DNA of 64,000 nt. Origin: Planctomycetaceae bacterium. Its GTDB lineage: Bacteria; Planctomycetota; Phycisphaerae; UBA1845; UTPLA1. The translations under genes were made by a program, and so were the position numbers. The notes beneath the pieces are model-generated. The model made no database searches and had not been told where the DNA came from. It was given only the letters and a program-made list of their open reading frames with translations. The stretch's first letter is position 1. Every line of letters begins with the position of its first letter. The DNA lies in NCBI GenBank assembly GCA_011525745.1, contig WYBU01000069.1, forward strand, positions 1 through 64,000. The letters are read 5' to 3'. Positions 1 to 64,000 of the stretch are shown here, piece after piece.

Positions 1-857
1 GCCCGGAGAACGACTGCACGTATCAGTATCTCAACGACGCGACGGGCAACTGCGTGGGGGTGGTCTGCGCCGGGGGCGGGAGCGTGGGCGGGTCGTGCAG
101 TTCGGCGAACCTGTACGCGGTGCGGTTCACGCGGATGGACGCGTGGGGCAACCTCATTTCGCCGGTGTATCTGGACGGCCTGCCGCCGGCGCTGCCGGTG
201 GATGACATCGACTGCACGGCTTCGACGGCCGAGGGGTGCGAGCCGGCGGATGGGATGCCGCAGGAGGAAGTGCTGGCGGGGCCGTATCAGTATCACGGCG
301 GCGACCGGTACGAGACGGACCTGATCGACATGGACAAGTTGCTGCGTCCGGACGGGGGCCAGCCCGATCCGGGGGCGGGTCGGAGCACGGGTTTCGTGCA
401 CGTCGGCGTGCGCTACTACGAGCCGGCGACGGGTCGGTTTTTGCAGCACGATCCGATGTTCATCGACCCGACGCCGTTCGCCTGGGGCCAGCACAATCGG
501 TGGGTGTATTGCGCGAATGATCCGGTGAATGCGTTCGACGCTACGGGTAGGTGGATCACTCTTGTAGTTCGGCTCGTTGCGGTTCTATTGCTTGTGCTTG
601 GCGTTTACGAAGCTGGGGACTGGTATGCGACCGCTTCAAAGCATCCGCACCTACGGCAAACGCAAATTGATACCCTCGGACAGTATAATCCCTGCGATTC
701 GACCGGGGACCTTCGCACTTCTATCCAGAACATTGCGAAGAGTATGCCTGGAACGTCACTAACCGGTCCGCCGCCGAGCCCGTCTGCTGATGATGCGACG
801 ATCTGGGATCTCATCGGGACCGTAATAGACTTCCTCTTGGGATTACTTGCAGAGTAG
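1..857 (+). CDS. RHS-repeat polymorphic toxin, C-terminal part (5' truncated by window)
   Basis: The reading frame is open to the left edge, so this is only the 3' end of a larger gene. The RHS-associated core is clear: GVRYYEPATGRFLQHD, then NRWVYCANDPVNAFDATG, which closes the conserved shell. Known RHS proteins form a cage around a variable C-terminal toxin that starts just after this motif. Here the tip is about 100 residues, with one hydrophobic segment directly after DATG (WITLVVRLVAVLLLVLGVYE) and a second at the C terminus (IWDLIGTVIDFLLGLLAE). I see no nuclease or deaminase motif; a membrane-acting tip is an inference. From about position 560 the base composition drops visibly below the GC-rich core, the usual sign of an exchanged tip. 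The membrane protein just downstream is the natural immunity candidate. Confidence 0.8.
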   Translation, partial: PENDCTYQYLNDATGNCVGVVCAGGGSVGGSCSSANLYAVRFTRMDAWGNLISPVYLDGLPPALPVDDIDCTASTAEGCEPADGMPQEEVLAGPYQYHGGDRYETDLIDMDKLLRPDGGQPDPGAGRSTGFVHVGVRYYEPATGRFLQHDPMFIDPTPFAWGQHNRWVYCANDPVNAFDATGRWITLVVRLVAVLLLVLGVYEAGDWYATASKHPHLRQTQIDTLGQYNPCDSTGDLRTSIQNIAKSMPGTSLTGPPPSPSADDATIWDLIGTVIDFLLGLLAE

Positions 858-916
858 GGTGATTTCGTTCTGCATTCGGATCCGAATCGTTCGGAACTAT
901 AAATGGCGGTACCGTA

Positions 917-1273
917 ATGAACTCGCATGCGACACACGTGTTGACATCCTTGGGACTTCTAATCCTTGGTGCCGGCGTGATACTCGCAAGCGGCCTGATT
1001 GCTGACTCGTTAGGTGCAACCGACCTTGCCTTCGCGCACGAACAAATTGACCAGCTTTGGCACAAGTCATTGAGGTTGTTGTTTGTTGCGATTGGTGGAT
1101 TGTTAGCATCAACTGGTTGCTTCGTAATGATTAGAGCATTGCAGGGGACGTCGACTGCTACCCGTTGGTCCATCGGGCGGCGCGAGGCCAAGTTTTACGT
1201 TGCTGGTCTATTCGGTATATGGGTTCTTTGTTTGGCTTGCTCCGTGTGGGGGCTTCTAAGAGGTCGCCCTTGA
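917..1273 (+). CDS. Small integral membrane protein, candidate RHS-tip immunity protein
   Basis: 118 residues with about three hydrophobic segments: near 9-30 (LTSLGLLILGAGVILASGLI), 52-75 (SLRLLFVAIGGLLASTGCFV) and 92-114 (YVAGLFGIWVLCLACSVWGL). I recognise no family. It lies 60 bases after the RHS tip on the same strand and shares the tip's lower GC and AT-richer codon choice, unlike the rest of the window. In RHS loci the gene directly after the toxin tip normally encodes the cognate immunity protein. A membrane immunity protein would suit a tip that itself looks membrane-active. The immunity role is inferred from position only. Confidence 0.55.
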   Translation: MNSHATHVLTSLGLLILGAGVILASGLIADSLGATDLAFAHEQIDQLWHKSLRLLFVAIGGLLASTGCFVMIRALQGTSTATRWSIGRREAKFYVAGLFGIWVLCLACSVWGLLRGRP

Positions 1274-1548
1274 TGCGGTACCGTCGAGCTATCAATTCGA
1301 CCTGCAATCACAATTGCAGCCAGCGCATCACGGAGGTGCGCGAGTACCGCGGGGGGCAGCTCAAGGCGACGACGACCTACGCCTACGGCGACGGCAACCT
1401 CAGCAGCAACGACCTCGACGCCAGCACCAACGTCGATCCGACGAAGCTCTACTGGAACTGGCTCGGCAGCACGTTCACCGCGGCGAGGCAAGGGCTGGCA
1501 ACGCCGGGGCGCCCGATCCCGCTCGCTGACGCTTCGCGGCTCGGATGA
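1274..1548 (+). pseudogene. RHS-like remnant followed by repeats
   Basis: A GC-rich open stretch resumes after the low-GC module and reads SQRITEVREYRGGQLKATT, then TYAYGDGNLSSND, similar to the YD-repeat style of RHS proteins. It has no convincing own start and runs into tandem intergenic repeats at about 1516. It is best explained as a displaced piece of an older RHS gene left behind when the present tip and membrane gene arrived. RHS loci often carry such orphan ends. It could also be part of a short independent frame. Confidence 0.35.
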
Positions 1549-1634
1549 TGCGGGAGGGGAATCCGCTCGCTTACGCTTCGCGGCTCGGATGATGCGGGAG
1601 GGGAAACCGCTCGCTTACGCTTCGCGGCTCTGAG
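1516..1634. repeat. Tandem 44-45 bp repeat (family A)
   Basis: Two nearly identical units (1516-1560 and 1561-1604) and a partial third (1605-1634) carry the core CGCTCGCTTACGCTTCGCGG, then CTCGGATGATGCGGGAGGGG. The same core is dispersed elsewhere in the window: 33291-33322, 21359-21390 and, inverted, about 21216-21247 and 33150-33180. A short palindrome follows at about 1685-1701 (ACGGGCTGGAAGCCCGT), part of another dispersed family. Confidence 0.75.
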
Positions 1635-1771
1635 GCGCACAGCGGCTCGGAGGTTCACAGCCGGGGGCGGCTGTGCCACAGACACGGGCTGGAAGCCCGT
1701 ACCACCCGGTCGGGGCAGCGCTCGTCGGCGGGGGCGTTCATCAGCACTGTCGGCGACAGGCCGCGCTATTC

Positions 1772-2884
1772 CTACGGACCCACCAGCCCCAGCAGAAACG
1801 TCAGCAGCTTCCAGGCGTCCTGATCGCCGAAGGGAAACACGCTGATGTCCAGCGGCGCCTTCTTGAAGTCCTGATCGAGCAGCAGCGTGCTGGCCGTGCC
1901 GGTTGTGTCCATCAGCTCGGTCACGTCGGCCGTGTGTTCGAGGCCCAGCAGATGGCCGATTTCGTGCGCCGCGACGTTGCCGATGGCGATGCCGATGCCG
2001 TTGACGCTCGGCTGCGGAACGAAGGGATCGTCGAAGCGATCGGTAAACACGATCGACCGGTCGGACTTGTTCTTGTTCCAGTGGTCCACCGATTCGGATA
2101 TGCCAAACGCGCGGACGTTGAAGCCGCCGAAAAAGACCTCCGAGAATTCACCCGTTGGCCGGGCGTGATCGCGCGAGTTCAGAATCGTGATGTCCAGCCC
2201 CTGGAAGTTCTCCGCCACCGTGGCCAGGATCAGGTTGACGATCGTCTCGGTGTTGCCGTCATAAACCGAGTCGATGCGGGCCGCGTCGAACGGCGGCAGG
2301 TCGAAGCTGCCGATGTCCTTCAGCGTCGCCTGTCCGCCGGCGAAGTTGAGGAACACGACCTGACCCTCGACGCCGACCGGCGCGCCGCCGCGGAAGACGC
2401 GCACGCGCGCCTGATACTCACCCGGCGTCGGATCGAAAAACGACGGCGCAATGGCCAGGTAGTAGGGGTCCGATGCGTAGCGAATGACTTCGTCGATGAA
2501 CGAATCAAAGCGGCCGGCCGACAGGTTGACGTCGTCGTTCATCGTGAACAGCTCGCCGGCGGCGTCGAAGATGGCCGTGTTGGGGTCCAGTCGGCTGGTA
2601 CCGGCGGGAAACACCTCGATGACGATCCGATCGCCGGGCGAAAGCGGTCCGAGCGAAAAGACATGTACGTCGCTGCCGGACTCGACGCGATTGGAAAGCG
2701 TCAGGACTTCGCCGTCGCTGAGGATCAGGCGTCCGGCGTTGGCGAAGCTGTTTCCCGGACGCGGCGCGTCATCGCCGCCGTTTCCGTTGCCGTCGGGCGG
2801 TACGGGGCAGCCGGCCACGAGGGCGGTCAGAAATCCCAGAAACAGCGTAACGGCGACGGGTCGTTTCGATAGCGGCATCGACAT
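1772..2884 (-). CDS. Lipoprotein with metzincin-type zinc metalloprotease motif
   Basis: 370 residues if started at the ATG at 2884, which has ACGAGG five to six bases upstream and gives a clean lipoprotein signal ending in LTALVAGC. The middle resembles a pre-peptidase beta domain (SGSDVHVFSLGPLSPGDRI). Near the C terminus is HEIGHLLGLEH, the HExxHxxGxxH zinc site of metzincins, followed by ELMDT, which fits the Met-turn. The enzyme is predicted to be anchored at the cell surface or in the periplasm and to cleave proteins; the substrate is unknown. It stands alone between repeats and an unrelated lipoprotein on the other strand. Confidence 0.75.
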   Translation of the reverse strand: MSMPLSKRPVAVTLFLGFLTALVAGCPVPPDGNGNGGDDAPRPGNSFANAGRLILSDGEVLTLSNRVESGSDVHVFSLGPLSPGDRIVIEVFPAGTSRLDPNTAIFDAAGELFTMNDDVNLSAGRFDSFIDEVIRYASDPYYLAIAPSFFDPTPGEYQARVRVFRGGAPVGVEGQVVFLNFAGGQATLKDIGSFDLPPFDAARIDSVYDGNTETIVNLILATVAENFQGLDITILNSRDHARPTGEFSEVFFGGFNVRAFGISESVDHWNKNKSDRSIVFTDRFDDPFVPQPSVNGIGIAIGNVAAHEIGHLLGLEHTADVTELMDTTGTASTLLLDQDFKKAPLDISVFPFGDQDAWKLLTFLLGLVGP

Positions 2885-3387
2885 GAGAACCTCGTAGGAA
2901 GTCCGCCGGCTCGACACTTGGCGTCAGGCGATCGTTCCGGCGAATCCGCCGGCGGTGCAGGCTCAATTGTTGCGAGGGAGGACCTTTGCGGTGTTTCGGG
3001 GCCATCGTTGCCAGGCCCGCGGCTCGTGCCGGATTCAGTCGTTCCCCTCCGCGGGGGGACCGTCGCCCATGGCGGGGGTCCGGCGTGCCCACCGCTCCCA
3101 CAGAGTATTGAGGGCCTGACCGGCCAGGTCAAGGAACCGCCGGTGTTCGCTTTTTCCGCCGTTACGGGATAGAATGAAGCGTCATACCCAGCCGTTGCGC
3201 CCGCCTCGACGCTTCCCGACGGAATCAGGCAAACGCGAAGACGGCCGCCCGCGACCACAGGGTCCATGGTCCCTTTGACGACCGCGCCGGGTGTGGTTAA
3301 ATACCCCGCTGCTTCGACGTTGCCGGGACCGGGCGGCGCGTCGCGACGCCGCTATCGGGTGCGGTGACAACACAGGAGTTGGAGCTT
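2885..3387. other. Intergenic region between divergent lipoprotein genes
   Basis: About 500 bases between the divergent metalloprotease and lipoprotein genes. Short open frames exist on both strands but show no start signal, domain or composition that argues for coding. Both flanking promoters must lie here, but I see no convincing -35/-10 pair. Confidence 0.4.
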
Positions 3388-3999
3388 ATGCAACAGACGG
3401 TCTCGTTCCGCCTCGGCCGCGGCGTCCTTGCCGGCATGGCGTGCCTTCTTTTCAGCGGCTCATGCGTTTTTGACCTCGGCTCGTTGTTTCTGCCGCCGGG
3501 CGACAATTCGGCCGCCTGTCGTACGGTCTCGCCGGGAAACGAGATTTCGGCGCGAATTGCTTATCGCGGCAAAGCGACGAAGCTGAACTGGATCGAAAGC
3601 GAGTGCATTCTCGACCGCACGTCGAACGGCATCGAGAAGCTGACGCTCGTGGGCACGAACCCCGACGACGGCTACGTGCTGGGCGACAAGAATGCGCAGT
3701 TCGAGATCATGCTGACCGCCAACGACAAGATCGGCACCGGTCCGTTCATCGACAAGCAGTTCATTCTGGGGCAGGACATCGACACGTTCGAGGTCCGCAT
3801 TTCGTCGACGCCCAGCGTCACCGGCCTGCCGCTGCGCGAGGGCACCGGCCTGGCGACGATCACCGAGTACAGCATCACGGGCAATCGCGTGCGGATGCGG
3901 GTGAATTTCAAAGTCCGCCTGCTGGAGGTCGTCAGCGCCCGCATCGAGGAGATTTGCGGCGAAGGGTTCTACGACTCGAACGTGGTCATACAGGAGTAG
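3388..3999 (+). CDS. Hypothetical lipoprotein
   Basis: 203 residues from the ATG at 3388, preceded by an AGGAG and a GGAG. The N terminus is a lipoprotein signal with the box FSGSC, then a linker and a beta-rich region (IEKLTLVGTNPDDGY, FEVRISSTPSV, VRMRVNFKVRLLEV). I recognise no family. The mature part has a single further short Cys-containing stretch near the end (EEICGEGF). Probably an anchored envelope protein of unknown function. Confidence 0.65.
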   Translation: MQQTVSFRLGRGVLAGMACLLFSGSCVFDLGSLFLPPGDNSAACRTVSPGNEISARIAYRGKATKLNWIESECILDRTSNGIEKLTLVGTNPDDGYVLGDKNAQFEIMLTANDKIGTGPFIDKQFILGQDIDTFEVRISSTPSVTGLPLREGTGLATITEYSITGNRVRMRVNFKVRLLEVVSARIEEICGEGFYDSNVVIQE

Positions 4000-4078
4000 G
4001 CGAATCGGCGTAATGACTTGATCCGCGCCGCGTGGTATCTTGTCTACGGGAATAGCTGTTCTGTTGCGGGCACGGACC

Positions 4079-4546
4079 ATGCCGATTCGAATCACCGACT
4101 ATCTGCCGCGCGAATTCGTGCGGGTGCCGATGGCCGCCCGCGACAAGCACGACGCCATCGTCGAACTGGTCGACCTGCTGGCGCGCGGCGCACGCACCCG
4201 CGACCGGGACAAGCTGCTCGCCGCCGTGCTCGAACGCGAGGCGCAGCGCACCACCGGCGTCGGTCGGGGCCTGGCCATCCCGCACGCCAAGTCCGACGTG
4301 TGTCCCAAGCTTGTAGTCGCGTTCGGCCGCACCGAAGAGCCGATCGACTTTCAGGCCATCGACGGCCAGCCCGTGCGACTGGTCGTGCTGATGGCCGGCC
4401 CGCCCGATCAGACCAGCCCGCACATTCAGATTCTCGCCCGTCTCAGCCGCATGGTCACCAACGCCGCCGTCCTCGACGATCTTCTGCTGGCGCCGACGCC
4501 CGATGCGGTGTACGAAGTGATCCGCCGTCACGACGACGCGACGTAG
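4079..4546 (+). CDS. PTS EIIA (fructose/nitrogen type) domain protein, PtsN-like
   Basis: 155 residues from the ATG at 4079, the full size of a single EIIA domain of the fructose-mannitol/PtsN family. The phosphorylatable histidine lies in the typical context VGRGLAIPHAKSD. In PtsN-type proteins this histidine takes phosphate from the NPr/HPr branch and the protein acts as a regulator rather than in sugar uptake. No EIIB, EIIC, HPr or RpoN gene is nearby, which favours a regulatory stand-alone role. The extra upstream residues possible in the same frame do not belong to the domain. Confidence 0.8.
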   Translation: MPIRITDYLPREFVRVPMAARDKHDAIVELVDLLARGARTRDRDKLLAAVLEREAQRTTGVGRGLAIPHAKSDVCPKLVVAFGRTEEPIDFQAIDGQPVRLVVLMAGPPDQTSPHIQILARLSRMVTNAAVLDDLLLAPTPDAVYEVIRRHDDAT

Positions 4547-4763
4547 GGTGGTCCGCCGCGTAGCAGTGGGTCACGCTCGTTATTCCCGCGGAGTCGGGAA
4601 TCCAGGTGCGCGCGAATAATCATTAGGCCCCCGCTTGCGCGGCCGGAATGTTCGATAGGGCGGGCGCGACGCCCTTGCCACCCGGGCCATGCAAGGCAGG
4701 CAAGCGCGAGGGCTTGACCGTGCAACCCCAGCGAAAGCGTGCGACGTCGTTCCGCGGGATTCC
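4547..4763. repeat. Intergenic repeats, half copy of palindromic family B
   Basis: Between convergent genes. 4704-4725 reads GCGCGAGGGCTTGACCGTGC, one arm of the family B palindrome, without a clear partner arm. A second short repeat, TTATTCCCGCGGAGTCGGGAAT (about 4580-4602), resembles sequences near 57450 and 59390. Confidence 0.55.
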
Positions 4764-7298
4764 TCACGGCGCGCTCAGCAGCAACGCCGTAAACGGCGCT
4801 GCGTCCTGTACGGTCACCTGCTGATCGCCGTTCAGATCGCCGTTGAGCACGTTGCATGCCGGGAACGCGATTGCGTACGCCGCCGGGTTCACCAGCGCGA
4901 GCACAAAAGGATGAATATCGTCGCCATCTATCAGGCCGTCGCAGTTCAGATCACCCGGAACGATCGGCGCGGCGGTCGATCGCCACATGAGCGCCTCCTG
5001 TCGTGCGGTCGTCGAGTTGTAGCCGTAACCGACGATCGTGATCGTGCCATCCGTCGCCACTTCGATTCCCAGGGCGCTGCTGCCGCCGAAGTTGGCCGGC
5101 ACGAATACACCGAGGTCGACGAATGAAGCGGCCGTTCCAGTCCACAGTGCGGCGCTGCCGTTGGACGCGCCGACCTGGATCCCGCCTTCGGCGTCGTGGG
5201 CGCTGCTGCCGTTGCTTCCCGACGGATGTAGATCAATCACCGCCCCCGGCGCACCCGCCCACAGAACCGCATGGCCGACGTCGGTGCCCAGCACGGCCGA
5301 GCCGACGGCCTGTCCGTCACCGGCGCCGCTGACCCACGAGCGGGCAAAGCCGCTGGGATGCAGGTCGACGAAACTCGCGGCCGATCCGGACCACATGGCG
5401 GCGCGAACGGTTGGGCCCGGATAGGGCGTCGTAACCGAGCCGTATTGGTTATCGCCCTCCACCGCCGCTGCTGAGCTGCCCGAGTTGGGCGCCGGGTGCA
5501 GCGATAAGCCGAAGTAGTTCGGCGGCGACCAGAGATAGGCGTTGCTGAAGTAGTTGCCCTCGGTGTACTCGAATGTCACGGTCCCCACCATGCGCACGCC
5601 GTCCGTTCCGTTGACGGAGTCGTACTCGGCGCCCGAGACGTGCACTTCGTCGAACACGGGCGGATCGCCCGACCAATAGCCCGCCGACCGCCAGGCACAC
5701 GTCCACCACTGTCCGCCGGCCCAGCACTGATAGGTATGCCAGAACCAGCCGGCCATGATGTCGCCCTTCATATCGAGAATTCCGCCGCCGACCGAACCGC
5801 CGGGCGTCAGATCAACCGGTGACCACGACGGTTCCGACCACAACACCGGGTGCGCCAGTACGAACGTCCGACCATCGGGCAACAACGTGGGTGTCGCGGC
5901 CTCGCCGCCGATGCGGCCGTTGCAGACGGCATGGGCGACCGACGACGTCTGCGCCCAGGCCGGGTGCAGCGGCGTAACGGTCCACGTGGTCGGCAGCGCG
6001 GGCGGCATTCGGATTGTCAGCGTGGCCGGGTCGCTTGTGGTCGATCCGCAGGCGTTGGTGGCGACACAGTCATACGTGCCCTCGTCGGTGACGCCGGGAC
6101 TATTGATCGTGAGAACGGTCGTGGTCGCACCGGTGATCGTGCTTCCCGTGCCGGTCGGGCCGTCGCTCAGGTTGTTGCCGTTACGCCGCCATTGACAGGT
6201 GATGGGCGCTCCGCCGGCGACCGTCACGGAAAAGCCCGCGACGGTGCCGTTCCAAGCGTCGATACTGTTCGGCTGCGCGGCGAAGCTCGGGCAGGTCGGC
6301 GTGAACAGCTTTTCCACCAGCCATGTTCCGCCCAAGGCGGTTTCGCCGCCCATGGCGTAGATGTGGTCGTCGGCCGCCAGCGCCGCGGCGAAGCTGTGTC
6401 GCGCGGTGATCATGCTCGGTCCGGCGGACCAGGTGTTGGAGGGCAAGTCGAGAACATAAACGGTGTTGACGATGGTCGGCGAGGCGATCGGACCCGTTCG
6501 GCCGCCCATGGCGTAAACGCGTCCGTCCGCACCGAGCACGGCGCACAGCTCGGACAGCGCGACGGGCATGTCGGGAATCGCCGTATCGGACCACGTGCCC
6601 AACGCGATGTCGAATTGTGCGACGTTGGCCGTGCGCGCCAATGCCGTCTGGTCATATCCGCCGAGCACGAGAACGTGGCCCTGTCCGTCGTAGACGGCCG
6701 CGGCGCAAGCCACGGCGTTGGGCATGGCGGCGATGGCTTGCCAGGTATTGTTGGTTGCGTTGTAGCGCGCGCAGTAGGCGCTGTTGGGATTCGAGGCGTT
6801 GGCGGATGCGCCGGGACCGCCGCCGAGTGAATAGACGCGATGCTGATCGTCGGTGCAGAACGCGAAGTGCTCGTCCGGCGCAGCGCCGGCGCGCGAAGCG
6901 ATTCCGGCGGTCGGACCCTCCGTAGGATCGTAGACCTTGTTCTCACCCGGATCGCCGTTGTCGAGATTAATGCCGCCGAAAATGATGATGCGATTCAGCG
7001 TATCGACGCCTGTGCCTTGGTGGATGATCGGTCCCATCCCACCGAGCGGCGGCCCGGCGACCCAGGCGGTTGCGCCGTTGGGCAGGTAATGAACGGCGCC
7101 ATCCATGTCGGTGCCATTGTCCCACGGCGTGCCGCCCAACGCGTAGAGCGTGCCGCTGTGAACGACGGCGGCGGCGTAAAGGCGCGGATCAGGCTGCGTT
7201 GGGAAGGCGGGCGCGGCGGCCCATTGAGCGGAGGCGGATTGCGTGGAAGCTACGAATGACAAGAGCAGGAAAGCAGCCATCCCAAGACGTCGAATCAT
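4764..7298 (-). CDS. Secreted Kelch / Ig-like / HAF-repeat protein with dockerin-like tail
   Basis: 844 residues. A signal peptide (MAAFLLLSFVASTQSASA) is followed by Kelch-type repeats to about residue 330 (ALGGTPWDNGTD, IFGGINLDNGD, VLGGYDQTALART, AMGGRTGPIAS, AMGGETALGGT), predicted to form a beta-propeller. An Ig-like domain follows (about 335-430; CQWRRNGNNLSDG, DEGTYDCVATNACG). Residues 430-760 hold HAF-like repeats with recurring HPSG and AALW motifs. The last 60 residues carry two calcium-loop motifs, GDLNCDGLIDGDD and GDLNGDQQVTVQD, as in type I dockerins. Such modular extracellular proteins are common in planctomycetes; the dockerin-like end may serve folding or cell-surface attachment. 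AGGAAG stands ten bases before the start. Confidence 0.8.
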   Translation of the reverse strand: MIRRLGMAAFLLLSFVASTQSASAQWAAAPAFPTQPDPRLYAAAVVHSGTLYALGGTPWDNGTDMDGAVHYLPNGATAWVAGPPLGGMGPIIHQGTGVDTLNRIIIFGGINLDNGDPGENKVYDPTEGPTAGIASRAGAAPDEHFAFCTDDQHRVYSLGGGPGASANASNPNSAYCARYNATNNTWQAIAAMPNAVACAAAVYDGQGHVLVLGGYDQTALARTANVAQFDIALGTWSDTAIPDMPVALSELCAVLGADGRVYAMGGRTGPIASPTIVNTVYVLDLPSNTWSAGPSMITARHSFAAALAADDHIYAMGGETALGGTWLVEKLFTPTCPSFAAQPNSIDAWNGTVAGFSVTVAGGAPITCQWRRNGNNLSDGPTGTGSTITGATTTVLTINSPGVTDEGTYDCVATNACGSTTSDPATLTIRMPPALPTTWTVTPLHPAWAQTSSVAHAVCNGRIGGEAATPTLLPDGRTFVLAHPVLWSEPSWSPVDLTPGGSVGGGILDMKGDIMAGWFWHTYQCWAGGQWWTCAWRSAGYWSGDPPVFDEVHVSGAEYDSVNGTDGVRMVGTVTFEYTEGNYFSNAYLWSPPNYFGLSLHPAPNSGSSAAAVEGDNQYGSVTTPYPGPTVRAAMWSGSAASFVDLHPSGFARSWVSGAGDGQAVGSAVLGTDVGHAVLWAGAPGAVIDLHPSGSNGSSAHDAEGGIQVGASNGSAALWTGTAASFVDLGVFVPANFGGSSALGIEVATDGTITIVGYGYNSTTARQEALMWRSTAAPIVPGDLNCDGLIDGDDIHPFVLALVNPAAYAIAFPACNVLNGDLNGDQQVTVQDAAPFTALLLSAP

Positions 7299-7611
7299 CG
7301 GCGGGTTTCTTCCTGACAGATAGTGAAGTTACGGAAACGAGACGAAGCGAGCTTGTAACCCTGACGATTCTAGCTAACAGAGTCTATTCATCCGAAGATT
7401 GCGCATTTTGCAACGATCGCATCCGGCGCATTCGCTCCATTCAACCCAGTCTCTCCACTTTTACATGACCATGTTGATCCGGCGCACAGCGGAGCTGCCA
7501 CCCTTCTCCGCGGCCCGCGCCCAGCTTCCCGTTTGACGGCCGATGGACGGCTTTTATAATCGCCGCCGGTCTTGGTTTGGCGCGGCCCCCTTGTGATGAA
7601 AGCGCTCCCGC
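7299..7611. other. Intergenic region between divergent genes
   Basis: About 310 bases between the Kelch protein and the LptD-like gene, somewhat richer in A/T around 7330-7420. It must hold both promoters, but I cannot define them. No repeat or RNA gene seen. Confidence 0.4.
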
Positions 7612-10600
7612 ATGGCCTGCGACGGGAATCCGATCCACAGATCGACAACCGGCACGCGGCCGTGCGGGGCATGGCGCGCCTTTTCCCTCCCCGGCAGAAT
7701 TCTCGCGACGTGTTTGACGATCATCGTCGTGCTTCCGCCGGCTTTCCTGCCGCGGGCCGCGGCGCGGCAAGTCGATGCCCCCGCTCCACCCGCCACGCAG
7801 CGGACCGATGAAGCGATCGAACCGCTCTATCCCGTGGGCGTCAGTGAGCAGGACATCGAGCTGTACGCGACATACGCCTACTCGTGGCGCGACGCGGAGG
7901 GCTGGCGCATCAACGAGTGTCTGGGCGACTTCGAGCTGCGGCTGGGCGGCTACTCGATGCGCAGCCGCGACGCCGTCGTCTGGTTTCGCCGGCAGATGTG
8001 GCGCGACCGCGCCTTTTACGACGTCGAAGTGTTCCTGTGGCGCGAGGCGCAGATTCGACATCCGGCGGGAACGATCGAGACCGGCGACGGGCTGTTCGCA
8101 CGGGTGCGCAGCTTCGGCAAGCTGGTGCTCAACGCCGACGGTTTCACGCCGTCGCCCGACGAGCACAGCGAGCTGTTCGCCGCGGCGCGCGCGGTTCGCG
8201 CCGGCGGCATCGGGCCGGCGGCCGCGCCGGACGAGACGACCGGTCCGGTCCAGGCGACGCGCCCGGCCGGCTTTGAGTTCGAGCGCCCGCCGCGGCCGCG
8301 CATTCCCGTGTCGTATGGCAGCGAGAAGCTGACGAGCATCGTTCGCGACGGACGGCGGCTGGTGATCGCGATCGGCGACGTGTACGTGACGCAAGGGGCG
8401 GCGACGAGCGCGGACTTTCTCGAGCTGCGCGCCGACGCGGCGGTGCTCTACATGCGTGAAGGCGTGCTTGACGTCGAGTCGCCCGACGAGGAGCAGAAGC
8501 CCAAGGAAAGGCCCGACGGCGAGGAGCCGCCGCCGGACGAAGCGCTGCCCCGCTCGCCGGCGGAGGAGCGTCTGGAAGAAAAGAAGACCGATCGCGACAT
8601 GGCGCGCGAATACGTCGAGGCGGTCTATCTCGAAGGCGACGTGGTGCTGACGCGCGGTCAGCGGATGATCCGGGCGTCGCGGCTGTACTACGACTTCGCC
8701 AACGATCGCGCGTTGATACTCGACGCGGTGATGCGCGGCGTTTCGGCGCAGCGCAACCTGCCCGTCTATGTGCGTGCGGATCAGATTCGGCAACTCTCGG
8801 AGACCGAGTTTCGGGCCGACGATGCCACGATCAGCACGAGCGAGTTTCACACGCCGCACATTGCGCTGGGCGCGGAAGAGGTGCGACTGATCGACCGCAC
8901 GCCGCGCAACGAGCGCGGGGAAGTCATCGGCATAGAGGCCGGTGCGTTCGTCGCGAAACACACGACGCTTCAGCTCGACGGCGCGCCGGTGTTCTACTGG
9001 CCGTACAACCGCGGCGATTTCGCGGCCGAGCAACAGACTTTCCGCTCGGCCAAGTTCGGCTACACGAGCGAGTTCGGCGGGACGATCGAGACGCGCTGGC
9101 GGCTGTTCGACGTGCTGGGGCTGGCGCCGCCGCCGGGATACGACGGCACATTGCGGCTGGACTACTTCACGCAGCGCGGTCCCGGCGTGGGGATCGATCT
9201 GGACTACCAGCGAGACGATTCGTACGGGTTGCTGCGCACCTATTACGTGAACGACAGCGACGAGGACGATCTGGGAGGCAATCCGCAGCGCGGCGGTCCG
9301 CCGGACACCGAGGACCGCGGGCGCGTGCTGTGGCGGCATCGGCAGTTTCTGGATCAGGGCTGGGAGCTGACACTGGAGACGGCGTATCTGAGCGACGACC
9401 AGTTTCTCGAGCAGTACGAGCGCAACGAGTTCGAAAACGCCAAGGACCAGGAAACGGTGCTGTACCTGCTGAAGCGCCGCCGCAACTGGCAGTTCTCGAC
9501 GCTGTTCAACGCCAACATCAACGACTTTCTGACGCAGACGGAACATTATCCCGACGTGCGCTTCAGCCTCCTCGGCGAGCCGGTCGGCGATTACCTGACG
9601 TGGTATCACGATTCGCGCGGCGGCGTGGTTCGTTACGACCTCGACGACAACGCCCGCGAGCTGTTCCTGCCGAAGCGCGAGCAGAACAGCCGAGCGGTGT
9701 GGCGCGGCGATTTGCGCGAAGAGGCGCAGTTCCCCCTGCCGGCGCTGGGTCCGGTGAAGGTGACGCCGTTTGCCACGCTGCGCGGCAACGCCTGGGATGG
9801 CGCTCCGGGTCCGGGCGGCGGATACACGCGGGCCTACGGCGCGACGGGGCTTCGATCGAACATGTACTTTCAGCGCACTTTCGACGACGTCGAATCGCGG
9901 CTGCTCGATCTGCACCGCCTGCGGCACATCATCAAGCCCGAGGGCACGCTGTGGATCGCCGGCTCGAACCGCGACAGCGTCGAGCAGTGGCCGTTCGATG
10001 CGGACGTGGAGGGCTACGACGACTTCAGCGGCGGCGTGCTGGCGCTGCGACAGCGCTGGCAGACCAAGCGCGGCGCGCCGGGACGCTGGCGCACCGTCGA
10101 CTGGATCATCCTCGATCTCGAAGCCGGCTTCTTCTCCAACAGCCGGCCGACCGACAACACGCACGGCAACTTCGTGCCGCACCGGCCGGAGGACAGCATC
10201 AGCTCGAACTATCTGTCGGTGGATTTCCTCTATCGCCTCAGCGATTCGACGGCACTGATCTACGACGGCGTCTATGACTGGAACCGCGGCAACGCAGGCG
10301 TCAGCAACGTGTCACTGGCGTATGAACGGCTGCCGCGGCTGGCGACGTTCGTCGGATGGCGATACATCCACGACACCGATAGCAACCTGGTGGGCTTCGG
10401 CAGCAACTACAAGCTGAATGAGAAGCACACGGTCGGATTCCGCGATTATTTTGATATCGAAGAGGGCCGCAATCTCGAGACGCAGTTGATTCTGATCCGC
10501 CGCTGGCCGCGCTGGTATACGGGCGTCAGCGTCGAGTGGGATCGGTCGGTGGACGACTTCAGCATCAGCCTGACGATCTGGCCGGAAGGCGCGCCGACGT

Positions 10601-10659
10601 TTGCGATCGGATCGAAGCGCTACACGCAGTTGGGCGAGACGGTGGGCATACGGCCGTGA
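7612..10659 (+). CDS. lptD: LptD/OstA-like outer-membrane LPS-assembly protein
   Basis: 1015 residues. A hydrophobic export segment lies at about 29-50, then an OstA/LptA-like periplasmic region (VYLEGDVVLTRGQRMIRASRLYYDF, around residue 345) that alternates short beta strands in the manner of LptA, LptC and LptD. From about residue 400 the protein is a long array of amphipathic strands with aromatic girdles (FYWPYNRGDF, YGLLRTYYVND, WELTLETAYLSDDQF, TALIYDGVYDWN), as expected for a large beta-barrel. In known systems LptD with LptE places LPS in the outer leaflet. No other lpt gene is in the window, but a WaaP-type kinase at 30-32 kb supports LPS. A large acidic insert (about 284-320) interrupts the OstA-like part. 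Alternative: another OstA-fold barrel protein. Confidence 0.65.
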   Translation: MACDGNPIHRSTTGTRPCGAWRAFSLPGRILATCLTIIVVLPPAFLPRAAARQVDAPAPPATQRTDEAIEPLYPVGVSEQDIELYATYAYSWRDAEGWRINECLGDFELRLGGYSMRSRDAVVWFRRQMWRDRAFYDVEVFLWREAQIRHPAGTIETGDGLFARVRSFGKLVLNADGFTPSPDEHSELFAAARAVRAGGIGPAAAPDETTGPVQATRPAGFEFERPPRPRIPVSYGSEKLTSIVRDGRRLVIAIGDVYVTQGAATSADFLELRADAAVLYMREGVLDVESPDEEQKPKERPDGEEPPPDEALPRSPAEERLEEKKTDRDMAREYVEAVYLEGDVVLTRGQRMIRASRLYYDFANDRALILDAVMRGVSAQRNLPVYVRADQIRQLSETEFRADDATISTSEFHTPHIALGAEEVRLIDRTPRNERGEVIGIEAGAFVAKHTTLQLDGAPVFYWPYNRGDFAAEQQTFRSAKFGYTSEFGGTIETRWRLFDVLGLAPPPGYDGTLRLDYFTQRGPGVGIDLDYQRDDSYGLLRTYYVNDSDEDDLGGNPQRGGPPDTEDRGRVLWRHRQFLDQGWELTLETAYLSDDQFLEQYERNEFENAKDQETVLYLLKRRRNWQFSTLFNANINDFLTQTEHYPDVRFSLLGEPVGDYLTWYHDSRGGVVRYDLDDNARELFLPKREQNSRAVWRGDLREEAQFPLPALGPVKVTPFATLRGNAWDGAPGPGGGYTRAYGATGLRSNMYFQRTFDDVESRLLDLHRLRHIIKPEGTLWIAGSNRDSVEQWPFDADVEGYDDFSGGVLALRQRWQTKRGAPGRWRTVDWIILDLEAGFFSNSRPTDNTHGNFVPHRPEDSISSNYLSVDFLYRLSDSTALIYDGVYDWNRGNAGVSNVSLAYERLPRLATFVGWRYIHDTDSNLVGFGSNYKLNEKHTVGFRDYFDIEEGRNLETQLILIRRWPRWYTGVSVEWDRSVDDFSISLTIWPEGAPTFAIGSKRYTQLGETVGIRP

Positions 10660-11731
10660 TGGCAGAATGTCGAAACGTCGAAACGAAAGGCGAGGGAACA
10701 GGGAACAGAAGAGAGGCACGGAGGCACGAAGGGGAAAGAAGTGAGCGACGAAGCGGCCCCCGCGCAGGCTGGGGAGCAACGAAGGGAAGGTGGGTTTGAA
10801 TCGGCTGGCGAAGCGGACCGCCCCGGATGAGGCGGCGGCCTGTAGCCGCAGGTGCAGTTCGCCGAAGGCGTACGCAACCCGTGGACCGAGGCGCCTTCTC
10901 TCATTCAATTCCCCCGGCAGGGAGAACGGCGACGCTCGATCGAGACGCCAACGTGCGGAGTGATTATCCGCCGCCCCGTCCGGGGCGGACTCGATATGGG
11001 GGGTGACGCGGACGAACCGGGTCGCGGGCGCCGGGTGGCCCGCCGCGGAGCGGCGGGTTGACGATGATGGGAGTTCGAGAGCGGGCTGCGTTTGAGCGTT
11101 GCAGCACGGCCAAGCCCTCGCTCGGGGCGTTCTTCGATTGTATTCGGACATTACTTCGCGCGAGGGCTTGACCGTGCCACGCCGGCGGATTGGTTAGAAC
11201 GGGCTTGAGAAGTTCGAACCGAGACGAACGTTCTAAGGAGTCGCGCACAAATAACCTGAACAATTATCCTGGGTGGTACGGGCATCTTGCCCGTTCCGGA
11301 CGGGCGGGACGCCCGTACCACCCCTCTTCCATTCGCTCACTTTTTTTCCGCGCGATGCCTAACCGCAAGAGACCCCAGGCTCAGCGTCTGATGGGCCGGC
11401 TTCAGCCGACCGGCGTTTGCCACCAGCTTTAGCTGGTGGGACGCTGGCCACAGTACATCAATTGCCTCTTTCTTATCTTTAGCCGGCTTCAGCCGGGCTT
11501 GGTTCGCCGTCCTCCGGGGAATCGCAGGCATCGAGTCTCACAGGCTCCGGCAGTAAGACCGCCGGCAAACACCGGCCGGCTGAAGACCGGCCAGAGGGCA
11601 AGCCGCACGCAGAACCTGTATGACAAGTCCGATTCGAGGAGAGCGGTTGCAGTCGAACATTTGGCTCCACGCAAGAGCAACCCGGCGCTGCCTCACAGTC
11701 GCGGTTTGGTTCAGTCATCTCCAACGCATTC
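10660..11731. repeat. Repeat-dense intergenic region (about 1.07 kb)
   Basis: Between convergent genes, built almost wholly of dispersed repeats. 10672-10700 has GTCGAAACGTCGAAACGAAA, like the linker of the ABC ATPase near 63.9 kb. 11033-11072 is a 40-bp element repeated at 59293-59332. 11104-11178 is a complete family B palindrome. 11271-11323 is a GGGTGGTACGGGC...GCCCGTACCACCC palindrome pair. 11390-11600 holds several GC-rich palindromes (GGCCGGCTTCAGCC, ACCAGCTTTAGCTGGT). No coding frame here looks real. Confidence 0.7.
11104..11178. repeat. Family B palindromic element, complete copy
   Basis: Left arm GCACGGCCAAGCCCTCGCTC (11104-11123) and right arm GCGCGAGGGCTTGACCGTGCC (11158-11178) are inverted copies separated by a variable AT-richer loop. 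Other members: 16736-16804, 21104-21176, 36324-36389, 43210-43282, half copy 4704-4725. Confidence 0.8.
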
Positions 11732-13273
11732 TTACACCTGCTCCAGCGAGAAGCGATACGTTCCCCACGCGTTGACGGCGAAGCTCCACAGGATCATCCC
11801 CCCCAGCGGCCACGTCAGCCGCCCGCGCACGCCGAAGGCCGCGAGGATCAGCAGGAGCGGCATCGTGTCCAGCAGATATCGCTGCCCGAACTGGTACCAG
11901 CCCGTGCCGTGGAAGAACATCAGCGCGACGGTGCCCGGTATCGCGCCGGCCAGCACCGCCGCCAGCAGGTCGCGACGCTTCTGACGCCAACACAGGAAGA
12001 AGTAGAGCATCGGCGGCGAGATGAGGAACAGGCTGTTGCCCATCGGATCGAACGTCCAGCCTTCCTGGGCCGGCGTCCGCGCGGGGTATTTGCGCGGCAG
12101 CGGATTGACGAAGTAGTAGTAGAGATTGCGATCGACGTAGTACCAGTTGAACCGGCCGTGCTGCTTGAATTCGTCCCTGAAGCGGGGATTGCCGCCCTGA
12201 TCCGCGAGATGGCCCTGCCCGAAATCGAGCGGGTCGCCGAAGCGGGCCTGGTTCAGCCCAAGCTGCACGCCGATTGCGGCAACGAGCGTCAGCGCGAATC
12301 CGGTTCCCCATCCGAGATAGCGCCGCATCCAATCGGGCGACGACCTCACCGCCATCCACAGGATCACGGCGAACATCGGCGCCGCCAGGATGATCGTATT
12401 GCGGCCGAGAAATCCCAGCCCCAGCGCCGCGCCCGCGGGTATCAGCCAGCCGGGCCGCTCGATTGCTTTCAGCCCCAGCCACGCCGAGATGATGAGCATC
12501 AGCGTGCCGGCAAGCTGGGTCAGATACCAGACTTGCCCGAGGCAGGCCTGGTACATGTGGCAGGTACCGAGGCAATAGAACAGCGTCATTGCGGCGCACG
12601 CCGGCGCCGTCAGCGACGGCCACAGCGGCCTCAGCCCGCGCAGCATGAGGAAAACGAAGAACGCCGTGGCAGTGCCGAGCAGGTTGGCGATCAGGATGTC
12701 GCTGGCGCCCGGGCCGCTGACGGCGACGAACGGCAGCGCGATCATCGCCGGCAGGGGCGGCCAGTAGGCGTAGTAGCGGTCGCCCAGATGCACCCAGTCG
12801 TGAAAGGCGCGATTCAGCGTGTTGCGCGATTCCTGGTCGATCTGCGCTTCGGAGAAGTTGCGTTGTCGCATCGCCGGCGCCTTGGCGTTGCGGTAGGCCT
12901 GCCACAATTGATCGCGATTCCAGTCGGCCGGCACGGACCGGCCGGCGCGACCGAACCAGTTGCGGATGTACTGCGATTCGATATCGGCGGCGGTGAGATA
13001 GACGCGTCCCTGGAGCCAGGCGTAGGCGGTCAGGATGTGGTGGTTGTAGGTCGACTGCTGGAAGCGGAAGGTCCAGCCGCTGCCGACGCCGAGATAGACG
13101 ACGCCGCATAGGAACGTGATCGCGAACGCCGGCCAAAGCGGGATAGGGTGTCTTTCGACCGGAGCGGACGGATCGAACCCACTGTTGTCCCATTTGGACC
13201 GCTTCGCCGGCGTTCGCTCGCCGCGCGGTGGTGACTTGCCGGTGTGTTTCGGTGCCGCGGGTCGTCGTGTCAT
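11732..13273 (-). CDS. Polytopic membrane protein, possible GT-C type glycosyltransferase
   Basis: 513 residues from the ATG at 13273; a longer frame to 13381 is open but adds only a basic, hydrophobic stretch. After a charged N terminus there are about ten or more hydrophobic segments (LWPAFAITFLCGVVYLGVG, LIANLLGTATAFFVFLM, GTLMLIISAWLGL, GWLIPAGAALGLGFLG, MLYFFLCW, YLLDTMPLLLILAAFGV). A large extracytoplasmic loop lies after the first helix (YNHHILTAYAWLQGRVYL, then FHDWVHLGDRYYAYWPPLPAM). The overall plan resembles the GT-C fold of dolichyl-phosphate-mannose mannosyltransferase-like proteins, which use lipid-linked sugars, but I see no decisive catalytic Asp motif. Function therefore uncertain. 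Confidence 0.6.
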   Translation of the reverse strand: MTRRPAAPKHTGKSPPRGERTPAKRSKWDNSGFDPSAPVERHPIPLWPAFAITFLCGVVYLGVGSGWTFRFQQSTYNHHILTAYAWLQGRVYLTAADIESQYIRNWFGRAGRSVPADWNRDQLWQAYRNAKAPAMRQRNFSEAQIDQESRNTLNRAFHDWVHLGDRYYAYWPPLPAMIALPFVAVSGPGASDILIANLLGTATAFFVFLMLRGLRPLWPSLTAPACAAMTLFYCLGTCHMYQACLGQVWYLTQLAGTLMLIISAWLGLKAIERPGWLIPAGAALGLGFLGRNTIILAAPMFAVILWMAVRSSPDWMRRYLGWGTGFALTLVAAIGVQLGLNQARFGDPLDFGQGHLADQGGNPRFRDEFKQHGRFNWYYVDRNLYYYFVNPLPRKYPARTPAQEGWTFDPMGNSLFLISPPMLYFFLCWRQKRRDLLAAVLAGAIPGTVALMFFHGTGWYQFGQRYLLDTMPLLLILAAFGVRGRLTWPLGGMILWSFAVNAWGTYRFSLEQV

Positions 13274-13479
13274 GCGTCGCGTTCCATGCCGTGGGAACCA
13301 GTGACATGGTAACACGAAGGCGGTGACGACGAAAAACAGCGCGCGGGTGGCCGACCGCTTCAGCGGTGGGTTCGCGATCAAAGGAAATGAAGCAATCCGT
13401 CACGCCCGCGCAAGCGGCGTCCGTCGCGGAGCACGGCCCGCGGGACACCGGCCGCTACCGCACGCGTCAGTTGTGTGCG

Positions 13480-14211
13480 TCAGAACATCACACCGCCGCC
13501 GTAAGTGCCGAGATCGTCCTGCACGGTCTGCCGATCGCGGAACTCCACGCCGAACTCGCGGTTGATCAGGTTCACACCGCCGCCGTGCGGGCCGAAGATC
13601 TGGTTCATCCGCCGCTCGACGATGTCGCGCACCGCCATGCCCCGCGACTGGCCGATGAGCTGCGCATCCTGAATCGGATCGCCGGTGAAATGAATGCGCA
13701 GCTCGTTCATCGGCCGCCCATCGAGGAAGCCGAAACTCTCACGCAGATAGCTGCCGGCCGGCGTCGGCAGGCCGTTGGGCTGGTTGATGCCGGCGTCGCG
13801 GTAGCTCATGCGGACCGACGATCCATCGCGCGGCCAGCCGCGTTTGGCGGCCGGACAGATGAAGATCTTCTCGTCGCCCCCGAGGTACAGCGGCATCAGC
13901 ACGTTTTGCAGCGAGAACGGCCACAATTCGCGGTTGTAGGGGTCGATGTCCGCGTCGGTCGACGACGCGTTGCCGTAGCCGTTGACCGAGCCGCCGTTGG
14001 TGATCGGCGACTCGACATAGGGCACGCGCGCATCGTTGGCGACCGAGTACGCCCAGATCGCCTGCACCATCTGGCGCAGATTGCTCTGACAGGCGACGCG
14101 GGCGCCCTGTCGCCGCGCCCCGGCCAGCGCCGGCAGCAGCACGGCGATCAGCACCGAGATGATGGCGATCGAGACCAGCAGCTCGACCAGCGTGAATGCG
14201 TTTCGTTTCAT
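13480..14211 (-). CDS. Type II secretion-type pseudopilin (DUF1559-like)
   Basis: 243 residues. The N terminus MKRNAFTLVELLVSIAIISV is a textbook class III prepilin signal with FTLVELL, cleaved before Phe by a prepilin peptidase, then a long hydrophobic helix. The rest (ACQSNLRQMVQAIWAYSVAND, KIFICPAAKRGWPRDG) resembles the DUF1559/H-X9-DG family expanded in planctomycetes. AGGA precedes the start. It sits just downstream of the dockerin-type secreted protein on the same strand and may be cotranscribed with it. Confidence 0.85.
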   Translation of the reverse strand: MKRNAFTLVELLVSIAIISVLIAVLLPALAGARRQGARVACQSNLRQMVQAIWAYSVANDARVPYVESPITNGGSVNGYGNASSTDADIDPYNRELWPFSLQNVLMPLYLGGDEKIFICPAAKRGWPRDGSSVRMSYRDAGINQPNGLPTPAGSYLRESFGFLDGRPMNELRIHFTGDPIQDAQLIGQSRGMAVRDIVERRMNQIFGPHGGGVNLINREFGVEFRDRQTVQDDLGTYGGGVMF

Positions 14212-14229
14212 AAGAGTCGGTCCTTTTGT

Positions 14230-15573
14230 TCAATACAGTTCCGCCAGGAAGGCCTGAACGTCCGAACCGTCCGAGGCGCCGTCGCCGTTGACGTCGGCAC
14301 GGGCGCGCACGCAGGCGTCGACCGACGACGGATCGATCAACGCCTGCACGAACAGCAGGCGGTCGGCGTCATCGACGTCGCCGTCGCCGTCGAGGTCACC
14401 GGCGGCGGTTCGCTCCTGCGCGACGATCACGAGGTCCCAGCCGTTGGTGTCGCCGAAGACCGGATCGCCGCTGTTGTTGATGCCGAAGCCGGCCGATTCG
14501 AGATAGACGAAGCCCGGCGACGAGGCCGCCACGCGCGGCACGACGACTGTGTCGAGGTAGGCGCCGAGATCGCCGCCGGCCAGCGCCACGCCGTTGGGAT
14601 TCATCGAGTAGATGTCGTTGGGCGGCACGCCGTCGCTGATGATCGCCATTCCGCCGGCCAGCCCGTGCGCGGTGTTGTAAATCTGGCCGACGTGCGCCGT
14701 GTCGATGTCCGGCCAGCGCGTGCTGCCCAGACCCTGTCCGCTCAGCGTGGGGAACTGGCCGGTCTGGCAGTCGCGCCGCACGTACCAGCCGCGCGCGATG
14801 ACAAACTGCTGAAGCGTGCCGAGCGTGCTGGCGGTGCCGCTGTTGGGGTCGATCGAGTCGTTCCAGAACTCGAATTGCAGATTGTCGATGCGATAGACGC
14901 CGTTCAGCCCGCCGCCGGTTCCGGTGAACAATGTGATGTCGCCGGAGCGCGTGTCAAATCCCGGGTTCGTCGGTCCGACCTGGCCGGCCGTCGGCGTCGT
15001 GCCTGCGATGGTCGACACGGTTGTTGCGATGGCGGCCTGAATGTTGGGACCGGCCTCGTTTGTACCAGTGGCGTCGAGGTTATTGACCGTGGCCGTGCCG
15101 CCGGTCACGTCGAGCGTCAGGTCGATGAAGCTGTAGGTGCCGGGGATGACCACGGGCGTGGTGTTCGGAATGGGAGTCAGCCGGCGCACGCCGTTGTTCA
15201 GATCGCCGTCGAGGTCGAGCAGCGGTCCGCCGAGGAACTCGATGCCCATGAACGGTCCGTAGAACGGAATGTTGCCGCGGCGGAAGATGAAGCTCATCGC
15301 CCCGACATGGTTTGTCGGAAACAGCGGCGTGCCGGTGCCCTGAAATGAGACCGGCGGGCCGGTGTCGGCGCTGCCGGCCAGGCGGTCGCCGTCAAACATG
15401 GGCCGCGGCGTTCCGCCGCCGGGCAGGGGTGTGACGAAGCGAATCGAGCCGGGATAGCGCTGCACATCGACGCCGGTCATCAGCTCAAACGGCGATGCAA
15501 GCGTGACGGAGTTCAACAGCAGGCAGATCGCGGCGGCACAACAGCCGGCCGCGAGGGGGGTTCGTACGTGCAT
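14230..15573 (-). CDS. Secreted protein with dockerin-like C terminus
   Basis: 447 residues from the ATG at 15573, which has AAAGGAAAG six bases upstream and gives a proper signal peptide (AGCCAAAICLLLNSVTLAS). The body is rich in Gly, Thr and Asn and beta-predicted, with no family I recognise. The final 55 residues hold paired calcium-loop motifs, GDLDGDGDVDDADRLLF and ADVNGDGASDGSDVQAFL, typical of type I dockerins in planctomycete exoproteins. It lies 18 bases upstream of the pseudopilin gene on the same strand. Confidence 0.75.
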   Translation of the reverse strand: MHVRTPLAAGCCAAAICLLLNSVTLASPFELMTGVDVQRYPGSIRFVTPLPGGGTPRPMFDGDRLAGSADTGPPVSFQGTGTPLFPTNHVGAMSFIFRRGNIPFYGPFMGIEFLGGPLLDLDGDLNNGVRRLTPIPNTTPVVIPGTYSFIDLTLDVTGGTATVNNLDATGTNEAGPNIQAAIATTVSTIAGTTPTAGQVGPTNPGFDTRSGDITLFTGTGGGLNGVYRIDNLQFEFWNDSIDPNSGTASTLGTLQQFVIARGWYVRRDCQTGQFPTLSGQGLGSTRWPDIDTAHVGQIYNTAHGLAGGMAIISDGVPPNDIYSMNPNGVALAGGDLGAYLDTVVVPRVAASSPGFVYLESAGFGINNSGDPVFGDTNGWDLVIVAQERTAAGDLDGDGDVDDADRLLFVQALIDPSSVDACVRARADVNGDGASDGSDVQAFLAELY

Positions 15574-15819
15574 GGTTCTTTCCTTTCGAGGCCGTCTCGT
15601 GCGACGGCGTCGGATTCCGTGCGGTCTCGCGCTGCACACCGCCCGTCGGCGGACGTCGCGCAGGCTTCGTGGTTCTTCAGTGACGTTGTGTGTGAGTGTC
15701 GTTGAGCGTTCGAATCTGGTCGTGCGGTTCCGAGTCGCTTGGCCGCCTCGCGTTTCGGGCGCCGCGCAGGGCGCATCGCGTGTGCACGGCAATTACGGCG
15801 ACTCGTGAATTCGGCGGAT

Positions 15820-16365
15820 TCAGGCGCGCAGCGGGGGCGCGCGCAGGGCGAAGGCGTTCCAGAACGACAGGAGGCTGGAAAGTTCACGCAGCGGCGCGGC
15901 AGCGCGTTTGCCGGGTCGCGCGTACATGGCCGGCGGCGGAGCAGCGGGCGCCCGCATCGCCGTAAGAAGCCGCAGGAGCGTCGGGCGGAGCAACTGTTCG
16001 CAGCCGATCGCTCCGACGGTCGACAGCAGCAGCCACAGTTGCGAATCGCGCGCGAACACCACGTCGGGCATGCCGCGTTCGATGACGCCGGCGTGCATCA
16101 CCGCGACGATGATCAGAAACGCAATCACGGCGCGACGGTCGGAAACCAGGCGCAGGCCCGGCGCGAACGAGACTTCGAGAATGAAGAACAGATTGCTGGT
16201 CGAAAGGAACAGCAGGCGCGTCCAGTCGGTGGTTCCCGCGCCGCCGTCGAAGAGCGAGGCAAACGCCGCGTGCGTGGCGCGTAGATGCGCCAACAGGACG
16301 ACCGTCCAGAACAAGCGCCAGCCGGCGGAGCGGTTGGTCAACAGCGATGCGGCCCGGCGAAACAT
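15820..16365 (-). CDS. Hypothetical integral membrane protein
   Basis: 181 residues from the ATG at 16365, with GAGAGG six bases upstream. Hydrophobic segments include WRLFWTVVLLAHL, LLFLSTSNLFFILEV, AVIAFLIIVAVMHAGVI and LWLLLSTVGAIGCEQLL. The C terminus is basic and rich in Ala and Pro. The layout vaguely recalls vitamin K-dependent carboxylase/HTTM-type proteins but is too short to claim. It is followed on the same strand by the dockerin protein. Confidence 0.55.
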   Translation of the reverse strand: MFRRAASLLTNRSAGWRLFWTVVLLAHLRATHAAFASLFDGGAGTTDWTRLLFLSTSNLFFILEVSFAPGLRLVSDRRAVIAFLIIVAVMHAGVIERGMPDVVFARDSQLWLLLSTVGAIGCEQLLRPTLLRLLTAMRAPAAPPPAMYARPGKRAAAPLRELSSLLSFWNAFALRAPPLRA

Positions 16366-16870
16366 GGGGGTCCTCTCCGCGCCGTAAAAGCTACGACGGT
16401 TCCATCGGCGTGACAAGGTAAGCAAGATTCGTGCCAGAAACATTTGGCTCGGCGTTGATCCCGCCGGAAAGAAACGACGCATCGGCGGATGGCGCGCGGA
16501 ATGGCCCGTGTGGACTATCGAAAAGCATTAAACCTCTTGCACCACAAGGGGTTGTGCGTAAGGCATGCGGAATATCACGCAGCGCGTGGGGATGGATCAG
16601 CGGCCTCGGCGGTCCAGTATTGAGGATAGCCGTCGGCTGGCGCGGAGCACTTCAGATCAATCGAGAGCCGTTGAAGTCGTTGATTCGAGCCAAGGACGCA
16701 CGCGGAAATAACCTGCGCTATTTCATGGCGGGTGTTATGGTCAAGCCCTTGCGCGAGACCGGCCGAAACTCGGGGAGATTCTTACGTCGCGAGGGCGTGG
16801 CCATGCGGAGATTCGTCGTGTGCGGCGGGCGCTGATTCGTTCGAGTTATTTCTGTGCGAGTCCCAGGCAG
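16366..16870. repeat. Intergenic region with family B palindrome
   Basis: About 500 bases. 16736-16804 is a family B element, with arms ATGGTCAAGCCCTTGCGCGAG and GTCGCGAGGGCGTGGCCAT. The phrase CGCGGAAATAACCTGCG (about 16701-16717) recurs in related form near 44270. No gene supported. Confidence 0.6.
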
Positions 16871-17683
16871 TCAGGCCTTACCGCCGGCGTCGCCTGTGCG
16901 TCGGCGGCGCTTGCGGGAGCGAAGTTTTTGCAGCCGGTCGCGGATTTCGGCGGCCTCTTCGTAGCGTTCGGCGACGATGGCGGCTTCGAGCCGGGCCTGA
17001 AGCGCCGAGACGGGATCCTCGGGAACGCGCTGGGCAATTTCGGCACGCAACGCGCGCAGGATGGCGGCTTCGCTGGAGTCTTCGATCGACTCTTCGTCGT
17101 CCTCGTCATCGCCCTCGCGCTCGGCCAGGTAGGACTCGATTTCGCTCAGTCCGGCATCGACGTAGGCCAGTGCCGTCTTGAACGCCTCGCGCCGGATGGC
17201 CTGGTGGGCCTTGGCGCGCGTGTTCATCATGATGAGATAGCAGCGGTACGGCTCGAGCGCTTCGGCGTCGTCTTCCTCGGCGGCGTAGTCGCGGCACAGG
17301 TCGAGCACTTCGAGATTGCGGCCGGTGTCGCGCTCGACGCCGCGGAAATCCTCGAGCACGAAGAGGCTCAGGTAGCGATGGTAGAACATCACGGCCTCTT
17401 CGCGCAGCGACTGGCACTCGTCGGAGGTCAGTTCGAAGCCCAGATCGGTGCCGTTGACGCGCGCGTATTCCTTGAGCCGGTTGCGGTGATATTCGAGCAG
17501 CGATTCGCAGTTGAACGGGCGCTGGCCGTCGGGACGTCCCTCGGTCTCCATCTGAAGAATGCCCAGGTCCAGCCGCATCTGGATTTTCGGTTTTCCGTCG
17601 TCACCTGTGATCTGTCGAACGGTGATCTGACCCGGCTGATAGGACCAGTTGGCGAGAATCCGTTTGAGGTCGTGAGACGCCAT
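16871..17683 (-). CDS. UVR-domain (UvrB/UvrC motif) protein
   Basis: 270 residues. The C-terminal part ALQARLEAAIVAERYEEAAE, then IRDRLQKLR, is a clear UVR motif, the short helical hairpin by which UvrB and UvrC interact, also found in McsA and in small bacterial proteins. The N-terminal 170 residues (MASHDLKRILANWSYQPGQ, ETEGRPDGQRPFNCESLLEY) form a domain I know only as part of uncharacterised planctomycete proteins. A very acidic patch (EREGDDEDDEESIED) precedes the UVR motif. No UvrABC gene is nearby. GGAGTGCTCGAGA precedes the start. Confidence 0.7.
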   Translation of the reverse strand: MASHDLKRILANWSYQPGQITVRQITGDDGKPKIQMRLDLGILQMETEGRPDGQRPFNCESLLEYHRNRLKEYARVNGTDLGFELTSDECQSLREEAVMFYHRYLSLFVLEDFRGVERDTGRNLEVLDLCRDYAAEEDDAEALEPYRCYLIMMNTRAKAHQAIRREAFKTALAYVDAGLSEIESYLAEREGDDEDDEESIEDSSEAAILRALRAEIAQRVPEDPVSALQARLEAAIVAERYEEAAEIRDRLQKLRSRKRRRRTGDAGGKA

Positions 17684-17868
17684 TCTCGAGCACTCCTCCA
17701 GTCATCTCGATTATAAGGGTCGACCCACGCGAAGCGAAGAATTATCCAAGACTTGCGCGCGAAAAATCGCGCTTTTTCGCGCCGCGCCAAGGTCCGCAAA
17801 TCGGATGGCATGATGTTTGCTACTTTCCCGCCGTCGGCCGGCGCGACCGGCCGCAGCGGGAGCACTCC

Positions 17869-19239
17869 ATGATCCGATTGGCGCCAGGCAACCTGCGAAT
17901 TCCGCGGTTCGAGCGGCCGGTCTATGTCGTCGCCGGCGGCCTGACCGACTATCGCAAACAATACCCCGAAAAAAACACCTGCCAGCTCTGTACCGAAGCG
18001 CTGCGCATGGCCGTCGAGGAGAACGACCTCAAGGTCGATCCGGAAGAGTTCCGCCGCAGCGTCAACTGGTGCGTCTATTCGCAGTTCGCGGACCACTTCG
18101 GCGACCAGCTCCTGGCCGCCGCCAAGGTCCACGACTATCTCGGCTTCGATCCGCTCGGCAACATCGAGGTCAAGACCGGCGGCGCGACCGGCGGTTCGGC
18201 GGTGCTGGCTGCCGCTCAGGCGGTCGCTTCGGGTTATGCGAGTTGCGTTCCGGTCGTCGGCTGGGAGCGGATGGACGAGGTGTCGACCAAGGTCGGCAAC
18301 TCCTATATCGCCAGCGCCGCGTGCAAGGATTTCGAAAGCGAGCTGGGCTGGATGTACGCCAGTTACTACGCGCTGATGGCCCAGCGTTATCAGTACGAGA
18401 ACCGGGTGCCGCGCGAGACGCTGGCCCGCATCGCCTGCAAGAATCACCTGTACGCCTGCTACTCCCCCTATTCGCAGAATCCCGGTCGTTACACGATCGA
18501 CGACGTTTTGAAAAACGACCTGGTATCGGACCCGCTGTCGTTCCTCGAATGCTGCGCCATGAGCGTCGGCGCCGCCGTGCTGATCCTGGCCGACGAGGAA
18601 ACCGCATTTCGCATGACCGATCAGCCGGTGCGGCTGACGGCGATCTGCGGCGGGACACACACGCTGCGCACGGCCGACCGGCGCAACATGCCGATCCTGC
18701 TGCTGCCCAATGAGACCGAGGAGACCTATCGCGACTACTTCCACGGGCGTCGCGACGAGTGGCCGGGTTTCAGCTCGTTTCTGGCGGCGCGGATGGCGGC
18801 CTACCTGGCGTATCACATGGCGGGCATCCGCGATCCGGTCGAGGACTTTGACCTGCTCGAGACGCACGACGCCTTCACCATCAGCGACATTCAAACCTAC
18901 GAGGACATCGGCCTGCGGCCTTACGGGCAGGGGCGCGACTTCATCGACTCCGGCGACGCCTATTTCGAGGGTCGCCTGCCGACGAACCTGTCGGGCGGGC
19001 TGATCGGCACGATGCACGCGGTGGGGGCGACGGGCATCTTTCAGTTGGCGGAAGTGCTGTGGCAGTTGCAGGGCAAGTGGGACAAGTTCCACGCCGATCC
19101 GGCGCGCTGGGCGCGATACGGCAAGCGAAAGCCCGACGACTTCCGCAGCCTGCAAGTGAAGAACGCCCGGCGCGGCTGCGCCATTTCGCACGCGGGAACC
19201 GGCAGCCACGTGACGGTGTCGATCATGGAGCGGACGTGA
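17869..19239 (+). CDS. Thiolase-superfamily protein (SCP-x/archaeal type), catalytic Cys apparently missing
   Basis: 456 residues, GGGAG seven bases before the start. The thiolase fold is shown by the order of motifs: VKTGGATGGSAVLAAAQAVA (101-120) leading to VPVVGWERM, ETHDAFTISDIQTYEDIGL (331-349), GLIGTMHAVGATGIFQLAE (377-394, keeping the HxxGATG histidine at 383), and a C-terminal CAISHAGTGSH. In ordinary thiolases the first motif holds the nucleophilic Cys before a small-GG stretch; here Gly105 appears to occupy that place. The next gene encodes the DUF35 partner known from archaeal thiolase complexes and from BbsA of benzoylsuccinyl-CoA thiolase. It is the first gene of a five-gene operon with a 2-oxoacid oxidoreductase. 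The substrate is unknown. Confidence 0.75.
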   Translation: MIRLAPGNLRIPRFERPVYVVAGGLTDYRKQYPEKNTCQLCTEALRMAVEENDLKVDPEEFRRSVNWCVYSQFADHFGDQLLAAAKVHDYLGFDPLGNIEVKTGGATGGSAVLAAAQAVASGYASCVPVVGWERMDEVSTKVGNSYIASAACKDFESELGWMYASYYALMAQRYQYENRVPRETLARIACKNHLYACYSPYSQNPGRYTIDDVLKNDLVSDPLSFLECCAMSVGAAVLILADEETAFRMTDQPVRLTAICGGTHTLRTADRRNMPILLLPNETEETYRDYFHGRRDEWPGFSSFLAARMAAYLAYHMAGIRDPVEDFDLLETHDAFTISDIQTYEDIGLRPYGQGRDFIDSGDAYFEGRLPTNLSGGLIGTMHAVGATGIFQLAEVLWQLQGKWDKFHADPARWARYGKRKPDDFRSLQVKNARRGCAISHAGTGSHVTVSIMERT

Positions 19240-19448
19240 GTCGGCGGAACGGGACCGCGACAGCAGGAGCGTGCCCAGGAATGCTGAACCGAGCCGCGAT
19301 CCTGAACGCGACCAAGGCGGGAGCGTGAAGGGAGCGGCGAGCGAGCACGCGAGACGCCGGCAACCGCTCGTTGAGCGGTTTGCCCTGCAAGGGGTTTGTG
19401 AGAAACGTTCACCGGCCCGTCGCCGCGTTCGGCGACAAGGAGTGACGC

Positions 19449-19925
19449 ATGGCGGTCGAACTGAACGGCACGATTGCCGAGGTCCTGCGGGAAGAGCCGC
19501 TGGTCATCAAGAATCTCAAGACGTGGCATCACAGTCACAGCTACGGCGGCTGGGGCCGCTTTTTCAAGGGGTTGCGCGAGGGACGGCTGCTGGCGACGCG
19601 CTGCACCAATCCGCGCTGCGCCGAAAAGCGCCTGTGGCTGCCGCCGCGCTGCGAATGTCCCGACTGCTGGCATCCGATGGAATGGGTCGATGCGCCGACG
19701 GTCGGCCGCATCTACACGCACACCACCGTGCTCTATCCCGGCGCGCTGTTCCGCGCGGCGGCGCCCTGCCCGCTCATCAGCGTCGAGATGGACGGCGTCT
19801 GCACCAAGCTGATGAGCTATCTGAAAGAGGGCACGCCGCGCATCGGCCTGCCCATCCGCGCCGTCTTCAACCGCGAGCGGCCCACGAACACCATCCTGGA
19901 CCTCGCCTGGGTGCCCCATGCGTGA
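19449..19925 (+). CDS. DUF35 OB-fold, zinc-ribbon acyl-CoA-associated protein
   Basis: 158 residues; AAGGAG precedes the start. Cys52, Cys57, Cys68, Cys70 and Cys73 form a rubredoxin-like zinc ribbon, then the OB-fold begins (DAPTVGRIYTHTTVLYPGA) and ends with a strand containing VFNRERP. This architecture is the DUF35 family, which binds thiolases and, in archaea, bridges thiolase to HMG-CoA synthase by holding the CoA intermediate. Here it follows the thiolase-like gene and overlaps the next gene by eight bases, so it almost certainly works with both. Unusual is the long N terminus (VLREEPLVIKNLKTWHHSHS) before the ribbon. Confidence 0.85.
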   Translation: MAVELNGTIAEVLREEPLVIKNLKTWHHSHSYGGWGRFFKGLREGRLLATRCTNPRCAEKRLWLPPRCECPDCWHPMEWVDAPTVGRIYTHTTVLYPGALFRAAAPCPLISVEMDGVCTKLMSYLKEGTPRIGLPIRAVFNRERPTNTILDLAWVPHA

Positions 19926-21075
19926 GTTCATCACCGGCAATCAGGCCGTCGTGCGCGGGGCACTACGAGCCGGATGCGACTACGTCGCCGGATACCCCAT
20001 CACGCCGGCCAGCTCGATTCTGAGCGATTTTGTCCGCGCTTTCGCCGGCGAACTCGGCATCGTCGTGCAGACCGAGGACGAGATCGCCGCCATCGGCCAG
20101 TGCATCGGCGCGGCCATGGCCGGCGCGCGGGCGCTGACGGCCACGTCGGGGCCGGGACTCAGTCTTTACAGCGAGAACATCGGCCTGGCCCAGATGGGCG
20201 AGACGCCGCTGGTAATCGTCGACTGCCAGCGCATGGGACCGGCAACCGGCGGTGCGACCGCGACGGGCGACGGCGACGTGATCTTTGCGCGGCACGTGAC
20301 GGCCGGCGGCTATCCGCTGCCGGTGCTCGCCGCGACCGACGCGGCCTCGGCGTATCGACTGACCTACGAGGCGTTCAACATTGCCGAGCGGCTGCGGACG
20401 CCGGTGATCGTGCTGTCGTCGAAGGACATCGCGCTGACGCGGCAGACCGTCGACCTGGACGCGATCAGCCTGCCGCCGCGGCTGGCGCGACGCGCGGCGG
20501 CCGACAACGGTCCGTACGCGCCGTATGCGGTTGATCGGCCGGAGTCATCGCCGGCGTTCGCGCCGATCGGCGGACTGCGGCGGGTGCGCTTTACCGGCTC
20601 GATTCACGACGAGCGCGGGCTGCTGACGATCGACCGCGGCAAGATCGAACGGAAGCTGACGCATCTGCGCGACAAGATTGCGATGAACGCCGGGAGCTTG
20701 GAGGACGTGGACGCCGATCTCGACGGCCGCGCGCGCACGCTGATCGTTTCGTACGGCGTGGCGGATGGCGCGGCGCGCGTCGCGGTGCGGCTGTTGCGGC
20801 GCGGCGGAACGCGCGTGTCGCACGTGACGCTCTATTCGCTGTGGCCGATGCCGGTGCGGGCGCTGCGCGACGCCGTCGAGCCGGGCGTCGAGCGGATCGT
20901 CGTACCCGAATTGAACATCGGCCTGTACGCCGACGAGTTGCGGCGCGTGTTTCCGGCGCGGCCGATCGAGTCGATTCAACGATATGACGGCGGCCTGATC
21001 GCTCCGCGAACGATCGTCGATCACGTGGTGCGGGCGGAGTCGGCGAAACGCACGGAGGCGTTTCAACCATGTTGA
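19918..21075 (+). CDS. 2-oxoacid:ferredoxin oxidoreductase, alpha subunit (KorA/PorA-like)
   Basis: 385 residues. The N-terminal pyrimidine-binding domain shows GNQAVVRGALRAGCDYVAGY, the PITPAS motif, EDEIAAIGQCIGAAMAG and TSGPGLSLYSENIGLAQMGE, all typical of KorA/PorA alpha chains. These enzymes interconvert a 2-oxoacid plus CoA with acyl-CoA, CO2 and reduced ferredoxin. KorA proteins normally carry the gamma domain at their N terminus; here it is absent and sits instead behind beta in the partner gene. The C-terminal transketolase-like domain is shortened but present (RARTLIVSYGVADGAARVAV, ERIVVPELNIGLYADELRRV). Start overlaps the DUF35 stop by eight bases, indicating translational coupling. 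Confidence 0.85.
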   Translation: MREFITGNQAVVRGALRAGCDYVAGYPITPASSILSDFVRAFAGELGIVVQTEDEIAAIGQCIGAAMAGARALTATSGPGLSLYSENIGLAQMGETPLVIVDCQRMGPATGGATATGDGDVIFARHVTAGGYPLPVLAATDAASAYRLTYEAFNIAERLRTPVIVLSSKDIALTRQTVDLDAISLPPRLARRAAADNGPYAPYAVDRPESSPAFAPIGGLRRVRFTGSIHDERGLLTIDRGKIERKLTHLRDKIAMNAGSLEDVDADLDGRARTLIVSYGVADGAARVAVRLLRRGGTRVSHVTLYSLWPMPVRALRDAVEPGVERIVVPELNIGLYADELRRVFPARPIESIQRYDGGLIAPRTIVDHVVRAESAKRTEAFQPC

Positions 21076-21103
21076 AAGGATTGAAGGCAAAGTCGTGCGG
21101 GGT

Positions 21104-21176
21104 GGCACGGTCAAGCGACCGCGCGAGAAGGGCGCAATTCGTGGAACGTGTGTTTCACCGCGGTCGCTTGGCCGTG
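21104..21176. repeat. Family B palindrome inside the oxidoreductase operon
   Basis: Arms GGCACGGTCAAGCGACCGCG and CGCGGTCGCTTGGCCGTG flank a variable loop. It lies in the 396-base gap between alpha and beta-gamma genes. The same gap also holds a family A core (21359-21390), an ACGGGCTGCAAGCCCGT palindrome (21403-21420) and a GGTCCGCACTGCGGACC palindrome (about 21437-21453). The gap is unusual for subunits of one enzyme and suggests repeat insertion into an operon. Confidence 0.7.
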
Positions 21177-21471
21177 TTTCCCCGAAACGCCCGCGGCATT
21201 GAGCGTGTTTCGTGATCCGAGCGGCGAAGCGCAAGCGAGCGGGACGGTGTGGCTACGAAGGCGAGTGACAGGAGGTACTCAGCGGGGTATGTGGCGCGCC
21301 GATATGCACGATGCGTTCGAAAGCAAGGGATCGGTTGGCCGGGAATTGTGGCGGGCGGATCCCGCTTGCTTGCGCTGCGCGGCTCTGAAATGCCCTGGTT
21401 CGCACGGGCTGCAAGCCCGTGGCTCGCGGATACGGGGTCCGCACTGCGGACCCTACGGTTGAGATCGCTCG

Positions 21472-22815
21472 ATGAACCTGCTGACCACACCGCGCAATGA
21501 CATGTGCTACTGCCCCGGCTGCTCGCACGGGATGGTGCTGGAGCGCCTCGCCGCAGCCATTGGGGCGACCGGTCGCCGGCCGGAGCAGGTTTGTCTCGTT
21601 TCGGACATCGGCTGCATCGGCACGGCCGATCGGTATTTCGAGTGCCACACGTTCCACGGCCTGCACGGCCGGTCGATCACCTACGCCGAGGGCATCAAGC
21701 GCGTACGGCCGGAGATGACGGTCGTGGTGTTGATCGGCGACGGCGGCTGCGGCATCGGCACGGCGCACCTGGTTCACGCGGCGCGGCGCCGCGCGGGCAT
21801 CAAGGTGATCGTCTGCAACAACTTCAACTTCGGCATGACGGGCGGGCAACACTCGCCCACGACGCCGCCCGCGGGGCACACCAGCACGACGCCCGATGGC
21901 GCGGCCGATTACCCGTTTGACATCTGCGAAACGGTGCGCGTCAACGGCGCCGACTTCGTCGCGCGCGGCAGCGCGCTGGACCCCTCGATCGGCACGCTGA
22001 TCGGCGCGGCGCTCAACGCGCCGGGATTCGCGCTGATCGACGTGTGGGAACTCTGCACCGCCTATTACGTGCCGTCGAACAAGTTGACGCCGCCGCGGCT
22101 GGTCGAGCTGTCGCAGCGTCTGAACATGCCGTTCGGCGTGCTGTTCGATCGCACTTGCGGCCCGAAGTCGCTCCGTGCGGCCGAGGCCGCGCCGGCCGCG
22201 ACGCCATCCCACCTGCCGCACGACCAGGCGCCGCCCGCGGAATCACAAGCAGCCACCGCCGACGTGGTTCTGAGCTGGCCCGAGCGCACCGAAATCTGCG
22301 TCGCCGGCTCGGCCGGGCAGCACATTCGCTCGGCGGCCGGGACCATCGGCAAGCTCGCCGTCGCCGGCGGGCTGTTCGCCGCGCAGCAGGACGATTTTCC
22401 GATCACGGTGCGGCGCGGCCATTCGCTGTCGAATCTCATCATCGCCACGACGCCGATCGAATACGCCGGCCTCGATCGTCCCGGCCTGGTCGTGCTGCTC
22501 AGCCGCGACGGGCTGGAGCGCCTCGGCGGTCTGGCGGAACTGCCGGCCGACTGCGTGGTGGTGGCCGCGTCGGAGTTGGCGCTGCCGCCGGCGCCGGCCC
22601 GCGTGCTGCGCTTCGACGCCGAGCCGCTGGCCCGCGCGGTCGGTCGGGCGTCGGTCGCACTGTCGGCGCTGGCCTTTGGGCTGGTTGAAAAAGAATGGAT
22701 CGACCCGGCGGCGTTGCGCGGAGCCGCGCATCGCTGGGCGGGAGGGGAATACAAAGACGCCGACATCCGCGCCGTGGATGCCGGAACTGCCTTGAGCAGG
22801 GGAGCCGTGACATGA
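21472..22815 (+). CDS. 2-oxoacid:ferredoxin oxidoreductase, beta-gamma fusion
   Basis: 447 residues in two parts. Residues 1-240 are the thiamine-diphosphate beta chain: CYCPGCSHG with Cys12, Cys14 and Cys17, DIGCIGTADRYFECHTFHGL, HGRSITYAEGIK, the Mg/ThDP site GDGGCGIGTAHL (89-100) and NNFNFGMTGGQHSPTTP. After an Ala/Pro-rich linker (235-260), residues 268-440 match the gamma domain: EICVAGSAGQHIRSAAGTIG, then VRRGHSLSNLIIATTPIEY and ALSALAFGLV. In characterised two-gene KorAB enzymes gamma is fused to alpha, so this beta-gamma order is uncommon. No ferredoxin-like delta subunit is encoded here, so an external ferredoxin would accept the electrons. The stop overlaps the next start (ATGA). 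Confidence 0.85.
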   Translation: MNLLTTPRNDMCYCPGCSHGMVLERLAAAIGATGRRPEQVCLVSDIGCIGTADRYFECHTFHGLHGRSITYAEGIKRVRPEMTVVVLIGDGGCGIGTAHLVHAARRRAGIKVIVCNNFNFGMTGGQHSPTTPPAGHTSTTPDGAADYPFDICETVRVNGADFVARGSALDPSIGTLIGAALNAPGFALIDVWELCTAYYVPSNKLTPPRLVELSQRLNMPFGVLFDRTCGPKSLRAAEAAPAATPSHLPHDQAPPAESQAATADVVLSWPERTEICVAGSAGQHIRSAAGTIGKLAVAGGLFAAQQDDFPITVRRGHSLSNLIIATTPIEYAGLDRPGLVVLLSRDGLERLGGLAELPADCVVVAASELALPPAPARVLRFDAEPLARAVGRASVALSALAFGLVEKEWIDPAALRGAAHRWAGGEYKDADIRAVDAGTALSRGAVT

Positions 22816-23435
22816 TTCGCGAATCGAACATCGACCAGGGAATCAATCGCCTGTTGGCGCACTTCGGCCCGCGTGTGGCGGCCCATCCGCCCGCGGCGGC
22901 CCGTGACCTCGCCGACGTCGAGGAACTCGCCGGCCGCCTGCCGCGCGATCTGGTGTTTTTCCTGTCGGCCAGCGACGGCGTGAGCGTGCACCTGGCCGGC
23001 AGCGACTTCGACGCGCGGCTGTGGGGCACGCACGACATGCTGCACGTGCTGCGCGGCGATCTGACGGCCGCGGCGGGGCCGGCCGTGATTCCCGGCTTGC
23101 TGCCGATCCGCGGCGACGTGCGGGGGCGTTACGACTGCCTCGTGCAGGACGAGTGTCCGCTGCACGGCGTGGTGCTGCGGGTCGATGCGTGGTCGGCCGA
23201 GCGGTGCGTGCTGGCGACGGGATTTGGCGTTTATTTCGACGCGTTGACGCGTTATCTGACGCACGCCTTCGACGACGCCGGCCGCCCGCGCCGCGACCGC
23301 CCGCTCGTGGCGTTCGACGCCGACTACGTGACCGAATTCGATGCCGATCTGCGGCGCCTGTCGAACCTGCCCGCGACGCATTCCTGGCTGCACGATCTGG
23401 AGGCGACGCTGTCAAGCGGGGATGACTTCGAATAG
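22812..23435 (+). CDS. SMI1/KNR4 (SUKH)-like protein, last gene of operon
   Basis: 207 residues, translationally coupled to the beta-gamma gene by an ATGA overlap. The region DVEELAGRLPRDLVFFLSAS, then DGVSVHLAG and LWGTHDMLHV, resembles the SMI1/KNR4 fold start (leucine-proline then a hydrophobic helix and a glycine turn). SUKH proteins serve as immunity or regulatory binding modules; in this operon a role in assembling or regulating the enzyme is only inference. The C-terminal half has no feature I recognise. Composition equals the operon, so no sign of recent transfer. Confidence 0.55.
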   Translation: MIRESNIDQGINRLLAHFGPRVAAHPPAAARDLADVEELAGRLPRDLVFFLSASDGVSVHLAGSDFDARLWGTHDMLHVLRGDLTAAAGPAVIPGLLPIRGDVRGRYDCLVQDECPLHGVVLRVDAWSAERCVLATGFGVYFDALTRYLTHAFDDAGRPRRDRPLVAFDADYVTEFDADLRRLSNLPATHSWLHDLEATLSSGDDFE

Positions 23436-23447
23436 CGAACCACTTTT

Positions 23448-27467
<4,020 letters not shown>

Positions 27468-27494
27468 TCACTCGCGAAGTGCGCGCGACTGGCG

Positions 27495-27752
27495 CTACCG
27501 GCGGCGCTTGCCGCGCCCGGCCTGGTTGTCGGTTGCGCGGCCATTGGAGAGCATGTCCACCGCGGCGACGTGCAGCCAGGGAACGTAGGAGCGGCGGTCC
27601 GAATTGGGTTGAGCGATGAAGATCTCTGATTTCATGAGCGCCACGAGATCGGGATTGCGAACAACGAACGACTCGTCGCAGGTCGTCAGTATTCGAAACG
27701 GCTTGAAGGGAAGCCGGTGCAGGAGTTCGCGAATAGTGTCCTTTGCGCTCAT
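27495..27752 (-). CDS. Small conserved hypothetical protein
   Basis: 85 residues. The core RELLHRLPFKPFRILTTCDE, then SFVVRNPDLVALMKSEIFIA, follows a pattern (PFRI...DG...V..P) seen in small uncharacterised planctomycete proteins. Basic C terminus. No close partner; the tRNA-Val gene lies immediately upstream on the same strand. Function unknown. Confidence 0.65.
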   Translation of the reverse strand: MSAKDTIRELLHRLPFKPFRILTTCDESFVVRNPDLVALMKSEIFIAQPNSDRRSYVPWLHVAAVDMLSNGRATDNQAGRGKRRR

Positions 27753-27794
27753 GGCAACGTCTCAGAATCTATTCGCGTTAGGTCCAAACAGTGA

Positions 27795-27868
27795 TGGGCG
27801 TTGCAGGACTCGAACCTGCGACCTTGCGGGTGTGATCCGCACGCTCTAACCAACTGAGCTAAACGCCC
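27795..27868 (-). tRNA. tRNA-Val (anticodon CAC)
   Basis: 74 nt cloverleaf on the minus strand: acceptor GGGCGTT pairs with AACGCCC, D arm GCTC/GAGC, anticodon stem TGCGG/CCGCA around loop ATCACAC (anticodon CAC, preceded by U33), T arm GCAGG/CCTGC with loop TTCGAGT, discriminator A. The 3' CCA is not encoded (TCA follows), so it must be added enzymatically. Confidence 0.95.
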
Positions 27869-27997
27869 GGCAGGGCCGGTGACGCCGCGTCGGCGCGGGG
27901 GTCCGAGGCGACGGCCACATCATAGGATTGATTACCGCAAACGACACCCGGCTGCAAGAGCGGCGGGCCGGGCCGCAGGGGGCGGCCGATCATCGCG

Positions 27998-28303
27998 TTA
28001 CGACGGCTCGATCGTGCGACGGTTCGACGTGCGCTGGGCGCACGAAGGCGCATCGCTGTTGCCCAGCCAGCGGTCCCAGGCGCTGTGATCGGAAATATCG
28101 ACGCCCTCGCGCTGGGCCAACGCGTGCAGGAAGCGCTGAAGCTCGATGAGAAAGTGCGTGTCTATCAGCTCCGGCGCGTCGGCCAGGTGCGCGTGCAGCG
28201 CGCGGTACACCAGCTTCAGTTCGTTCAGGTCGAGCGCGGCCATCACGGCCTCGCCGCGGATTTGGAAGCTCATGCTGTGGGTCTCCGGCCCGGATTCGTT
28301 CAT
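27998..28303 (-). CDS. Small hypothetical protein
   Basis: 101 residues from the ATG at 28303, with GAGGA eight bases upstream. Mostly helical: LDLNELKLVYRALHAHLADA, then PELIDTHFLIELQRFLHALA. I recognise no family. The spacing to the next gene upstream (DUF3754 protein, stop at 28396) is short, so the two may be cotranscribed. Confidence 0.6.
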   Translation of the reverse strand: MNESGPETHSMSFQIRGEAVMAALDLNELKLVYRALHAHLADAPELIDTHFLIELQRFLHALAQREGVDISDHSAWDRWLGNSDAPSCAQRTSNRRTIEPS

Positions 28304-28395
28304 GGCAGCGATCCTCAAATGATAGCCGCGCGGCGGCGGCGCGGCATCGCGCGTTGTTTCGGGGCCGTGCTCGAGGCGCCGTGCCGCGCGGCGGG

Positions 28396-29634
28396 CTAGC
28401 TTTCCTCATCCATCTCGATCGTCACGTAGGTCATGCGCTCCAGCGTAGCAACGCGCGCGGCGTACAACTCGTGATGGAACATCGTTCGCCGGCAGCGCCA
28501 GTGCGAGCGCAGGCGGTCAATCGCCGCGTGCGGCGGCAATACGTGAAACGTCGCCGCGTCGTTCCACAATCCCAGCCGATCGAGCGTCGCCATCGCATCG
28601 CGCACGTCGTAATCGACCTCGACGTCGAACCGCTCGCGCAACCAGCCCTGAACGCGCCGTGCCAGATCATCCGGCGAGGCGATCGGCGGCGCGGCGGCGA
28701 GGCACGCGGCGTAGGCCAGCAGCGCCTCCTTGCATTCTTCCTGATTGACCATCGACACCAGCGCGTGAATCACGCCGTTGTTGTTGTCGAGATTCTGATA
28801 GTACAGATGCCGCGTGCGCACCCAGTCGCGCTGCGTGCGGGCGGTCTTGTAGCCCATCAACGTGCGGATCAGCAGAATCAATCCGCCGATCGCCAGCACC
28901 CACATGATGCGGCTCCAGTAGGCCAGAAAGCCCAGATAGTGAAACAACCGCGTCGCCGACGAACCGACCATCCCCGCGCCGCCGCCGAAGACCTTGAGCC
29001 GGTCCAGCCAGTTCATCTGCACCTCGGCGTGCGGCAGCAGCGCTTCGACGTCGGCCACGGGTATTTCCTTGAACAGCTTCAGCAGCACGTTGGGATCGTC
29101 GCGCAGCCGCGCCACCACGATCAGCCGACGATAGACCGGCAACGACCGCCGCTCGCCGCGCAGCGGGTGACGCCACGTGAGGAACCGCCGCTCGACGCGG
29201 TCGCGCCCGCGCACCCACACGGCCAGCGACTCGATGCGGTCGGGCCTCAGCCGGATGCGCAGGCCGTGGGAATTGGCCATGCGGACGGCTTCCTGAATCT
29301 GCACGTCGCTGAGCCGCTCGAAGTTGGCCTTGTTGAACAGATAGTCGAGCCGGGCCAGCAATTCGGCGCAGGTGGGCGCGGTGCGCGCGGCCTCGACGTC
29401 GGCCGGCGGCAGGGTGTCGCGATCGGGATTGAACGGCGCGTAGCGCTCGATGAGATCCTGCTCGAAGGCGGCGGCTTCCTGGTCGATCACGTCTTCGAGC
29501 GCCCGGGCAATCTGCTCGACCAGTGCGGCGTTGAGTCCGAAACGCGGCGCGTCCTGCGCCAGCGCCGCGGCCAGCTCGCGGGCGCGGACGGGGACGAATC
29601 GGTTGTCGGGCAGGTGCGCCTCGATGGCCGACAT
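28396..29634 (-). CDS. DUF3754 (TMEM143-like) membrane protein
   Basis: 412 residues from the ATG at 29634; a TTG start at 29748 would add residues from a repeat-like region and is less likely. DRFVPV-like start (DNRFVPVRARELAAAL) and the central LKLFKEIPVADVEALLPHAE, then WLDRLKVFGGG, are characteristic of DUF3754, known from cyanobacteria, plants and the animal mitochondrial protein TMEM143. A pair of hydrophobic stretches follows (YLGFLAYWSRIMWVLAIGGL). The C-terminal third (YYQNLDNNNGVIHALVSMV) is also conserved. Function of the family is unknown; membrane location is predicted. Confidence 0.75.
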   Translation of the reverse strand: MSAIEAHLPDNRFVPVRARELAAALAQDAPRFGLNAALVEQIARALEDVIDQEAAAFEQDLIERYAPFNPDRDTLPPADVEAARTAPTCAELLARLDYLFNKANFERLSDVQIQEAVRMANSHGLRIRLRPDRIESLAVWVRGRDRVERRFLTWRHPLRGERRSLPVYRRLIVVARLRDDPNVLLKLFKEIPVADVEALLPHAEVQMNWLDRLKVFGGGAGMVGSSATRLFHYLGFLAYWSRIMWVLAIGGLILLIRTLMGYKTARTQRDWVRTRHLYYQNLDNNNGVIHALVSMVNQEECKEALLAYAACLAAAPPIASPDDLARRVQGWLRERFDVEVDYDVRDAMATLDRLGLWNDAATFHVLPPHAAIDRLRSHWRCRRTMFHHELYAARVATLERMTYVTIEMDEES

Positions 29635-29716
29635 CGGATCGCGGGACAGGTTTTCGCCGGGCGGCTGCACGCGGGAAATGGTATCGGTTCGCGTCGAACG
29701 ACGCACGCCCAACGAG

Positions 29717-29862
29717 ACGCGCACGTGAGTAAGCGTTTTCACGTGCAAAGCGAATGAGGCGTCGATTGTGCAACGTGCGTGGCGCGCTTCGCGCGAGGGG
29801 CCGGCTCGCGCGGGTCGAGCGTGCGTCGCGTTCGGGGCGTCAACGCTTACTGACGTGCGCGT
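29717..29862. repeat. 21-bp inverted repeat between DUF3754 and kinase genes
   Basis: 29842-29862 reads AACGCTTACTGACGTGCGCGT; 29717-29737 is its inverse with one mismatch (20 of 21). The 104-base loop is itself GC-rich and repetitive. Both flanking genes are on the minus strand, so the hairpin would sit in the mRNA between them and could act as a terminator-like or RNA-stabilising structure. Confidence 0.6.
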
Positions 29863-29880
29863 GGCGCTGCGCGTTTCGTT

Positions 29881-31899
29881 TCACGTGCGGCCGTAGTGTT
29901 CGAGTTTCCAGCGGCGGCGGCGGGCTTTGTCGCGGAGCTTGCGGTCGGTGCGCTGCTCCAGATCGCGCCACACGAGCTTCCAGTCGCGGTCGCTGCGGCC
30001 GGGGGCCAGCATCATGCGCTTCAGGAAGCGCAGCCGATCGGTGCGCGTGATCGACGACACGTGCGACAGGCTGGCGTTGAGCCGCACGACGGCCCGCCAG
30101 ATCGAGGTATCGCCCCAGAATCGCGGTGTGCGCGACACGCCGTCGAGATCGACCAGTACCAGGCGCGGCAGGGCGGCGGCGTCGGCGGCATTGGGCGACG
30201 GGCTGCCGGCCGCGGCGCCTGTCGTCGCGGATTGCGCGTCGCCGACGGCCTGCGGACCGTCCGCCGCGACGAGCACGTTGCTGGCCTTGAAGTCGCGATG
30301 GACAAAGCCGCGCGCGTAAAGATCGCGCAACAGCCGCACGAGCGCTTCGATCAGCCGCGTTTTTTCGCGCCGCCGCGCCTCGGACGGCAGCGCGGCCACC
30401 GTCACGCTCAAGTAGGCCTCCAGATCGCCGCGCGAGGCGACCCACTCGGTGAACAGCAGGCTGTCGGCGCGGATCAGTCCGGCGACGCGGCGTTCGACAA
30501 CCGCCAGCGGATGGGCCGTCGGCAGATCGCGATGAATGAGCTGATTGGCCATGCGCCAGGTGCGCACGTTGCGCGAGCGGCCGAGCCACTGGGCCAGGCG
30601 CTTCAGCGGCGTGCGCGGCAGCGGACGCTTGATGAGCACCGGCAGCGCGGCATCGTCGGCCGTCAGCTCGGCGCGACAGACGAAGGCGGTGTGCGAGTCC
30701 TTCAGCACGGTGCAGCGATCGTCGCGCAGCCAGTCGAGCGGACGGGCCAGCGCGGCGCACCACGCGGAACGATCGAACTCGCGCTCGGCCATGGCCGAGC
30801 CGGACCGAACGTGCTTGCAGCGCCGTACGGCGGCCGCGCTCCAGCCGGGAGCGGGGCGGATGCGGCAGAAGTAGCTGTTGTCGCGCCGCGCGCGGCGGTC
30901 GCGTTTGGCCCACAGGCGCTCGGCGTGCGTGGCGGCGCGGCGGTCCAGCTCGGCCAGCAGCGTCCGCAGATCGACGCGCCACTGCATCGCGTGCGGGCCG
31001 GCGCCGGCGAAGGCGTCGCGGTCGGCCAGGTAGTGCTTGAGAAACGCCAGCCGCTGGGTGCGCGTCGCGTGACGGCGGAACCACTGATTGAGCTGCGCCA
31101 GGTTGGCCAGCACGGTGGCGACCGGCACGCGGCGGCCGACATGCACGTTGTGCAAATCGACGAACAGCGCCTGCACGTTGCCGTCGGCGTTGCGGCGCAC
31201 CAGCACGTTGCCGGCGTGCAGGTCGCGATGATGAAAGCCGGACTGATGGGCGCGGGCCACCAGACGCGCGACGACGCGGATCAGGCGGCGCGATTCGAGC
31301 GGCCGATGTCGCACGGTCAGCCAGTAATCGGCCAGCGGCACGGCGTCGGGCACCGTCTGCGTGACGAGCCACGACGGCGCGGCGCGTCGCCGCGCGTCGA
31401 TCCAGCCGCAGGCGGCCGAGCGGACGGCGGGGATTTCGCGTGTTTCGGCGTAGCGGCCGATTTCCCACTCGTGCGCGGCGGTCGGGCCGCGCAGCCAGAG
31501 CTTCAGTCGTGTGGTCCAGCCGTTGGGCAGGTAGCACTTGAGGAACAGATCGCGTCCGCCGCGCGTCAGTCGCCAGACGCTGCGCTGGGCGTTGCGCTTG
31601 ACGCAGACGAAACCGGGGGCGGGCCGGGGATTCAGCCAGTCGATCGGCTGGGCTTCGAGGAACGCGCGCAGTTCCGGATCGCAGCGCCAGGCCAGGCGGG
31701 CGGCGTCGCGATCGTCGGCGGGTTCGGCCGGCTCGGCCGATTCGCGCAGCGCGGCGTTGACGGGAACGACGGAGGGCATTGTGGTCATGTCTAGGGCCAA
31801 TTCCGTGGCGGGCTGCAAGTCCATGCCGGAGGCGCCGCCGGGCGGGGATTCGACGCGGCGGACCGACGTGCGAGGATTGGCCTGTGCAGGTCGATTCAT
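29881..31899 (-). CDS. Tandem lipopolysaccharide kinase-like (WaaP/Kdo kinase family) protein
   Basis: 672 residues from the ATG at 31899. Two protein-kinase-like domains follow each other. Domain 1 (about 85-370) has AQRSVWRLTRGGRDLFLKCY, HHRDLHAGNVLV (Asp near 225) and FVDLHNVHVG. Domain 2 (about 380-660) has DAALPVLIKRP, VHRDFKASNVLV (Asp near 535) and LVLVDLDGV. HRD-x4-N and D-L-D/H match the catalytic and metal-binding sites of WaaP/KdkA lipopolysaccharide kinases, which phosphorylate inner-core sugars with ATP. A fused pair with both sites intact is unusual. An Ala-rich insert lies between the catalytic and DLD motifs of domain 2. The LptD-like gene in the window supports an LPS context. 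Confidence 0.75.
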   Translation of the reverse strand: MNRPAQANPRTSVRRVESPPGGASGMDLQPATELALDMTTMPSVVPVNAALRESAEPAEPADDRDAARLAWRCDPELRAFLEAQPIDWLNPRPAPGFVCVKRNAQRSVWRLTRGGRDLFLKCYLPNGWTTRLKLWLRGPTAAHEWEIGRYAETREIPAVRSAACGWIDARRRAAPSWLVTQTVPDAVPLADYWLTVRHRPLESRRLIRVVARLVARAHQSGFHHRDLHAGNVLVRRNADGNVQALFVDLHNVHVGRRVPVATVLANLAQLNQWFRRHATRTQRLAFLKHYLADRDAFAGAGPHAMQWRVDLRTLLAELDRRAATHAERLWAKRDRRARRDNSYFCRIRPAPGWSAAAVRRCKHVRSGSAMAEREFDRSAWCAALARPLDWLRDDRCTVLKDSHTAFVCRAELTADDAALPVLIKRPLPRTPLKRLAQWLGRSRNVRTWRMANQLIHRDLPTAHPLAVVERRVAGLIRADSLLFTEWVASRGDLEAYLSVTVAALPSEARRREKTRLIEALVRLLRDLYARGFVHRDFKASNVLVAADGPQAVGDAQSATTGAAAGSPSPNAADAAALPRLVLVDLDGVSRTPRFWGDTSIWRAVVRLNASLSHVSSITRTDRLRFLKRMMLAPGRSDRDWKLVWRDLEQRTDRKLRDKARRRRWKLEHYGRT

Positions 31900-32076
31900 A
31901 TTATGCCGCCATCGACCCGGAGGCAAGTCCGGGCCGTGGATCAGACGGGACGATCACGCGCCGCGCCCGCCCGTGTTGCCGTGCCGCGGCGCGGCGTCGC
32001 GCCGCGGTCGCTGCAACCGCGAACAGGTGATCGGGCGTATCTTAGCGTGAAAATCGGGATGAAAAAGGGCGCGCGG

Positions 32077-33018
32077 TCACCAGCGCCAGCCGATGGTGTG
32101 GCCGAGCCAGAGGTTCAGGACGAGCAGCATGACGATGGCTTGTGAGGCAAGCAGAACACCTGCCGCGTATTCGAGCTTCAGATAGCGATTGAGCGCACAC
32201 TTGAGGCGATGGGCGAAAACAATGAACGTCGTCAGGCACGCCAATGTGAACCACACTTCCACTTCCACAAGAGGAAGCTCGAAGTACAGGTAGAACCAGG
32301 CGAGCACTGGAACCGTCGCCATTGGCAGCGCGACGGCAAGCCACGTCACGTCGGCCGAGTAGAACACGCAGCGCGCGACGTGATGCGCCCTGATTCGCTT
32401 GCGTTTCATCGTGGCCTGGAAAATCAGCAGACTCGCAATCGTGACCGAGGGCCAGCCGACGGCAAGTGCGGCACACCAGTACTGTAGTTGCAGGAACTCA
32501 ACAGAGAGGACGAATCTCATCGCCCCGTGAAGGACGATCTCAGAAAAGTCTACGATTGGGATACCGCTCCACTCCGGCCAGCCGCTGAGAGTACGTGACG
32601 CTGTCAACAGGCCGAGCAGCGCCGCCGCGCAAACCGCGAATGAAATCATGAACAGGACGACGCCGACGAGCCAGAACGCCAGCATTCGCCCGGGTCGCGA
32701 CGGCTGCGCTGGATGAAGCGTGGGCCAGAATCGCGAAGGTCGTTGGATGGCCCGGGCGGTCGCGAGGTACGAGCGAAAGTTGGATTCGGGATGGTGCTCA
32801 AACAGCCAGGGGTGGATGCGGCGATGGGCTTCGAGCAGCTCGGGCCAGGAAAAGCGATAACCGCACTCGGGGCAGCGCGGCTCGATCAGGCCGCGCAGGT
32901 TGTAGTCGCACAACGGGCAGAAGATGTCGTCTTTCTGCGCCGACCAGTCCGGCGGCGTTTCCGCCGATGCGGCGGCTGCGTCGGGCGCGGCGGGTTGGCG
33001 CGTCAGTTCGTGCAGCAT
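32077..33018 (-). CDS. Membrane protein with N-terminal zinc ribbon
   Basis: 313 residues from the ATG at 33018, with GAGG five bases upstream; the open frame further upstream is repeat sequence. Residues about 32-56 are a zinc ribbon, CPLCDYNLRGLIEPRCPECG, a type very common at the N terminus of planctomycete membrane proteins. Hydrophobic segments follow: MLAFWLVGVVLFMISFAVCA, WCAALAVGWPSVTIASLLI, WLAVALPMATVPVLAWFYLY, EVWFTLACLTTFIVF and VLLASQAIVMLLVLNLWLG. Function unknown. Confidence 0.7.
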   Translation of the reverse strand: MLHELTRQPAAPDAAAASAETPPDWSAQKDDIFCPLCDYNLRGLIEPRCPECGYRFSWPELLEAHRRIHPWLFEHHPESNFRSYLATARAIQRPSRFWPTLHPAQPSRPGRMLAFWLVGVVLFMISFAVCAAALLGLLTASRTLSGWPEWSGIPIVDFSEIVLHGAMRFVLSVEFLQLQYWCAALAVGWPSVTIASLLIFQATMKRKRIRAHHVARCVFYSADVTWLAVALPMATVPVLAWFYLYFELPLVEVEVWFTLACLTTFIVFAHRLKCALNRYLKLEYAAGVLLASQAIVMLLVLNLWLGHTIGWRW

Positions 33019-33370
33019 GGCGACCTCGCTCGGCAGAACGTTGTGGGCATGGCATGTTAACGGATAGGGCAGGGCGCATCTGATCCGAGCCGCAAGCGCC
33101 AGCGCTGCGGTCATTCGCGTGGCACGGGCTTGCAGCCCGTGCGAATCCGAGCCGCGCAGCGTCAGCAAGCGGGATCCGACCGCTACGTACGGAATGAACC
33201 GTCGTCCCACGTTTGCCCGCCCGAAGCCTGACGGCGCGCCGGGCGTCGACATCGCGTACAAAACACGGCGATCGGCTCCCAAGCGCCCGCATCCCGCTCG
33301 CTTACGCTTCGCGGCTCTGAAGTAACCCGGCGCTTGCGCTTAGGGCTCGGATCATCTTGTTAGGGTCCGC
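33019..33370. repeat. Repeat-filled intergenic region
   Basis: 33122-33142 is the palindrome GCACGGGCTTGCAGCCCGTGC. An inverted family A core lies at 33150-33180 and a direct one at 33291-33322, followed by a related GGCGCTTGCGCTTAGGGCTC unit (from 33330). Together they almost fill the gap. No gene supported. Confidence 0.65.
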
Positions 33371-35422
33371 TTACGCGCGCGTCAACCTGATGTGGCCCTC
33401 CGGCTTTGCGTCGGCGCGCCAGCCGGGGCGGACAATTGTTGTCGAAAAATCGTCCAGCAACAGCGCCGGGCCATCGACGCGCGCGCCGGGCGGCAGCCGG
33501 TCGCGACGCACCAGCGGCGTCGGGCGCGGTTCGTCGAACCACACGTCATCGGTGCCCAGCAGCGCCTCGGGTGGCGCGGGCCGCGATTCGATCGCCGCCG
33601 GCGCCGGGCGCGGCTGATGAGCGTGCGCTGCGCCCGTTGCGATCCGGGCGCGGACGCGCACCGTCACCGCCTCGACCGGCCGATCCGCAGCGGCGAAGCC
33701 GTAGCGCTGCTCGTGCAGCGCATGAAAGGGCGCGGTCAGGCGCGCCGCGTCGGTCATCGACTCGATCGGCAATGTCAGCGCGTAGGCCTGGCCCGCGTAG
33801 CGCAGGTCGATCAGCCGGTCGCACTCGACGTCGTCGAGGTCATACCCCTCGCGCGTCACCGCGTCGGCCGCCGTGTCCATCAGCCGCGCCGTCTCGTACC
33901 GCACGGCGTTCAGATCGATGCCGCCGGCCGCGCGCGGCAGCGAGCGCGAGAAGTCCATCACGATGTCCGACAGCATCAGCCCCATCGCCGACAACAGCCC
34001 CGCTTGCGCCGCGACGATCACGCCCGGCAGCTCCAGCGACTCGGCCAAATCGCAGGCGTGCAGCCCGCCCGCGCCGCCGTAGCTGACCAGCCAGAAGTCG
34101 GCCGGATCGTGTCCTTGCTGTGCGCTGACGACGGACAGCGCATGCTCCATGTTCGCGCCGCACACCGCGATCACCGCCCGCGCCGCGGCGGTCGCGTCGC
34201 ATCCGATCCGCGCCCCCAGCGCGGCCATCGCCGCGTGCGAGCGCGCCGCGTCCAGACGCATCGCGCCGCCGAGGAAGTATTCCGGCCGCAGCCGTCCCAG
34301 CACGACGTGGGCATCGGTCACCGTCGGCAGATCGCCGCGGCCGTAACAGGCCGGGCCGGGGTCGGCGCCGGCCGATTCGGGTCCGACGCGCAGCGCGCCG
34401 CCCTCGTCGATCGCGGCGATCGAGCCGCCGCCGGCGCCGACGGTATGAATGGCCAGCATCGGCACGGCGATGGGCGTGCCGCCGATCGTCGTGTCGGTTC
34501 GTCGCGCGATCTGCCCGTCATGCAGCGCTACGTCGGTGCTGGTGCCGCCCATGTCGTAGGTCATGAAGCGCGTCACGCCGAGCTGCCGCGCGACGTGCGC
34601 CGCGGCCACCACGCCGCCGGCCGGCCCGGACAGAATCGTCCGCACCGCCTGGCGACACGCGGTCGCGACGCCAATCTGTCCGCCGTTGGACTGCATGATG
34701 CGCACGCCGGCGATGCCGTGCCGCCGCGCCGCCGCTTCCAGGCGTTGCAGATAGCGGGTCATCTTTCCGGCCACGTAGGCGTTGATGACGGTCGTGGCGG
34801 CCCGTTCGTACTCGCGAAATTCGGGCAACAAGTCCGACGAGGCGCATGCCCGCAGGCCGGCGGCGCGCAGCGCGTCGGCCACGCGCTGTTCGTGGGCCGG
34901 ACTCAGATGGCTGAAAAGCAGGCAAACGGCGGCCGCCTCAATGCCGCGCGCGGCGATTTCGCTCACGACCGTTTGCAGCGAAGCCTCCTCCAGCGGCGTG
35001 ACGACTTCGCCGTCGGCGCCGATGCGCTCGACGACGCCGAAGCAATCCTGTCTCTGCACGATCGGCGGCGGACGGCGAACGTCGAACGTGTACAGCTCCG
35101 GCCTGTCCTGCCGGCCGATGACCAGCAGGTCCTCGAAGCCGGCGGTCGTGATGAACGCGACTCGATCGCCCTTGCGTTCAAGCAGAGCGTTCGTTGCCAC
35201 GGTCGAGCCATGTACCAGTTCGATGATGGGGCCAACCGGCGACCGGCCGGACGAGTCGCGCTCGGTGAGGCCCAGTTGCGCCAGCCCCGCACACACGCCG
35301 CGGACCCAGTCGTCCGGCGTGCTGGGGGTCTTGGAGGTGCGCAGGATTCGGCCGTCCCACATCACCAGATCGGTGAAGGTGCCGCCGATGTCGATGCCGA
35401 GAAAGACGCGTGCCGGGTTCAC
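33371..35422 (-). CDS. N-methylhydantoinase A / 5-oxoprolinase-like protein (HyuA)
   Basis: 683 residues from a GTG at 35422. ASKHA-type nucleotide site at the N terminus (FLGIDIGGTFTDLVMWDGRI) and the HyuA signature stretch MTYDMGGTSTDVALHDGQIA, then GAGGGSIAAIDEGGALRVGP and ESAGADPGPACYGRGD. Members hydrolyse hydantoins, 5-oxoproline or acetone-type substrates with ATP, usually together with HyuB. No HyuB gene is adjacent: upstream is a small acidic protein and downstream are repeats. Either HyuB is elsewhere or this enzyme works alone. Full length for the family. Confidence 0.85.
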   Translation of the reverse strand: MNPARVFLGIDIGGTFTDLVMWDGRILRTSKTPSTPDDWVRGVCAGLAQLGLTERDSSGRSPVGPIIELVHGSTVATNALLERKGDRVAFITTAGFEDLLVIGRQDRPELYTFDVRRPPPIVQRQDCFGVVERIGADGEVVTPLEEASLQTVVSEIAARGIEAAAVCLLFSHLSPAHEQRVADALRAAGLRACASSDLLPEFREYERAATTVINAYVAGKMTRYLQRLEAAARRHGIAGVRIMQSNGGQIGVATACRQAVRTILSGPAGGVVAAAHVARQLGVTRFMTYDMGGTSTDVALHDGQIARRTDTTIGGTPIAVPMLAIHTVGAGGGSIAAIDEGGALRVGPESAGADPGPACYGRGDLPTVTDAHVVLGRLRPEYFLGGAMRLDAARSHAAMAALGARIGCDATAAARAVIAVCGANMEHALSVVSAQQGHDPADFWLVSYGGAGGLHACDLAESLELPGVIVAAQAGLLSAMGLMLSDIVMDFSRSLPRAAGGIDLNAVRYETARLMDTAADAVTREGYDLDDVECDRLIDLRYAGQAYALTLPIESMTDAARLTAPFHALHEQRYGFAAADRPVEAVTVRVRARIATGAAHAHQPRPAPAAIESRPAPPEALLGTDDVWFDEPRPTPLVRRDRLPPGARVDGPALLLDDFSTTIVRPGWRADAKPEGHIRLTRA

Positions 35423-35473
35423 GGTATTTGGGTACGGGTTGGTCGCCAGGCGACGACACAGGTCCCGTTGGAC

Positions 35474-35959
35474 CTATTCTTCTTCTTCACTGGCTTCGAC
35501 CTCGAATTCGGCGGCTGCGTCAAGCGAGCGCTCATCCACGACGTTTTCGAGGCTGCACTTCATTCTCACGCGCCACACGCCCGCGCCGCGCTCGGCGAAC
35601 TCCAGGCGCAGCGACTTGAACATCCACAGGCCGCCGCCCTCCTCGGAATCGTCTGGTATCGACCAGGCAGACCCTTCGAGGATTTCCTCGTTCCAGACGC
35701 TGAGCGTGTCGTCCGCGCCGGCGCGCGCCATGTCCACGTCGATCCGGCCGCCGGCCAGGTTCGCCAGTCGCGTGCCGGGCTTCATTCCCAGCCCGTCGAT
35801 GTGGAAGCAGACGCCCTCGTCGCCGCTCGCGGTCGCGGCCGAAAGCGTCAGGTAACAGAACTCACCCAGCATTCCCGTCCGCCGCACGATGGCCAATTGC
35901 GCCGCGTGGACGGAATGCGTCTGGCCGCCGACGGTGATGGTTCCGATTGACTCTTCCAT
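35474..35959 (-). CDS. Hypothetical acidic protein
   Basis: 161 residues; AGGAGG stands five bases before the start. N-terminal beta-rich part (MEESIGTITVGGQTHSVHAA, GEFCYLTLSAATASGDEGV), then VWRVRMKCSLENVVDE and a Glu-rich end. No signal peptide, no recognised domain. Shares strand with the hydantoinase A gene 50 bases downstream and could be cotranscribed. Confidence 0.6.
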   Translation of the reverse strand: MEESIGTITVGGQTHSVHAAQLAIVRRTGMLGEFCYLTLSAATASGDEGVCFHIDGLGMKPGTRLANLAGGRIDVDMARAGADDTLSVWNEEILEGSAWSIPDDSEEGGGLWMFKSLRLEFAERGAGVWRVRMKCSLENVVDERSLDAAAEFEVEASEEEE

Positions 35960-36409
35960 GCGGGCCTCCTCTCTGCGCCTGGCCCGGTTGTTCTACTACA
36001 ACTGAGACGTGTCGGCGAGGGCATGCGTCAACGGGGCGCGCATTCAGAATGGCCCCGCCACATGGCCGAACCCGCCGAGGCGCCTTTTCGCATGAATCAT
36101 CCGTGACTTTGCAGAATGACGCGGTGTTGCGTGTGTGTTCTTTGACGTTCATTTGCCGGCGACGGGAAGCACAAAGGAGCGTAGCGTCAGCACGCTTGGA
36201 AGAATGATGACCCCAACGGGGTCCCGGCGTGCGTCGCGCGGTCTTCCGCGACAACCCCGGGGCTGGAGGACGCAACGCCGTTGGCGTTGAGAGGCCGACC
36301 GCGCGGTTTTGTGTTGGGCGCCCTGGTCAAGCCCTCGTGCGAGAACGGCCCGACAGTCCCGAAAACAGTGCCTTGCGAAGGCTTGACCATTCCACCGGCA
36401 TGGGCATTC
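35960..36409. repeat. Intergenic region with family B palindrome
   Basis: 36324-36389 is a family B element, with arms TGGTCAAGCCCTCGTGCGAG and CTTGCGAAGGCTTGACCA. 36205-36290 holds another partly palindromic repeat (ACCCCAACGGGGT, then ACAACCCCGGGGCTGG). No gene supported. Confidence 0.6.
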
Positions 36410-39400
36410 CTATTGGTGCGAGGCGTCCAGAATGCGCCCGGTCGCAGCGTCCGCAAACGCCATGCGGGCTTCGCCCGCGGGGACGCGCCAGGGATGATCG
36501 CCAAGCCGCAGCGCCGCATCGACTGACGACTCGTTCACCGCCACGATCAGCCGAGCCTCGCGAAACCTGATCGTCCGAACCAGCACGCCCGCAGCGCCCG
36601 GCGCGCCGGCGTGTGACTCGTCCGGTTCCACGCCGCCCAGTTTCAGCCCCGCGTCATAGAACGAGCGCGCGGCGTCGAGCGTCTCGCCCCAGTCGATCGG
36701 CAGCGGATGATGCCAGACGCGGCCGCCGGCCGGCGCGTGCAGCGATGCCGCGGCAGGTCCGTCGTGCGCGGCAGCGTACCAGGATTCGACCACCGAGAGC
36801 GGAAATCGCAACGGCTCATGACTCGACGATTCACCGGCGGCGGCGGGCGTCGCCTCGCGCGGCGCCCACGGCTCGAATCGCGCCAGCGGACGCGGGGCGA
36901 GCTTCAGTCGTTCGGCCGGCAGCCCGGCGTCGTTGCACTCGAACCAGCCCGAGCAGATCAGCGTCGCACCGTTGCGAACCGCGGAGCATATGTCGCGCCA
37001 CGCCGCGTCGCCGATGCCGCGGCACGAGGGCAGAATGATGGCCCTCGGCGCGCCCAAGTCTTCGCTGGTGCGGTACTCGCTTACGAAGCGCACGGGCACG
37101 TTCAAGTCGCCGCAGACGACGTCCACGAGGCGGCGCGTCCCCGGTGCACCGAAATCGCGCGGCGAAAAGACGTCGGCCGACGGCACGATCACGACGGTCT
37201 GCGGCGGGACCGGGTGTTCGAATCGTTCGCGGTTGCGGGCGACGAACGCCGCGAACGTTCGCAGCACCGCGTGTTCGGGCTTGTAGCTGCCGTCGGCGCG
37301 GCGCAGGCCGATGGCGGCCTCGTTGTCCACCGGCATGTAAGGATTGGCGTCGTAACACCACTGCACGACGCCGAACGCGCCCGCGGCGAAGGCGTACCCG
37401 ATCTTCCGCGACAGCAGTTTCGCCCGCGCCTCCGGATCGCGTTGCACCGCGCCCGACAACAGCTCGCGCTGCATCACGCCCGTCTCGCTGATCAGCATCG
37501 GCGTGCCGCTGCCGCACGCCATCAGGCCGTCCCAAAGCAGTGCGTCGTTGTTCCACCAGGTATGCATCGAGGTGAACGAGGTGCGGCGATGATGAAACAG
37601 CGGCGACGGCCGTTGCGTCAGGCCGCCTTCGTCCTGGCCGACGGTGATCGGGGCGGTTGAACCCGCGGCGCGGATGGCTTCGCTCATTTGGTCAATCCAT
37701 GTCGCAAAAGCGTCCTGGGCAAACAGCACATAGTCGGCGGCGCGATAGGGCCGGGCCTTCTCGAAGACGTGGCGATCGGCGAAATCTTCCTTCGTCGGCA
37801 GGCCGAGCGGCTCGTCGGGCGTCAGTCGCCAGCGCGCACGCACGCCGCCGTCCCACTCCTGCGTCGGCGCGGACGCGGTGGTGCTGGTTCGCGGCGGGCG
37901 GTCCGGCGGGCCGAAGCGCTGCTCGAGCCATTTGAGGAACGCCTCTTCCTCGTGCTTGTCGCGGTTCGGCCGGCAGTGCCACAGGTGCTCGGCCGATGAG
38001 AACGACGGTTCGTTGATCAGGTCCCACATGATCTCCCGCGCATTCGCGAAGCGCGAGGCAACGGCCGACAAATAGGCGCGCTGTCCTTCGACGGCGCGCG
38101 GATCGAGGTAGGGGTTTTCGCCGCCGAACGGCTCGGGCAGGAAGGCGAAAAACGTGAACACAACGGCGACGCCGTGTTTCCGCGCGCTGAGGTAGTAGGC
38201 CTCCAGCGCCCGCAGCCAGGCTTCGTCGATCTGGTGCGGTTCGAGGGAGATCTTCTTGTAGGCCGTCCACGCGCCGGTGCGCACGAGGTCGACGCCCATC
38301 GCCGACAACTCGGCGAAGGTATCGTCCCACGTGGCGGCGTTCGGCTCGAACAGGAACTGCCGATGGACGCCCGCCGACATGACCGTCGTGCCGATGACCG
38401 GCGCGGGGCGGTCGTTGCGTCGCAGCGTGTAGTCGTCGAAGCTCAACGCGCCGCCGGAAGCGAACAATTCTGCGTCGAAAACCCAGTAGCCGGTCGTTGC
38501 CGGCGGAAACGGCGGGCACTGGGCCGTCACGCGATAGAGTCCCGGCGCGGTCGGCACATCCAGGGGCACGCGCGTTGAGCCGTGCTCGGCCACGCGCAGC
38601 TTCAGCGGCAACTGCGGATGCGTTGCGCCGTCCGGTGCAGTGACGCTCAGCGATATTTCATGCTCCCGCGGCGACTCGCCGCGCGGGCGGTACAGGCGCA
38701 CCAGCAGCGACGGACGCTCGCCCTCGTGAAAGCAGCCGAACGTCGGCGCGACACGAAAATCGACGACCGGCCGTCGCGCTTCGGCCAGCAGGGCGTTCAG
38801 TTCGTCCGCGCGCGGCGGCGTCGAGAGCAGCCAAAAGACCCATTTGCCGCCGGCCCAGCGGCCGCGCAAACGGTAGACGGCGACCGCGGCGGCGGCACAG
38901 GGGAACTCTCGCATGTCGGCGTGCAGCGAGGGGGCGGCTCCGTTCGCGGCACAAAGGACGTGCACCAGCCCGCGCACGGCGCCATCGCGCGGGCCGTCGG
39001 AGCCGTCCTCGTTGGCGAAGGTCTTCGCTTCGGTCAGACGCGGTTCGAGCACCCAGGCCCACGTCGGCGAGGGCAGGACGCGCTCGGATGTCGCACCGAA
39101 TCCGATTGCGGAGCGCAGGCGTCCGCCGGCGACGCTGATCCGTTCGCACTGGTTCAGCCGCAGCGCCTTGATCATCGACAGCGTCGGCGGCTGTACGACG
39201 CGCGCGCCGGGCGGACCGACGACCGGCCGCGTGAACGGCGCGCCGCCGAGATAGACCAGCGTACCACCGTTCTCGAGGAAGCGCTGAAGCGGCGCCCACA
39301 GTTCGGCGGGAAACGCGGAGCCGTGCCGCCAGACGAAGATACGTTGCGGCGTGAGTTCGCGGATCAGCTCGTCCACGGTTCTTGCTTCGGTCGCGCCGGC

Positions 39401-39511
39401 GATTTCGACGAGCGCATCGACATCCAGCACCGGAAAGCCCGGCTCGGAGAACAGCAGCAGGGTGGAGAGCAATTGCGGGGCCATGCGGGCGTTGTTTACC
39501 GCAAGGGCCAT
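36410..39511 (-). CDS. Large glycoside hydrolase-like protein (GH5/GH42-type barrel with GATase-like domains)
   Basis: 1033 residues, no clear signal peptide. N-terminal about 110 residues look like a glutamine-amidotransferase-like fold (LLLFSEPGFPVLDVDALVEI, FLENGGTLVYLGGAPFTRP). The middle is a TIM barrel: MGVDLVRTGAWTAYKKISL, EIMWDLINEPSFSSAEH (acid/base Glu as in clan A enzymes) and TPMLISETGVMQREL (nucleophile Glu). A beta-galactosidase-trimerisation/GATase-like domain follows (VVIVPSADVFSPRDFGAPGT, RNGATLICSGWFECND), then a small beta domain. It fits an enzyme acting on plant- or algal-type glycans; the exact family needs a profile search. It follows another giant protein gene on the same strand. 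Confidence 0.7.
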   Translation of the reverse strand: MALAVNNARMAPQLLSTLLLFSEPGFPVLDVDALVEIAGATEARTVDELIRELTPQRIFVWRHGSAFPAELWAPLQRFLENGGTLVYLGGAPFTRPVVGPPGARVVQPPTLSMIKALRLNQCERISVAGGRLRSAIGFGATSERVLPSPTWAWVLEPRLTEAKTFANEDGSDGPRDGAVRGLVHVLCAANGAAPSLHADMREFPCAAAAVAVYRLRGRWAGGKWVFWLLSTPPRADELNALLAEARRPVVDFRVAPTFGCFHEGERPSLLVRLYRPRGESPREHEISLSVTAPDGATHPQLPLKLRVAEHGSTRVPLDVPTAPGLYRVTAQCPPFPPATTGYWVFDAELFASGGALSFDDYTLRRNDRPAPVIGTTVMSAGVHRQFLFEPNAATWDDTFAELSAMGVDLVRTGAWTAYKKISLEPHQIDEAWLRALEAYYLSARKHGVAVVFTFFAFLPEPFGGENPYLDPRAVEGQRAYLSAVASRFANAREIMWDLINEPSFSSAEHLWHCRPNRDKHEEEAFLKWLEQRFGPPDRPPRTSTTASAPTQEWDGGVRARWRLTPDEPLGLPTKEDFADRHVFEKARPYRAADYVLFAQDAFATWIDQMSEAIRAAGSTAPITVGQDEGGLTQRPSPLFHHRRTSFTSMHTWWNNDALLWDGLMACGSGTPMLISETGVMQRELLSGAVQRDPEARAKLLSRKIGYAFAAGAFGVVQWCYDANPYMPVDNEAAIGLRRADGSYKPEHAVLRTFAAFVARNRERFEHPVPPQTVVIVPSADVFSPRDFGAPGTRRLVDVVCGDLNVPVRFVSEYRTSEDLGAPRAIILPSCRGIGDAAWRDICSAVRNGATLICSGWFECNDAGLPAERLKLAPRPLARFEPWAPREATPAAAGESSSHEPLRFPLSVVESWYAAAHDGPAAASLHAPAGGRVWHHPLPIDWGETLDAARSFYDAGLKLGGVEPDESHAGAPGAAGVLVRTIRFREARLIVAVNESSVDAALRLGDHPWRVPAGEARMAFADAATGRILDASHQ

Positions 39512-39605
39512 GCCCGATGCAAATGGGGGGAAGCGGGAGGAATGGTTGTGACGTGATTTGTTGGCGCCGGCTCCGGGAGGTTTGGAGAATGCAGCACGTG
39601 AGTCG

Positions 39606-39660
39606 GGATTTGAGATCTGACATTGGAGATTGTTAATCTCAAATGTCAGATGTCAAATCC
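39606..39660. repeat. 55-bp near-perfect palindrome plus short direct repeats
   Basis: GGATTTGAGATCTGACATT and its inverse AATGTCAGATGTCAAATCC flank GGAGATTGTTAATCTC, itself palindromic, so the whole 55 bases fold into one long hairpin. It is followed by AGCTGAAAGCTG-type direct repeats (39672-39710). The low GC contrasts with the neighbours. It lies in the 238-base gap between two glycosidase-like genes. Confidence 0.8.
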
Positions 39661-39749
39661 GCCTCGCTCGGCAGAAAGCTGAAAGCTGATTGCTGAAAGC
39701 TGATGGCTGTTGGTCCGCACGGCGGCCCCTACGGGCGGTTGGCGTCGAT

Positions 39750-42614
39750 TCACTCGACGCCGACAACGACATGATGCCGCCGCGGACCGCCCAGTTCCTC
39801 CAGGCTCACGCGAATCGGCCGGCCGCGCAGCGAAGCGGGATCGGGCAACTCGAATTCCTGCTCGATCGACTGTTGCGGCGCGATGTCGCGCAGCAGGCGC
39901 GTCAGGCGCTTGCGCCCCGGCGCGACGACGTAGCCGCGGAGGTTCAACGTGCGGTCGGAACGGTTGACGATTCGCTGTCGCAGGATCAGTCGCTCCGCCG
40001 TCCAGTGCGGGACGATCTCGACGTCGAGATCATCCCCGCCGATCGACAGGGGAAGCGAGAAAGGAATCGACAGGGGCGCATCGCCATCGATCATCAGCAC
40101 CGCATCGATGGCCGTCGTCCCCGATGGCTGATTCGCCGGAACGCGAATCGCCAGCTCGAACCGTCCCTGCTCGCCGGGTTCCAGGATCACGTCGAACGAC
40201 TGCGGCTTGATCGACCAGGCCGGCGGTTCGCGAACGCTCAAACGACCGCGCAACGGCGCGGCAAGCGTGTTGCGCAGCCGCAGCGCATCGAACTGCGCCT
40301 GACTGTCCAGCGCCAGCGTGGCGCGCTCCAGCCCCAGCGACGATTGCAGCCGTACGCGATTCGCGTCGACCGGCAGAATCAGCGTCGGCAGGAGGCCGAT
40401 CTCGAACGTTCGCGCGGCGCCCGGAAGCGCCGGCTCGCCGTCGGAGCAAGCGAACTGCCGACCGAAGAGGTCATACGCCCGCGCTTCGTCGCCGCAGGCC
40501 AGCGCGATCGGCGTCGTGCCGTCGTCGGCGTCGCACCACGCCACGATAGTCCCCGTGCCGTCGCCGCGCGCGAACAGCCAGGCTTCGACGTCCGCGTGCG
40601 GCAGGACGCGCTCGATCGTCACGGCGTCGGCCAGCGCATGATTCAACGCGCGCACGGCCAGATAAGTCTCGTCGGGCCACAGCCCGCCGTTGTCAGCGAT
40701 GGTCCACGGGGGCGGTACGAAGACTCGCGTCGCACCGGCCGCGCGGGCCAGGATCACGCGCCTGGCCCAGTCCGCTGTTCGCGCGCGGCGTTCGTATCGT
40801 CCGTCCTCCAGCGGCTCGATGACCGCCCAGCGCTCGGCGCCGTCGTCGGTCATCGCCGCGGCGAACTGATCGCCGACCCGCGCAGCGGGTACCAGGGACG
40901 GAATCGTCACCGAAAACGCCGCGCCCTGCTCGCGTCGCTCGCCCGGGGCGTACAGCGCGTGCGACGGCATGGCCAGGCGCGGCAGATGCAGCAGCGATTC
41001 GATCTCGCGCCGCACCTGGGTAACGGCAGCCGGCCAGCGCGGATCGGAAGCTGGATCGGCGTCACCGTCGGCGCCGATCTGCCACCAGCGGGCGGTTTCG
41101 CCGAAACGCGTCACTAGCGGCGTCAGCGCATCGCGCCAGCGTTCGGGCGGCGCGGAGAGCACATCGAGCAAGCCGCGGTTCATCGGGGCAAACGACGCGA
41201 CCACGTCGGCCGGCGGTTGCGCGAGCACGGCGATGACCTCGACGTCGGCACGCCGCCAATCGTGCAGCAGTTGCGCCGCCGCGCGGCGCTCGGCGGATTG
41301 CGCTTCTGCGTGAAGCATCGGCCAGACCGGCGTTTTCACCGCCCGCAGGCCGGCTTGGAGAACCAGAGTCTTCAGTTCGTCGGGCGACCTCGTCAGTTCC
41401 GCGCCGACGGTCGTTCCGATGAAGCCCTCGCTGCTTCGGGCGGCGCTTGCGCCGCTCATCGTTACGCCGGTCTGCTCGCTCATCGGGCGCTGGGGTGCAA
41501 ACGGCCGCGGCGACAAGGGAAAATGAGCAAGCGCGGCGGGCATGCGCGCCAGGCACACGCGGCGGCTGACCAGCGGTGCGGCGCTGGTCGTCGTTTCCGT
41601 AGTCTTGGCGGCCAAGGATGGGCCGTCTTCCGATGCACCGAGCGGCGCGGCCAGCGACACTTCCGCTTCGTACCATCCCGACGCGAGCGACGACAGGTCC
41701 ACATCGAAACGATCCGAAGTGGCTGAAAGAGGCTCAAGCAACGCGCGTCGAACCACGCAGCCGGTCCAGTCGCGCACGATCAGCCGTCCGACCAGGTCGC
41801 CGCGATCGTGGTCCGACGTCCGCACGAGCAGCGTGATCGGCTGGTCGGGTGCGTAGAGGTGTGCGGCGCTGTCGAGGCCGATGCTTAGACGCGGCAGGCG
41901 CGCGACGACGATGTCGTCGATCCACGCGGCCCCGCGCATGTCCTCGCGCCGGATCGCGCGGGGCGCTTCGACGGTTCCGTCCAGTTGTTGAGGCTGTTCG
42001 AGCCAGAATCCCAGGCCGATCCATCGAGCGCCCAGCGGCGGCGCGCTGAGCACGATTTCGACGCGCTGCCACTCGGACGGTTCACCCGAGCCGCCAATCA
42101 GGCGGCTGCGGCGCTCGCTGCCGGCGATCGGCCGCATCGAGCGGTCGCGGTAGAAAGCGGTCAGCGACGCGCGGGCGTGGAGCAGTTCATCCGTGCGGAC
42201 CCAGGCGGACACGCGATAGTCGCAGCGCGAATCGACTTCAATGTCGCGTCCCTCATACACGCCGGCTACGTTGCCGCCGATGAGCCGCAGCACCATTGAA
42301 GGGGGCGCGCTGCGGCCGATCTGATCGTCGAAGCGCGCCTCAAGGTAGCGCGGATAACCGGGCGCCTCGTAGGGCGCCCAATCCATCGGGACCGACTCAT
42401 GGTTGCCGCGCGACCGCTCATCGAAGTCGAACAGCTTGACGCGGCGGGCATCCGGCTCGCGCTGGTCGGCAAAGATCGGCAAGGGTGTGCTGCAAACGAG
42501 CGCGGCGATCATCAGCTTGACAGCGCGGATGGCGAACGCGATCGAGTGTCGCTTCACAGCAACGATCGCGTTGCTCGCGTGCCGGGCGCCAATCTCGATG
42601 CGTGCTTCGGCCAT
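39750..42614 (-). CDS. Large secreted glycosidase-like / carbohydrate-active protein of unknown type
   Basis: 954 residues from the ATG at 42614 (GTGAGG eight bases upstream); the open frame further upstream to 42902 is probably not translated. Signal segment KLMIAALVCSTPLPIFADQ. Then a carbohydrate-binding jelly-roll (CDYRVSAWVRTDELLHARAS, WQRVEIVLSAPPLG), a Rossmann- or TIM-like middle (GFIGTTVGAELTRSPDELKT) and several beta domains (WSIKPQSFDVILEPGEQGRF). No catalytic pair is certain. Neighbouring the GH5/GH42-type gene on the same strand suggests both work on the same glycan. Confidence 0.55.
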   Translation of the reverse strand: MAEARIEIGARHASNAIVAVKRHSIAFAIRAVKLMIAALVCSTPLPIFADQREPDARRVKLFDFDERSRGNHESVPMDWAPYEAPGYPRYLEARFDDQIGRSAPPSMVLRLIGGNVAGVYEGRDIEVDSRCDYRVSAWVRTDELLHARASLTAFYRDRSMRPIAGSERRSRLIGGSGEPSEWQRVEIVLSAPPLGARWIGLGFWLEQPQQLDGTVEAPRAIRREDMRGAAWIDDIVVARLPRLSIGLDSAAHLYAPDQPITLLVRTSDHDRGDLVGRLIVRDWTGCVVRRALLEPLSATSDRFDVDLSSLASGWYEAEVSLAAPLGASEDGPSLAAKTTETTTSAAPLVSRRVCLARMPAALAHFPLSPRPFAPQRPMSEQTGVTMSGASAARSSEGFIGTTVGAELTRSPDELKTLVLQAGLRAVKTPVWPMLHAEAQSAERRAAAQLLHDWRRADVEVIAVLAQPPADVVASFAPMNRGLLDVLSAPPERWRDALTPLVTRFGETARWWQIGADGDADPASDPRWPAAVTQVRREIESLLHLPRLAMPSHALYAPGERREQGAAFSVTIPSLVPAARVGDQFAAAMTDDGAERWAVIEPLEDGRYERRARTADWARRVILARAAGATRVFVPPPWTIADNGGLWPDETYLAVRALNHALADAVTIERVLPHADVEAWLFARGDGTGTIVAWCDADDGTTPIALACGDEARAYDLFGRQFACSDGEPALPGAARTFEIGLLPTLILPVDANRVRLQSSLGLERATLALDSQAQFDALRLRNTLAAPLRGRLSVREPPAWSIKPQSFDVILEPGEQGRFELAIRVPANQPSGTTAIDAVLMIDGDAPLSIPFSLPLSIGGDDLDVEIVPHWTAERLILRQRIVNRSDRTLNLRGYVVAPGRKRLTRLLRDIAPQQSIEQEFELPDPASLRGRPIRVSLEELGGPRRHHVVVGVE

Positions 42615-42856
42615 GCAAAACGCCTCACGTCGCTCCGATTGCCGCGCGTGCGAGGACGCGCTGTGCCCGCCCGCTGATAAGGTTTCGGCAGTCTTGCGCA
42701 TCGGCATTGGCGGGAATCGGCCGATGTCATCGCGCAAATGTTGCGCGAGTCGGCCGCTTCGGCGCGACACTTCCGGCGGGTGCACCAAGGCGGACCGATT
42801 GGCCGAGATCATCCGCGCGGGCATGGGTCCGCATCGCAACGACAGGAGTTCGACGC

Positions 42857-43114
42857 ATGACTCAACGTTTTTCCCGCCGTCGCCGCGCGTATCTGCTGTC
42901 ACTGGCGGCCGTGCTGACCGCCTGCCCGTTGGAAGGCTGCTGGGGAAGCGAGCTGGCCAAGCGCTTCCGCGAGGGGTTCATACCCGGCTTTGTCGAGGGG
43001 CTTTCGCAGGCGGTCACGTTTGAGAACAACACGGCCGAACCCGGCCTGCGCCGCGCGTGGGCGGCGTTTTTCGAGGGACTCGGCGCGGCACTGAATACGC
43101 GAGACGGCTCGTAG
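42857..43114 (+). CDS. Small putative lipoprotein
   Basis: 85 residues from the ATG at 42857, AGGAG eight bases upstream. Basic N terminus MTQRFSRRRRAYLLSLAAVL then the lipobox-like LTAC. The mature part (FREGFIPGFVEGLSQAVTFE) is amphipathic helical. No family recognised. Confidence 0.6.
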   Translation: MTQRFSRRRRAYLLSLAAVLTACPLEGCWGSELAKRFREGFIPGFVEGLSQAVTFENNTAEPGLRRAWAAFFEGLGAALNTRDGS

Positions 43115-43366
43115 TCTGGTCAGTCGGGTTGGTTGCACCACATGCACGGCGCGGTGCGGACATTCTGCCCGCACGAATGGCCTTCAACCCCGTTTCATGC
43201 GTGTCTCAACACGGCCATGCCCTCGCCGAAAACGTTTTTCCAAATCACCCAAGCCCATCGTGCGCAAGGGCTTGACCGCGCCACCCGGGCGAAGATATGT
43301 CGCTTGTTTCCGGGCGATGCCCGTCTGTGGCAGAGGCTGACGCAATTCGATGCGCGTCAAGACGAA
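43115..43366. repeat. Intergenic repeats including family B palindrome
   Basis: 43210-43282 is a family B copy: arms ACACGGCCATGCCCTCGCCG and TGCGCAAGGGCTTGACCGCGC around an AT-richer loop (AAAACGTTTTTCCAAATC). 43150-43178 contains the TGCGGACATTCTGCCCGCA half of another dispersed palindrome. Confidence 0.65.
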
Positions 43367-43400
43367 AGCGTCACGGCCCCGAAGCGAAGGCCGTGACGCT
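43367..43400. terminator. Bidirectional terminator hairpin between convergent genes
   Basis: Perfect 12-bp stem AGCGTCACGGCC / GGCCGTGACGCT with a 10-base loop, lying between the small lipoprotein (+) and the VR-rich secreted protein (-). T-runs after the stem are short on both strands, so efficiency is uncertain. Confidence 0.6.
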
Positions 43401-43450
43401 TGTAATACGAATCGGTTTGCGCAGTTGCGTCGGGCGTTGAACAGTCCCCG

Positions 43451-44128
43451 CTAACCGCGAGTGAAGCCGATGCCCACGCCGGTGCGTCCCGTGCGCCCAT
43501 CGCGGTCGATCCGCAAGTCAAACCGCGTCCCACGCCGCGGTGCGGGAGTCACGTCGCAAGGCGGCGGAACCGGCTGGATGCACACGTCGTCGCGAATGAT
43601 CTTCCAGTAGCCCGGCCGCACGAGCACGCGCCGCTCTTCATACACCACCGTCGCGGGCCGCACGCAGACACGCTCCATCACCGTGTCCCATCGGCCGGGG
43701 CATACCACGACGGTCTGGTCGACATATCGCGTGCAGGGCGGCTTCACCAGGACGCGCTCGGTGCGATAGATGATCCGGCCGTGGCGGCGAACCGCGACGC
43801 GGCGCGACTCATAGACCGCCGGCTCGTCGACTCTCACGCGGCGGACTTCGGTCACGGGCGGAATCCACACGCGCTTGGGGCGATCTTCATGGACCGCCGG
43901 AATCGTGACCGGAATTCGGTCGATGCGATACTCCGGCTCGACCCAGACGCGCCGCGCGTGTGACGGGGCGACCGGCGGCGCGACGCCGATCGGCTGCGGT
44001 TGAATGTGTCGAGCATGTCCGTTCGCCGGACCGCCGCGGTAGCGATCGTTCTGGGCCTCGGCGGAAGCGGCGAACAAGAGCATCGTCGTTGCCGTCAGCA
44101 CGGTCGGGGCGATGAAACGCGGGAACAT
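43451..44128 (-). CDS. Secreted basic repeat protein
   Basis: 225 residues; GGAGACC precedes the start. Signal peptide ending ASAEAQ. The mature chain is basic and made of degenerate repeats of about 20-28 residues of the form RVWVxPxxxxxRIPV / RRVRVDEPAVYESRRVAVRR / ERVLVKPPCTRYVDQTVVV / RRVLVRPGYWKIIRDDVCI. Similar Val/Arg-repeat exoproteins occur in planctomycetes without known function; a cell-wall or polysaccharide-binding role is a guess. Confidence 0.65.
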   Translation of the reverse strand: MFPRFIAPTVLTATTMLLFAASAEAQNDRYRGGPANGHARHIQPQPIGVAPPVAPSHARRVWVEPEYRIDRIPVTIPAVHEDRPKRVWIPPVTEVRRVRVDEPAVYESRRVAVRRHGRIIYRTERVLVKPPCTRYVDQTVVVCPGRWDTVMERVCVRPATVVYEERRVLVRPGYWKIIRDDVCIQPVPPPCDVTPAPRRGTRFDLRIDRDGRTGRTGVGIGFTRG

Positions 44129-44400
44129 GGCGGTCTCCTTGCTGGACGCGGGCGTGCGCTTCGTGCGAAGTTGTTGATTGCCCGCCCGGTCGCAGAGTTA
44201 GACACGCGCCCCGCGGCGACGTTGGCGCAATCGAACGTGGGCAGAAGGCGAATGGGGCTTTGGGATGCGCGCAGGAATAACCTGCATGTTTCCGTCAGGG
44301 GTGGCTTGGCCCAGTTGAAGGCTCTTCGTGCGTAACGGCCGATGATTCGTTCAAGCAGCTTCTGCGCGGACTTCAGTTCAGCACGCAGGCATACGCGCGG

Positions 44401-45003
44401 TCATGACGCTTTCGACAGCTCGGCCGGCGCGAGGTAGTGTCGGCGGCACGACGGCAGCGGCATGCGTCCGTCGAGCACCGCCAGCACTTCTTCTTTCTCG
44501 CGAACCAGTTCCCACAGAGGCTGCGACGCCGACGCAATCAGCGGAAACGCCGCGGCGATCTGCGCATCCCACTGATCGGCGAAGGCGAGAAAATCGTCCG
44601 GGCCGACGAAGGTGCGACAGTTGGCCGCGCGGCACAGGCAGCGGAAGGGCGCTTCGACGTTCAGCGAACCGTAGTCGTCGGTTAGTTCCTCGCCGGGATG
44701 AATGTCGCGGACGGCGATTTCGAAGTTGAATCCCGGCGCCAGGCTCGTCGGCGCGCAGGAATGATTGACGAAGCGCGCATGGTCCCAGCAGAGAATCGCA
44801 TTGCCGAAGGCGTCTCGGAAGGCGTGCTTCAGCAGCACGCGCTGATAGATGCCGGTAAGCGTCGCGATGCGCTCAGGCGGGATCAATTGATCGAGCTTGT
44901 CGATCGCCCATGTGATGGTGCCGCGCGGAATGAACCGTGTGGCCACGACGCCGAACCCGATGTCCTCGTTGATGAACCGAAGTTCCGTATCAGGATGTAG
45001 CAT
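44401..45003 (-). CDS. SET-domain protein (putative lysine methyltransferase)
   Basis: 200 residues. SET motifs: IGFGVVATRFIPRGTITW, the cofactor motif ARFVNHSCAPT and HPGEELTDDYGSL with the catalytic tyrosine region, followed by post-SET-like cysteines (RCLCRAANCRTF). SET enzymes methylate lysine with S-adenosylmethionine; in bacteria they are sporadic, and some target host histones or ribosomal and DNA-binding proteins. Here nothing nearby names the substrate. No Shine-Dalgarno precedes the ATG. Composition equals its surroundings, so any transfer was not recent. Confidence 0.8.
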   Translation of the reverse strand: MLHPDTELRFINEDIGFGVVATRFIPRGTITWAIDKLDQLIPPERIATLTGIYQRVLLKHAFRDAFGNAILCWDHARFVNHSCAPTSLAPGFNFEIAVRDIHPGEELTDDYGSLNVEAPFRCLCRAANCRTFVGPDDFLAFADQWDAQIAAAFPLIASASQPLWELVREKEEVLAVLDGRMPLPSCRRHYLAPAELSKAS

Positions 45004-45243
45004 AAAAGAGGTGTGATGGGTGGGGCGTCCTTTCGTCGCCCCCGGCGGTCGGCCGCCCAGCCGCCCGCGGTCCGGAAGAATCCGAGCGATGGATATGGGG
45101 GCGGTATTCTACAAGTGCGTGGGCGGGGTTCAATAAAAAAAACACGTGAAAGGTCGAGATTTCCGCGCCAGCGGCGCCGCGACTTTGACCGCGAACACGT
45201 CGGAGTCGTCGGCCGAAATCCGCGGAAGTGGTCGATTGGATCG

Positions 45244-45414
45244 TCACTCGGTTTTTTCGGAGGAGGCGGTCGTAACCTCGGGCTTTTTCCGAGCTTCCGG
45301 GACGAGCAGCGCCGAGCCGCAGTATCCGCACCTGACCTGCTTGCCGCGCACCGCCTCCGGGACCTGTAGGACCTTGCGACACTTGAGATTCGGGCACAGG
45401 ATCGTTACGGCCAT
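45244..45414 (-). CDS. Small zinc-ribbon protein
   Basis: 56 residues from the ATG at 45414, GAGGGG six bases upstream. CPNLKC...CGYCG forms a four-cysteine zinc ribbon (LCPNLKCRKVLQVPEAVRGK, then QVRCGYCGSALLVP), the module planctomycetes often place before membrane proteins; here it stands alone with an acidic tail. A nucleic-acid or protein contact is plausible; function unknown. Confidence 0.65.
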   Translation of the reverse strand: MAVTILCPNLKCRKVLQVPEAVRGKQVRCGYCGSALLVPEARKKPEVTTASSEKTE

Positions 45415-45550
45415 GGCATACCCCCTCGCATCCGCGACCCGAAGTACATGGCCTTCCGGTTGCAGCCGATGCGTTTGCACCGACTTCAATCGGACGGACG
45501 GCGGCCGTTCTTGACGCCGGCGGAGTTTCTGTAATCTGATTCAAGATTAT

Positions 45551-45591
45551 TCGCCGATGGCCTTTATGATTGGTTATGATATAATTGCAGT
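45551..45591 (+). promoter_or_regulatory. Promoter-like AT-rich stretch before the structured RNA
   Basis: An AT-rich island in GC-rich surroundings carries TATAAT at 45580-45585. Transcription would start near 45592, two bases before the first hairpin. No good TTGACA lies 17 bases upstream, so this is an inference from the -10 and its position. Confidence 0.45.
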
Positions 45592-45783
45592 GTCCGGGAG
45601 AGGCAGCCTCCGATCCCGGGCGTGTCCGGCGCCAGCCTGTTGTGCCGCGCCGGACAGACGGTCCCGTCGAAGGGTCCGCCGGCGGGCGGGTGCTTCGGCG
45701 GGGTGATTCGGCCGGGAACGGCGCGGCGTTCCGAACTCGGTCGCCGGGCCTCCGGGTGGTCCGAATAGAAGGGAGGTGGTCCA

Positions 45784-45813
45784 GTGGCTTGTAACATAGG
45801 CGGGCTGCCATAG
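45784..45813 (+). CDS. Possible 9-codon leader peptide MACNIGGLP
   Basis: GTG at 45784 follows GGGAGGT (45771-45777) at normal start distance and runs nine codons to a TAG, which lies at the 5' strand of a long hairpin. The arrangement is that of a leader peptide or a toehold-like translation-sensing element, but it may be chance within a structured RNA. Confidence 0.3.
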   Translation: MACNIGGLP

Positions 45814-45856
45814 GCATGCCCACGCACGCTGCCTGTGGCAGCACCCACCAGGAATA

Positions 45857-45899
45857 GGACCCGCCGGCGGTTGTCGCTGTCGGCGGGTCCTGGTTTTTT
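45857..45899 (+). terminator. Intrinsic terminator of the structured RNA
   Basis: GGACCCGCCG (45857-45866) pairs perfectly with CGGCGGGTCC (45881-45890), 14-base loop, followed by TGGTTTTTT. This is the strongest intrinsic terminator seen in the window. Confidence 0.85.
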
Positions 45900-46243
45900 C
45901 AAGAAATCAGTCTTGCGGCCGATTCGCTTCCCAAGTCACCGCTTCCGCCGATAAACGCTCAAGGCGGCCGGCTGGCTTTGGCTCCGTCCTGCTTGGCATT
46001 GATTCGATCGTCTGATAATAATCCAATTCTTGCCGACATTCCATTCTGACCGCGTCAACGCGCTCTCTGCGGGACCGATTTGACTTTTTTTTGCGGATTT
46101 CGAGCAACGCCACTTCTCCATTTCGCGCTTACTAGTCAAGGGAGCATGCGTCTTCGTTTTGCGCATGTAGATACGTGCAAACGCTGAGTCCGATTCGTGC
46201 ACCGCGGAGCGAATAGGCAAATGGACGACGAGGGGGTGGGCTG
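45900..46243. other. Intergenic region upstream of the sigma-factor gene
   Basis: About 340 bases, clearly AT-richer than its surroundings. A minus-strand frame of 68 codons (45907-46113, beginning VALLEIRKKKSNRSRRERVD) is open, but its GTG start has no well-placed ribosome-binding site. I do not call it. The sigma-factor promoter should be here. Confidence 0.35.
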
Positions 46244-46780
46244 ATGGATCCAGCCCATGCGGCGTTGTTCACACGGCTGGTGCGAGAAAGTGAGCGGGCG
46301 TTGTACGCGTTTGTCCGCTCATCGCTTCGTGCCCGGTCAGACGTCGAGGATGTGCTTCAGGAGACATGGATGGCCGCCTGGCGCGGCTTTGACGCTTACG
46401 ACCGTAAGCGTCCGTTTGAGGCGTGGTTGCGCGGTATTGCGAGATTCAAGGTTATCGACCGGCTTCGTGACGGTCCGCTGGGCGGTCAAGCACGCTTCAT
46501 GCCTCCGGAGTCGGTCCTGGCCATTGCGGACGAGCTGGATGCGCTGGCGGCGCAGCGCAGTGATTCGACGCGGGCCGTGTTTGTGTTCATGGAGGAGTGT
46601 CTAGCGGCGCTGCCGCCGGCCGATCGCGCACTGATCGAGCGCGTGTACCGGTCGCGAGAAACATGCCGGGCCATCGCCGAAAGCAACGGCGATTCAGCGG
46701 ATGCCGTCGAGAAACGGCTCCAGCGCGCCCGGCTTCGATTGAGGAACTGTGTTTTGAACAAACTCCACGCGGATGCTTGA
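46244..46780 (+). CDS. ECF-type RNA polymerase sigma factor
   Basis: 178 residues. Region 2: AHAALFTRLVRESERALYAF, VEDVLQETWMAAWRGFDAYD and PFEAWLRGIARFKVIDRLRD, the -10 recognition part. Region 4: ECLAALPPADRALIERVYRS, then AIAESNGDSADAVEKRLQRA, a helix-turn-helix. The lengths fit a minimal two-domain ECF sigma of the planctomycete type with counting from A/LPxxxR. GAGGGGG precedes the start. The next gene overlaps its end and is the likely membrane regulator. Confidence 0.9.
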   Translation: MDPAHAALFTRLVRESERALYAFVRSSLRARSDVEDVLQETWMAAWRGFDAYDRKRPFEAWLRGIARFKVIDRLRDGPLGGQARFMPPESVLAIADELDALAAQRSDSTRAVFVFMEECLAALPPADRALIERVYRSRETCRAIAESNGDSADAVEKRLQRARLRLRNCVLNKLHADA

Positions 46781-47669
46781 AATGCCAGAGCCTGATTCCC
46801 ATTCCGCTCACCTTCAATCGGACGGTCACCCCCTCGCGTCCGATTGCTCGCATCGGCCGGGCGAGCACACAAGTTCGTCTCGGCCGATGCCCTCTTTTTC
46901 GATCGGCGGTGCGGGCGATTGGGTCGAGGAGGCGCCGGGCGTCGGCCCCGATGCGCATCAGGCGTTCATGCACGGTTTGCTGGCGGCCTACTTCGAGGCG
47001 CCCGCGACCGAAACCGACCTCCGCGTCAAGCGAATATTGGCCGGTCTGGCCGAACAGACAAGGGAAGTCCCCGTCCCCGGTGACCAGGCACGCTCCGGTG
47101 GACGGGAGACTTACCCTTTTTCTCCGGATTCTTCGCGGCCCTTTCGATCGTGGCTGATCGCCGCCGGGCTTTCCGCGACGCTGGTCGTCTCGATGACCGC
47201 GGTGGGACTGTCGTTTCTGGATGACAGCCGAACCGTCGCCCGCGCCGAGGTCATTCCATGGGCGCCGCTGGACGGCATGTTTCTCGTATCCGGTTCCGAA
47301 ACGTGGACCGAGTGTTATGCCGAGAACATTCGCATAGAACCGATATCGACCGAAGCCGCCCGGATTTCCGGCCGCTATTTCATGGGTTGCAGGCAAAACC
47401 CTGAAGGCGAGATCGATCAACTCCTTCTTGCGACCGATGACCGCGTCTTGTGTGTCGTTTACTCCGGGAAGCCGGGTCGTGGTGTGCGGAAAGCGTTCGA
47501 CGTCTACGTCCCCCTCCCGCGCGACAGCGAGGGTCGTAGCGAAACCATCTACCTCGTCCGCATGGCGACGCTCAGTGCCGCGGACGCGATTCGCTGCTAT
47601 GAGGAGCGCCGAGAAAAGGGATGGCGCATCCCGATCTGGCCGCTCCAAGGCCAAACGCCATTCATCTGA
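46773..47669 (+). CDS. Single-pass membrane protein, possible anti-sigma factor
   Basis: 298 residues, start overlapping the sigma gene by eight bases (an alternative ATG is three codons later). The cytoplasmic part (about 1-125) contains HQAFMHGLLAAYFEAPATET, one hydrophobic helix follows (FRSWLIAAGLSATLVVSMTA), then an extracytoplasmic beta-rich domain (VIPWAPLDGMFLVSGSETWT, ISGRYFMGCRQNPEGEI). The sigma-then-single-pass-membrane order is standard for ECF/anti-sigma pairs, so it probably holds the sigma factor until an envelope signal. No zinc-binding HxxxCxxC motif is seen, so the classical ZAS type is unlikely. Confidence 0.6.
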   Translation: MLEMPEPDSHSAHLQSDGHPLASDCSHRPGEHTSSSRPMPSFSIGGAGDWVEEAPGVGPDAHQAFMHGLLAAYFEAPATETDLRVKRILAGLAEQTREVPVPGDQARSGGRETYPFSPDSSRPFRSWLIAAGLSATLVVSMTAVGLSFLDDSRTVARAEVIPWAPLDGMFLVSGSETWTECYAENIRIEPISTEAARISGRYFMGCRQNPEGEIDQLLLATDDRVLCVVYSGKPGRGVRKAFDVYVPLPRDSEGRSETIYLVRMATLSAADAIRCYEERREKGWRIPIWPLQGQTPFI

Positions 47670-47678
47670 CAAGATCCC

Positions 47679-48860
47679 TCAATCAATCAGCGGCTTGTCC
47701 GGCCCCGGCTCGCGCGCGGCCCGGCTGGTGGGCGATTCGTTGCTCGCGGGCGTCGGCCCATTCGGTGGGCGGCCGACGGCCGGGTTGCGCGGGTCGATTT
47801 CCGCCGCCGCCGCTTTGAGCCGACGGTAGTACTCAAGCGACTGCGACATCGCCTCGTCGATGTCCAGCTTGATCAGATCAACGGCCCTTTGTTGAGCATC
47901 GATGGCCGCGTCGAACTGTCCCAGTTCGCCGCGAACCCGAGCCAGCTCAGCCCACGCGAACGGATCGTCGCCGTCGGTCAGTTCCACCAGGCGGCAGGCG
48001 CACCGCGCCATCAGTCGCAGGTCGCGCGCCGTCGGCTGGGGCGATCGCCACTGGGACTCCAACAGCGCGTGCAGCGCCGCCGGTCGATCCCAACATGCAG
48101 CCCGCATGGCCTCGTTGACTTCGGTCAGCGCCTCGATCCGTCCGAGTCGTATCAGCCAGCGGCGCTTCTGTTCGTACGAGTCGGCTCGCGTCGGATCGGC
48201 GGCGATCACCTTGTCGAGCAGGTTCAGCACGGTCTTTGGATCGCCCTGTCGCCGCGCGTTGGCCATCATGCCATCGAGCATCTCGATCTGTTTCGCGGTC
48301 TCGACCGCCTTGCGGATGGCCGCGGCGTCGAGCTTGTCGGCGACGATGTCGGCGATCGCGTCGCGCGCTTCCCAGATCGACTTCCCGGCCCACGCCAGCC
48401 GTCCGCCGCGGTCGATCACGCACGTCCACGGAAATTCGTCGATCCCGGCCATCCAGGCTTCGGTCGTCGAATTGTCCGAATCGTGGCCGATGATGAGCGG
48501 TACACGGGGCGGCCCTTGGGCGAAGCCGGCCAGCACATGCGGCTCGTCGTTGCTGACGACGAGGACGACGACGCCGCGAGCGGTGAACGCGGCGTGAATC
48601 TGTGCCAGTCGGGCGACGTCGTCGAGCCAGGCGTCCTCGGCCGGTGATCCGAAATAAACAAGGAACGCACGTTCCTGGCCGTCGATCGCGCTGCCGGGCA
48701 GCGCCGGCGGCCGGCCATTGATCCATTCGCCGACCTTCAGCGGCGGCGGTGCATCGCCGAGTGCCACGGGTCGCGGTTCGTCCGACTCCGGCGGTTCGGG
48801 TGGTTCGTCGGGCTGGCCGTACAGCGAAGCAATGGAAAGGAGCATCCACAGTCGAATCAT
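47679..48860 (-). CDS. Secreted thioredoxin-like/TPR protein without CxxC
   Basis: 393 residues from the ATG at 48860, GGAG six bases upstream; signal segment MIRLWMLLSIASLYGQ. Residues about 45-195 follow a thioredoxin/AhpC fold (FLVYFGSPAEDAWLDDVARL, GVVVLVVSNDEPHVLAGFAQ, FPWTCVIDRGGRLAWAG), but the expected CxxC position reads GSPAED, so no redox centre is present. Residues 200-360 are helical repeats (LLDKVIAADPTRADSYEQKR, GELGQFDAAIDAQQRAVDLI) of TPR type. It likely serves as a binding scaffold in the periplasm. Confidence 0.65.
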   Translation of the reverse strand: MIRLWMLLSIASLYGQPDEPPEPPESDEPRPVALGDAPPPLKVGEWINGRPPALPGSAIDGQERAFLVYFGSPAEDAWLDDVARLAQIHAAFTARGVVVLVVSNDEPHVLAGFAQGPPRVPLIIGHDSDNSTTEAWMAGIDEFPWTCVIDRGGRLAWAGKSIWEARDAIADIVADKLDAAAIRKAVETAKQIEMLDGMMANARRQGDPKTVLNLLDKVIAADPTRADSYEQKRRWLIRLGRIEALTEVNEAMRAACWDRPAALHALLESQWRSPQPTARDLRLMARCACRLVELTDGDDPFAWAELARVRGELGQFDAAIDAQQRAVDLIKLDIDEAMSQSLEYYRRLKAAAAEIDPRNPAVGRPPNGPTPASNESPTSRAAREPGPDKPLID

Positions 48861-49057
48861 GGTCGGCTCCGGCGGCCCACGGGCTGCATTCGGCTGCACC
48901 GAACCACACCCGCGGCCACATCCCGCCGCCCCATCCGGGGCGGTCGTACAAGTGGTCGCACGCCTTGTATTTCCCTTCGTCGCACCCCCGCCTGCGCGGG
49001 GGCAGCTTCGTCGCTCTGATCTTCCCCTTCGTGCCGTTGTTTTGACGTTTCGAGGTC
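48861..49057. repeat. Intergenic dispersed repeats
   Basis: Contains CCGCCCCATCCGGGGCGG (48928-48945) and a segment near 48980-49045 (CCCCCGCCTGCGCGGGGGCA, AGCTTCGTCGCTC) that is the inverse of sequence at 10700-10790. Supports repeat exchange between these loci. Confidence 0.5.
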
Positions 49058-50017
49058 TTACGCCGTTTCCGCCATCCCGCGCTCATTCAGCGCGCGCTTG
49101 AGCACGGACGGCAGCACAAAGACGGTGCTTTCTTCCGCCGTCGTGACGTATTCGATGTCGCCCGCTCCCAGTTCGCGCAATCGCGCCAGCACCGCCTGAA
49201 CGACCGGTTCCGGCGTGCTCGCCCCGGCCGTCACGCCGACGACGTCGACGCCGTCGAACCAATCGCTTCGGATTTCGTCGGCGGCGTCGATCAGAAAGCC
49301 GCGCACGCCGCGCTGCGTGCCGACCTCGACCAGACGCGCCGCGTTGCTCGAGTTCTTCGATCCGACCACCAGCAGCAGCGTCATGCCACGCTCGGTCATG
49401 GATTTGACGGCGTCCTGGCGGTTCTGCGTGGCGTAGCAGATGTCTTCGGTCGGCGGCAACTCCAGGTGCGGAAAACGCCGGCGCAGCGCGCGGATCACGC
49501 CCGCCGTGTCGTCGACGCCCAACGTCGTTTGCGTCAGCACCATCAGGCGTTGATGCGGCGGCACGGGTTTGTCGCGGGCTTGGCGCTCGTCTTCGACGAG
49601 CGTGATGTGCTCCGGCGCGTGGCCCAGCGTGCCCACGACTTCGTCGTGTCCCTCGTGCCCGATCAGGATGATGTGATAGCCCTGTTGCACGAAGCGCAGC
49701 ACTTCCAGATGCACCTTCGTCACCAGCGGGCACGTGGCGTCGATGACTTGCAGACCGCGCCGGCGTGCCTGCTCGAACACGGCGGGCGCGACGCCGTGCG
49801 CGCTGAGAATGGCGCGCGCGCCGTGGGGGACCTCGTCGAGTTCGTTGACGAAGATGCCGCCGCGCTGTCGCAGTTCGCGCACGACGTGGCTGTTGTGCAC
49901 GATCTCCTTGCGCACGTAGACGGGCGGTCCATAGACGTCCAGGGCCAACTCGACGATCTTGATCGCCCGATCGACCCCGGCACAAAACCCGCGCGGATTG
50001 GCCAGCAGCACCTGCAC
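49058..50017 (-). CDS. ispH: 4-hydroxy-3-methylbut-2-enyl diphosphate reductase
   Basis: 319 residues from the GTG at 50017 (GGAG ten bases upstream), the normal family length. The [4Fe-4S] ligands are GFCAGVDRAI, DATCPLVTKVH and DICYATQNRQ. Substrate-binding histidines and the SHGVAP-like motif appear as LSAHGVAPAV; VVGSKNSSNAARL and VGVTAGASTPEPVV are also conserved. IspH makes IPP and DMAPP in the last step of the methylerythritol pathway. It stands alone here. A longer in-frame extension up to 50113 has no homology. Confidence 0.95.
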   Translation of the reverse strand: MQVLLANPRGFCAGVDRAIKIVELALDVYGPPVYVRKEIVHNSHVVRELRQRGGIFVNELDEVPHGARAILSAHGVAPAVFEQARRRGLQVIDATCPLVTKVHLEVLRFVQQGYHIILIGHEGHDEVVGTLGHAPEHITLVEDERQARDKPVPPHQRLMVLTQTTLGVDDTAGVIRALRRRFPHLELPPTEDICYATQNRQDAVKSMTERGMTLLLVVGSKNSSNAARLVEVGTQRGVRGFLIDAADEIRSDWFDGVDVVGVTAGASTPEPVVQAVLARLRELGAGDIEYVTTAEESTVFVLPSVLKRALNERGMAETA

Positions 50018-50132
50018 GACGCGTCGACTCCGATTGTTGCGAACCGCGATTGTATTGGATTGTACGCGACCGTCGAGCAATCGGCGTTGAACGACGCAGG
50101 AAATCGAACGCAAGGCAACGGCGAATGGAGCG

Positions 50133-52124
50133 TCAAAAGTGAACGTAGAAGTTCGTGTCGACGCCGCGATACTGCGTGATCGTGCCGGTGTCGTCGCCGT
50201 CGCAAAAGAACTCGTGCGTCGACGTGTTGATGTTCATGGGATCGTCCGGATCGGGCCACGTGGCCGTCGCGGTGAAGCTGTCGCCGGCGCGGAGCGTCAA
50301 CTCGTGGTTGCCGCCGGGCGCAAGCGAAAAGCTGGTTGCGCCCATCGAGAGCGGATTGCACCCATCGTTCGGCGAGATCGTGACCTGCATCGTCACGGGT
50401 TCGTCGGTCTCGTCCGAGGGGTTCCAGATCAGTCCTTTCACGTAGGGCGAGAATTCCACCGTGTCGGTGCTTTCGACGCCGTTGACCACGACCTTGACCG
50501 GACCGAAGACCGCGCCGACCGGCACGCTGAATTCAAGCGAGTCGCCGGATGCCGCCGTTGCTTCGGCCGTTCCCGGCCCGCCGTGATTGATATCGCTGAA
50601 GTCCACGACGTTGTTGGCGGGGTTGCGGAAATCGAAGCCCTTGCCGGTCGCGACGATCATATCCTCGAAGTAGCCGTTGTCCGGAGTCAGCGCCGTCAGC
50701 CGCGGGCGAATCGTGATGGGAACTTCAGCCAGAATCTCGAAAGTCCCGTTCGGCTCAATCAGCACGAACTGGAGCTTGCGATTGCCGGCGATCACGTTGT
50801 CCAGCTCCAGTATGTCGACGTAAGATGCGAGGTTTTCGAACGCAAGAATGTTGCCAAGTTGCACCGGAATCGCCTGCCGACTGCCTTCCTGCATCTCGAA
50901 GTCCAGCGCCAACGCCAGCGTGGCCGTCGTGGCGCCGTCGCTGTTGAGGATGTCCTCGGGGTCGACGTTGACGCCGTTCTGTTTGATCTCGAAATGCAGA
51001 TGCGGCGCCACGCCGCCGGTGGAGTCGGAGCGGCCGATGGACTGCCCGGCCGTCACCGTATCGCCGACGTTGACCGAGGCCGGATTGGTCATGTGCATAT
51101 ACCGCGAAACCTCGCCGTTACCGTGATCGATCTCGACGATGTATCCGCCGGTGATGTTGCCGGTCGCCGTGCGGCCGCAGTTGACGCTGTTGGTCTGACA
51201 GCTTGCGCGAATCACCGTACCGTCGCCGACGGAATGTACGTTCGTGCCGTCGGCGGCGCGGTAGTCGACGCCCATGTGATTCGTCGATGCCCCCTGCGCG
51301 GGCGAATTCCGAGGTCCGAAGTCGCTCGTGACGGTCAGCGAGTCGAGCGGCGGGCTCGTGATGTTGCTGAATTGAATGCCGATCCGGCCGCGTACGGCGA
51401 TCGGCGCGTCGCCGGCGTTAACCGTTGTTCCCGGGGCCGGCTCGTCGGCGATGAACACGACTTGCGCGCGGAACTCACGTCCGCCCACGCCCACTCCCGC
51501 GTAGCCGGAGTAGACCATCGAGCCGCCCTGGGCCGCGCTCGTCTTGATTCGCGCCGCCGCCGTGCCGTCCGGTCCCAGCAGACCGATGCCGATCATGGCC
51601 GTGAGCATGCCGGTCTGCTCATCGAAGGTTCCACGCACCGGTACCCAAGCAGGGCCGCCGGTGTCTTCATCGATGTAGCCGGCCACGTAGATGCGGTCGT
51701 TCGGGCCGGTCGCGGGCATGCGCAGCACGACGTAGGAGGGCTGGTCGTTGACGACTTCGACTGCGATGCGCGTCAACGGCTCGATCAGGAACGCGCCGTC
51801 ATTGAGGTCGGCGAACAGGCTTCGGCCCTCGTCGGTCAGCATAGTCTGCGTCATCGCGCCGTGGATATCGCCGGCGGCGCCTTGCGGGAATGACAACGAG
51901 GCGATGCCGGGCAGGTCGATGCCGCCGCCGGCCGGGGGAATCGTGAACTCCCGGATCGACTCAGCGACGCTGTTCTCGATCAGTCCCGGAAACAGTGAGT
52001 CGCCGTCGCCTGGCAACTGCCCGGGCAGCGGCATTGTGTTGGGACAGCCTGTTAGAAATGAAACAATGGTGACGACGGCCAGCAGCGACCAGGCGCTGTG
52101 ACGGTGCGACACATGAGCGTCCAC
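50133..52124 (-). CDS. Lipoprotein with M23 peptidase and TIG-like domains
   Basis: 663 residues from the GTG at 52124, preceded by AAGGAGAGCTCC. Lipobox LTGC. Residues about 30-270 are beta-rich. The M23/LytM domain spans about 280-420: SDFGPRNSPAQGASTNHMGV, then DYRAADG with the first metal ligands, SRYMHMTNPASVNVGDTVTA and PHLHFEIKQNG with the HxH pair. Then an IPT/TIG domain (RPRLTALTPDNGYFEDMIVA) and C-terminal beta domains. M23 enzymes cut peptidoglycan peptides or act as activators. The protein is anchored at the envelope. The complete HxxxD and HxH set suggests an active enzyme. Confidence 0.85.
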   Translation of the reverse strand: MDAHVSHRHSAWSLLAVVTIVSFLTGCPNTMPLPGQLPGDGDSLFPGLIENSVAESIREFTIPPAGGGIDLPGIASLSFPQGAAGDIHGAMTQTMLTDEGRSLFADLNDGAFLIEPLTRIAVEVVNDQPSYVVLRMPATGPNDRIYVAGYIDEDTGGPAWVPVRGTFDEQTGMLTAMIGIGLLGPDGTAAARIKTSAAQGGSMVYSGYAGVGVGGREFRAQVVFIADEPAPGTTVNAGDAPIAVRGRIGIQFSNITSPPLDSLTVTSDFGPRNSPAQGASTNHMGVDYRAADGTNVHSVGDGTVIRASCQTNSVNCGRTATGNITGGYIVEIDHGNGEVSRYMHMTNPASVNVGDTVTAGQSIGRSDSTGGVAPHLHFEIKQNGVNVDPEDILNSDGATTATLALALDFEMQEGSRQAIPVQLGNILAFENLASYVDILELDNVIAGNRKLQFVLIEPNGTFEILAEVPITIRPRLTALTPDNGYFEDMIVATGKGFDFRNPANNVVDFSDINHGGPGTAEATAASGDSLEFSVPVGAVFGPVKVVVNGVESTDTVEFSPYVKGLIWNPSDETDEPVTMQVTISPNDGCNPLSMGATSFSLAPGGNHELTLRAGDSFTATATWPDPDDPMNINTSTHEFFCDGDDTGTITQYRGVDTNFYVHF

Positions 52125-52323
52125 GGAGCTCTCCTTTTTTCCGCGCGGCTGCGGGGAATGCCTGCGCGGCGACGTGTGCCGATCGGGGGATGGACTCAAG
52201 TTACGGGATAAGAGTCGGCCTGTGGACAGGGTAATCAAGAGCGGATGCAATTGCAATCCACTCGCACGATGTGCGATCTTTGCATGATATTGCGATTGCC
52301 CAAATCAGCGCACCTGCTCCATT

Positions 52324-52788
52324 TCAGTCGTGATGGTCAACGCTGAGGCCGTCGTTTTCGACTTGCGCAATTGCTTTGCCGCATTCCGGACACCGCGCGT
52401 CGGACACTGACTTCAGGCAGTAGTGGCAGTTGGGGCAGGTCGGCACGCCGCGCCGCATCAGCTCGGACCGCATTTCCTGTCGCAGGCCGCGTCGATAGCC
52501 GCTGAGGCAGAACCAGGTATACGCCGCGACGCCGGCGAGTAATGTGCCGCGCTGCCACCAGGTAAAACCGCCGGGCCACGGCACAACGTCCCGCAGAAGA
52601 TCGACAACATAGAGCGGCAGCAGGACGAAAACTGCGGAGCATACGATCGCCGGAACGACGAGGCGCGCGCTCCAGTTGTCGCGCTTCATCACCGAGCGCG
52701 CGAAGTCGTCCGCCTGCTCGACCGTCTCAAACAACTCTCGCTCCGGCACGTCGGCCAGGCGCGGCGGTTTGCGATGATGACGTGTCAT
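52324..52788 (-). CDS. Membrane protein with C-terminal zinc ribbon
   Basis: 154 residues, GGAGG eight bases before the start. Two or three hydrophobic segments (RLVVPAIVCSAVFVLLPLYV, GTLLAGVAAYTWFCLSGY), then the ribbon CPNCHYCLKSVSDARCPECG. Reverse order of the zinc-ribbon protein at 32-33 kb, showing how the ribbon is shuffled among membrane proteins. Function unknown. Confidence 0.65.
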   Translation of the reverse strand: MTRHHRKPPRLADVPERELFETVEQADDFARSVMKRDNWSARLVVPAIVCSAVFVLLPLYVVDLLRDVVPWPGGFTWWQRGTLLAGVAAYTWFCLSGYRRGLRQEMRSELMRRGVPTCPNCHYCLKSVSDARCPECGKAIAQVENDGLSVDHHD

Positions 52789-52923
52789 CGGGCGAGCCTC
52801 CGAGCAATCTCCCGCACGCCATCGCCGCGGCGATACACGGCGTGCGCGCGGTCACGAATGTTACGGACTGCTCGCGAATTCACGGACCTGCGGGCTGGCG
52901 AGCAAGTCCGCTGCTGTAACCCC

Positions 52924-53937
52924 TCATTCACGCCGGGAATGCACCGCCGAATCGACGGCGATGAGCACGCGGCCGGTTCGGATCAGCTCGGCGGTAGCCG
53001 GATCGCCGCGCAGTCGGTCGGCATCGTCAGTCGACAGAACGATGTCGCCTGTGTGCGGGCCGGCCGATTCCACAGCCTGCGCCGCGCCGACCAGGCGCCA
53101 TCGGCGTGTTTGCGCCACCGGCCGCGACTCGGCTTCGGAGTGATCCCGTTTCGCGTTGATTCCCGCGACGATCTGCTCGAAGCTCAGCGATGTTTCGACG
53201 TAGACCGCGGGCGGCCGAGCCGACTCGGCGTTCGCGGCCGTTGCAGCGCCGACGGAGGTTGCCGCGTCGCAAACAACGGCGCCATCCTCCTGGCGGATCA
53301 TCGGAAACAAACAGGGTTTCAGGCCGGCGCCGCGCGCGTCGATGATGATGATGGCCGGATCGTCAGCCGGTTCCGCGTCCGCCACTGCACCGGCCTGCCG
53401 ACCGGCGCGAATGGCCTTGCGGCGTCGGTCGCGGGCGGCCACCAATGCGACGCCGGTCGCGCCCCACAGCGGTGCGCGCAGCTCGACCTCGCATTGGGTC
53501 GGCCGGTCCGGCGGCAGCCAGCGGACGGCGGTCGTGCGCTGGCCGCGCAGCGCGCCCCGTACGCGGACTTCGCCTTCACGCAAATCGCGAAGGCGACCGT
53601 CGCGATCGATCGGCACGTCCAGCGCCAATGCCAGCGCGTTGCGCGCGGCGACGATCTCGGCGGCGCGCTGCGCCGCCCGGCGATCCCGGGCGCGCGGTCC
53701 CTGCACGCAGCCGATGCCGCGCACGATCAGCTCGCCGTTCGTCCAGTCGACGTGACCGTCGCCTTCAGCGCGAACGTGCGGTTTGAATCCGGCGGGCAGC
53801 GATGGAGTCGCCTGCCGCACAACGCTTTTCGCTGTCGGCGGCGGGTCGAACGTGGCTGCCATGACGCAGCATGTGATGCACCATCCCGCCACGGATGAGA
53901 ACTCCAGGATGAGATCCGACGGTGGACATTGTACCAT
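52924..53937 (-). CDS. Hypothetical exported protein with LPP20/FlgT-like region
   Basis: 337 residues. N-terminal hydrophobic stretch (FSSVAGWCITCCVMAATF) of signal type. The stretch IVRGIGCVQGPRARDRRAAQ, then RAAEIVAARNALALALDVPI, resembles the LPP20/FlgT N-terminal pattern in which an Ala-rich helix follows a strand. A linked half (AIIIIDARGAGLKPCLFPMI) resembles the second domain of such proteins. It lies downstream of the 16S gene on the same strand but behind its T-tract. Function unknown. Confidence 0.55.
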   Translation of the reverse strand: MVQCPPSDLILEFSSVAGWCITCCVMAATFDPPPTAKSVVRQATPSLPAGFKPHVRAEGDGHVDWTNGELIVRGIGCVQGPRARDRRAAQRAAEIVAARNALALALDVPIDRDGRLRDLREGEVRVRGALRGQRTTAVRWLPPDRPTQCEVELRAPLWGATGVALVAARDRRRKAIRAGRQAGAVADAEPADDPAIIIIDARGAGLKPCLFPMIRQEDGAVVCDAATSVGAATAANAESARPPAVYVETSLSFEQIVAGINAKRDHSEAESRPVAQTRRWRLVGAAQAVESAGPHTGDIVLSTDDADRLRGDPATAELIRTGRVLIAVDSAVHSRRE

Positions 53938-54015
53938 TCGCGGCGCGAGGGCGATCCGCTGTGTAGATTCGCGATCGGACCAGGATCATGCAAAGCGATG
54001 TGACGGGAAATGCGC

Positions 54016-54040
54016 AATAAAAAAGAAACAGAGGTTGCCG
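54016..54040 (-). terminator. End of 16S transcript: processing-stem arm and T-tract
   Basis: 54027-54040 (AACAGAGGTTGCCG on +) is the exact inverse of 56014-56027, so the pre-16S ends can pair over 14 bp, enclosing the gene as an RNase III-type stem. Directly behind it on the minus strand reads TTTCTTTTTTATT, a T-tract that can end transcription. Confidence 0.65.
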
Positions 54041-54130
54041 GGAAACGGATTTCTCCGCCATCGCGCGGCGCGGCTGGTTCGGCCGAAGCCGAATCATCGC
54101 GCCGCCGAGAGTGTGCTGACCTGTCAGGAA

Positions 54131-54157
54131 ACCGGGAACTGGGATGCAGTTTCCGGT
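54131..54157 (-). other. Hairpin in the 16S trailer
   Basis: On the minus strand ACCGGAAACTG pairs with CAGTTCCCGGT with one mismatch. It lies 23 bases after the mature 16S end and may help 3' processing. Confidence 0.45.
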
Positions 54158-54179
54158 CTCGAGTCTCTAGTTATTCCCT

Positions 54180-55771
<1,592 letters not shown>

Positions 55772-56013
55772 TTCGTCAACAGCGCGCTTCGATCGGCCCG
55801 AAGGCCGCCATCGCCGGTTGTTCACCGTCGATGGAAGAAGCACGTTCGTTTACGAAAAGGCTCAAACGCTCGTCTGCAATACGAGAATGTTTGAGCTGCC
55901 GGAACACCGATTCCGGCGGCTTGGTTGGCTCCGCTGACGGCACGTAACGGCCATCAGGCGGAGGATCCAGGCGAACGTCGGGATTGCAGCCCGGCGAACG
56001 CCTCACATTCTCG

Positions 56014-56027
56014 CGGCAACCTCTGTT
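56014..56027 (-). promoter_or_regulatory. Leader arm of the pre-16S processing stem
   Basis: CGGCAACCTCTGTT (+) is the perfect inverse of 54027-54040. In the transcript AACAGAGGTTGCCG pairs with CGGCAACCTCTGTT in the trailer. Confidence 0.65.
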
Positions 56028-56030
56028 CAC

Positions 56031-56043
56031 TTGTCAAAGAGCA
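56031..56043 (-). promoter_or_regulatory. boxA antitermination site
   Basis: On the minus strand TGCTCTTTGACAA, the typical rRNA leader boxA bound by NusB-S10. It lies 4 bases upstream of the processing-stem arm. Confidence 0.8.
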
Positions 56044-56197
56044 GAGCACAGCAGCGCAACAAAAAACCGGTCGACTCACCCGACCGCCACCCCGTCGGCC
56101 CAGCGTTTTTATCCCGCCGAAGCGGGCACACTGAGCGGGGATTCGATCGGAAAATGAACCCCAACCGGCTCAAGATCAACCGCTGCTGGCAAAGGGT

Positions 56198-56225
56198 AAT
56201 GTAGCTCAGTTTTTCGGATTGTCAA
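56198..56225 (-). promoter_or_regulatory. 16S rRNA promoter
   Basis: On the minus strand TTGACA (56225-56220), a 16-base spacer and TACATT (56203-56198). Transcription would start near 56190, about 420 bases before the mature 16S. This is the best sigma-70-type promoter in the window. Confidence 0.75.
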
Positions 56226-56302
56226 GGCGGCCGAAACGTGAGCGGAGCGAAAAAAACGACCGCGGCGTCATCGAAATCCGCAGCCTTATAAGCTTCAAGA
56301 AG

Positions 56303-57310
56303 TTACGGTAATTCGGTCGATCTTCTCATGTTGCGCAATTTCGCGGCCAGATCTGCAAAAGCGGGAAAGTCAACCGCCTGCGGCCCGTCCGATAATGCTT
56401 GATCAGGCGCCGGATGAACTTCCACCATCGCCCCGTCCAGACCAGCCGCCAGGCTCGCCAGTACCAGCGGCGGCACCACCGAGGCCAGGCCGGCGCCGTG
56501 CGACGGATCGACGATCACCGGCAAATGGGTCAGTTGCTTCGTCAGTACCGCGCCCGCGAGATCCAGCGTGTTGCGCGTCATGGTCTCGAATGTGCGGATG
56601 CCGCGTTCGCACAACACCACCTGCGCGTTCCCGCCGGCGAGGAGATACTCCGCCGCCAGCAGCCACTCGTTCAGCGTGGCGCTGATGCCGCGTTTGAGCA
56701 GAACCGGTTTGCCGACCTTGCCCACCGCTTCGACCAGCGAGTAGTTGTGCATATTCCGAGCGCCGAGTTGCAGCACGTCGGCGACCTGCACCACGGCAGG
56801 AAGCGTCTCGACGTCTTTGACCTCGGTCACGATGCGCAAATCGAAGCGGCTCTTGACTTCGTCGAGCAGGCGCAGCCCCTCGTCGCCCAGCCCCTGAAAG
56901 GCATAGGGCGACGTGCGCGGCTTGTAGGCGCCGCCGCGGAAAAACCGCACGCCTTCGCGCGAAACACACTCGGCAGTTCGCATCACTTGCTCACGCGATT
57001 CGACGGCGCAGGGGCCGGCGATCAGCGTAAAACGTCCGCCGCCGATCGGTTCGTCGCGAACCATCAGCGTCGTTCCCTGCGGCCGTTGCTGACGACGCAC
57101 CAGCGTGGGCGGTTCTCCGTTCTTTTCGCAGGCCGACACGCCGGGTAAGGCGGCCAGGCGCTCCGTTGGCGCGGATCGTCCGACGCCGAACACGTTGATG
57201 GTCCAGGTTTCGCCGCGGATTCGATGGGGAATCAGGCCCAGCTCGCGGACATGCGCACAGACCGTTTCCAGTTGGGCGGGCGTTGCATCCGGCTTCATCA
57301 CGATCAGCAT
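56303..57310 (-). CDS. aroF: 3-deoxy-7-phosphoheptulonate (DAHP) synthase, type I-beta
   Basis: 335 residues from the ATG at 57310. N-terminal ferredoxin-like/ACT-like regulatory domain (MLIVMKPDATPAQLETVCAH, WTINVFGVG), then the barrel: FTLIAGPCAVESREQVMRTA, RGGAYKPRTSPYAFQGLGDE, VLQLGARNMHNYSLVEAVGK, PVLLKRGISATLNEWLLAAE and PVIVDPSHGAGLASVVPPLV. All catalytic and metal residues (Cys in GPC, the KPRTSP loop, His in DPSH) are present. It joins PEP and erythrose-4-phosphate as the first step of the shikimate route. Alone between the 16S promoter and pyrR. Confidence 0.95.
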   Translation of the reverse strand: MLIVMKPDATPAQLETVCAHVRELGLIPHRIRGETWTINVFGVGRSAPTERLAALPGVSACEKNGEPPTLVRRQQRPQGTTLMVRDEPIGGGRFTLIAGPCAVESREQVMRTAECVSREGVRFFRGGAYKPRTSPYAFQGLGDEGLRLLDEVKSRFDLRIVTEVKDVETLPAVVQVADVLQLGARNMHNYSLVEAVGKVGKPVLLKRGISATLNEWLLAAEYLLAGGNAQVVLCERGIRTFETMTRNTLDLAGAVLTKQLTHLPVIVDPSHGAGLASVVPPLVLASLAAGLDGAMVEVHPAPDQALSDGPQAVDFPAFADLAAKLRNMRRSTELP

Positions 57311-57601
57311 CGTCGAAGTCCATCCTGTCGGGTTGGAAAGTCCATTATAGTCCGGACGGCTGGCGCACAAAGCACCCTCCGCTCACTCCGGAAGCCCTAA
57401 ACCGCGTCCTTCCCGGGGACGGGGGCATTTGATCGACGCGTCATATCCGCGCAGGCGGGAATCCAGTCGTACGACGCGAAGCTGGCCCCCGCCCACGCGA
57501 GGGCGACAGGCATGAATGCACCGCCGAGGGCGGCTGTGGTTCATGCCGTGCTCGACACCGAGCCGACCGGAAGCGTATGCTGTTCGCTCGTGAGCAAGAC
57601 C

Positions 57602-58120
57602 ATGTCGATCCTGCTGGACCAAAAGGGAGTAGCCGCGACATTGGAGCGGCTGTCCGGCGAAGTGCGGGCGGCGCTGCCGCCGGATGCTCCGGCCGCCATC
57701 GTCGGTATTCGCTCGCGCGGCGAAGTGCTGGCGCAGCGGATGCAGGCGGCGCTACAGCGGCGCGGCTGCAAAAACCTGGCGCACGGATCGCTGGACATCA
57801 CGCTTTATCGCGACGATCTGGCCGAGATCGGCCCGGCGGCGCAGGTGCGCCGCACTGAGATCGAGTTCGACGTGCAGGACTGCTTCATCGTGCTGGTCGA
57901 CGACGTGCTGTTCACCGGCCGCAGCGCCCGCGCGGCGATCGATGCGCTCGTGGACCTGGGCCGGCCGCGGGCGATCCGGCTGGCGGTGATGGTCGATCGC
58001 GGCGGTCGCGAGCTTCCGATTCAGGCCGACTTCGTCGGTGTGCGCACGCCTGATCCAAAACGTCACGTGACGGTGAAGCTGGTCGAGACCGACGGCGAGG
58101 ACTGCGTGGAAGTGGTGTGA
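57602..58120 (+). CDS. pyrR: PyrR bifunctional pyrimidine operon regulator / uracil phosphoribosyltransferase
   Basis: 172 residues from the ATG at 57602; earlier in-frame starts have no homology. The phosphoribosyltransferase PRPP loop is FIVLVDDVLFTGRSARAAID. The family stretches AAIVGIRSRGEVLAQRM and GSLDITLYRDDL are conserved. PyrR binds pyrimidine-operon mRNA with UMP and attenuates transcription, and may also salvage uracil. pyrB follows 167 bases downstream on the same strand. I looked for an attenuator in the gap and see only a repeat hairpin. Confidence 0.93.
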   Translation: MSILLDQKGVAATLERLSGEVRAALPPDAPAAIVGIRSRGEVLAQRMQAALQRRGCKNLAHGSLDITLYRDDLAEIGPAAQVRRTEIEFDVQDCFIVLVDDVLFTGRSARAAIDALVDLGRPRAIRLAVMVDRGGRELPIQADFVGVRTPDPKRHVTVKLVETDGEDCVEVV

Positions 58121-58287
58121 GGTCTGGTACGGATGGTCAGCTTGTTCGCATGTTGCGTATTGCATGTTGCGTATTGCATGGTGCGGGCATTCTGCCCGCA
58201 CGAACGGGCTACAAGCCCGTTCCACGCGACAATGATAAGACGCAGCGACCCTGACCAGCGCCAGCAGGCGACGAAGACGCGGGAATC
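58121..58287. repeat. pyrR-pyrB gap with tandem and palindromic repeats
   Basis: 58151-58178 is a tandem 14-bp repeat (TGTTGCGTATTGCA twice). 58182-58200 (TGCGGGCATTCTGCCCGCA) and 58203-58221 (AACGGGCTACAAGCCCGTT) are neighbouring palindromes of a family seen also at 11.3, 21.4, 33.1 and 43.1 kb. Confidence 0.7.
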
Positions 58288-59241
58288 ATGACGATGGCCG
58301 CCCCGGCCGCTGAAACAACCTGGACGCGCAAGCATCTGCTCGACCTGGAGTCGCTATCGGCCGACGAGATCGGCGTCATTCTCGACACGGCCGAGGCGTT
58401 CAAGGACGTCTCGACGCGAAGCGTGAAGAAGGTTCCGGCGCTGCGCGGGCGCGTGGTGGTCAATCTGTTCTTCGAGGAATCGACGCGCACGCGGACGAGT
58501 TTCACGCTGGCGGCGCAGCGGCTGTCGGCCGACGTGATCGACTTCTCGGCCAAAGGCTCGTCGGTGGCGAAGGGCGAGACGCTGGGCGACACGGCCCGCA
58601 ACATCGAGGCGATGGGCGTCGATCTGATCGTGTGCCGGCATCCGGCGTCGGGCGCGCCGCACCTGCTCAGCCGCTGTGTGAACTGCTGCGTGATCAACGC
58701 CGGCGACGGGCGGCACGAGCATCCGACGCAGGCGCTGCTCGATCTGTTCACGATCCGCCAGCACAAGGGACGCATCGAGGGGCTGAAAGTCGCGATCGTC
58801 GGCGACGTGGCCAACTCGCGCGTGGCGCGCTCGAACCTGTGGGGGCTGACGAAGCTGGGCGCCGAGGTGACGTTCGTCGGGCCGACGACGCTCGTGCCGC
58901 GTACGTTCGAGCAATTCGGGGCTCGCGTTTGCCACGACATCGACGCGGTCATCGGCGAGTTCGACGTCATCAACATGCTGCGCATTCAGATGGAGCGCGT
59001 GACGTCCAACGTGTTCCCCAGCGTGCAGGAATACACGCGGCTGTTCGGTCTCAACGGCCAGCGCATGCGCCGCGCCAAGCCGGACGTGCTGGTGATGCAC
59101 CCCGGCCCGATGAACCGCGGCATCGAGATCACGACCGAAGTCGCCGACGGGGCGCGCAGCGCCATCTTGCAGCAGGTGACCAACGGCCTGGCGGTGCGCA
59201 TGGCGGTGCTGTTTCTGTGCAATCAGGCGGCGGGGGGATGA
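58288..59241 (+). CDS. pyrB: Aspartate carbamoyltransferase catalytic chain
   Basis: 317 residues, normal length. Carbamoyl-phosphate site [20 protein letters not shown], then [14 protein letters not shown] of the 80s loop, [30 protein letters not shown], and the 240s-region and [11 protein letters not shown]. Catalyses carbamoyl phosphate plus aspartate to carbamoyl-aspartate, first committed step of pyrimidine synthesis. pyrC does not follow; repeats do. Likely cotranscribed with and controlled by pyrR. Confidence 0.96.
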
Positions 59242-59549
59242 TCGCGGCGACAACCGCAGCGATGGCGCTTGCGGCTCGGATCATGCCGGATTGGGTGGCC
59301 CACCGCGTCGCGGTGGGTTGACGATGATGGGATCTGAAATGAACCGTCTCCCCCGCGCAGGCGGGGGTCCAGTTCCGCGCCGCAGCACTGGATTCCCGCC
59401 TGCGCGGGAATGACAAGAGCGGCCAACCGCGGCGCAAAACGTTCCCTGATCCGAGCCCCAAGCGCAAGCGCCGGGGTCGCCATGACATCTTGCCGTAACC
59501 GCAGCGATGGCGCTTGCGGCTCGGATCAGGCCGGCGATGGCCGGCTCAG
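59242..59549. repeat. Intergenic region with 32-bp perfect direct repeat
   Basis: AACCGCAGCGATGGCGCTTG followed by CGGCTCGGATCA occurs at 59252-59283 and 59497-59528. An inverted relative lies near 59450-59475. Between them, 59293-59332 is a second copy of the 40-bp element at 11033-11072, and two hairpins (CCCCGCGCAGGCGGGG, GGATTCCCGCCTGCGCGGGAAT) follow. Confidence 0.75.
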
Positions 59550-60497
59550 TCAGCCGCGCCGATACGGAATCGCCAGCCCCGCCGGCGGGCGGGCCTGGCC
59601 GCTGCGCAGCGCCAGCGCCAGCAGTGTCAGCACGTAAGGCAGCGCCAGCATCGCCGGGTAGAGCACGTGCACGCGCGATCCCAGCCGCGGCTGGAGCGTC
59701 ACTTGCAGCGCCTCCAGCCCGCCGAAGAACAACGCCGCCAGCGCAATGCGCACGGCGGACCACCGCCCGAAGATCACCAGAGCCAAAGCCACGAACCCGC
59801 GGCCGTCCGTCATTCCGTCCTGGAAGCGATTGCTGATCGACAGCGTCAGGCACGCACCGGCCGCGCCCGCGCAGGCCCCGCCGAAGGCCGCCGCAAACGT
59901 CCGCGCCGCCGCCACGCGCACGCCGGCGGTGTCGGCCGCCTCGGGGTTCTCGCCGACCGCCCGCAGCGTCAGCCCCGGCCGCGTGCAGCGCAGGGCGACG
60001 GCCGTCATTACGACCAGCGGCAGGGCCAGCCAGGTAATCGCGTCGTGCGCCAGCAGGGCGTGCAGGATCGGATGGCGCGCGGCGTCGATCGCCAGCAGCG
60101 AAGCGAAGCGCGGCGCGACGAATTCGCCGCTGCCGGCTCGTGCCGTCGCGTCGATCCGCTCGGCCGCCACGCCGGTCGCGCCCAGGGCCAGCAGGTTGAT
60201 TGCCAGTCCGGTGACGATCTGATCGCGCGCCCCGCCGACGGTCCACAGCGCAAAGAGCAGTCCGACCAGCGCCCCGGCCGCGGCGGCGGCCAGCAGTCCC
60301 GCCGTCGCCGAGCCGCCGGCCCATGCGGCGGCCGCGCCGGCCAGCGCGCCGATGAGCATCATGCCCTCGATGCCGATGTTAACCAGCCCTGCGCGTTCGG
60401 CGACGAGTTCTCCCGTGGCGGCCAGCAGCAGCGGCGTGGCGCCCTGGATGCCGCGGTGGATCGTCGAAGGAGCGAGGTCGAGCCAGTCGGCATTCAT
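59550..60497 (-). CDS. ABC transporter permease, BMP/nucleoside-simple sugar type (second permease)
   Basis: 315 residues, about eight hydrophobic segments (LLLAATGELVAERAGLVNIG, IEGMMLIGALAGAAAAWAGG, AALALVIFGRWSAVRIALAA). The starting motif ATGELVAERAGLVNIGIEGM is typical of the smaller permease of BmpA-dependent nucleoside or sugar importers (YufQ/NupQ class). The partner permease and ATPase lie on the same strand beyond an opposite-strand gene, so this operon is broken. Substrate-binding protein gene not in window. Confidence 0.88.
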   Translation of the reverse strand: MNADWLDLAPSTIHRGIQGATPLLLAATGELVAERAGLVNIGIEGMMLIGALAGAAAAWAGGSATAGLLAAAAAGALVGLLFALWTVGGARDQIVTGLAINLLALGATGVAAERIDATARAGSGEFVAPRFASLLAIDAARHPILHALLAHDAITWLALPLVVMTAVALRCTRPGLTLRAVGENPEAADTAGVRVAAARTFAAAFGGACAGAAGACLTLSISNRFQDGMTDGRGFVALALVIFGRWSAVRIALAALFFGGLEALQVTLQPRLGSRVHVLYPAMLALPYVLTLLALALRSGQARPPAGLAIPYRRG

Positions 60498-60802
60498 GGA
60501 TTTGGCGCCAGTACCTTATTCATCGCACCACATGGCGACGCGACCAAGAACGCGCGAGTGCGGAGTCGTGTTCTTGTCGACCGGACCGATCGGGCGCCGC
60601 CATGGCGGACGGCGATTCGCGCTGCCCAGCGGTCTCCCGCCCATCAGGAAGCACGTTTGTCGTGCGTAAGCGGGATGCCAAGCGTGCACAACTGTCGGGA
60701 CGCCAGGCTCGTCGCGGCCCGACAGTGTTGACAACGAATCGAAACGATGCTTAACTCTAGTAATCCCATACCCGCACGTCTCCGCAATGGAGGATGCTTA
60801 AG
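60498..60802. other. Intergenic region upstream of inserted gene
   Basis: About 300 bases between divergent genes. No repeat of the main families; GGAGG at 60789-60793 serves the plus-strand gene. Promoters are not resolved. Confidence 0.4.
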
Positions 60803-61990
60803 ATGACAAAAAAAATGATTTTGTCCCTTCTCTTTGGCGTCGCACTCCAATGTCCGCAGGCGGCGGGCTTGTTCGCGCAGGCGCCTGAAGCTCAAACCCA
60901 GCCAACGGAACCGAGAGCGGCCGCATCCCAGCCTGACGAGGGCGCATCGCTCAGGCAATTGGAAGAGCGGCTGGTCGATGCCATTCGCTCGATCTACCCG
61001 AAGAACGCACCGATGGCCCAAGAGCACATGCCCGCTTTTTGGCGCGACGATATCATTGCGGCCGTCGACGAACTGAGCAAGGCAAGAGCGAAAGACATCA
61101 TCAATCAGATCAAGAAGGATGGCGACTTCTTCACGTACTTGCATCACTCGGCCGAGCGTTTACAAAGCCTGCTCGATGCTGCTACCCAATACCTTGAGCT
61201 ATCCAGGCAGCGAAACGACTCGCTTCGAGATGTGCAGAATGAAATACGCGCGCTGGAGCAGAAACTCCAGAAAGCAACGGACGCGAAGGCGAGCGCGCAA
61301 GCCAAGGAGGAACTTGAGCGCGCACGGCAGGTGGAAGCTGATATCGTGCGCTCATTTGAGCGTCAAGAGTATCGCCTGGTTACCCAATATGATGAATGCC
61401 TTGCCAGTCTGAGTGATTGGGCGGACATCAGGCGGCGCGGTGATGGGGCATCGCTTCGCATCGAAGTAGAAAAAGAGCCGATTAACGAGGAGTCGGGGAA
61501 GCCCGCTGACGCCGATGAGCTTGTGCTGCGCGAGCTGGTCACGCGGCTGCTTCAGACGCGCGCCGATTCACAGAAACTGCTCGAGGATCCGACGCTAACT
61601 TCTCTTCAGGCTCAATCGCTATCTGCGACACGAGAGCAGGCTGAACGCGCGGTCTGTTCGAATCGTCGTCTGCGCATCCGAATGTGCGTGGACGATGCGT
61701 ACGAGACAAATTCATACCTCGGTGACAGAGTGCAGGTCATCGAGGGTCGACTTAGCGGCCTTGTCGACCTTGTGCCAGGTGCATGCATTACGGTCCGTAC
61801 ATCATCTGAGGATGTTCTTGTTATTCGACGTGGGGTCTGGATTCGGCTGAACGTACGCTTGGACAAAGTCACGATACTCGATCGTGATAAGCCCAGAGTG
61901 GAGCGATCCGAGGGAGGCAATGTCACTCGCATGTCCAAGGTGGTCGATCTGAAGGGTGGAATCGACATCCAGGCGACACACATACCGTAG
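60803..61990 (+). CDS. Exported coiled-coil protein of unknown function
   Basis: 395 residues from the ATG at 60803, GGAGG nine bases upstream; the first ATG at 60794 overlaps that site. Signal peptide MTKKMILSLLFGVALQCPQA. Long heptad-type helices follow (VQNEIRALEQKLQKATDAKA, EELERARQVEADIVRSFERQ), then a globular beta-rich end (GDRVQVIEGRLSGLVDLVPG, NVRLDKVTILDRDKP). Base composition and codon use are AT-richer than the transporter genes on either side, and it lies on the opposite strand in the middle of their operon. This suggests a later insertion. No recognised family. Confidence 0.65.
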   Translation: MTKKMILSLLFGVALQCPQAAGLFAQAPEAQTQPTEPRAAASQPDEGASLRQLEERLVDAIRSIYPKNAPMAQEHMPAFWRDDIIAAVDELSKARAKDIINQIKKDGDFFTYLHHSAERLQSLLDAATQYLELSRQRNDSLRDVQNEIRALEQKLQKATDAKASAQAKEELERARQVEADIVRSFERQEYRLVTQYDECLASLSDWADIRRRGDGASLRIEVEKEPINEESGKPADADELVLRELVTRLLQTRADSQKLLEDPTLTSLQAQSLSATREQAERAVCSNRRLRIRMCVDDAYETNSYLGDRVQVIEGRLSGLVDLVPGACITVRTSSEDVLVIRRGVWIRLNVRLDKVTILDRDKPRVERSEGGNVTRMSKVVDLKGGIDIQATHIP

Positions 61991-62031
61991 GGCGCGCTGT
62001 TCAAGTTTGCCTCAGCCTGATGCTTTGCCAG

Positions 62032-63072
62032 CTACGTCTCCCCCGTCCGTTTCGGCGGGCCGGCGAGCCAGGCAACCAGTAGTACGACGCCGCCTTGGGC
62101 GGCGAACGTCAGCGTCGTCGGAAACGACGCCGCGCCTTCCAGATCGGCGTGCTGAAGGCCGCGCACGCCCGTGTCCAGCATCGCGAAAAACAGCGCGGCC
62201 GGCACGATCGCCGGCGGCGACAGCCGCGCCAGCATCGCCACGGCGATGGCGGTGTAGCCGTAGCCCGCGCCGTAGCGCGCAGTCAGATAGTAACTGTTGC
62301 CGGCGATCTCGACCGCGCCGGCCAGCCCGGCCAGTGCGCCGCTGAGCAGAAAGGCGCCGGCGGTGTAGCCCGTCACGGGCAGACGCGCCAGTCGCGCGGC
62401 GATGGGATTCGCGCCGACGATCCGCAGTCGCAGGCCGGGCACGGTATGTCGCAGGAAGAACCACGCGCCGACAGCGGCCAGCAGCGCAATGGCCACGCCG
62501 GCGTGAAGGCCGTGTCGCGACGACAGCAGCGGCAGCCGGGCCGCGGCGGCGATCGAGGAGGTCGTGTCGCGCTGGGCGCTGAGCGGATCGGCCAACGGGC
62601 CGTGGACCATGATCGCGACGAGCTGAATCGCGACAAAATTGAGCAGGATCGTGCTCAGCACTTCCTGCACGCGGCGGGCCAGCTTCAGCCACGCGGCCAG
62701 GCCGGCCCAGATCGCGCCGGCCACGACGCCCGCCAGCAAGGTCAGCGGCGCCGCGACCCACGCGGGCCAGGTGCCCAGGTGAATACCGACGGCGCAGGCG
62801 GCCAGCGCGCCGACGAGGTACTGGCCTTCGGCGCCGATGTTCCACACGCCGCAGCGAAACGCGACACACACGCCCAGACCGGTCAACAGCAGCGGGCAGG
62901 CCACGAGCAGCGTGGCCGAGAGCCGATCTGCGCCGCCGGCCACCGATTGCGCGAACACCCGCAACACCGCCGCCGGCGGATAGCCGCAGAGCCAGGCGAC
63001 GGCCAGCAGCACCGCGATGCCGGCGGCCGCTGCCGCCATCGAAGCGCCCAGCGCTCGCACAGCGTGCCTCAT
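62032..63072 (-). CDS. ABC transporter permease, BMP/nucleoside-simple sugar type (first permease)
   Basis: 346 residues, about eight to ten hydrophobic segments. The typical stretch RCGVWNIGAEGQYLVGALAA and RVQEVLSTILLNFVAIQLVA are signatures of the larger permease (YufP/NupP class). A long periplasmic loop lies around residues 155-175. Its start overlaps the ATPase stop (ATGA), so the two are translationally coupled. Confidence 0.9.
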   Translation of the reverse strand: MRHAVRALGASMAAAAAGIAVLLAVAWLCGYPPAAVLRVFAQSVAGGADRLSATLLVACPLLLTGLGVCVAFRCGVWNIGAEGQYLVGALAACAVGIHLGTWPAWVAAPLTLLAGVVAGAIWAGLAAWLKLARRVQEVLSTILLNFVAIQLVAIMVHGPLADPLSAQRDTTSSIAAAARLPLLSSRHGLHAGVAIALLAAVGAWFFLRHTVPGLRLRIVGANPIAARLARLPVTGYTAGAFLLSGALAGLAGAVEIAGNSYYLTARYGAGYGYTAIAVAMLARLSPPAIVPAALFFAMLDTGVRGLQHADLEGAASFPTTLTFAAQGGVVLLVAWLAGPPKRTGET

Positions 63073-64000
63073 GCGGTCGCGCCCGCCATCAGCGCGGCGA
63101 TGCGCTGCACGAGACCGTCGGCGGTTTCGGCTTGGCGCAGCCGGCCGCGATAGAGCACAAAAACGCGATGCGACAGTTCGAGGATTTCATCGAGATCGGT
63201 GCTGACGAGCAGCACCGCAGCGCCGCGTCGCGCCGCTTCGAGCAGCCGCGCACGAACGTAGCGCGTGGCGCCAAGGTCCAGGCCGCGCGTCGGATTGACG
63301 GCCAGCACCAGGCGCGGCCGGCCGTGAAGCTCGCGCGCCACGACCAGCTTCTGCTGATTGCCGCCGGACAATTCCACCGCCTGCGCGCGTTCCGACCGCG
63401 CGCGGATGTCGTATTGACCGATCAGTTCGCGTGCGAAGCCGCGCACGGCCGGCCAGCGCAGCACGCCGCGGCGCGCGAACGGCGGCCGGGCGTGCATCTT
63501 GAGCACGGCGTTTTCGGCCACGCTGAGCGGCAGCACGAGCGCTTCGCGCTGGCGGTCGTCGGCGACGTGTGCGATTTCGTGCGGTGCCGCGGCGACACGA
63601 AGATCGCCGGCCGTGACGCGCCGAAGGCCCAGAAGCGTCTCGATGAGCGCAGCCTGACCGTTGCCATCGACGCCGGCCACGCCGATCAGATCGCCGGCGC
63701 GAAGACACAGATCGACGCGCTCCAGCCCCGGCGGCCGCTCACCCGATTCACTCGACACGGCTCGCATGTCGACGATCACGTCCGCCTCTGCGTGCTGCGC
63801 GACGCCCGTCGCCGACGTCGTTTTCTCGTTCCCTGTCTCCGTTTTCCCCGCTTCGACGATTTGACTTTTCGACCTTTCGTCGTTTCGTCGTTTCGACGAT
63901 TCGACGCTTCCGATCTCGACTTTCGACTTTCGATTTTCGACTTGCTCCTCCGCTCCCAGCATCATGCCCGCCAGACGCTCGATCGGCGTATCAGCGACAG
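63069..64000 (-). CDS. ABC transporter ATPase, double-domain, simple sugar/nucleoside type (5' truncated by window)
   Basis: The frame runs off the right edge; the 5' half with the first ATPase domain lies outside. Visible: the end of domain 1 (VADTPIERLAGMMLG), a linker and the second ATPase domain with the Walker A-like GVAGVDGNGQAALIETLLGL (degenerate, as usual for the second half of such proteins), the signature VELSGGNQQKLVVARELHGR, Walker B PRLVLAVNPTRGLDLG and a D-loop region. The linker (about residues 5-50 after the edge) is strange: it is built from GTCGAAA-type DNA repeats like those found between genes and gives a run rich in Lys, Arg, Glu and Ser. The start is not in the window. 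Confidence 0.9.
   Translation of the reverse strand, partial: VADTPIERLAGMMLGAEEQVENRKSKVEIGSVESSKRRNDERSKSQIVEAGKTETGNEKTTSATGVAQHAEADVIVDMRAVSSESGERPPGLERVDLCLRAGDLIGVAGVDGNGQAALIETLLGLRRVTAGDLRVAAAPHEIAHVADDRQREALVLPLSVAENAVLKMHARPPFARRGVLRWPAVRGFARELIGQYDIRARSERAQAVELSGGNQQKLVVARELHGRPRLVLAVNPTRGLDLGATRYVRARLLEAARRGAAVLLVSTDLDEILELSHRVFVLYRGRLRQAETADGLVQRIAALMAGATA

What the first reader, a model, noticed from the sequence alone, without database searches (positions are those of the whole stretch)
17869..23435. Operon joining a Cys-less thiolase, DUF35 and a 2-oxoacid:ferredoxin oxidoreductase
Thiolase plus DUF35 is a known acyl-CoA Claisen pair, and 2-oxoacid oxidoreductases make or use acyl-CoA. 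Having both in one translationally coupled set suggests direct handover of an acyl-CoA: decarboxylation of a 2-oxoacid followed by condensation, or thiolysis followed by reductive carboxylation. I cannot assign it to a named pathway. The thiolase seems to lack its nucleophile (Gly105 in KTGGATGGSA), so chemistry may differ.
Basis: partly seen in the sequence, partly recalled or inferred. Interest (0 to 1): 0.72.

Follow-up and report, generated by a model that had tools for sequence, protein, structure and literature searches.

The report
Cys-less thiolase-like enzyme with 2-oxoacid oxidoreductase
A planctomycete gene cluster pairs a widespread, uncharacterised thiolase look-alike that has lost its catalytic cysteines, and its DUF35 partner, with a 2-oxoacid:ferredoxin oxidoreductase; the enzyme probably makes or breaks carbon-carbon bonds of acyl-CoAs by aldol rather than thiolase chemistry, but its substrate is unknown.

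Summary
Only two of the four junctions overlap; gaps of 209 and 396 bp break the 'coupled set'.

The Cys-to-Gly change is no quirk: GGATGG is invariant in all homologues that cover it (92 of 93), from Phycisphaerae, CPR bacteria, Myxococcota, Marinimicrobia, Thermoplasmatota and Lokiarchaeota. The second SCP2-thiolase cysteine (HDCF) is Ala335; His333, His383 and a family-specific His441 are invariant. DUF35 follows in 91 of 93 loci. The oxidoreductase is optional: close by in 6 of 38 thiolase-positive relatives, but gained repeatedly, with different oxidoreductase types, and absent from five CPR genomes that keep the pair. A small cupin bridges the two modules.

Best reading: a DUF35-dependent acyl-CoA aldolase/retro-aldolase, working like Ltp2/Sal but with other catalytic residues, in branched-chain or ketone acyl-CoA metabolism. 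A role replacing HMG-CoA lyase in leucine breakdown, and a mevalonate role in the CPR carriers, were tested and rejected. Direct acyl-CoA handover remains unshown. New variant of a known kind; function unproven.

The parts
17869..19239 (+). Thiolase-fold protein without the nucleophilic Cys (456 aa; nearest NCBIfam model PRK06365/NF004982, function not assigned)
   Evidence: AF2 pLDDT 88.4, pTM 0.93; Z 50.9 to 6esq
18172..18201 (+). Nucleophile loop KTGGATGGSA (residues 102-111; Gly105 in place of Cys)
   Evidence: G104 G105 A106 T107 G108 G109 in every homologue covering it, 92 of 93; aligned to EAACASG of 6esq/7yvy
18865..18876 (+). HDAF motif (His333-Phe336), counterpart of HDCF in SCP2 thiolases and of YDHF/YDCY in Ltp2/Sal
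   Evidence: H333, D334, A335 invariant; alignment; motif comparison PMC12329534
19012..19026 (+). MHAVG loop with His383 (counterpart of GHP/GHA)
   Evidence: H383 invariant in 93 of 93
19186..19197 (+). SHAG loop (Ser440-Gly443); His441 is family-specific (Ile in 7yvy at that place)
   Evidence: S440, H441, A442, G443 invariant
19449..19925 (+). DUF35 (zinc ribbon + OB fold, PF01796) partner; Cys52, 57, 70, 73 likely zinc ligands
   Evidence: follows the thiolase in 91 of 93 loci
19918..21075 (+). KorA: 2-oxoacid:ferredoxin oxidoreductase alpha subunit (385 aa)
   Evidence: start overlaps DUF35 by 8 bp
21076..21471 (.). 396-bp non-coding gap with two imperfect inverted repeats (21098-21184, 21216-21388)
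21472..22815 (+). KorB beta subunit (about residues 1-205) fused to a divergent gamma/POR domain (282-419)
   Evidence: cluster Cys C14, C17, C48, C195 invariant in 8 homologues
22812..23435 (+). SUKH-1 (SMI1/KNR4-type) protein, 207 aa; directly follows KorB in most relatives
   Evidence: PF09346 hits in 6 of 8 relatives; Knr4 fold matches

Best explanation
The thiolase-like protein and DUF35 form a heteromeric acyl-CoA carbon-carbon lyase/synthase of the aldol (retro-aldol) type. Proposed mechanism (inferred): DUF35 helps hold the CoA ester; His333 (HDAF) with a water stabilises the thioester enolate; His383, or the family-specific His441, is the acid/base on the beta-hydroxyl; Gly105 leaves room for the beta-carbon substituent where Cys-thiolases form the acyl-enzyme. 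In the cleavage direction a (probably branched) 3-hydroxyacyl-CoA gives a short acyl-CoA plus a ketone, aldehyde or 2-oxoacid. KorA/KorB-gamma is an accessory 2-oxoacid:ferredoxin oxidoreductase that either makes the acyl-CoA entering this step or oxidises a 2-oxoacid leaving it. Shown: gene content, invariance of the altered active-site loops, near-universal DUF35 linkage, repeated oxidoreductase linkage, neighbourhood of acyl-CoA enzymes. Inferred: reaction type, direction, substrate, physical complex.
For: (1) The measured DUF35-bound thiolase-fold enzymes that lack the nucleophile, Ltp2 and Sal, are retro-aldolases, and Sal also has Gly at the nucleophile place (PMC12329534). (2) Active-site loops GGATGG, HDAxTxSDxQTYED, MHAVGATG and SHAGxG are near-invariant across phyla, which argues for catalysis. 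(3) Best structural relatives are DUF35-associated thiolases (6esq Z 50.9, BbsB 47.1), with Ltp2 (43.1) and Sal (42.0) also aligned over most of the chain. (4) Neighbours are acyl-CoA enzymes: acyl-CoA dehydrogenase, enoyl-CoA hydratase, 3-hydroxyacyl-CoA dehydrogenase, IcmF/MCM-type mutases, acetoacetyl-CoA-ligase-like, BKACE, methylcitrate-cycle genes. A CPR locus (L062) has thiolase - MaoC-like hydratase - this gene - DUF35, the same trio of parts as ChsH1-ChsH2-Ltp2 and Shy-Sal (MaoC named by eye). (5) Oxidoreductase linkage: 6 of 38 vs 0.2 expected, about 7 changes on the tree; a cupin of one clade is found only in thiolase-positive relatives (10 of 10 above 100 bits) and lies beside the pair, beside KorA, or both.
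Against: The Tyr base of Ltp2/Sal (YDHF/YDCY) is His here, as in true thiolases, and Sal's Cys acid is Ala, so the known aldolase residues are not conserved. No enzyme of this subfamily has been assayed to my knowledge. The hydratase-aldolase trio is seen in one locus, by eye. In most Phycisphaerae no pathway gene lies next to the pair.
Confidence: 0.42

Rival explanations
1. A decarboxylase: with both cysteines gone but two histidines kept, the enzyme decarboxylates a malonyl-type acyl-CoA (for example methylmalonyl-CoA), as Cys-less ketosynthase domains do (own knowledge).
For: His333/His383 pair retained, Cys absent; TbSLP has weak malonyl-CoA decarboxylase activity (PMC12329534); MCM/IcmF and methylcitrate genes in some neighbourhoods.
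Against: Sal does not decarboxylate malonyl-CoA and the TbSLP rate is very low; does not explain the near-universal DUF35 or the hydratase neighbours.
Confidence: 0.15
2. A non-covalent Claisen/thiolase-type enzyme: an acyl-CoA made by the oxidoreductase is condensed with a second acyl-CoA (or a 3-oxoacyl-CoA is cleaved) without an acyl-enzyme.
For: Thiolase + DUF35 pairs of known function include Claisen enzymes (6esq complex, BbsAB); nearest fold is the archaeal acetoacetyl-CoA thiolase.
Against: Both SCP2-thiolase cysteines are invariantly replaced (Gly105, Ala335); I know of no Cys-free thiolase with Claisen activity.
Confidence: 0.15
3. Replacement of HMG-CoA lyase (retro-aldol of HMG-CoA) in leucine breakdown, the oxidoreductase making isovaleryl-CoA.
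For: In G384 (L156) a methylcrotonyl-CoA-carboxylase-like pair and a methylglutaconyl-type hydratase lie next to the pair; similar hydratases near it in L016 and L032.
Against: All ten thiolase-positive relatives with the close carboxylase homologue also have a canonical HMG-CoA lyase, and 28 thiolase-positive relatives lack that close homologue.
Confidence: 0.04
4. A non-catalytic pseudo-thiolase that only scaffolds or regulates partner enzymes.
For: Loss of the known catalytic residues.
Against: Altered active-site loops are among the most conserved parts of the protein over several phyla; it is kept in 0.8-1.4 Mb CPR genomes.
Confidence: 0.08
5. The oxidoreductase is a chance neighbour without functional link; the pair acts alone. 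(Independent of the reaction-type question above.)
For: Most pairs have no oxidoreductase nearby; five CPR genomes have none; four relatives have the KorB type without the thiolase.
Against: 6 of 38 against 0.2 expected, different oxidoreductase types, both gene orders, and the bridging cupin.
Confidence: 0.25

Closest known systems
Ltp2-ChsH2(DUF35) and Sal-Shy(DUF35) steroid side-chain aldolases (6ok1, 9myr)
   Same: Thiolase fold, DUF35 partner, no nucleophilic Cys (Gly in Sal as here), acyl-CoA context
   Different: Catalytic Tyr (YDHF/YDCY) is His (HDAF); Sal's Cys304 is Ala; DUF35 not fused to a MaoC hydratase; no steroid pathway seen; 20-24% identity in the structural alignment
Archaeal acetoacetyl-CoA thiolase/DUF35/HMG-CoA synthase complex (6esq)
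   Same: Closest fold (Z 50.9), DUF35 gene adjacent
   Different: 6esq has Cys nucleophile and HDCF; no HMG-CoA synthase recognised at the loci read here
Benzoylsuccinyl-CoA thiolase BbsB-BbsA (7pxp)
   Same: Thiolase + DUF35 heteromer, Z 47.1
   Different: Thiolysis of benzoylsuccinyl-CoA; no benzylsuccinate genes recognised in the neighbourhoods read
ST0096 of Sulfolobus tokodaii (4yzo)
   Same: Cys-less (NTSGSGG) thiolase-like protein of unknown function, Z 50.0
   Different: HDMA instead of HDAF; about 30% identity
Acetone-degradation clusters of Desulfotomaculum (PMC8084838)
   Same: One induced cluster holds an acetyl-CoA-acetyltransferase-annotated gene numbered next to a DUF35 gene, 2-oxoacid oxidoreductases and an MCM-type mutase
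   Different: Cys status of that acetyltransferase not known to me; no oxidoreductase-pair adjacency of the kind seen here is described
KorAB 2-oxoglutarate/2-oxoacid:ferredoxin oxidoreductases (8ys5, 1yd7)
   Same: TPP and [4Fe-4S] motifs of alpha and beta subunits
   Different: Gamma domain fused to the beta C-terminus and very divergent; scores below every equivalog cut-off

Membership tests
Thiolase (EC 2.3.1.9/16/176) | Nucleophilic Cys in the CxS loop | tested here: not met
   Gly105, invariant in the 92 of 93 homologues that cover it
Thiolase (EC 2.3.1.9/16/176) | Acid/base Cys (HDCF in SCP2 type) | tested here: not met
   Ala335 invariant
Thiolase (EC 2.3.1.9/16/176) | Thiolase fold and GHx histidine | tested here: met
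   AF2 model, Z up to 50.9; His383 invariant
Ltp2/Sal aldolases | No nucleophilic Cys; thiolase fold; DUF35 partner | tested here: met
Ltp2/Sal aldolases | Catalytic Tyr base in YD[HC][FY] | tested here: not met
   H333-D-A-F against YDHF/YDCY (PMC12329534)
Ltp2/Sal aldolases | Retro-aldol activity on a 3-hydroxyacyl-CoA | not testable with these tools
   Needs an enzyme assay
NCBIfam PRK06365 (NF004982) | Score above curated cut-off 695 bits | tested here: not met
   543.7 bits, full-length; best model for the window protein and matched by all 58 members
2-oxoacid:ferredoxin oxidoreductase (KorAB type) | POR_N/PFOR_II alpha and TPP beta with four cluster Cys | tested here: met
2-oxoacid:ferredoxin oxidoreductase (KorAB type) | Gamma domain present | tested here: inconclusive
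   Residues 282-419 of KorB hit POR at 25.0 bits, cut-off 27.4
HMG-CoA lyase function (replacement) | Present where leucine-pathway carboxylase is present but HMGL absent | tested here: not met
   HMGL present in all ten such genomes
SUKH-1 (SMI1/KNR4), 207-aa protein | PF09346 match and Knr4-like fold | tested here: met
   6 of 8 family members match PF09346 (the window member itself does not); Knr4 is top fold hit of the window member's model

The most novel reading that the evidence does not exclude
A new class of acyl-CoA aldolase with a Cys-free, multi-histidine centre (H333/H383/H441), spread across bacteria, CPR and Asgard archaea, whose retro-aldol product (a 2-oxoacid) or acyl-CoA substrate is passed to or from a ferredoxin-linked 2-oxoacid oxidoreductase in the same cluster: an oxygen-independent C-C cleavage route that recovers low-potential electrons.
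Probability: 0.15. Interest if true: 0.75.

Novelty: new variant of a known kind. Interest (0 to 1): 0.55.

Why it matters
The nearest database model calls these proteins only 'thiolase domain-containing', and genome-based metabolic models of uncultured lineages (planctomycetes, Asgard archaea, CPR) can therefore count them as beta-oxidation or acetyl-CoA acetyltransferase thiolases. The conserved loss of both catalytic cysteines says that reading is probably wrong for a family spread over bacteria and archaea. If it is an aldolase, it would extend the steroid aldolase precedent to general acyl-CoA metabolism and, in some genomes, tie C-C cleavage to ferredoxin reduction; the test is an assay of two small proteins.

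Tried and rejected
HMG-CoA lyase replacement in leucine degradation: rejected by presence of canonical HMGL in all ten relatives that have the pair and the close carboxylase homologue. Mevalonate-pathway role in CPR (suggested by a polyprenyl synthetase next to L056): no HMG-CoA reductase in any of the five CPR genomes. Oxidoreductase as obligate partner: no POR_N in the same five genomes. Alternative nucleophile Cys126/Cys437: not conserved. Phylum-wide co-occurrence of the KorB type with the thiolase: none of the nine other KorB-positive genomes was thiolase-positive; within the order 9 both, 29 thiolase only, 4 KorB only, 59 neither, one-sided Fisher p about 0.015. Pfam gave nothing for the window's 207-aa protein alone; relatives and fold identified it. 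The NF005892 (Ltp2-type lipid-transfer) search was negative in the own genome. Paper searches found no description of this Cys-less subfamily or of its oxidoreductase linkage; the library lacks most subscription journals.
Full report
What is there. The window lies in a 5.4-Mb assembly that is a planctomycete, judged by its relatives, which are mostly Phycisphaerae MAGs. Genes on the + strand: a 456-aa thiolase-fold protein (17869-19239), a 158-aa DUF35 protein (19449-19925), KorA (19918-21075), a 447-aa KorB with a C-terminal divergent gamma domain (21472-22815) and a 207-aa protein (22812-23435). DUF35/KorA overlap by 8 bp and KorB/207-aa by 4 bp. The thiolase-DUF35 gap is 209 bp and the KorA-KorB gap 396 bp, the latter holding imperfect inverted repeats. 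In relatives the same genes are tighter, for example THI-DUF35-cupin-KorA-KorB-SUKH in G301 (L130) and G308 (L129). Downstream follows an unrelated beta-galactosidase gene on the other strand.

The missing cysteine. Aligned to solved thiolases, KTGGATGGSA falls on the CxS loop and Gly105 on the nucleophile. In 93 sequences G104-G109 is GGATGG in every sequence covering it. The HDCF motif of SCP2-type thiolases is HDAF, so the second catalytic Cys is Ala335, also invariant. His333, His383, Ser440 and His441 are invariant; by alignment to 7yvy, His441 replaces Ile in 'QNIGGTG', so it looks peculiar to this family. Cys229 is invariant but Cys is also found there in ordinary thiolases of the DUF35/SCP2 type, outside the active loops.

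Family and fold. Best NCBIfam model is PRK06365 ('thiolase domain-containing protein', no function), matched by all 58 aligned members, the window protein below its cut-off. A well-scored AF2 model (pLDDT 88.4, pTM 0.93) is closest to the archaeal acetoacetyl-CoA thiolase of the DUF35/HMGS complex (6esq, Z 50.9), 7yvy, ST0096 (4yzo), BbsB, SCP2 thiolases, PhlC, then Ltp2 (43.1) and Sal (42.0). Homologues of 53-88% identity occur in Phycisphaerae, Acidobacteriota, Methylomirabilota, Poribacteria, Lentisphaerota, five CPR lineages, Myxococcota, Marinimicrobia, Thermoplasmatota and Lokiarchaeota. A DUF35 gene follows on the same strand in 91 of 93 loci (the window's own included), sometimes with a foreign gene in between.

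How tied is the oxidoreductase? Among 101 relatives, 38 have the thiolase and 13 a close KorB-gamma (E below 1e-120); both in 9, one-sided Fisher p 0.015. The KorAB-SUKH module lies beside the pair in the window's genome, G301, G308 and G322; in G322 the order is KorA-KorB-SUKH-THI-DUF35. A different oxidoreductase (PorA, PorB and a gamma domain fused to a pyridine-nucleotide flavoprotein) lies beside the pair in G310 (L146) and G376 (L149). In the Lentisphaeria locus L061 the order is THI-DUF35-acyl-CoA dehydrogenase-3-hydroxyacyl-CoA dehydrogenase-Cys-containing thiolase-ferredoxin/POR_N protein, next to methylcitrate-cycle genes named by eye. Thiolase-positive relatives carry about 3.3 POR_N genes each, so 0.2 adjacencies within 3 kb are expected in 38 genomes; six are seen (Poisson p about 7e-8, ignoring shared descent). 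On the thiolase tree seven linked rows need seven changes (one of the seven, L038, is a weak case at 4.8 kb in another operon). Loss in some lineages cannot be told from gain, but several independent events are likely.

A third partner. A small cupin sits between the pair and KorA in G301 and G308, after the pair without KorAB in G310, G345, G362, G376 and G380, and before KorA away from the pair in G348 (coordinates compared). All ten relatives with a cupin match above 100 bits are thiolase-positive (base rate 38 of 101). The window's genome has no match. The 207-aa protein is SUKH-1/SMI1-KNR4 (PF09346 in 6 of 8 members, Knr4 as top fold hit).

But it is optional. Twenty-nine of 38 thiolase-positive relatives lack this KorB type. 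None of five CPR genomes with the pair has a POR_N gene, nor does that of the Methylomirabilota locus L054. These genomes are incomplete to an unknown degree, but five of five is telling. So whatever the pair does, it does not need the oxidoreductase, and 'direct handover' is at most a local elaboration.

Likely chemistry. The measured DUF35-associated thiolase-fold enzymes without the nucleophile are the steroid aldolases Ltp2 and Sal; Sal also has Gly there (PMC12329534). Their Tyr base is absent here and His is kept, so membership fails while the working analogy stands. Neighbours are those of acyl-CoA metabolism: acyl-CoA dehydrogenases, crotonase-type hydratases, 3-hydroxyacyl-CoA dehydrogenase, IcmF or MCM, acetoacetyl-CoA-ligase-like proteins, BKACE in Lokiarchaeota, and in the CPR locus L062 a MaoC-like hydratase between a classical thiolase and the pair. 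The hydratase-DUF35-aldolase trio mirrors ChsH1-ChsH2-Ltp2 and Shy-Sal. I therefore favour aldol/retro-aldol chemistry on a branched 3-hydroxyacyl-CoA. Decarboxylation and non-covalent Claisen chemistry remain open.

Tested pathways. G384 has a methylcrotonyl-CoA-carboxylase-like pair and a methylglutaconyl-type hydratase beside the thiolase, which suggested an HMG-CoA lyase substitute. The distribution rejects this: canonical HMG-CoA lyase is present in all ten thiolase-positive relatives with the close carboxylase homologue (G301, G308, G310, G345, G348, G362, G372, G380, G384, G385). A mevalonate role in the CPR carriers is rejected by absence of HMG-CoA reductase. A published acetone-degradation cluster in Desulfotomaculum has an acetyltransferase-annotated gene numbered next to a DUF35 gene, plus 2-oxoacid oxidoreductases and an MCM-type mutase (PMC8084838), which makes ketone metabolism a lead, not a result.

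Verdict. Linkage statistics ignore the fragmentation of the assemblies; co-occurrence is modest; and the reaction type rests on analogy.

Noticed in passing
L083:10522-11688, L093:11848-13143, L077:11184-12434: Lokiarchaeota carry, next to the family member, a second Cys-less thiolase-like protein with TGGTTGG, paired with another thiolase-like protein and further DUF35 genes, plus a BKACE gene: possibly a heteromeric relative.
   Followed up: partly
L056, L057, L059, L062, L063: The pair is present in CPR (Patescibacteria) genomes of 0.8-1.4 Mb at 67-73% identity to the planctomycete protein and the five form one group on the tree: probably one ancient transfer into organisms with little acyl-CoA metabolism.
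   Followed up: partly
window 21472-22815: KorB with a C-terminal gamma domain: an alpha / beta-gamma arrangement that I have not met before (own knowledge; not searched).
   Followed up: no
L054:7772-11239: IcmF-type fused mutase (B12-binding, MeaB, mutase domains) directly after thiolase-DUF35 in a Methylomirabilota MAG; its ORF overlaps the DUF35 ORF.
   Followed up: no
L149:7126-7599, L036:2376-2849 (also ORF L033:6788-7966): A gene for a RecF/SMC-like ATPase (named by eye) is inserted between the thiolase and DUF35 genes in several Phycisphaerae; other genomes have other inserts (L155, L153).
   Followed up: no
window 21406-21425 and 33119-33138: GGGCTGCAAGCCCGTGGCTC-type palindromic element occurs twice (0 and 2 mismatches; expected 0.01), one copy in the KorA-KorB gap.
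   Followed up: no

Follow-up and report, generated by a model that had tools for sequence, protein, structure and literature searches.

The window analysed here is the whole 64,000-nucleotide stretch (positions 1–64,000) of contig WYBU01000069.1 from Planctomycetaceae bacterium. The following features make up, flank or pair with a putative RNA of about 300 nt encoded on the forward strand.

44401–45003, minus strand: SET-domain protein (PF00856), a neighbour of the RNA locus and an instance of a SET domain in a bacterium
45580–45585, plus strand: TATAAT, putative −10 box with a poor −35 (sequence)
45592–45899, plus strand: proposed RNA, its start placed from the −10 box and its end at the T run of the terminator
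45592–45765, plus strand: 5′ domain with several GC-rich hairpins (folding; alignment of relatives)
45766–45784, plus strand: putative extended Shine–Dalgarno, a 19-nt complement of the 16S tail with 17 Watson–Crick and 2 G-U pairs (sequence search, duplex energy, conservation)
45784–45813, plus strand: mini-ORF GTG GCT TGT AAC ATA GGC GGG CTG CCA TAG, encoding (f)MACNIGGLP (sequence; 132/132 members)
45803–45815, plus strand: arm 1 (GGCTGCCATAGGC), which holds the stop codon and begins 19 nt after the start codon (alignment, covariation)
45828–45833, plus strand: arm 3 (GCTGCC) (alignment, covariation test)
45831–45842, plus strand: arm 4 (GCCTGTGGCAGC), partner of arm 1 (1:4 covariation)
45855–45899, plus strand: intrinsic terminator with a 17-bp stem (45855–45892) and a T run
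46244–46780, plus strand: ECF-type sigma factor, the downstream neighbour, starting 344 nt after the terminator
54182–55766, minus strand: 16S rRNA gene, the Shine–Dalgarno being complementary to its 3′ tail (Rfam RF00177, 1474 bits)

The segment TAGAAGGGAGGTGGTCCAG at 45766–45784 on the plus strand is identical at 17 of 19 positions to the complement of the 16S tail (TAGAAAGGAGGTGATCCAG, 54179–54197), and both mismatches are A-to-G changes, as a sequence-only reading of the window had stated and the search bears out. With up to three mismatches allowed, the complement occurs in the window only at this segment and in the 16S gene, and the whole 5.4-Mb genome holds the same two sites and no third; none of 100 window shuffles contains such a match, and a chance match is rejected on these grounds. 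The predicted duplex with the 16S tail has an energy of −33.0 kcal/mol; full matching would give −33.9, an ordinary AAGGAGG site gives −12.5 and the best unrelated stretch of the window (scanned in 3-nt steps) −21.1. The median for members of the family described below is −28.4 kcal/mol. Among 132 unique members, pairing of the 13-nt core (from AAAGGAGGTG to RTC) with 16S rRNA is kept at each position in 91–100%, which confirms the conservation in relatives that had been put forward for checking, and the common changes within the segment (A to G, C to T) preserve pairing as G-U. A 16S fragment or pseudogene is rejected because conservation of the family runs far past the 16S-like part, with identity to 16S ending after CCAG. 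No internal anti-Shine–Dalgarno partner is found beyond chance in the planctomycete members (median z about 0). The sequence-only reading was right that the match is longer than a normal Shine–Dalgarno, but had missed that the segment is the putative Shine–Dalgarno of a 9-codon ORF.

The GTG of this mini-ORF (45784) overlaps the end of the 19-nt match by its first base and lies 7 nt after GGAGG. A start codon follows GGAGG in 132/132 unique members, with a spacing of 6–7 nt in 126; this count is biased toward start-codon members by the seed pattern, which required NNTG (TG two bases past the segment), and the covariance model, which lacks the requirement, yet favours such members. The start is GTG in 91, TTG in 21 and ATG in 20 (85% GTG or TTG). 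An in-frame stop is reached at 6–19 codons in all 132, with none earlier, whereas frames +1 and +2 close within 5–20 codons in just 14/132 and 20/132; neither the in-frame stop nor the avoidance of early stops was selected for in the search. The frame ends in a conserved hairpin or at its margin, and the linker that separates the start codon from arm 1 varies in length in steps of three. In members from the order, linkers of 19, 22 or 25 nt put the stop 8 nt into arm 1, and linkers of 20 or 23 nt put it mostly 2 nt ahead of the arm; the stop is ahead of the stem in 13/86 order members and inside it in most. The in-frame stops in 132/132 members and the linker in threes are strong evidence that ribosomes read this frame.

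The peptide itself gives no sign of selection in the comparisons made. Differences between nearest neighbours at codon positions 1/2/3 number 27/22/35, and codons 2–6 include 14 synonymous versus 46 non-synonymous differing codons, in a test that draws on few sites, which are also under RNA constraints, with the stop codon often within a helix. Lineage motifs are present (IGGLP, GDKR, CTRWL, DC(T/I)KGL, KGLH, and QRGGTV or RGGTV), and in part they stem from the nucleotides that pair in arm 1. The element thus differs from a dual-function sRNA with a conserved translated peptide in that the frame is conserved but the peptide is not. Since all 132 frames are kept without visible selection on the peptide, translation itself, rather than a particular peptide, is suggested to be the selected event.

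Upstream, a promoter-like TTGA-N16–20-TANNNT lies about 225 nt before GGAGG in 58/86 members; in the window, TATAAT ends 6 nt before the proposed start (45580–45585 versus 45592), and not two bases before it as first described. The proposed RNA (45592–45899) has a folding z of −5.8 and folds better than 100/100 shuffles. In the 5′ domain, the hairpin ggcCGcCGG-GACGG-CCGGCGG has many compensatory pair types among 86 aligned relatives, and its counterpart in the window lies at about 45660–45705 with a longer loop. In order and phylum members, the apical loops of the 5′-domain hairpin and of the inner 3′ hairpin both repeat the motif GACGG or GACG. The terminator stem (45855–45892) with its T run is the sole terminator found within 44900–46300, and a terminator-like hairpin is present in 116/130 members versus 11/130 shuffled sequences. 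The earlier description of a GC-rich, structured and terminated RNA agrees with these results, its helices being conserved and covarying.

The 3′ part is organised around four arms, GGCTGC/GCAGC/GCTGC/GCAGCC. The 1:4 helix covaries, with an observed score reached by 0/500 shuffles of an alignment that was fitted to 1:4 and so leans that way; one of its pairs occurs as CG in 32, UA in 18, GC in 12 and UG in 9. Compensatory changes, another point proposed for checking, are thus present in both the 1:4 helix and the 5′ GACGG hairpin. The arms can also pair 1:2 and 3:4: the pairings 1:4, 2:3, 1:2 and 3:4 are each possible in 85–89/90 members, and the alternative fold 1:2/3:4 is possible in 85–87/90, with weak covariation. 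All elements of an attenuator (leader ORF, putative mutually exclusive hairpins and terminator) are present, with the same weakness on the side of the alternative fold. In the related loci L279 and L304 (identical to L069 and L070), the arms fit 1:2 and 3:4 only, with compensatory changes.

Homologues are recognised mainly by a covariance model, blastn alone being nearly useless across relatives: in 60 of them it detected 2 real homologues only (L002, L003), each with the segment, the hairpin and the terminator. A DNA pattern search yielded 19 members, of which 18 were aligned from promoter to terminator for a model of the core (R1). The covariance search of other planctomycetes called for by the sequence-only reading returned R1 matches in 92/114 genomes of the order (56/65 good ones), with essentially a single strong copy in each, the weaker extra matches being mostly antisense echoes of the palindromic arms. 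In a sample from the phylum, 98/392 genomes have a match, a figure in which the weaker matches were inspected in part and from which the strict filters of Infernal lose some members. Among 49 phylum loci read, the Shine–Dalgarno is present in 48 (not L136), 47 of which also have the mini-ORF; L327 has the Shine–Dalgarno without a start codon at the expected distance. The element is also carried by the Phycisphaerales loci L150 and L200. Searches with cmscan against Rfam 15 (the window at gathering cut-offs, the locus to E 10) give no family member at the cut-offs, the locus returning CC2171 below the cut-off and chance matches only, in line with the initial failure to recognise a known class. 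Of the testable outcomes that could have counted against the sequence-only reading, one was encountered, and in part: a protein-coding frame, in the form of the 9 codons. On these comparisons, the element is a free-standing RNA family of about 300 nt, spread across much of the Planctomycetota, usually single-copy and not represented in Rfam 15 at the cut-offs used there.

No conserved neighbour gene accompanies the RNA, any one neighbour being shared by at most 4 of 53 loci. Cis-regulation of a neighbour in Planctomycetota is rejected for this reason, and the conserved regulated gene directly downstream that characterises an attenuator is likewise lacking. In this assembly (G000, 92% complete), a search for tmRNA found none above the cut-off, with SmpB present; the absence is probably an assembly gap. 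As tmRNA is separately present in 19/21 genomes searched (19/20 relatives) and tmRNA and SmpB are normal in relatives, a role as a tmRNA substitute is rejected. Eight matches lie on viral contigs, most of them alphaproteobacterial-type RNAs (e.g., L344, L345, L346, L348), and are probably prophage-flanking or host DNA. Viral carriage is set aside; two of the eight, L349 and L350, resemble other genes.

A comparable arrangement is found in Alphaproteobacteria. The exact string GAAAGGAGGTGATCCAGTG occurs in at least 119 places when one genome per species is considered; the 80 matches listed are mostly from Alphaproteobacteria, with 2 from Phycisphaerales, 1 from Nitrosomonadales and 1 labelled Deltaproteobacteria. 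Nearly all loci among the matches listed open a GTG mini-ORF of 11–33 codons (mostly 14–25), and those read further have a terminator at the end. Differences at codon positions 1/2/3 in the alphaproteobacterial mini-ORFs number 61/71/64, likewise without peptide conservation. Four of the 10 loci run against Rfam belong to CC2171 (RF01867) above its cut-off. The window region scores 28.6 bits against this family (E 2.9e-4; genome-wide E 7.5e-4), well short of the 75-bit cut-off: the GAAAGGAGGUGAUCCAGUG segment of CC2171 is aligned in the window with two A>G changes, and most pairs of the outer closing stem are non-standard in that alignment. Planctomycete and CC2171-like RNAs are similar in layout as judged from their sequences; a common origin is unsupported because the R1 scores of alphaproteobacterial loci (16–32 bits, mostly 16–25) come largely from the Shine–Dalgarno. 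The Rfam cut-off for CC2171 misses RNAs of Bradyrhizobium (VSYTKRCHLAGIAR) and Rhodobacterales (VSR.ILERGVGT...) that have the same start segment (L195, L192, L184).

In Rhodobacterales, an RNA with an 18-codon mini-ORF, a maximal Shine–Dalgarno and a terminator lies just upstream of the ribosome-rescue gene arfB on the same strand (L146, L149, L177, L179, L184, L192, L199, L219 and others), which is the usual arrangement there. A GGQ motif is encoded downstream in 22 alphaproteobacterial loci, within 400 nt in at least 17. Rhodobacterales RNAs sometimes have a CCTCC partner of their own, the internal anti-Shine–Dalgarno being moderate, and L177, L192, L148 and L215 have downstream segments like CTGGCTCATCTCCTTG, imitations of the 16S tail with which the Shine–Dalgarno of the same RNA could pair. 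No functional literature on CC2171 was found, and its mini-ORF and 16S match are apparently undescribed within the searchable papers. Translation of two Caulobacter ncRNAs predicted earlier has been reported (PMC4117421).

The family, the 16S pairing, the frame, the helices and the stand-alone context can be read directly from the sequences. The sequence-only reading had proposed simple capture of 30S subunits or of free 16S tails; this is not supported in that form, and the pairing is best understood as the start of translation on the mini-ORF, because in 132/132 members a start codon lies downstream of the segment and opens a frame that closes after 6–19 codons. Ribosome sequestration is possible as a consequence of such initiation. 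The best explanation for these features, with an even chance of being correct, is a stand-alone regulatory RNA whose state is switched by ribosomes. Its transcription would run from a promoter to a terminator that belong to the RNA alone. By pairing of its 16S tail with 13–19 nt, a 30S subunit would bring a weak start codon (mostly GTG or TTG) into the P site, and the ribosome would translate 6–19 codons and halt in arm 1 or 2 nt before it. Initiation and termination would disturb the 1:4 helix, allowing arms 2, 3 and 4 to re-pair. The signal would be whether a ribosome occupies the RNA, reflecting free mature 30S or the level of translation, rather than the peptide, and the output might be carried by the RNA itself in trans, via the 5′ domain or its stability.

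The main rival to a ribosome-switched RNA, although an unlikely one, is a ribosome sponge or hibernation decoy, in which a strong Shine–Dalgarno, a weak start and a hairpin next to it hold 30S subunits captive or delay 70S complexes and lower translation, the ORF being no more than a by-product of the start codon that a stable initiation complex requires. The predicted 16S pairing, about 20 kcal/mol above an ordinary Shine–Dalgarno, and the 85% of non-ATG starts fit this idea, as does the position of arm 1, which starts 19–25 nt past the start codon, close to the edge expected of an initiating ribosome from its footprint size; a pure trap has no need of the in-frame stop at 6–19 codons that 132/132 members keep. 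Another reading is a functional micropeptide gene with an optimal ribosome binding site, for which the lineage motifs (e.g., IGGLP, GDKR) speak. This is improbable: the peptides are wholly different between lineages, the codon-position and synonymous counts look unselected, the motifs follow in part from the paired nucleotides of arm 1, and the remaining RNA is structured and conserved.

The leader ORF, competing hairpins and terminator resemble transcription attenuation, and at 17 or more loci the Rhodobacterales analogue immediately precedes arfB in the same orientation. A leader that attenuates a downstream gene is nonetheless as doubtful as the micropeptide, in that planctomycete loci have no conserved downstream gene (a neighbour shared by 4/53 at most) and the next same-strand gene in the window lies 344 nt past the terminator. 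The arfB linkage would also suit a ribosome-rescue probe, in which cleavage or termination in arm 1 removes the stop and creates a non-stop message that reports on trans-translation. The arfA mRNA of E. coli is a precedent for such a message, the stop codon is inside a stem in most members, and tmRNA and SmpB are present in relatives, but the stop precedes the stem in 13/86 order members and the planctomycete RNAs have no link to rescue genes, which makes the probe very improbable.

If the ribosome-switched RNA is taken further, it could be a housekeeping riboregulator class of much of the Planctomycetota, mirrored by the alphaproteobacterial CC2171-like RNAs, which gauges free mature 30S or translation capacity by means of a near-maximal partner for the 16S tail, a throw-away mini-ORF and 3′-arm refolding that acts in trans; this extension is tentative and more likely wrong than right. 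In either form, a conserved structured RNA over much of a phylum, with no conserved gene downstream and with translation possibly as its selected event, raises the question of whether a stand-alone bacterial RNA reads ribosome availability, and the analogue can be tested in genetically tractable alphaproteobacteria such as Caulobacter, Bradyrhizobium and Rhodobacter.

Several known systems share parts of this design. The rnTrpL/peTrpL system of Sinorhizobium combines a short translated ORF, competing hairpins, a terminator and a stand-alone product (PMC10117765). The planctomycete RNA differs from it in having its own putative promoter and neither a downstream biosynthetic gene nor a regulatory codon run, and in its maximal Shine–Dalgarno, rnTrpL being leaderless (PMC10117765). 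Like the planctomycete RNA, tmRNA (RF00023) is about 300–360 nt long, usually occurs once per genome, and is ribosome-linked with a short ORF, but the planctomycete RNA lacks a tRNA-like domain and has no Rfam match to it at the locus. Minigenes, of which bar of phage lambda is one, also place a very short ORF behind a Shine–Dalgarno. That of axe-txe is another example, and minigenes of this kind are part of other transcripts, without a conserved structured stand-alone RNA (PMC8708949). Closest is the alphaproteobacterial sRNA CC2171 (RF01867), which is free-standing and has GAAAGGAGGTGATCCAGTG, a GTG-start mini-ORF, a structured 3′ part and a terminator; it has a short leader in place of the 170-nt 5′ domain, and a different 3′ structure and different peptides. 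As no described RNA class combines all these features and membership in CC2171 fails, the planctomycete RNA may be of a new kind, although CC2171 has the same core of Shine–Dalgarno and mini-ORF and a kind common to both may emerge later.
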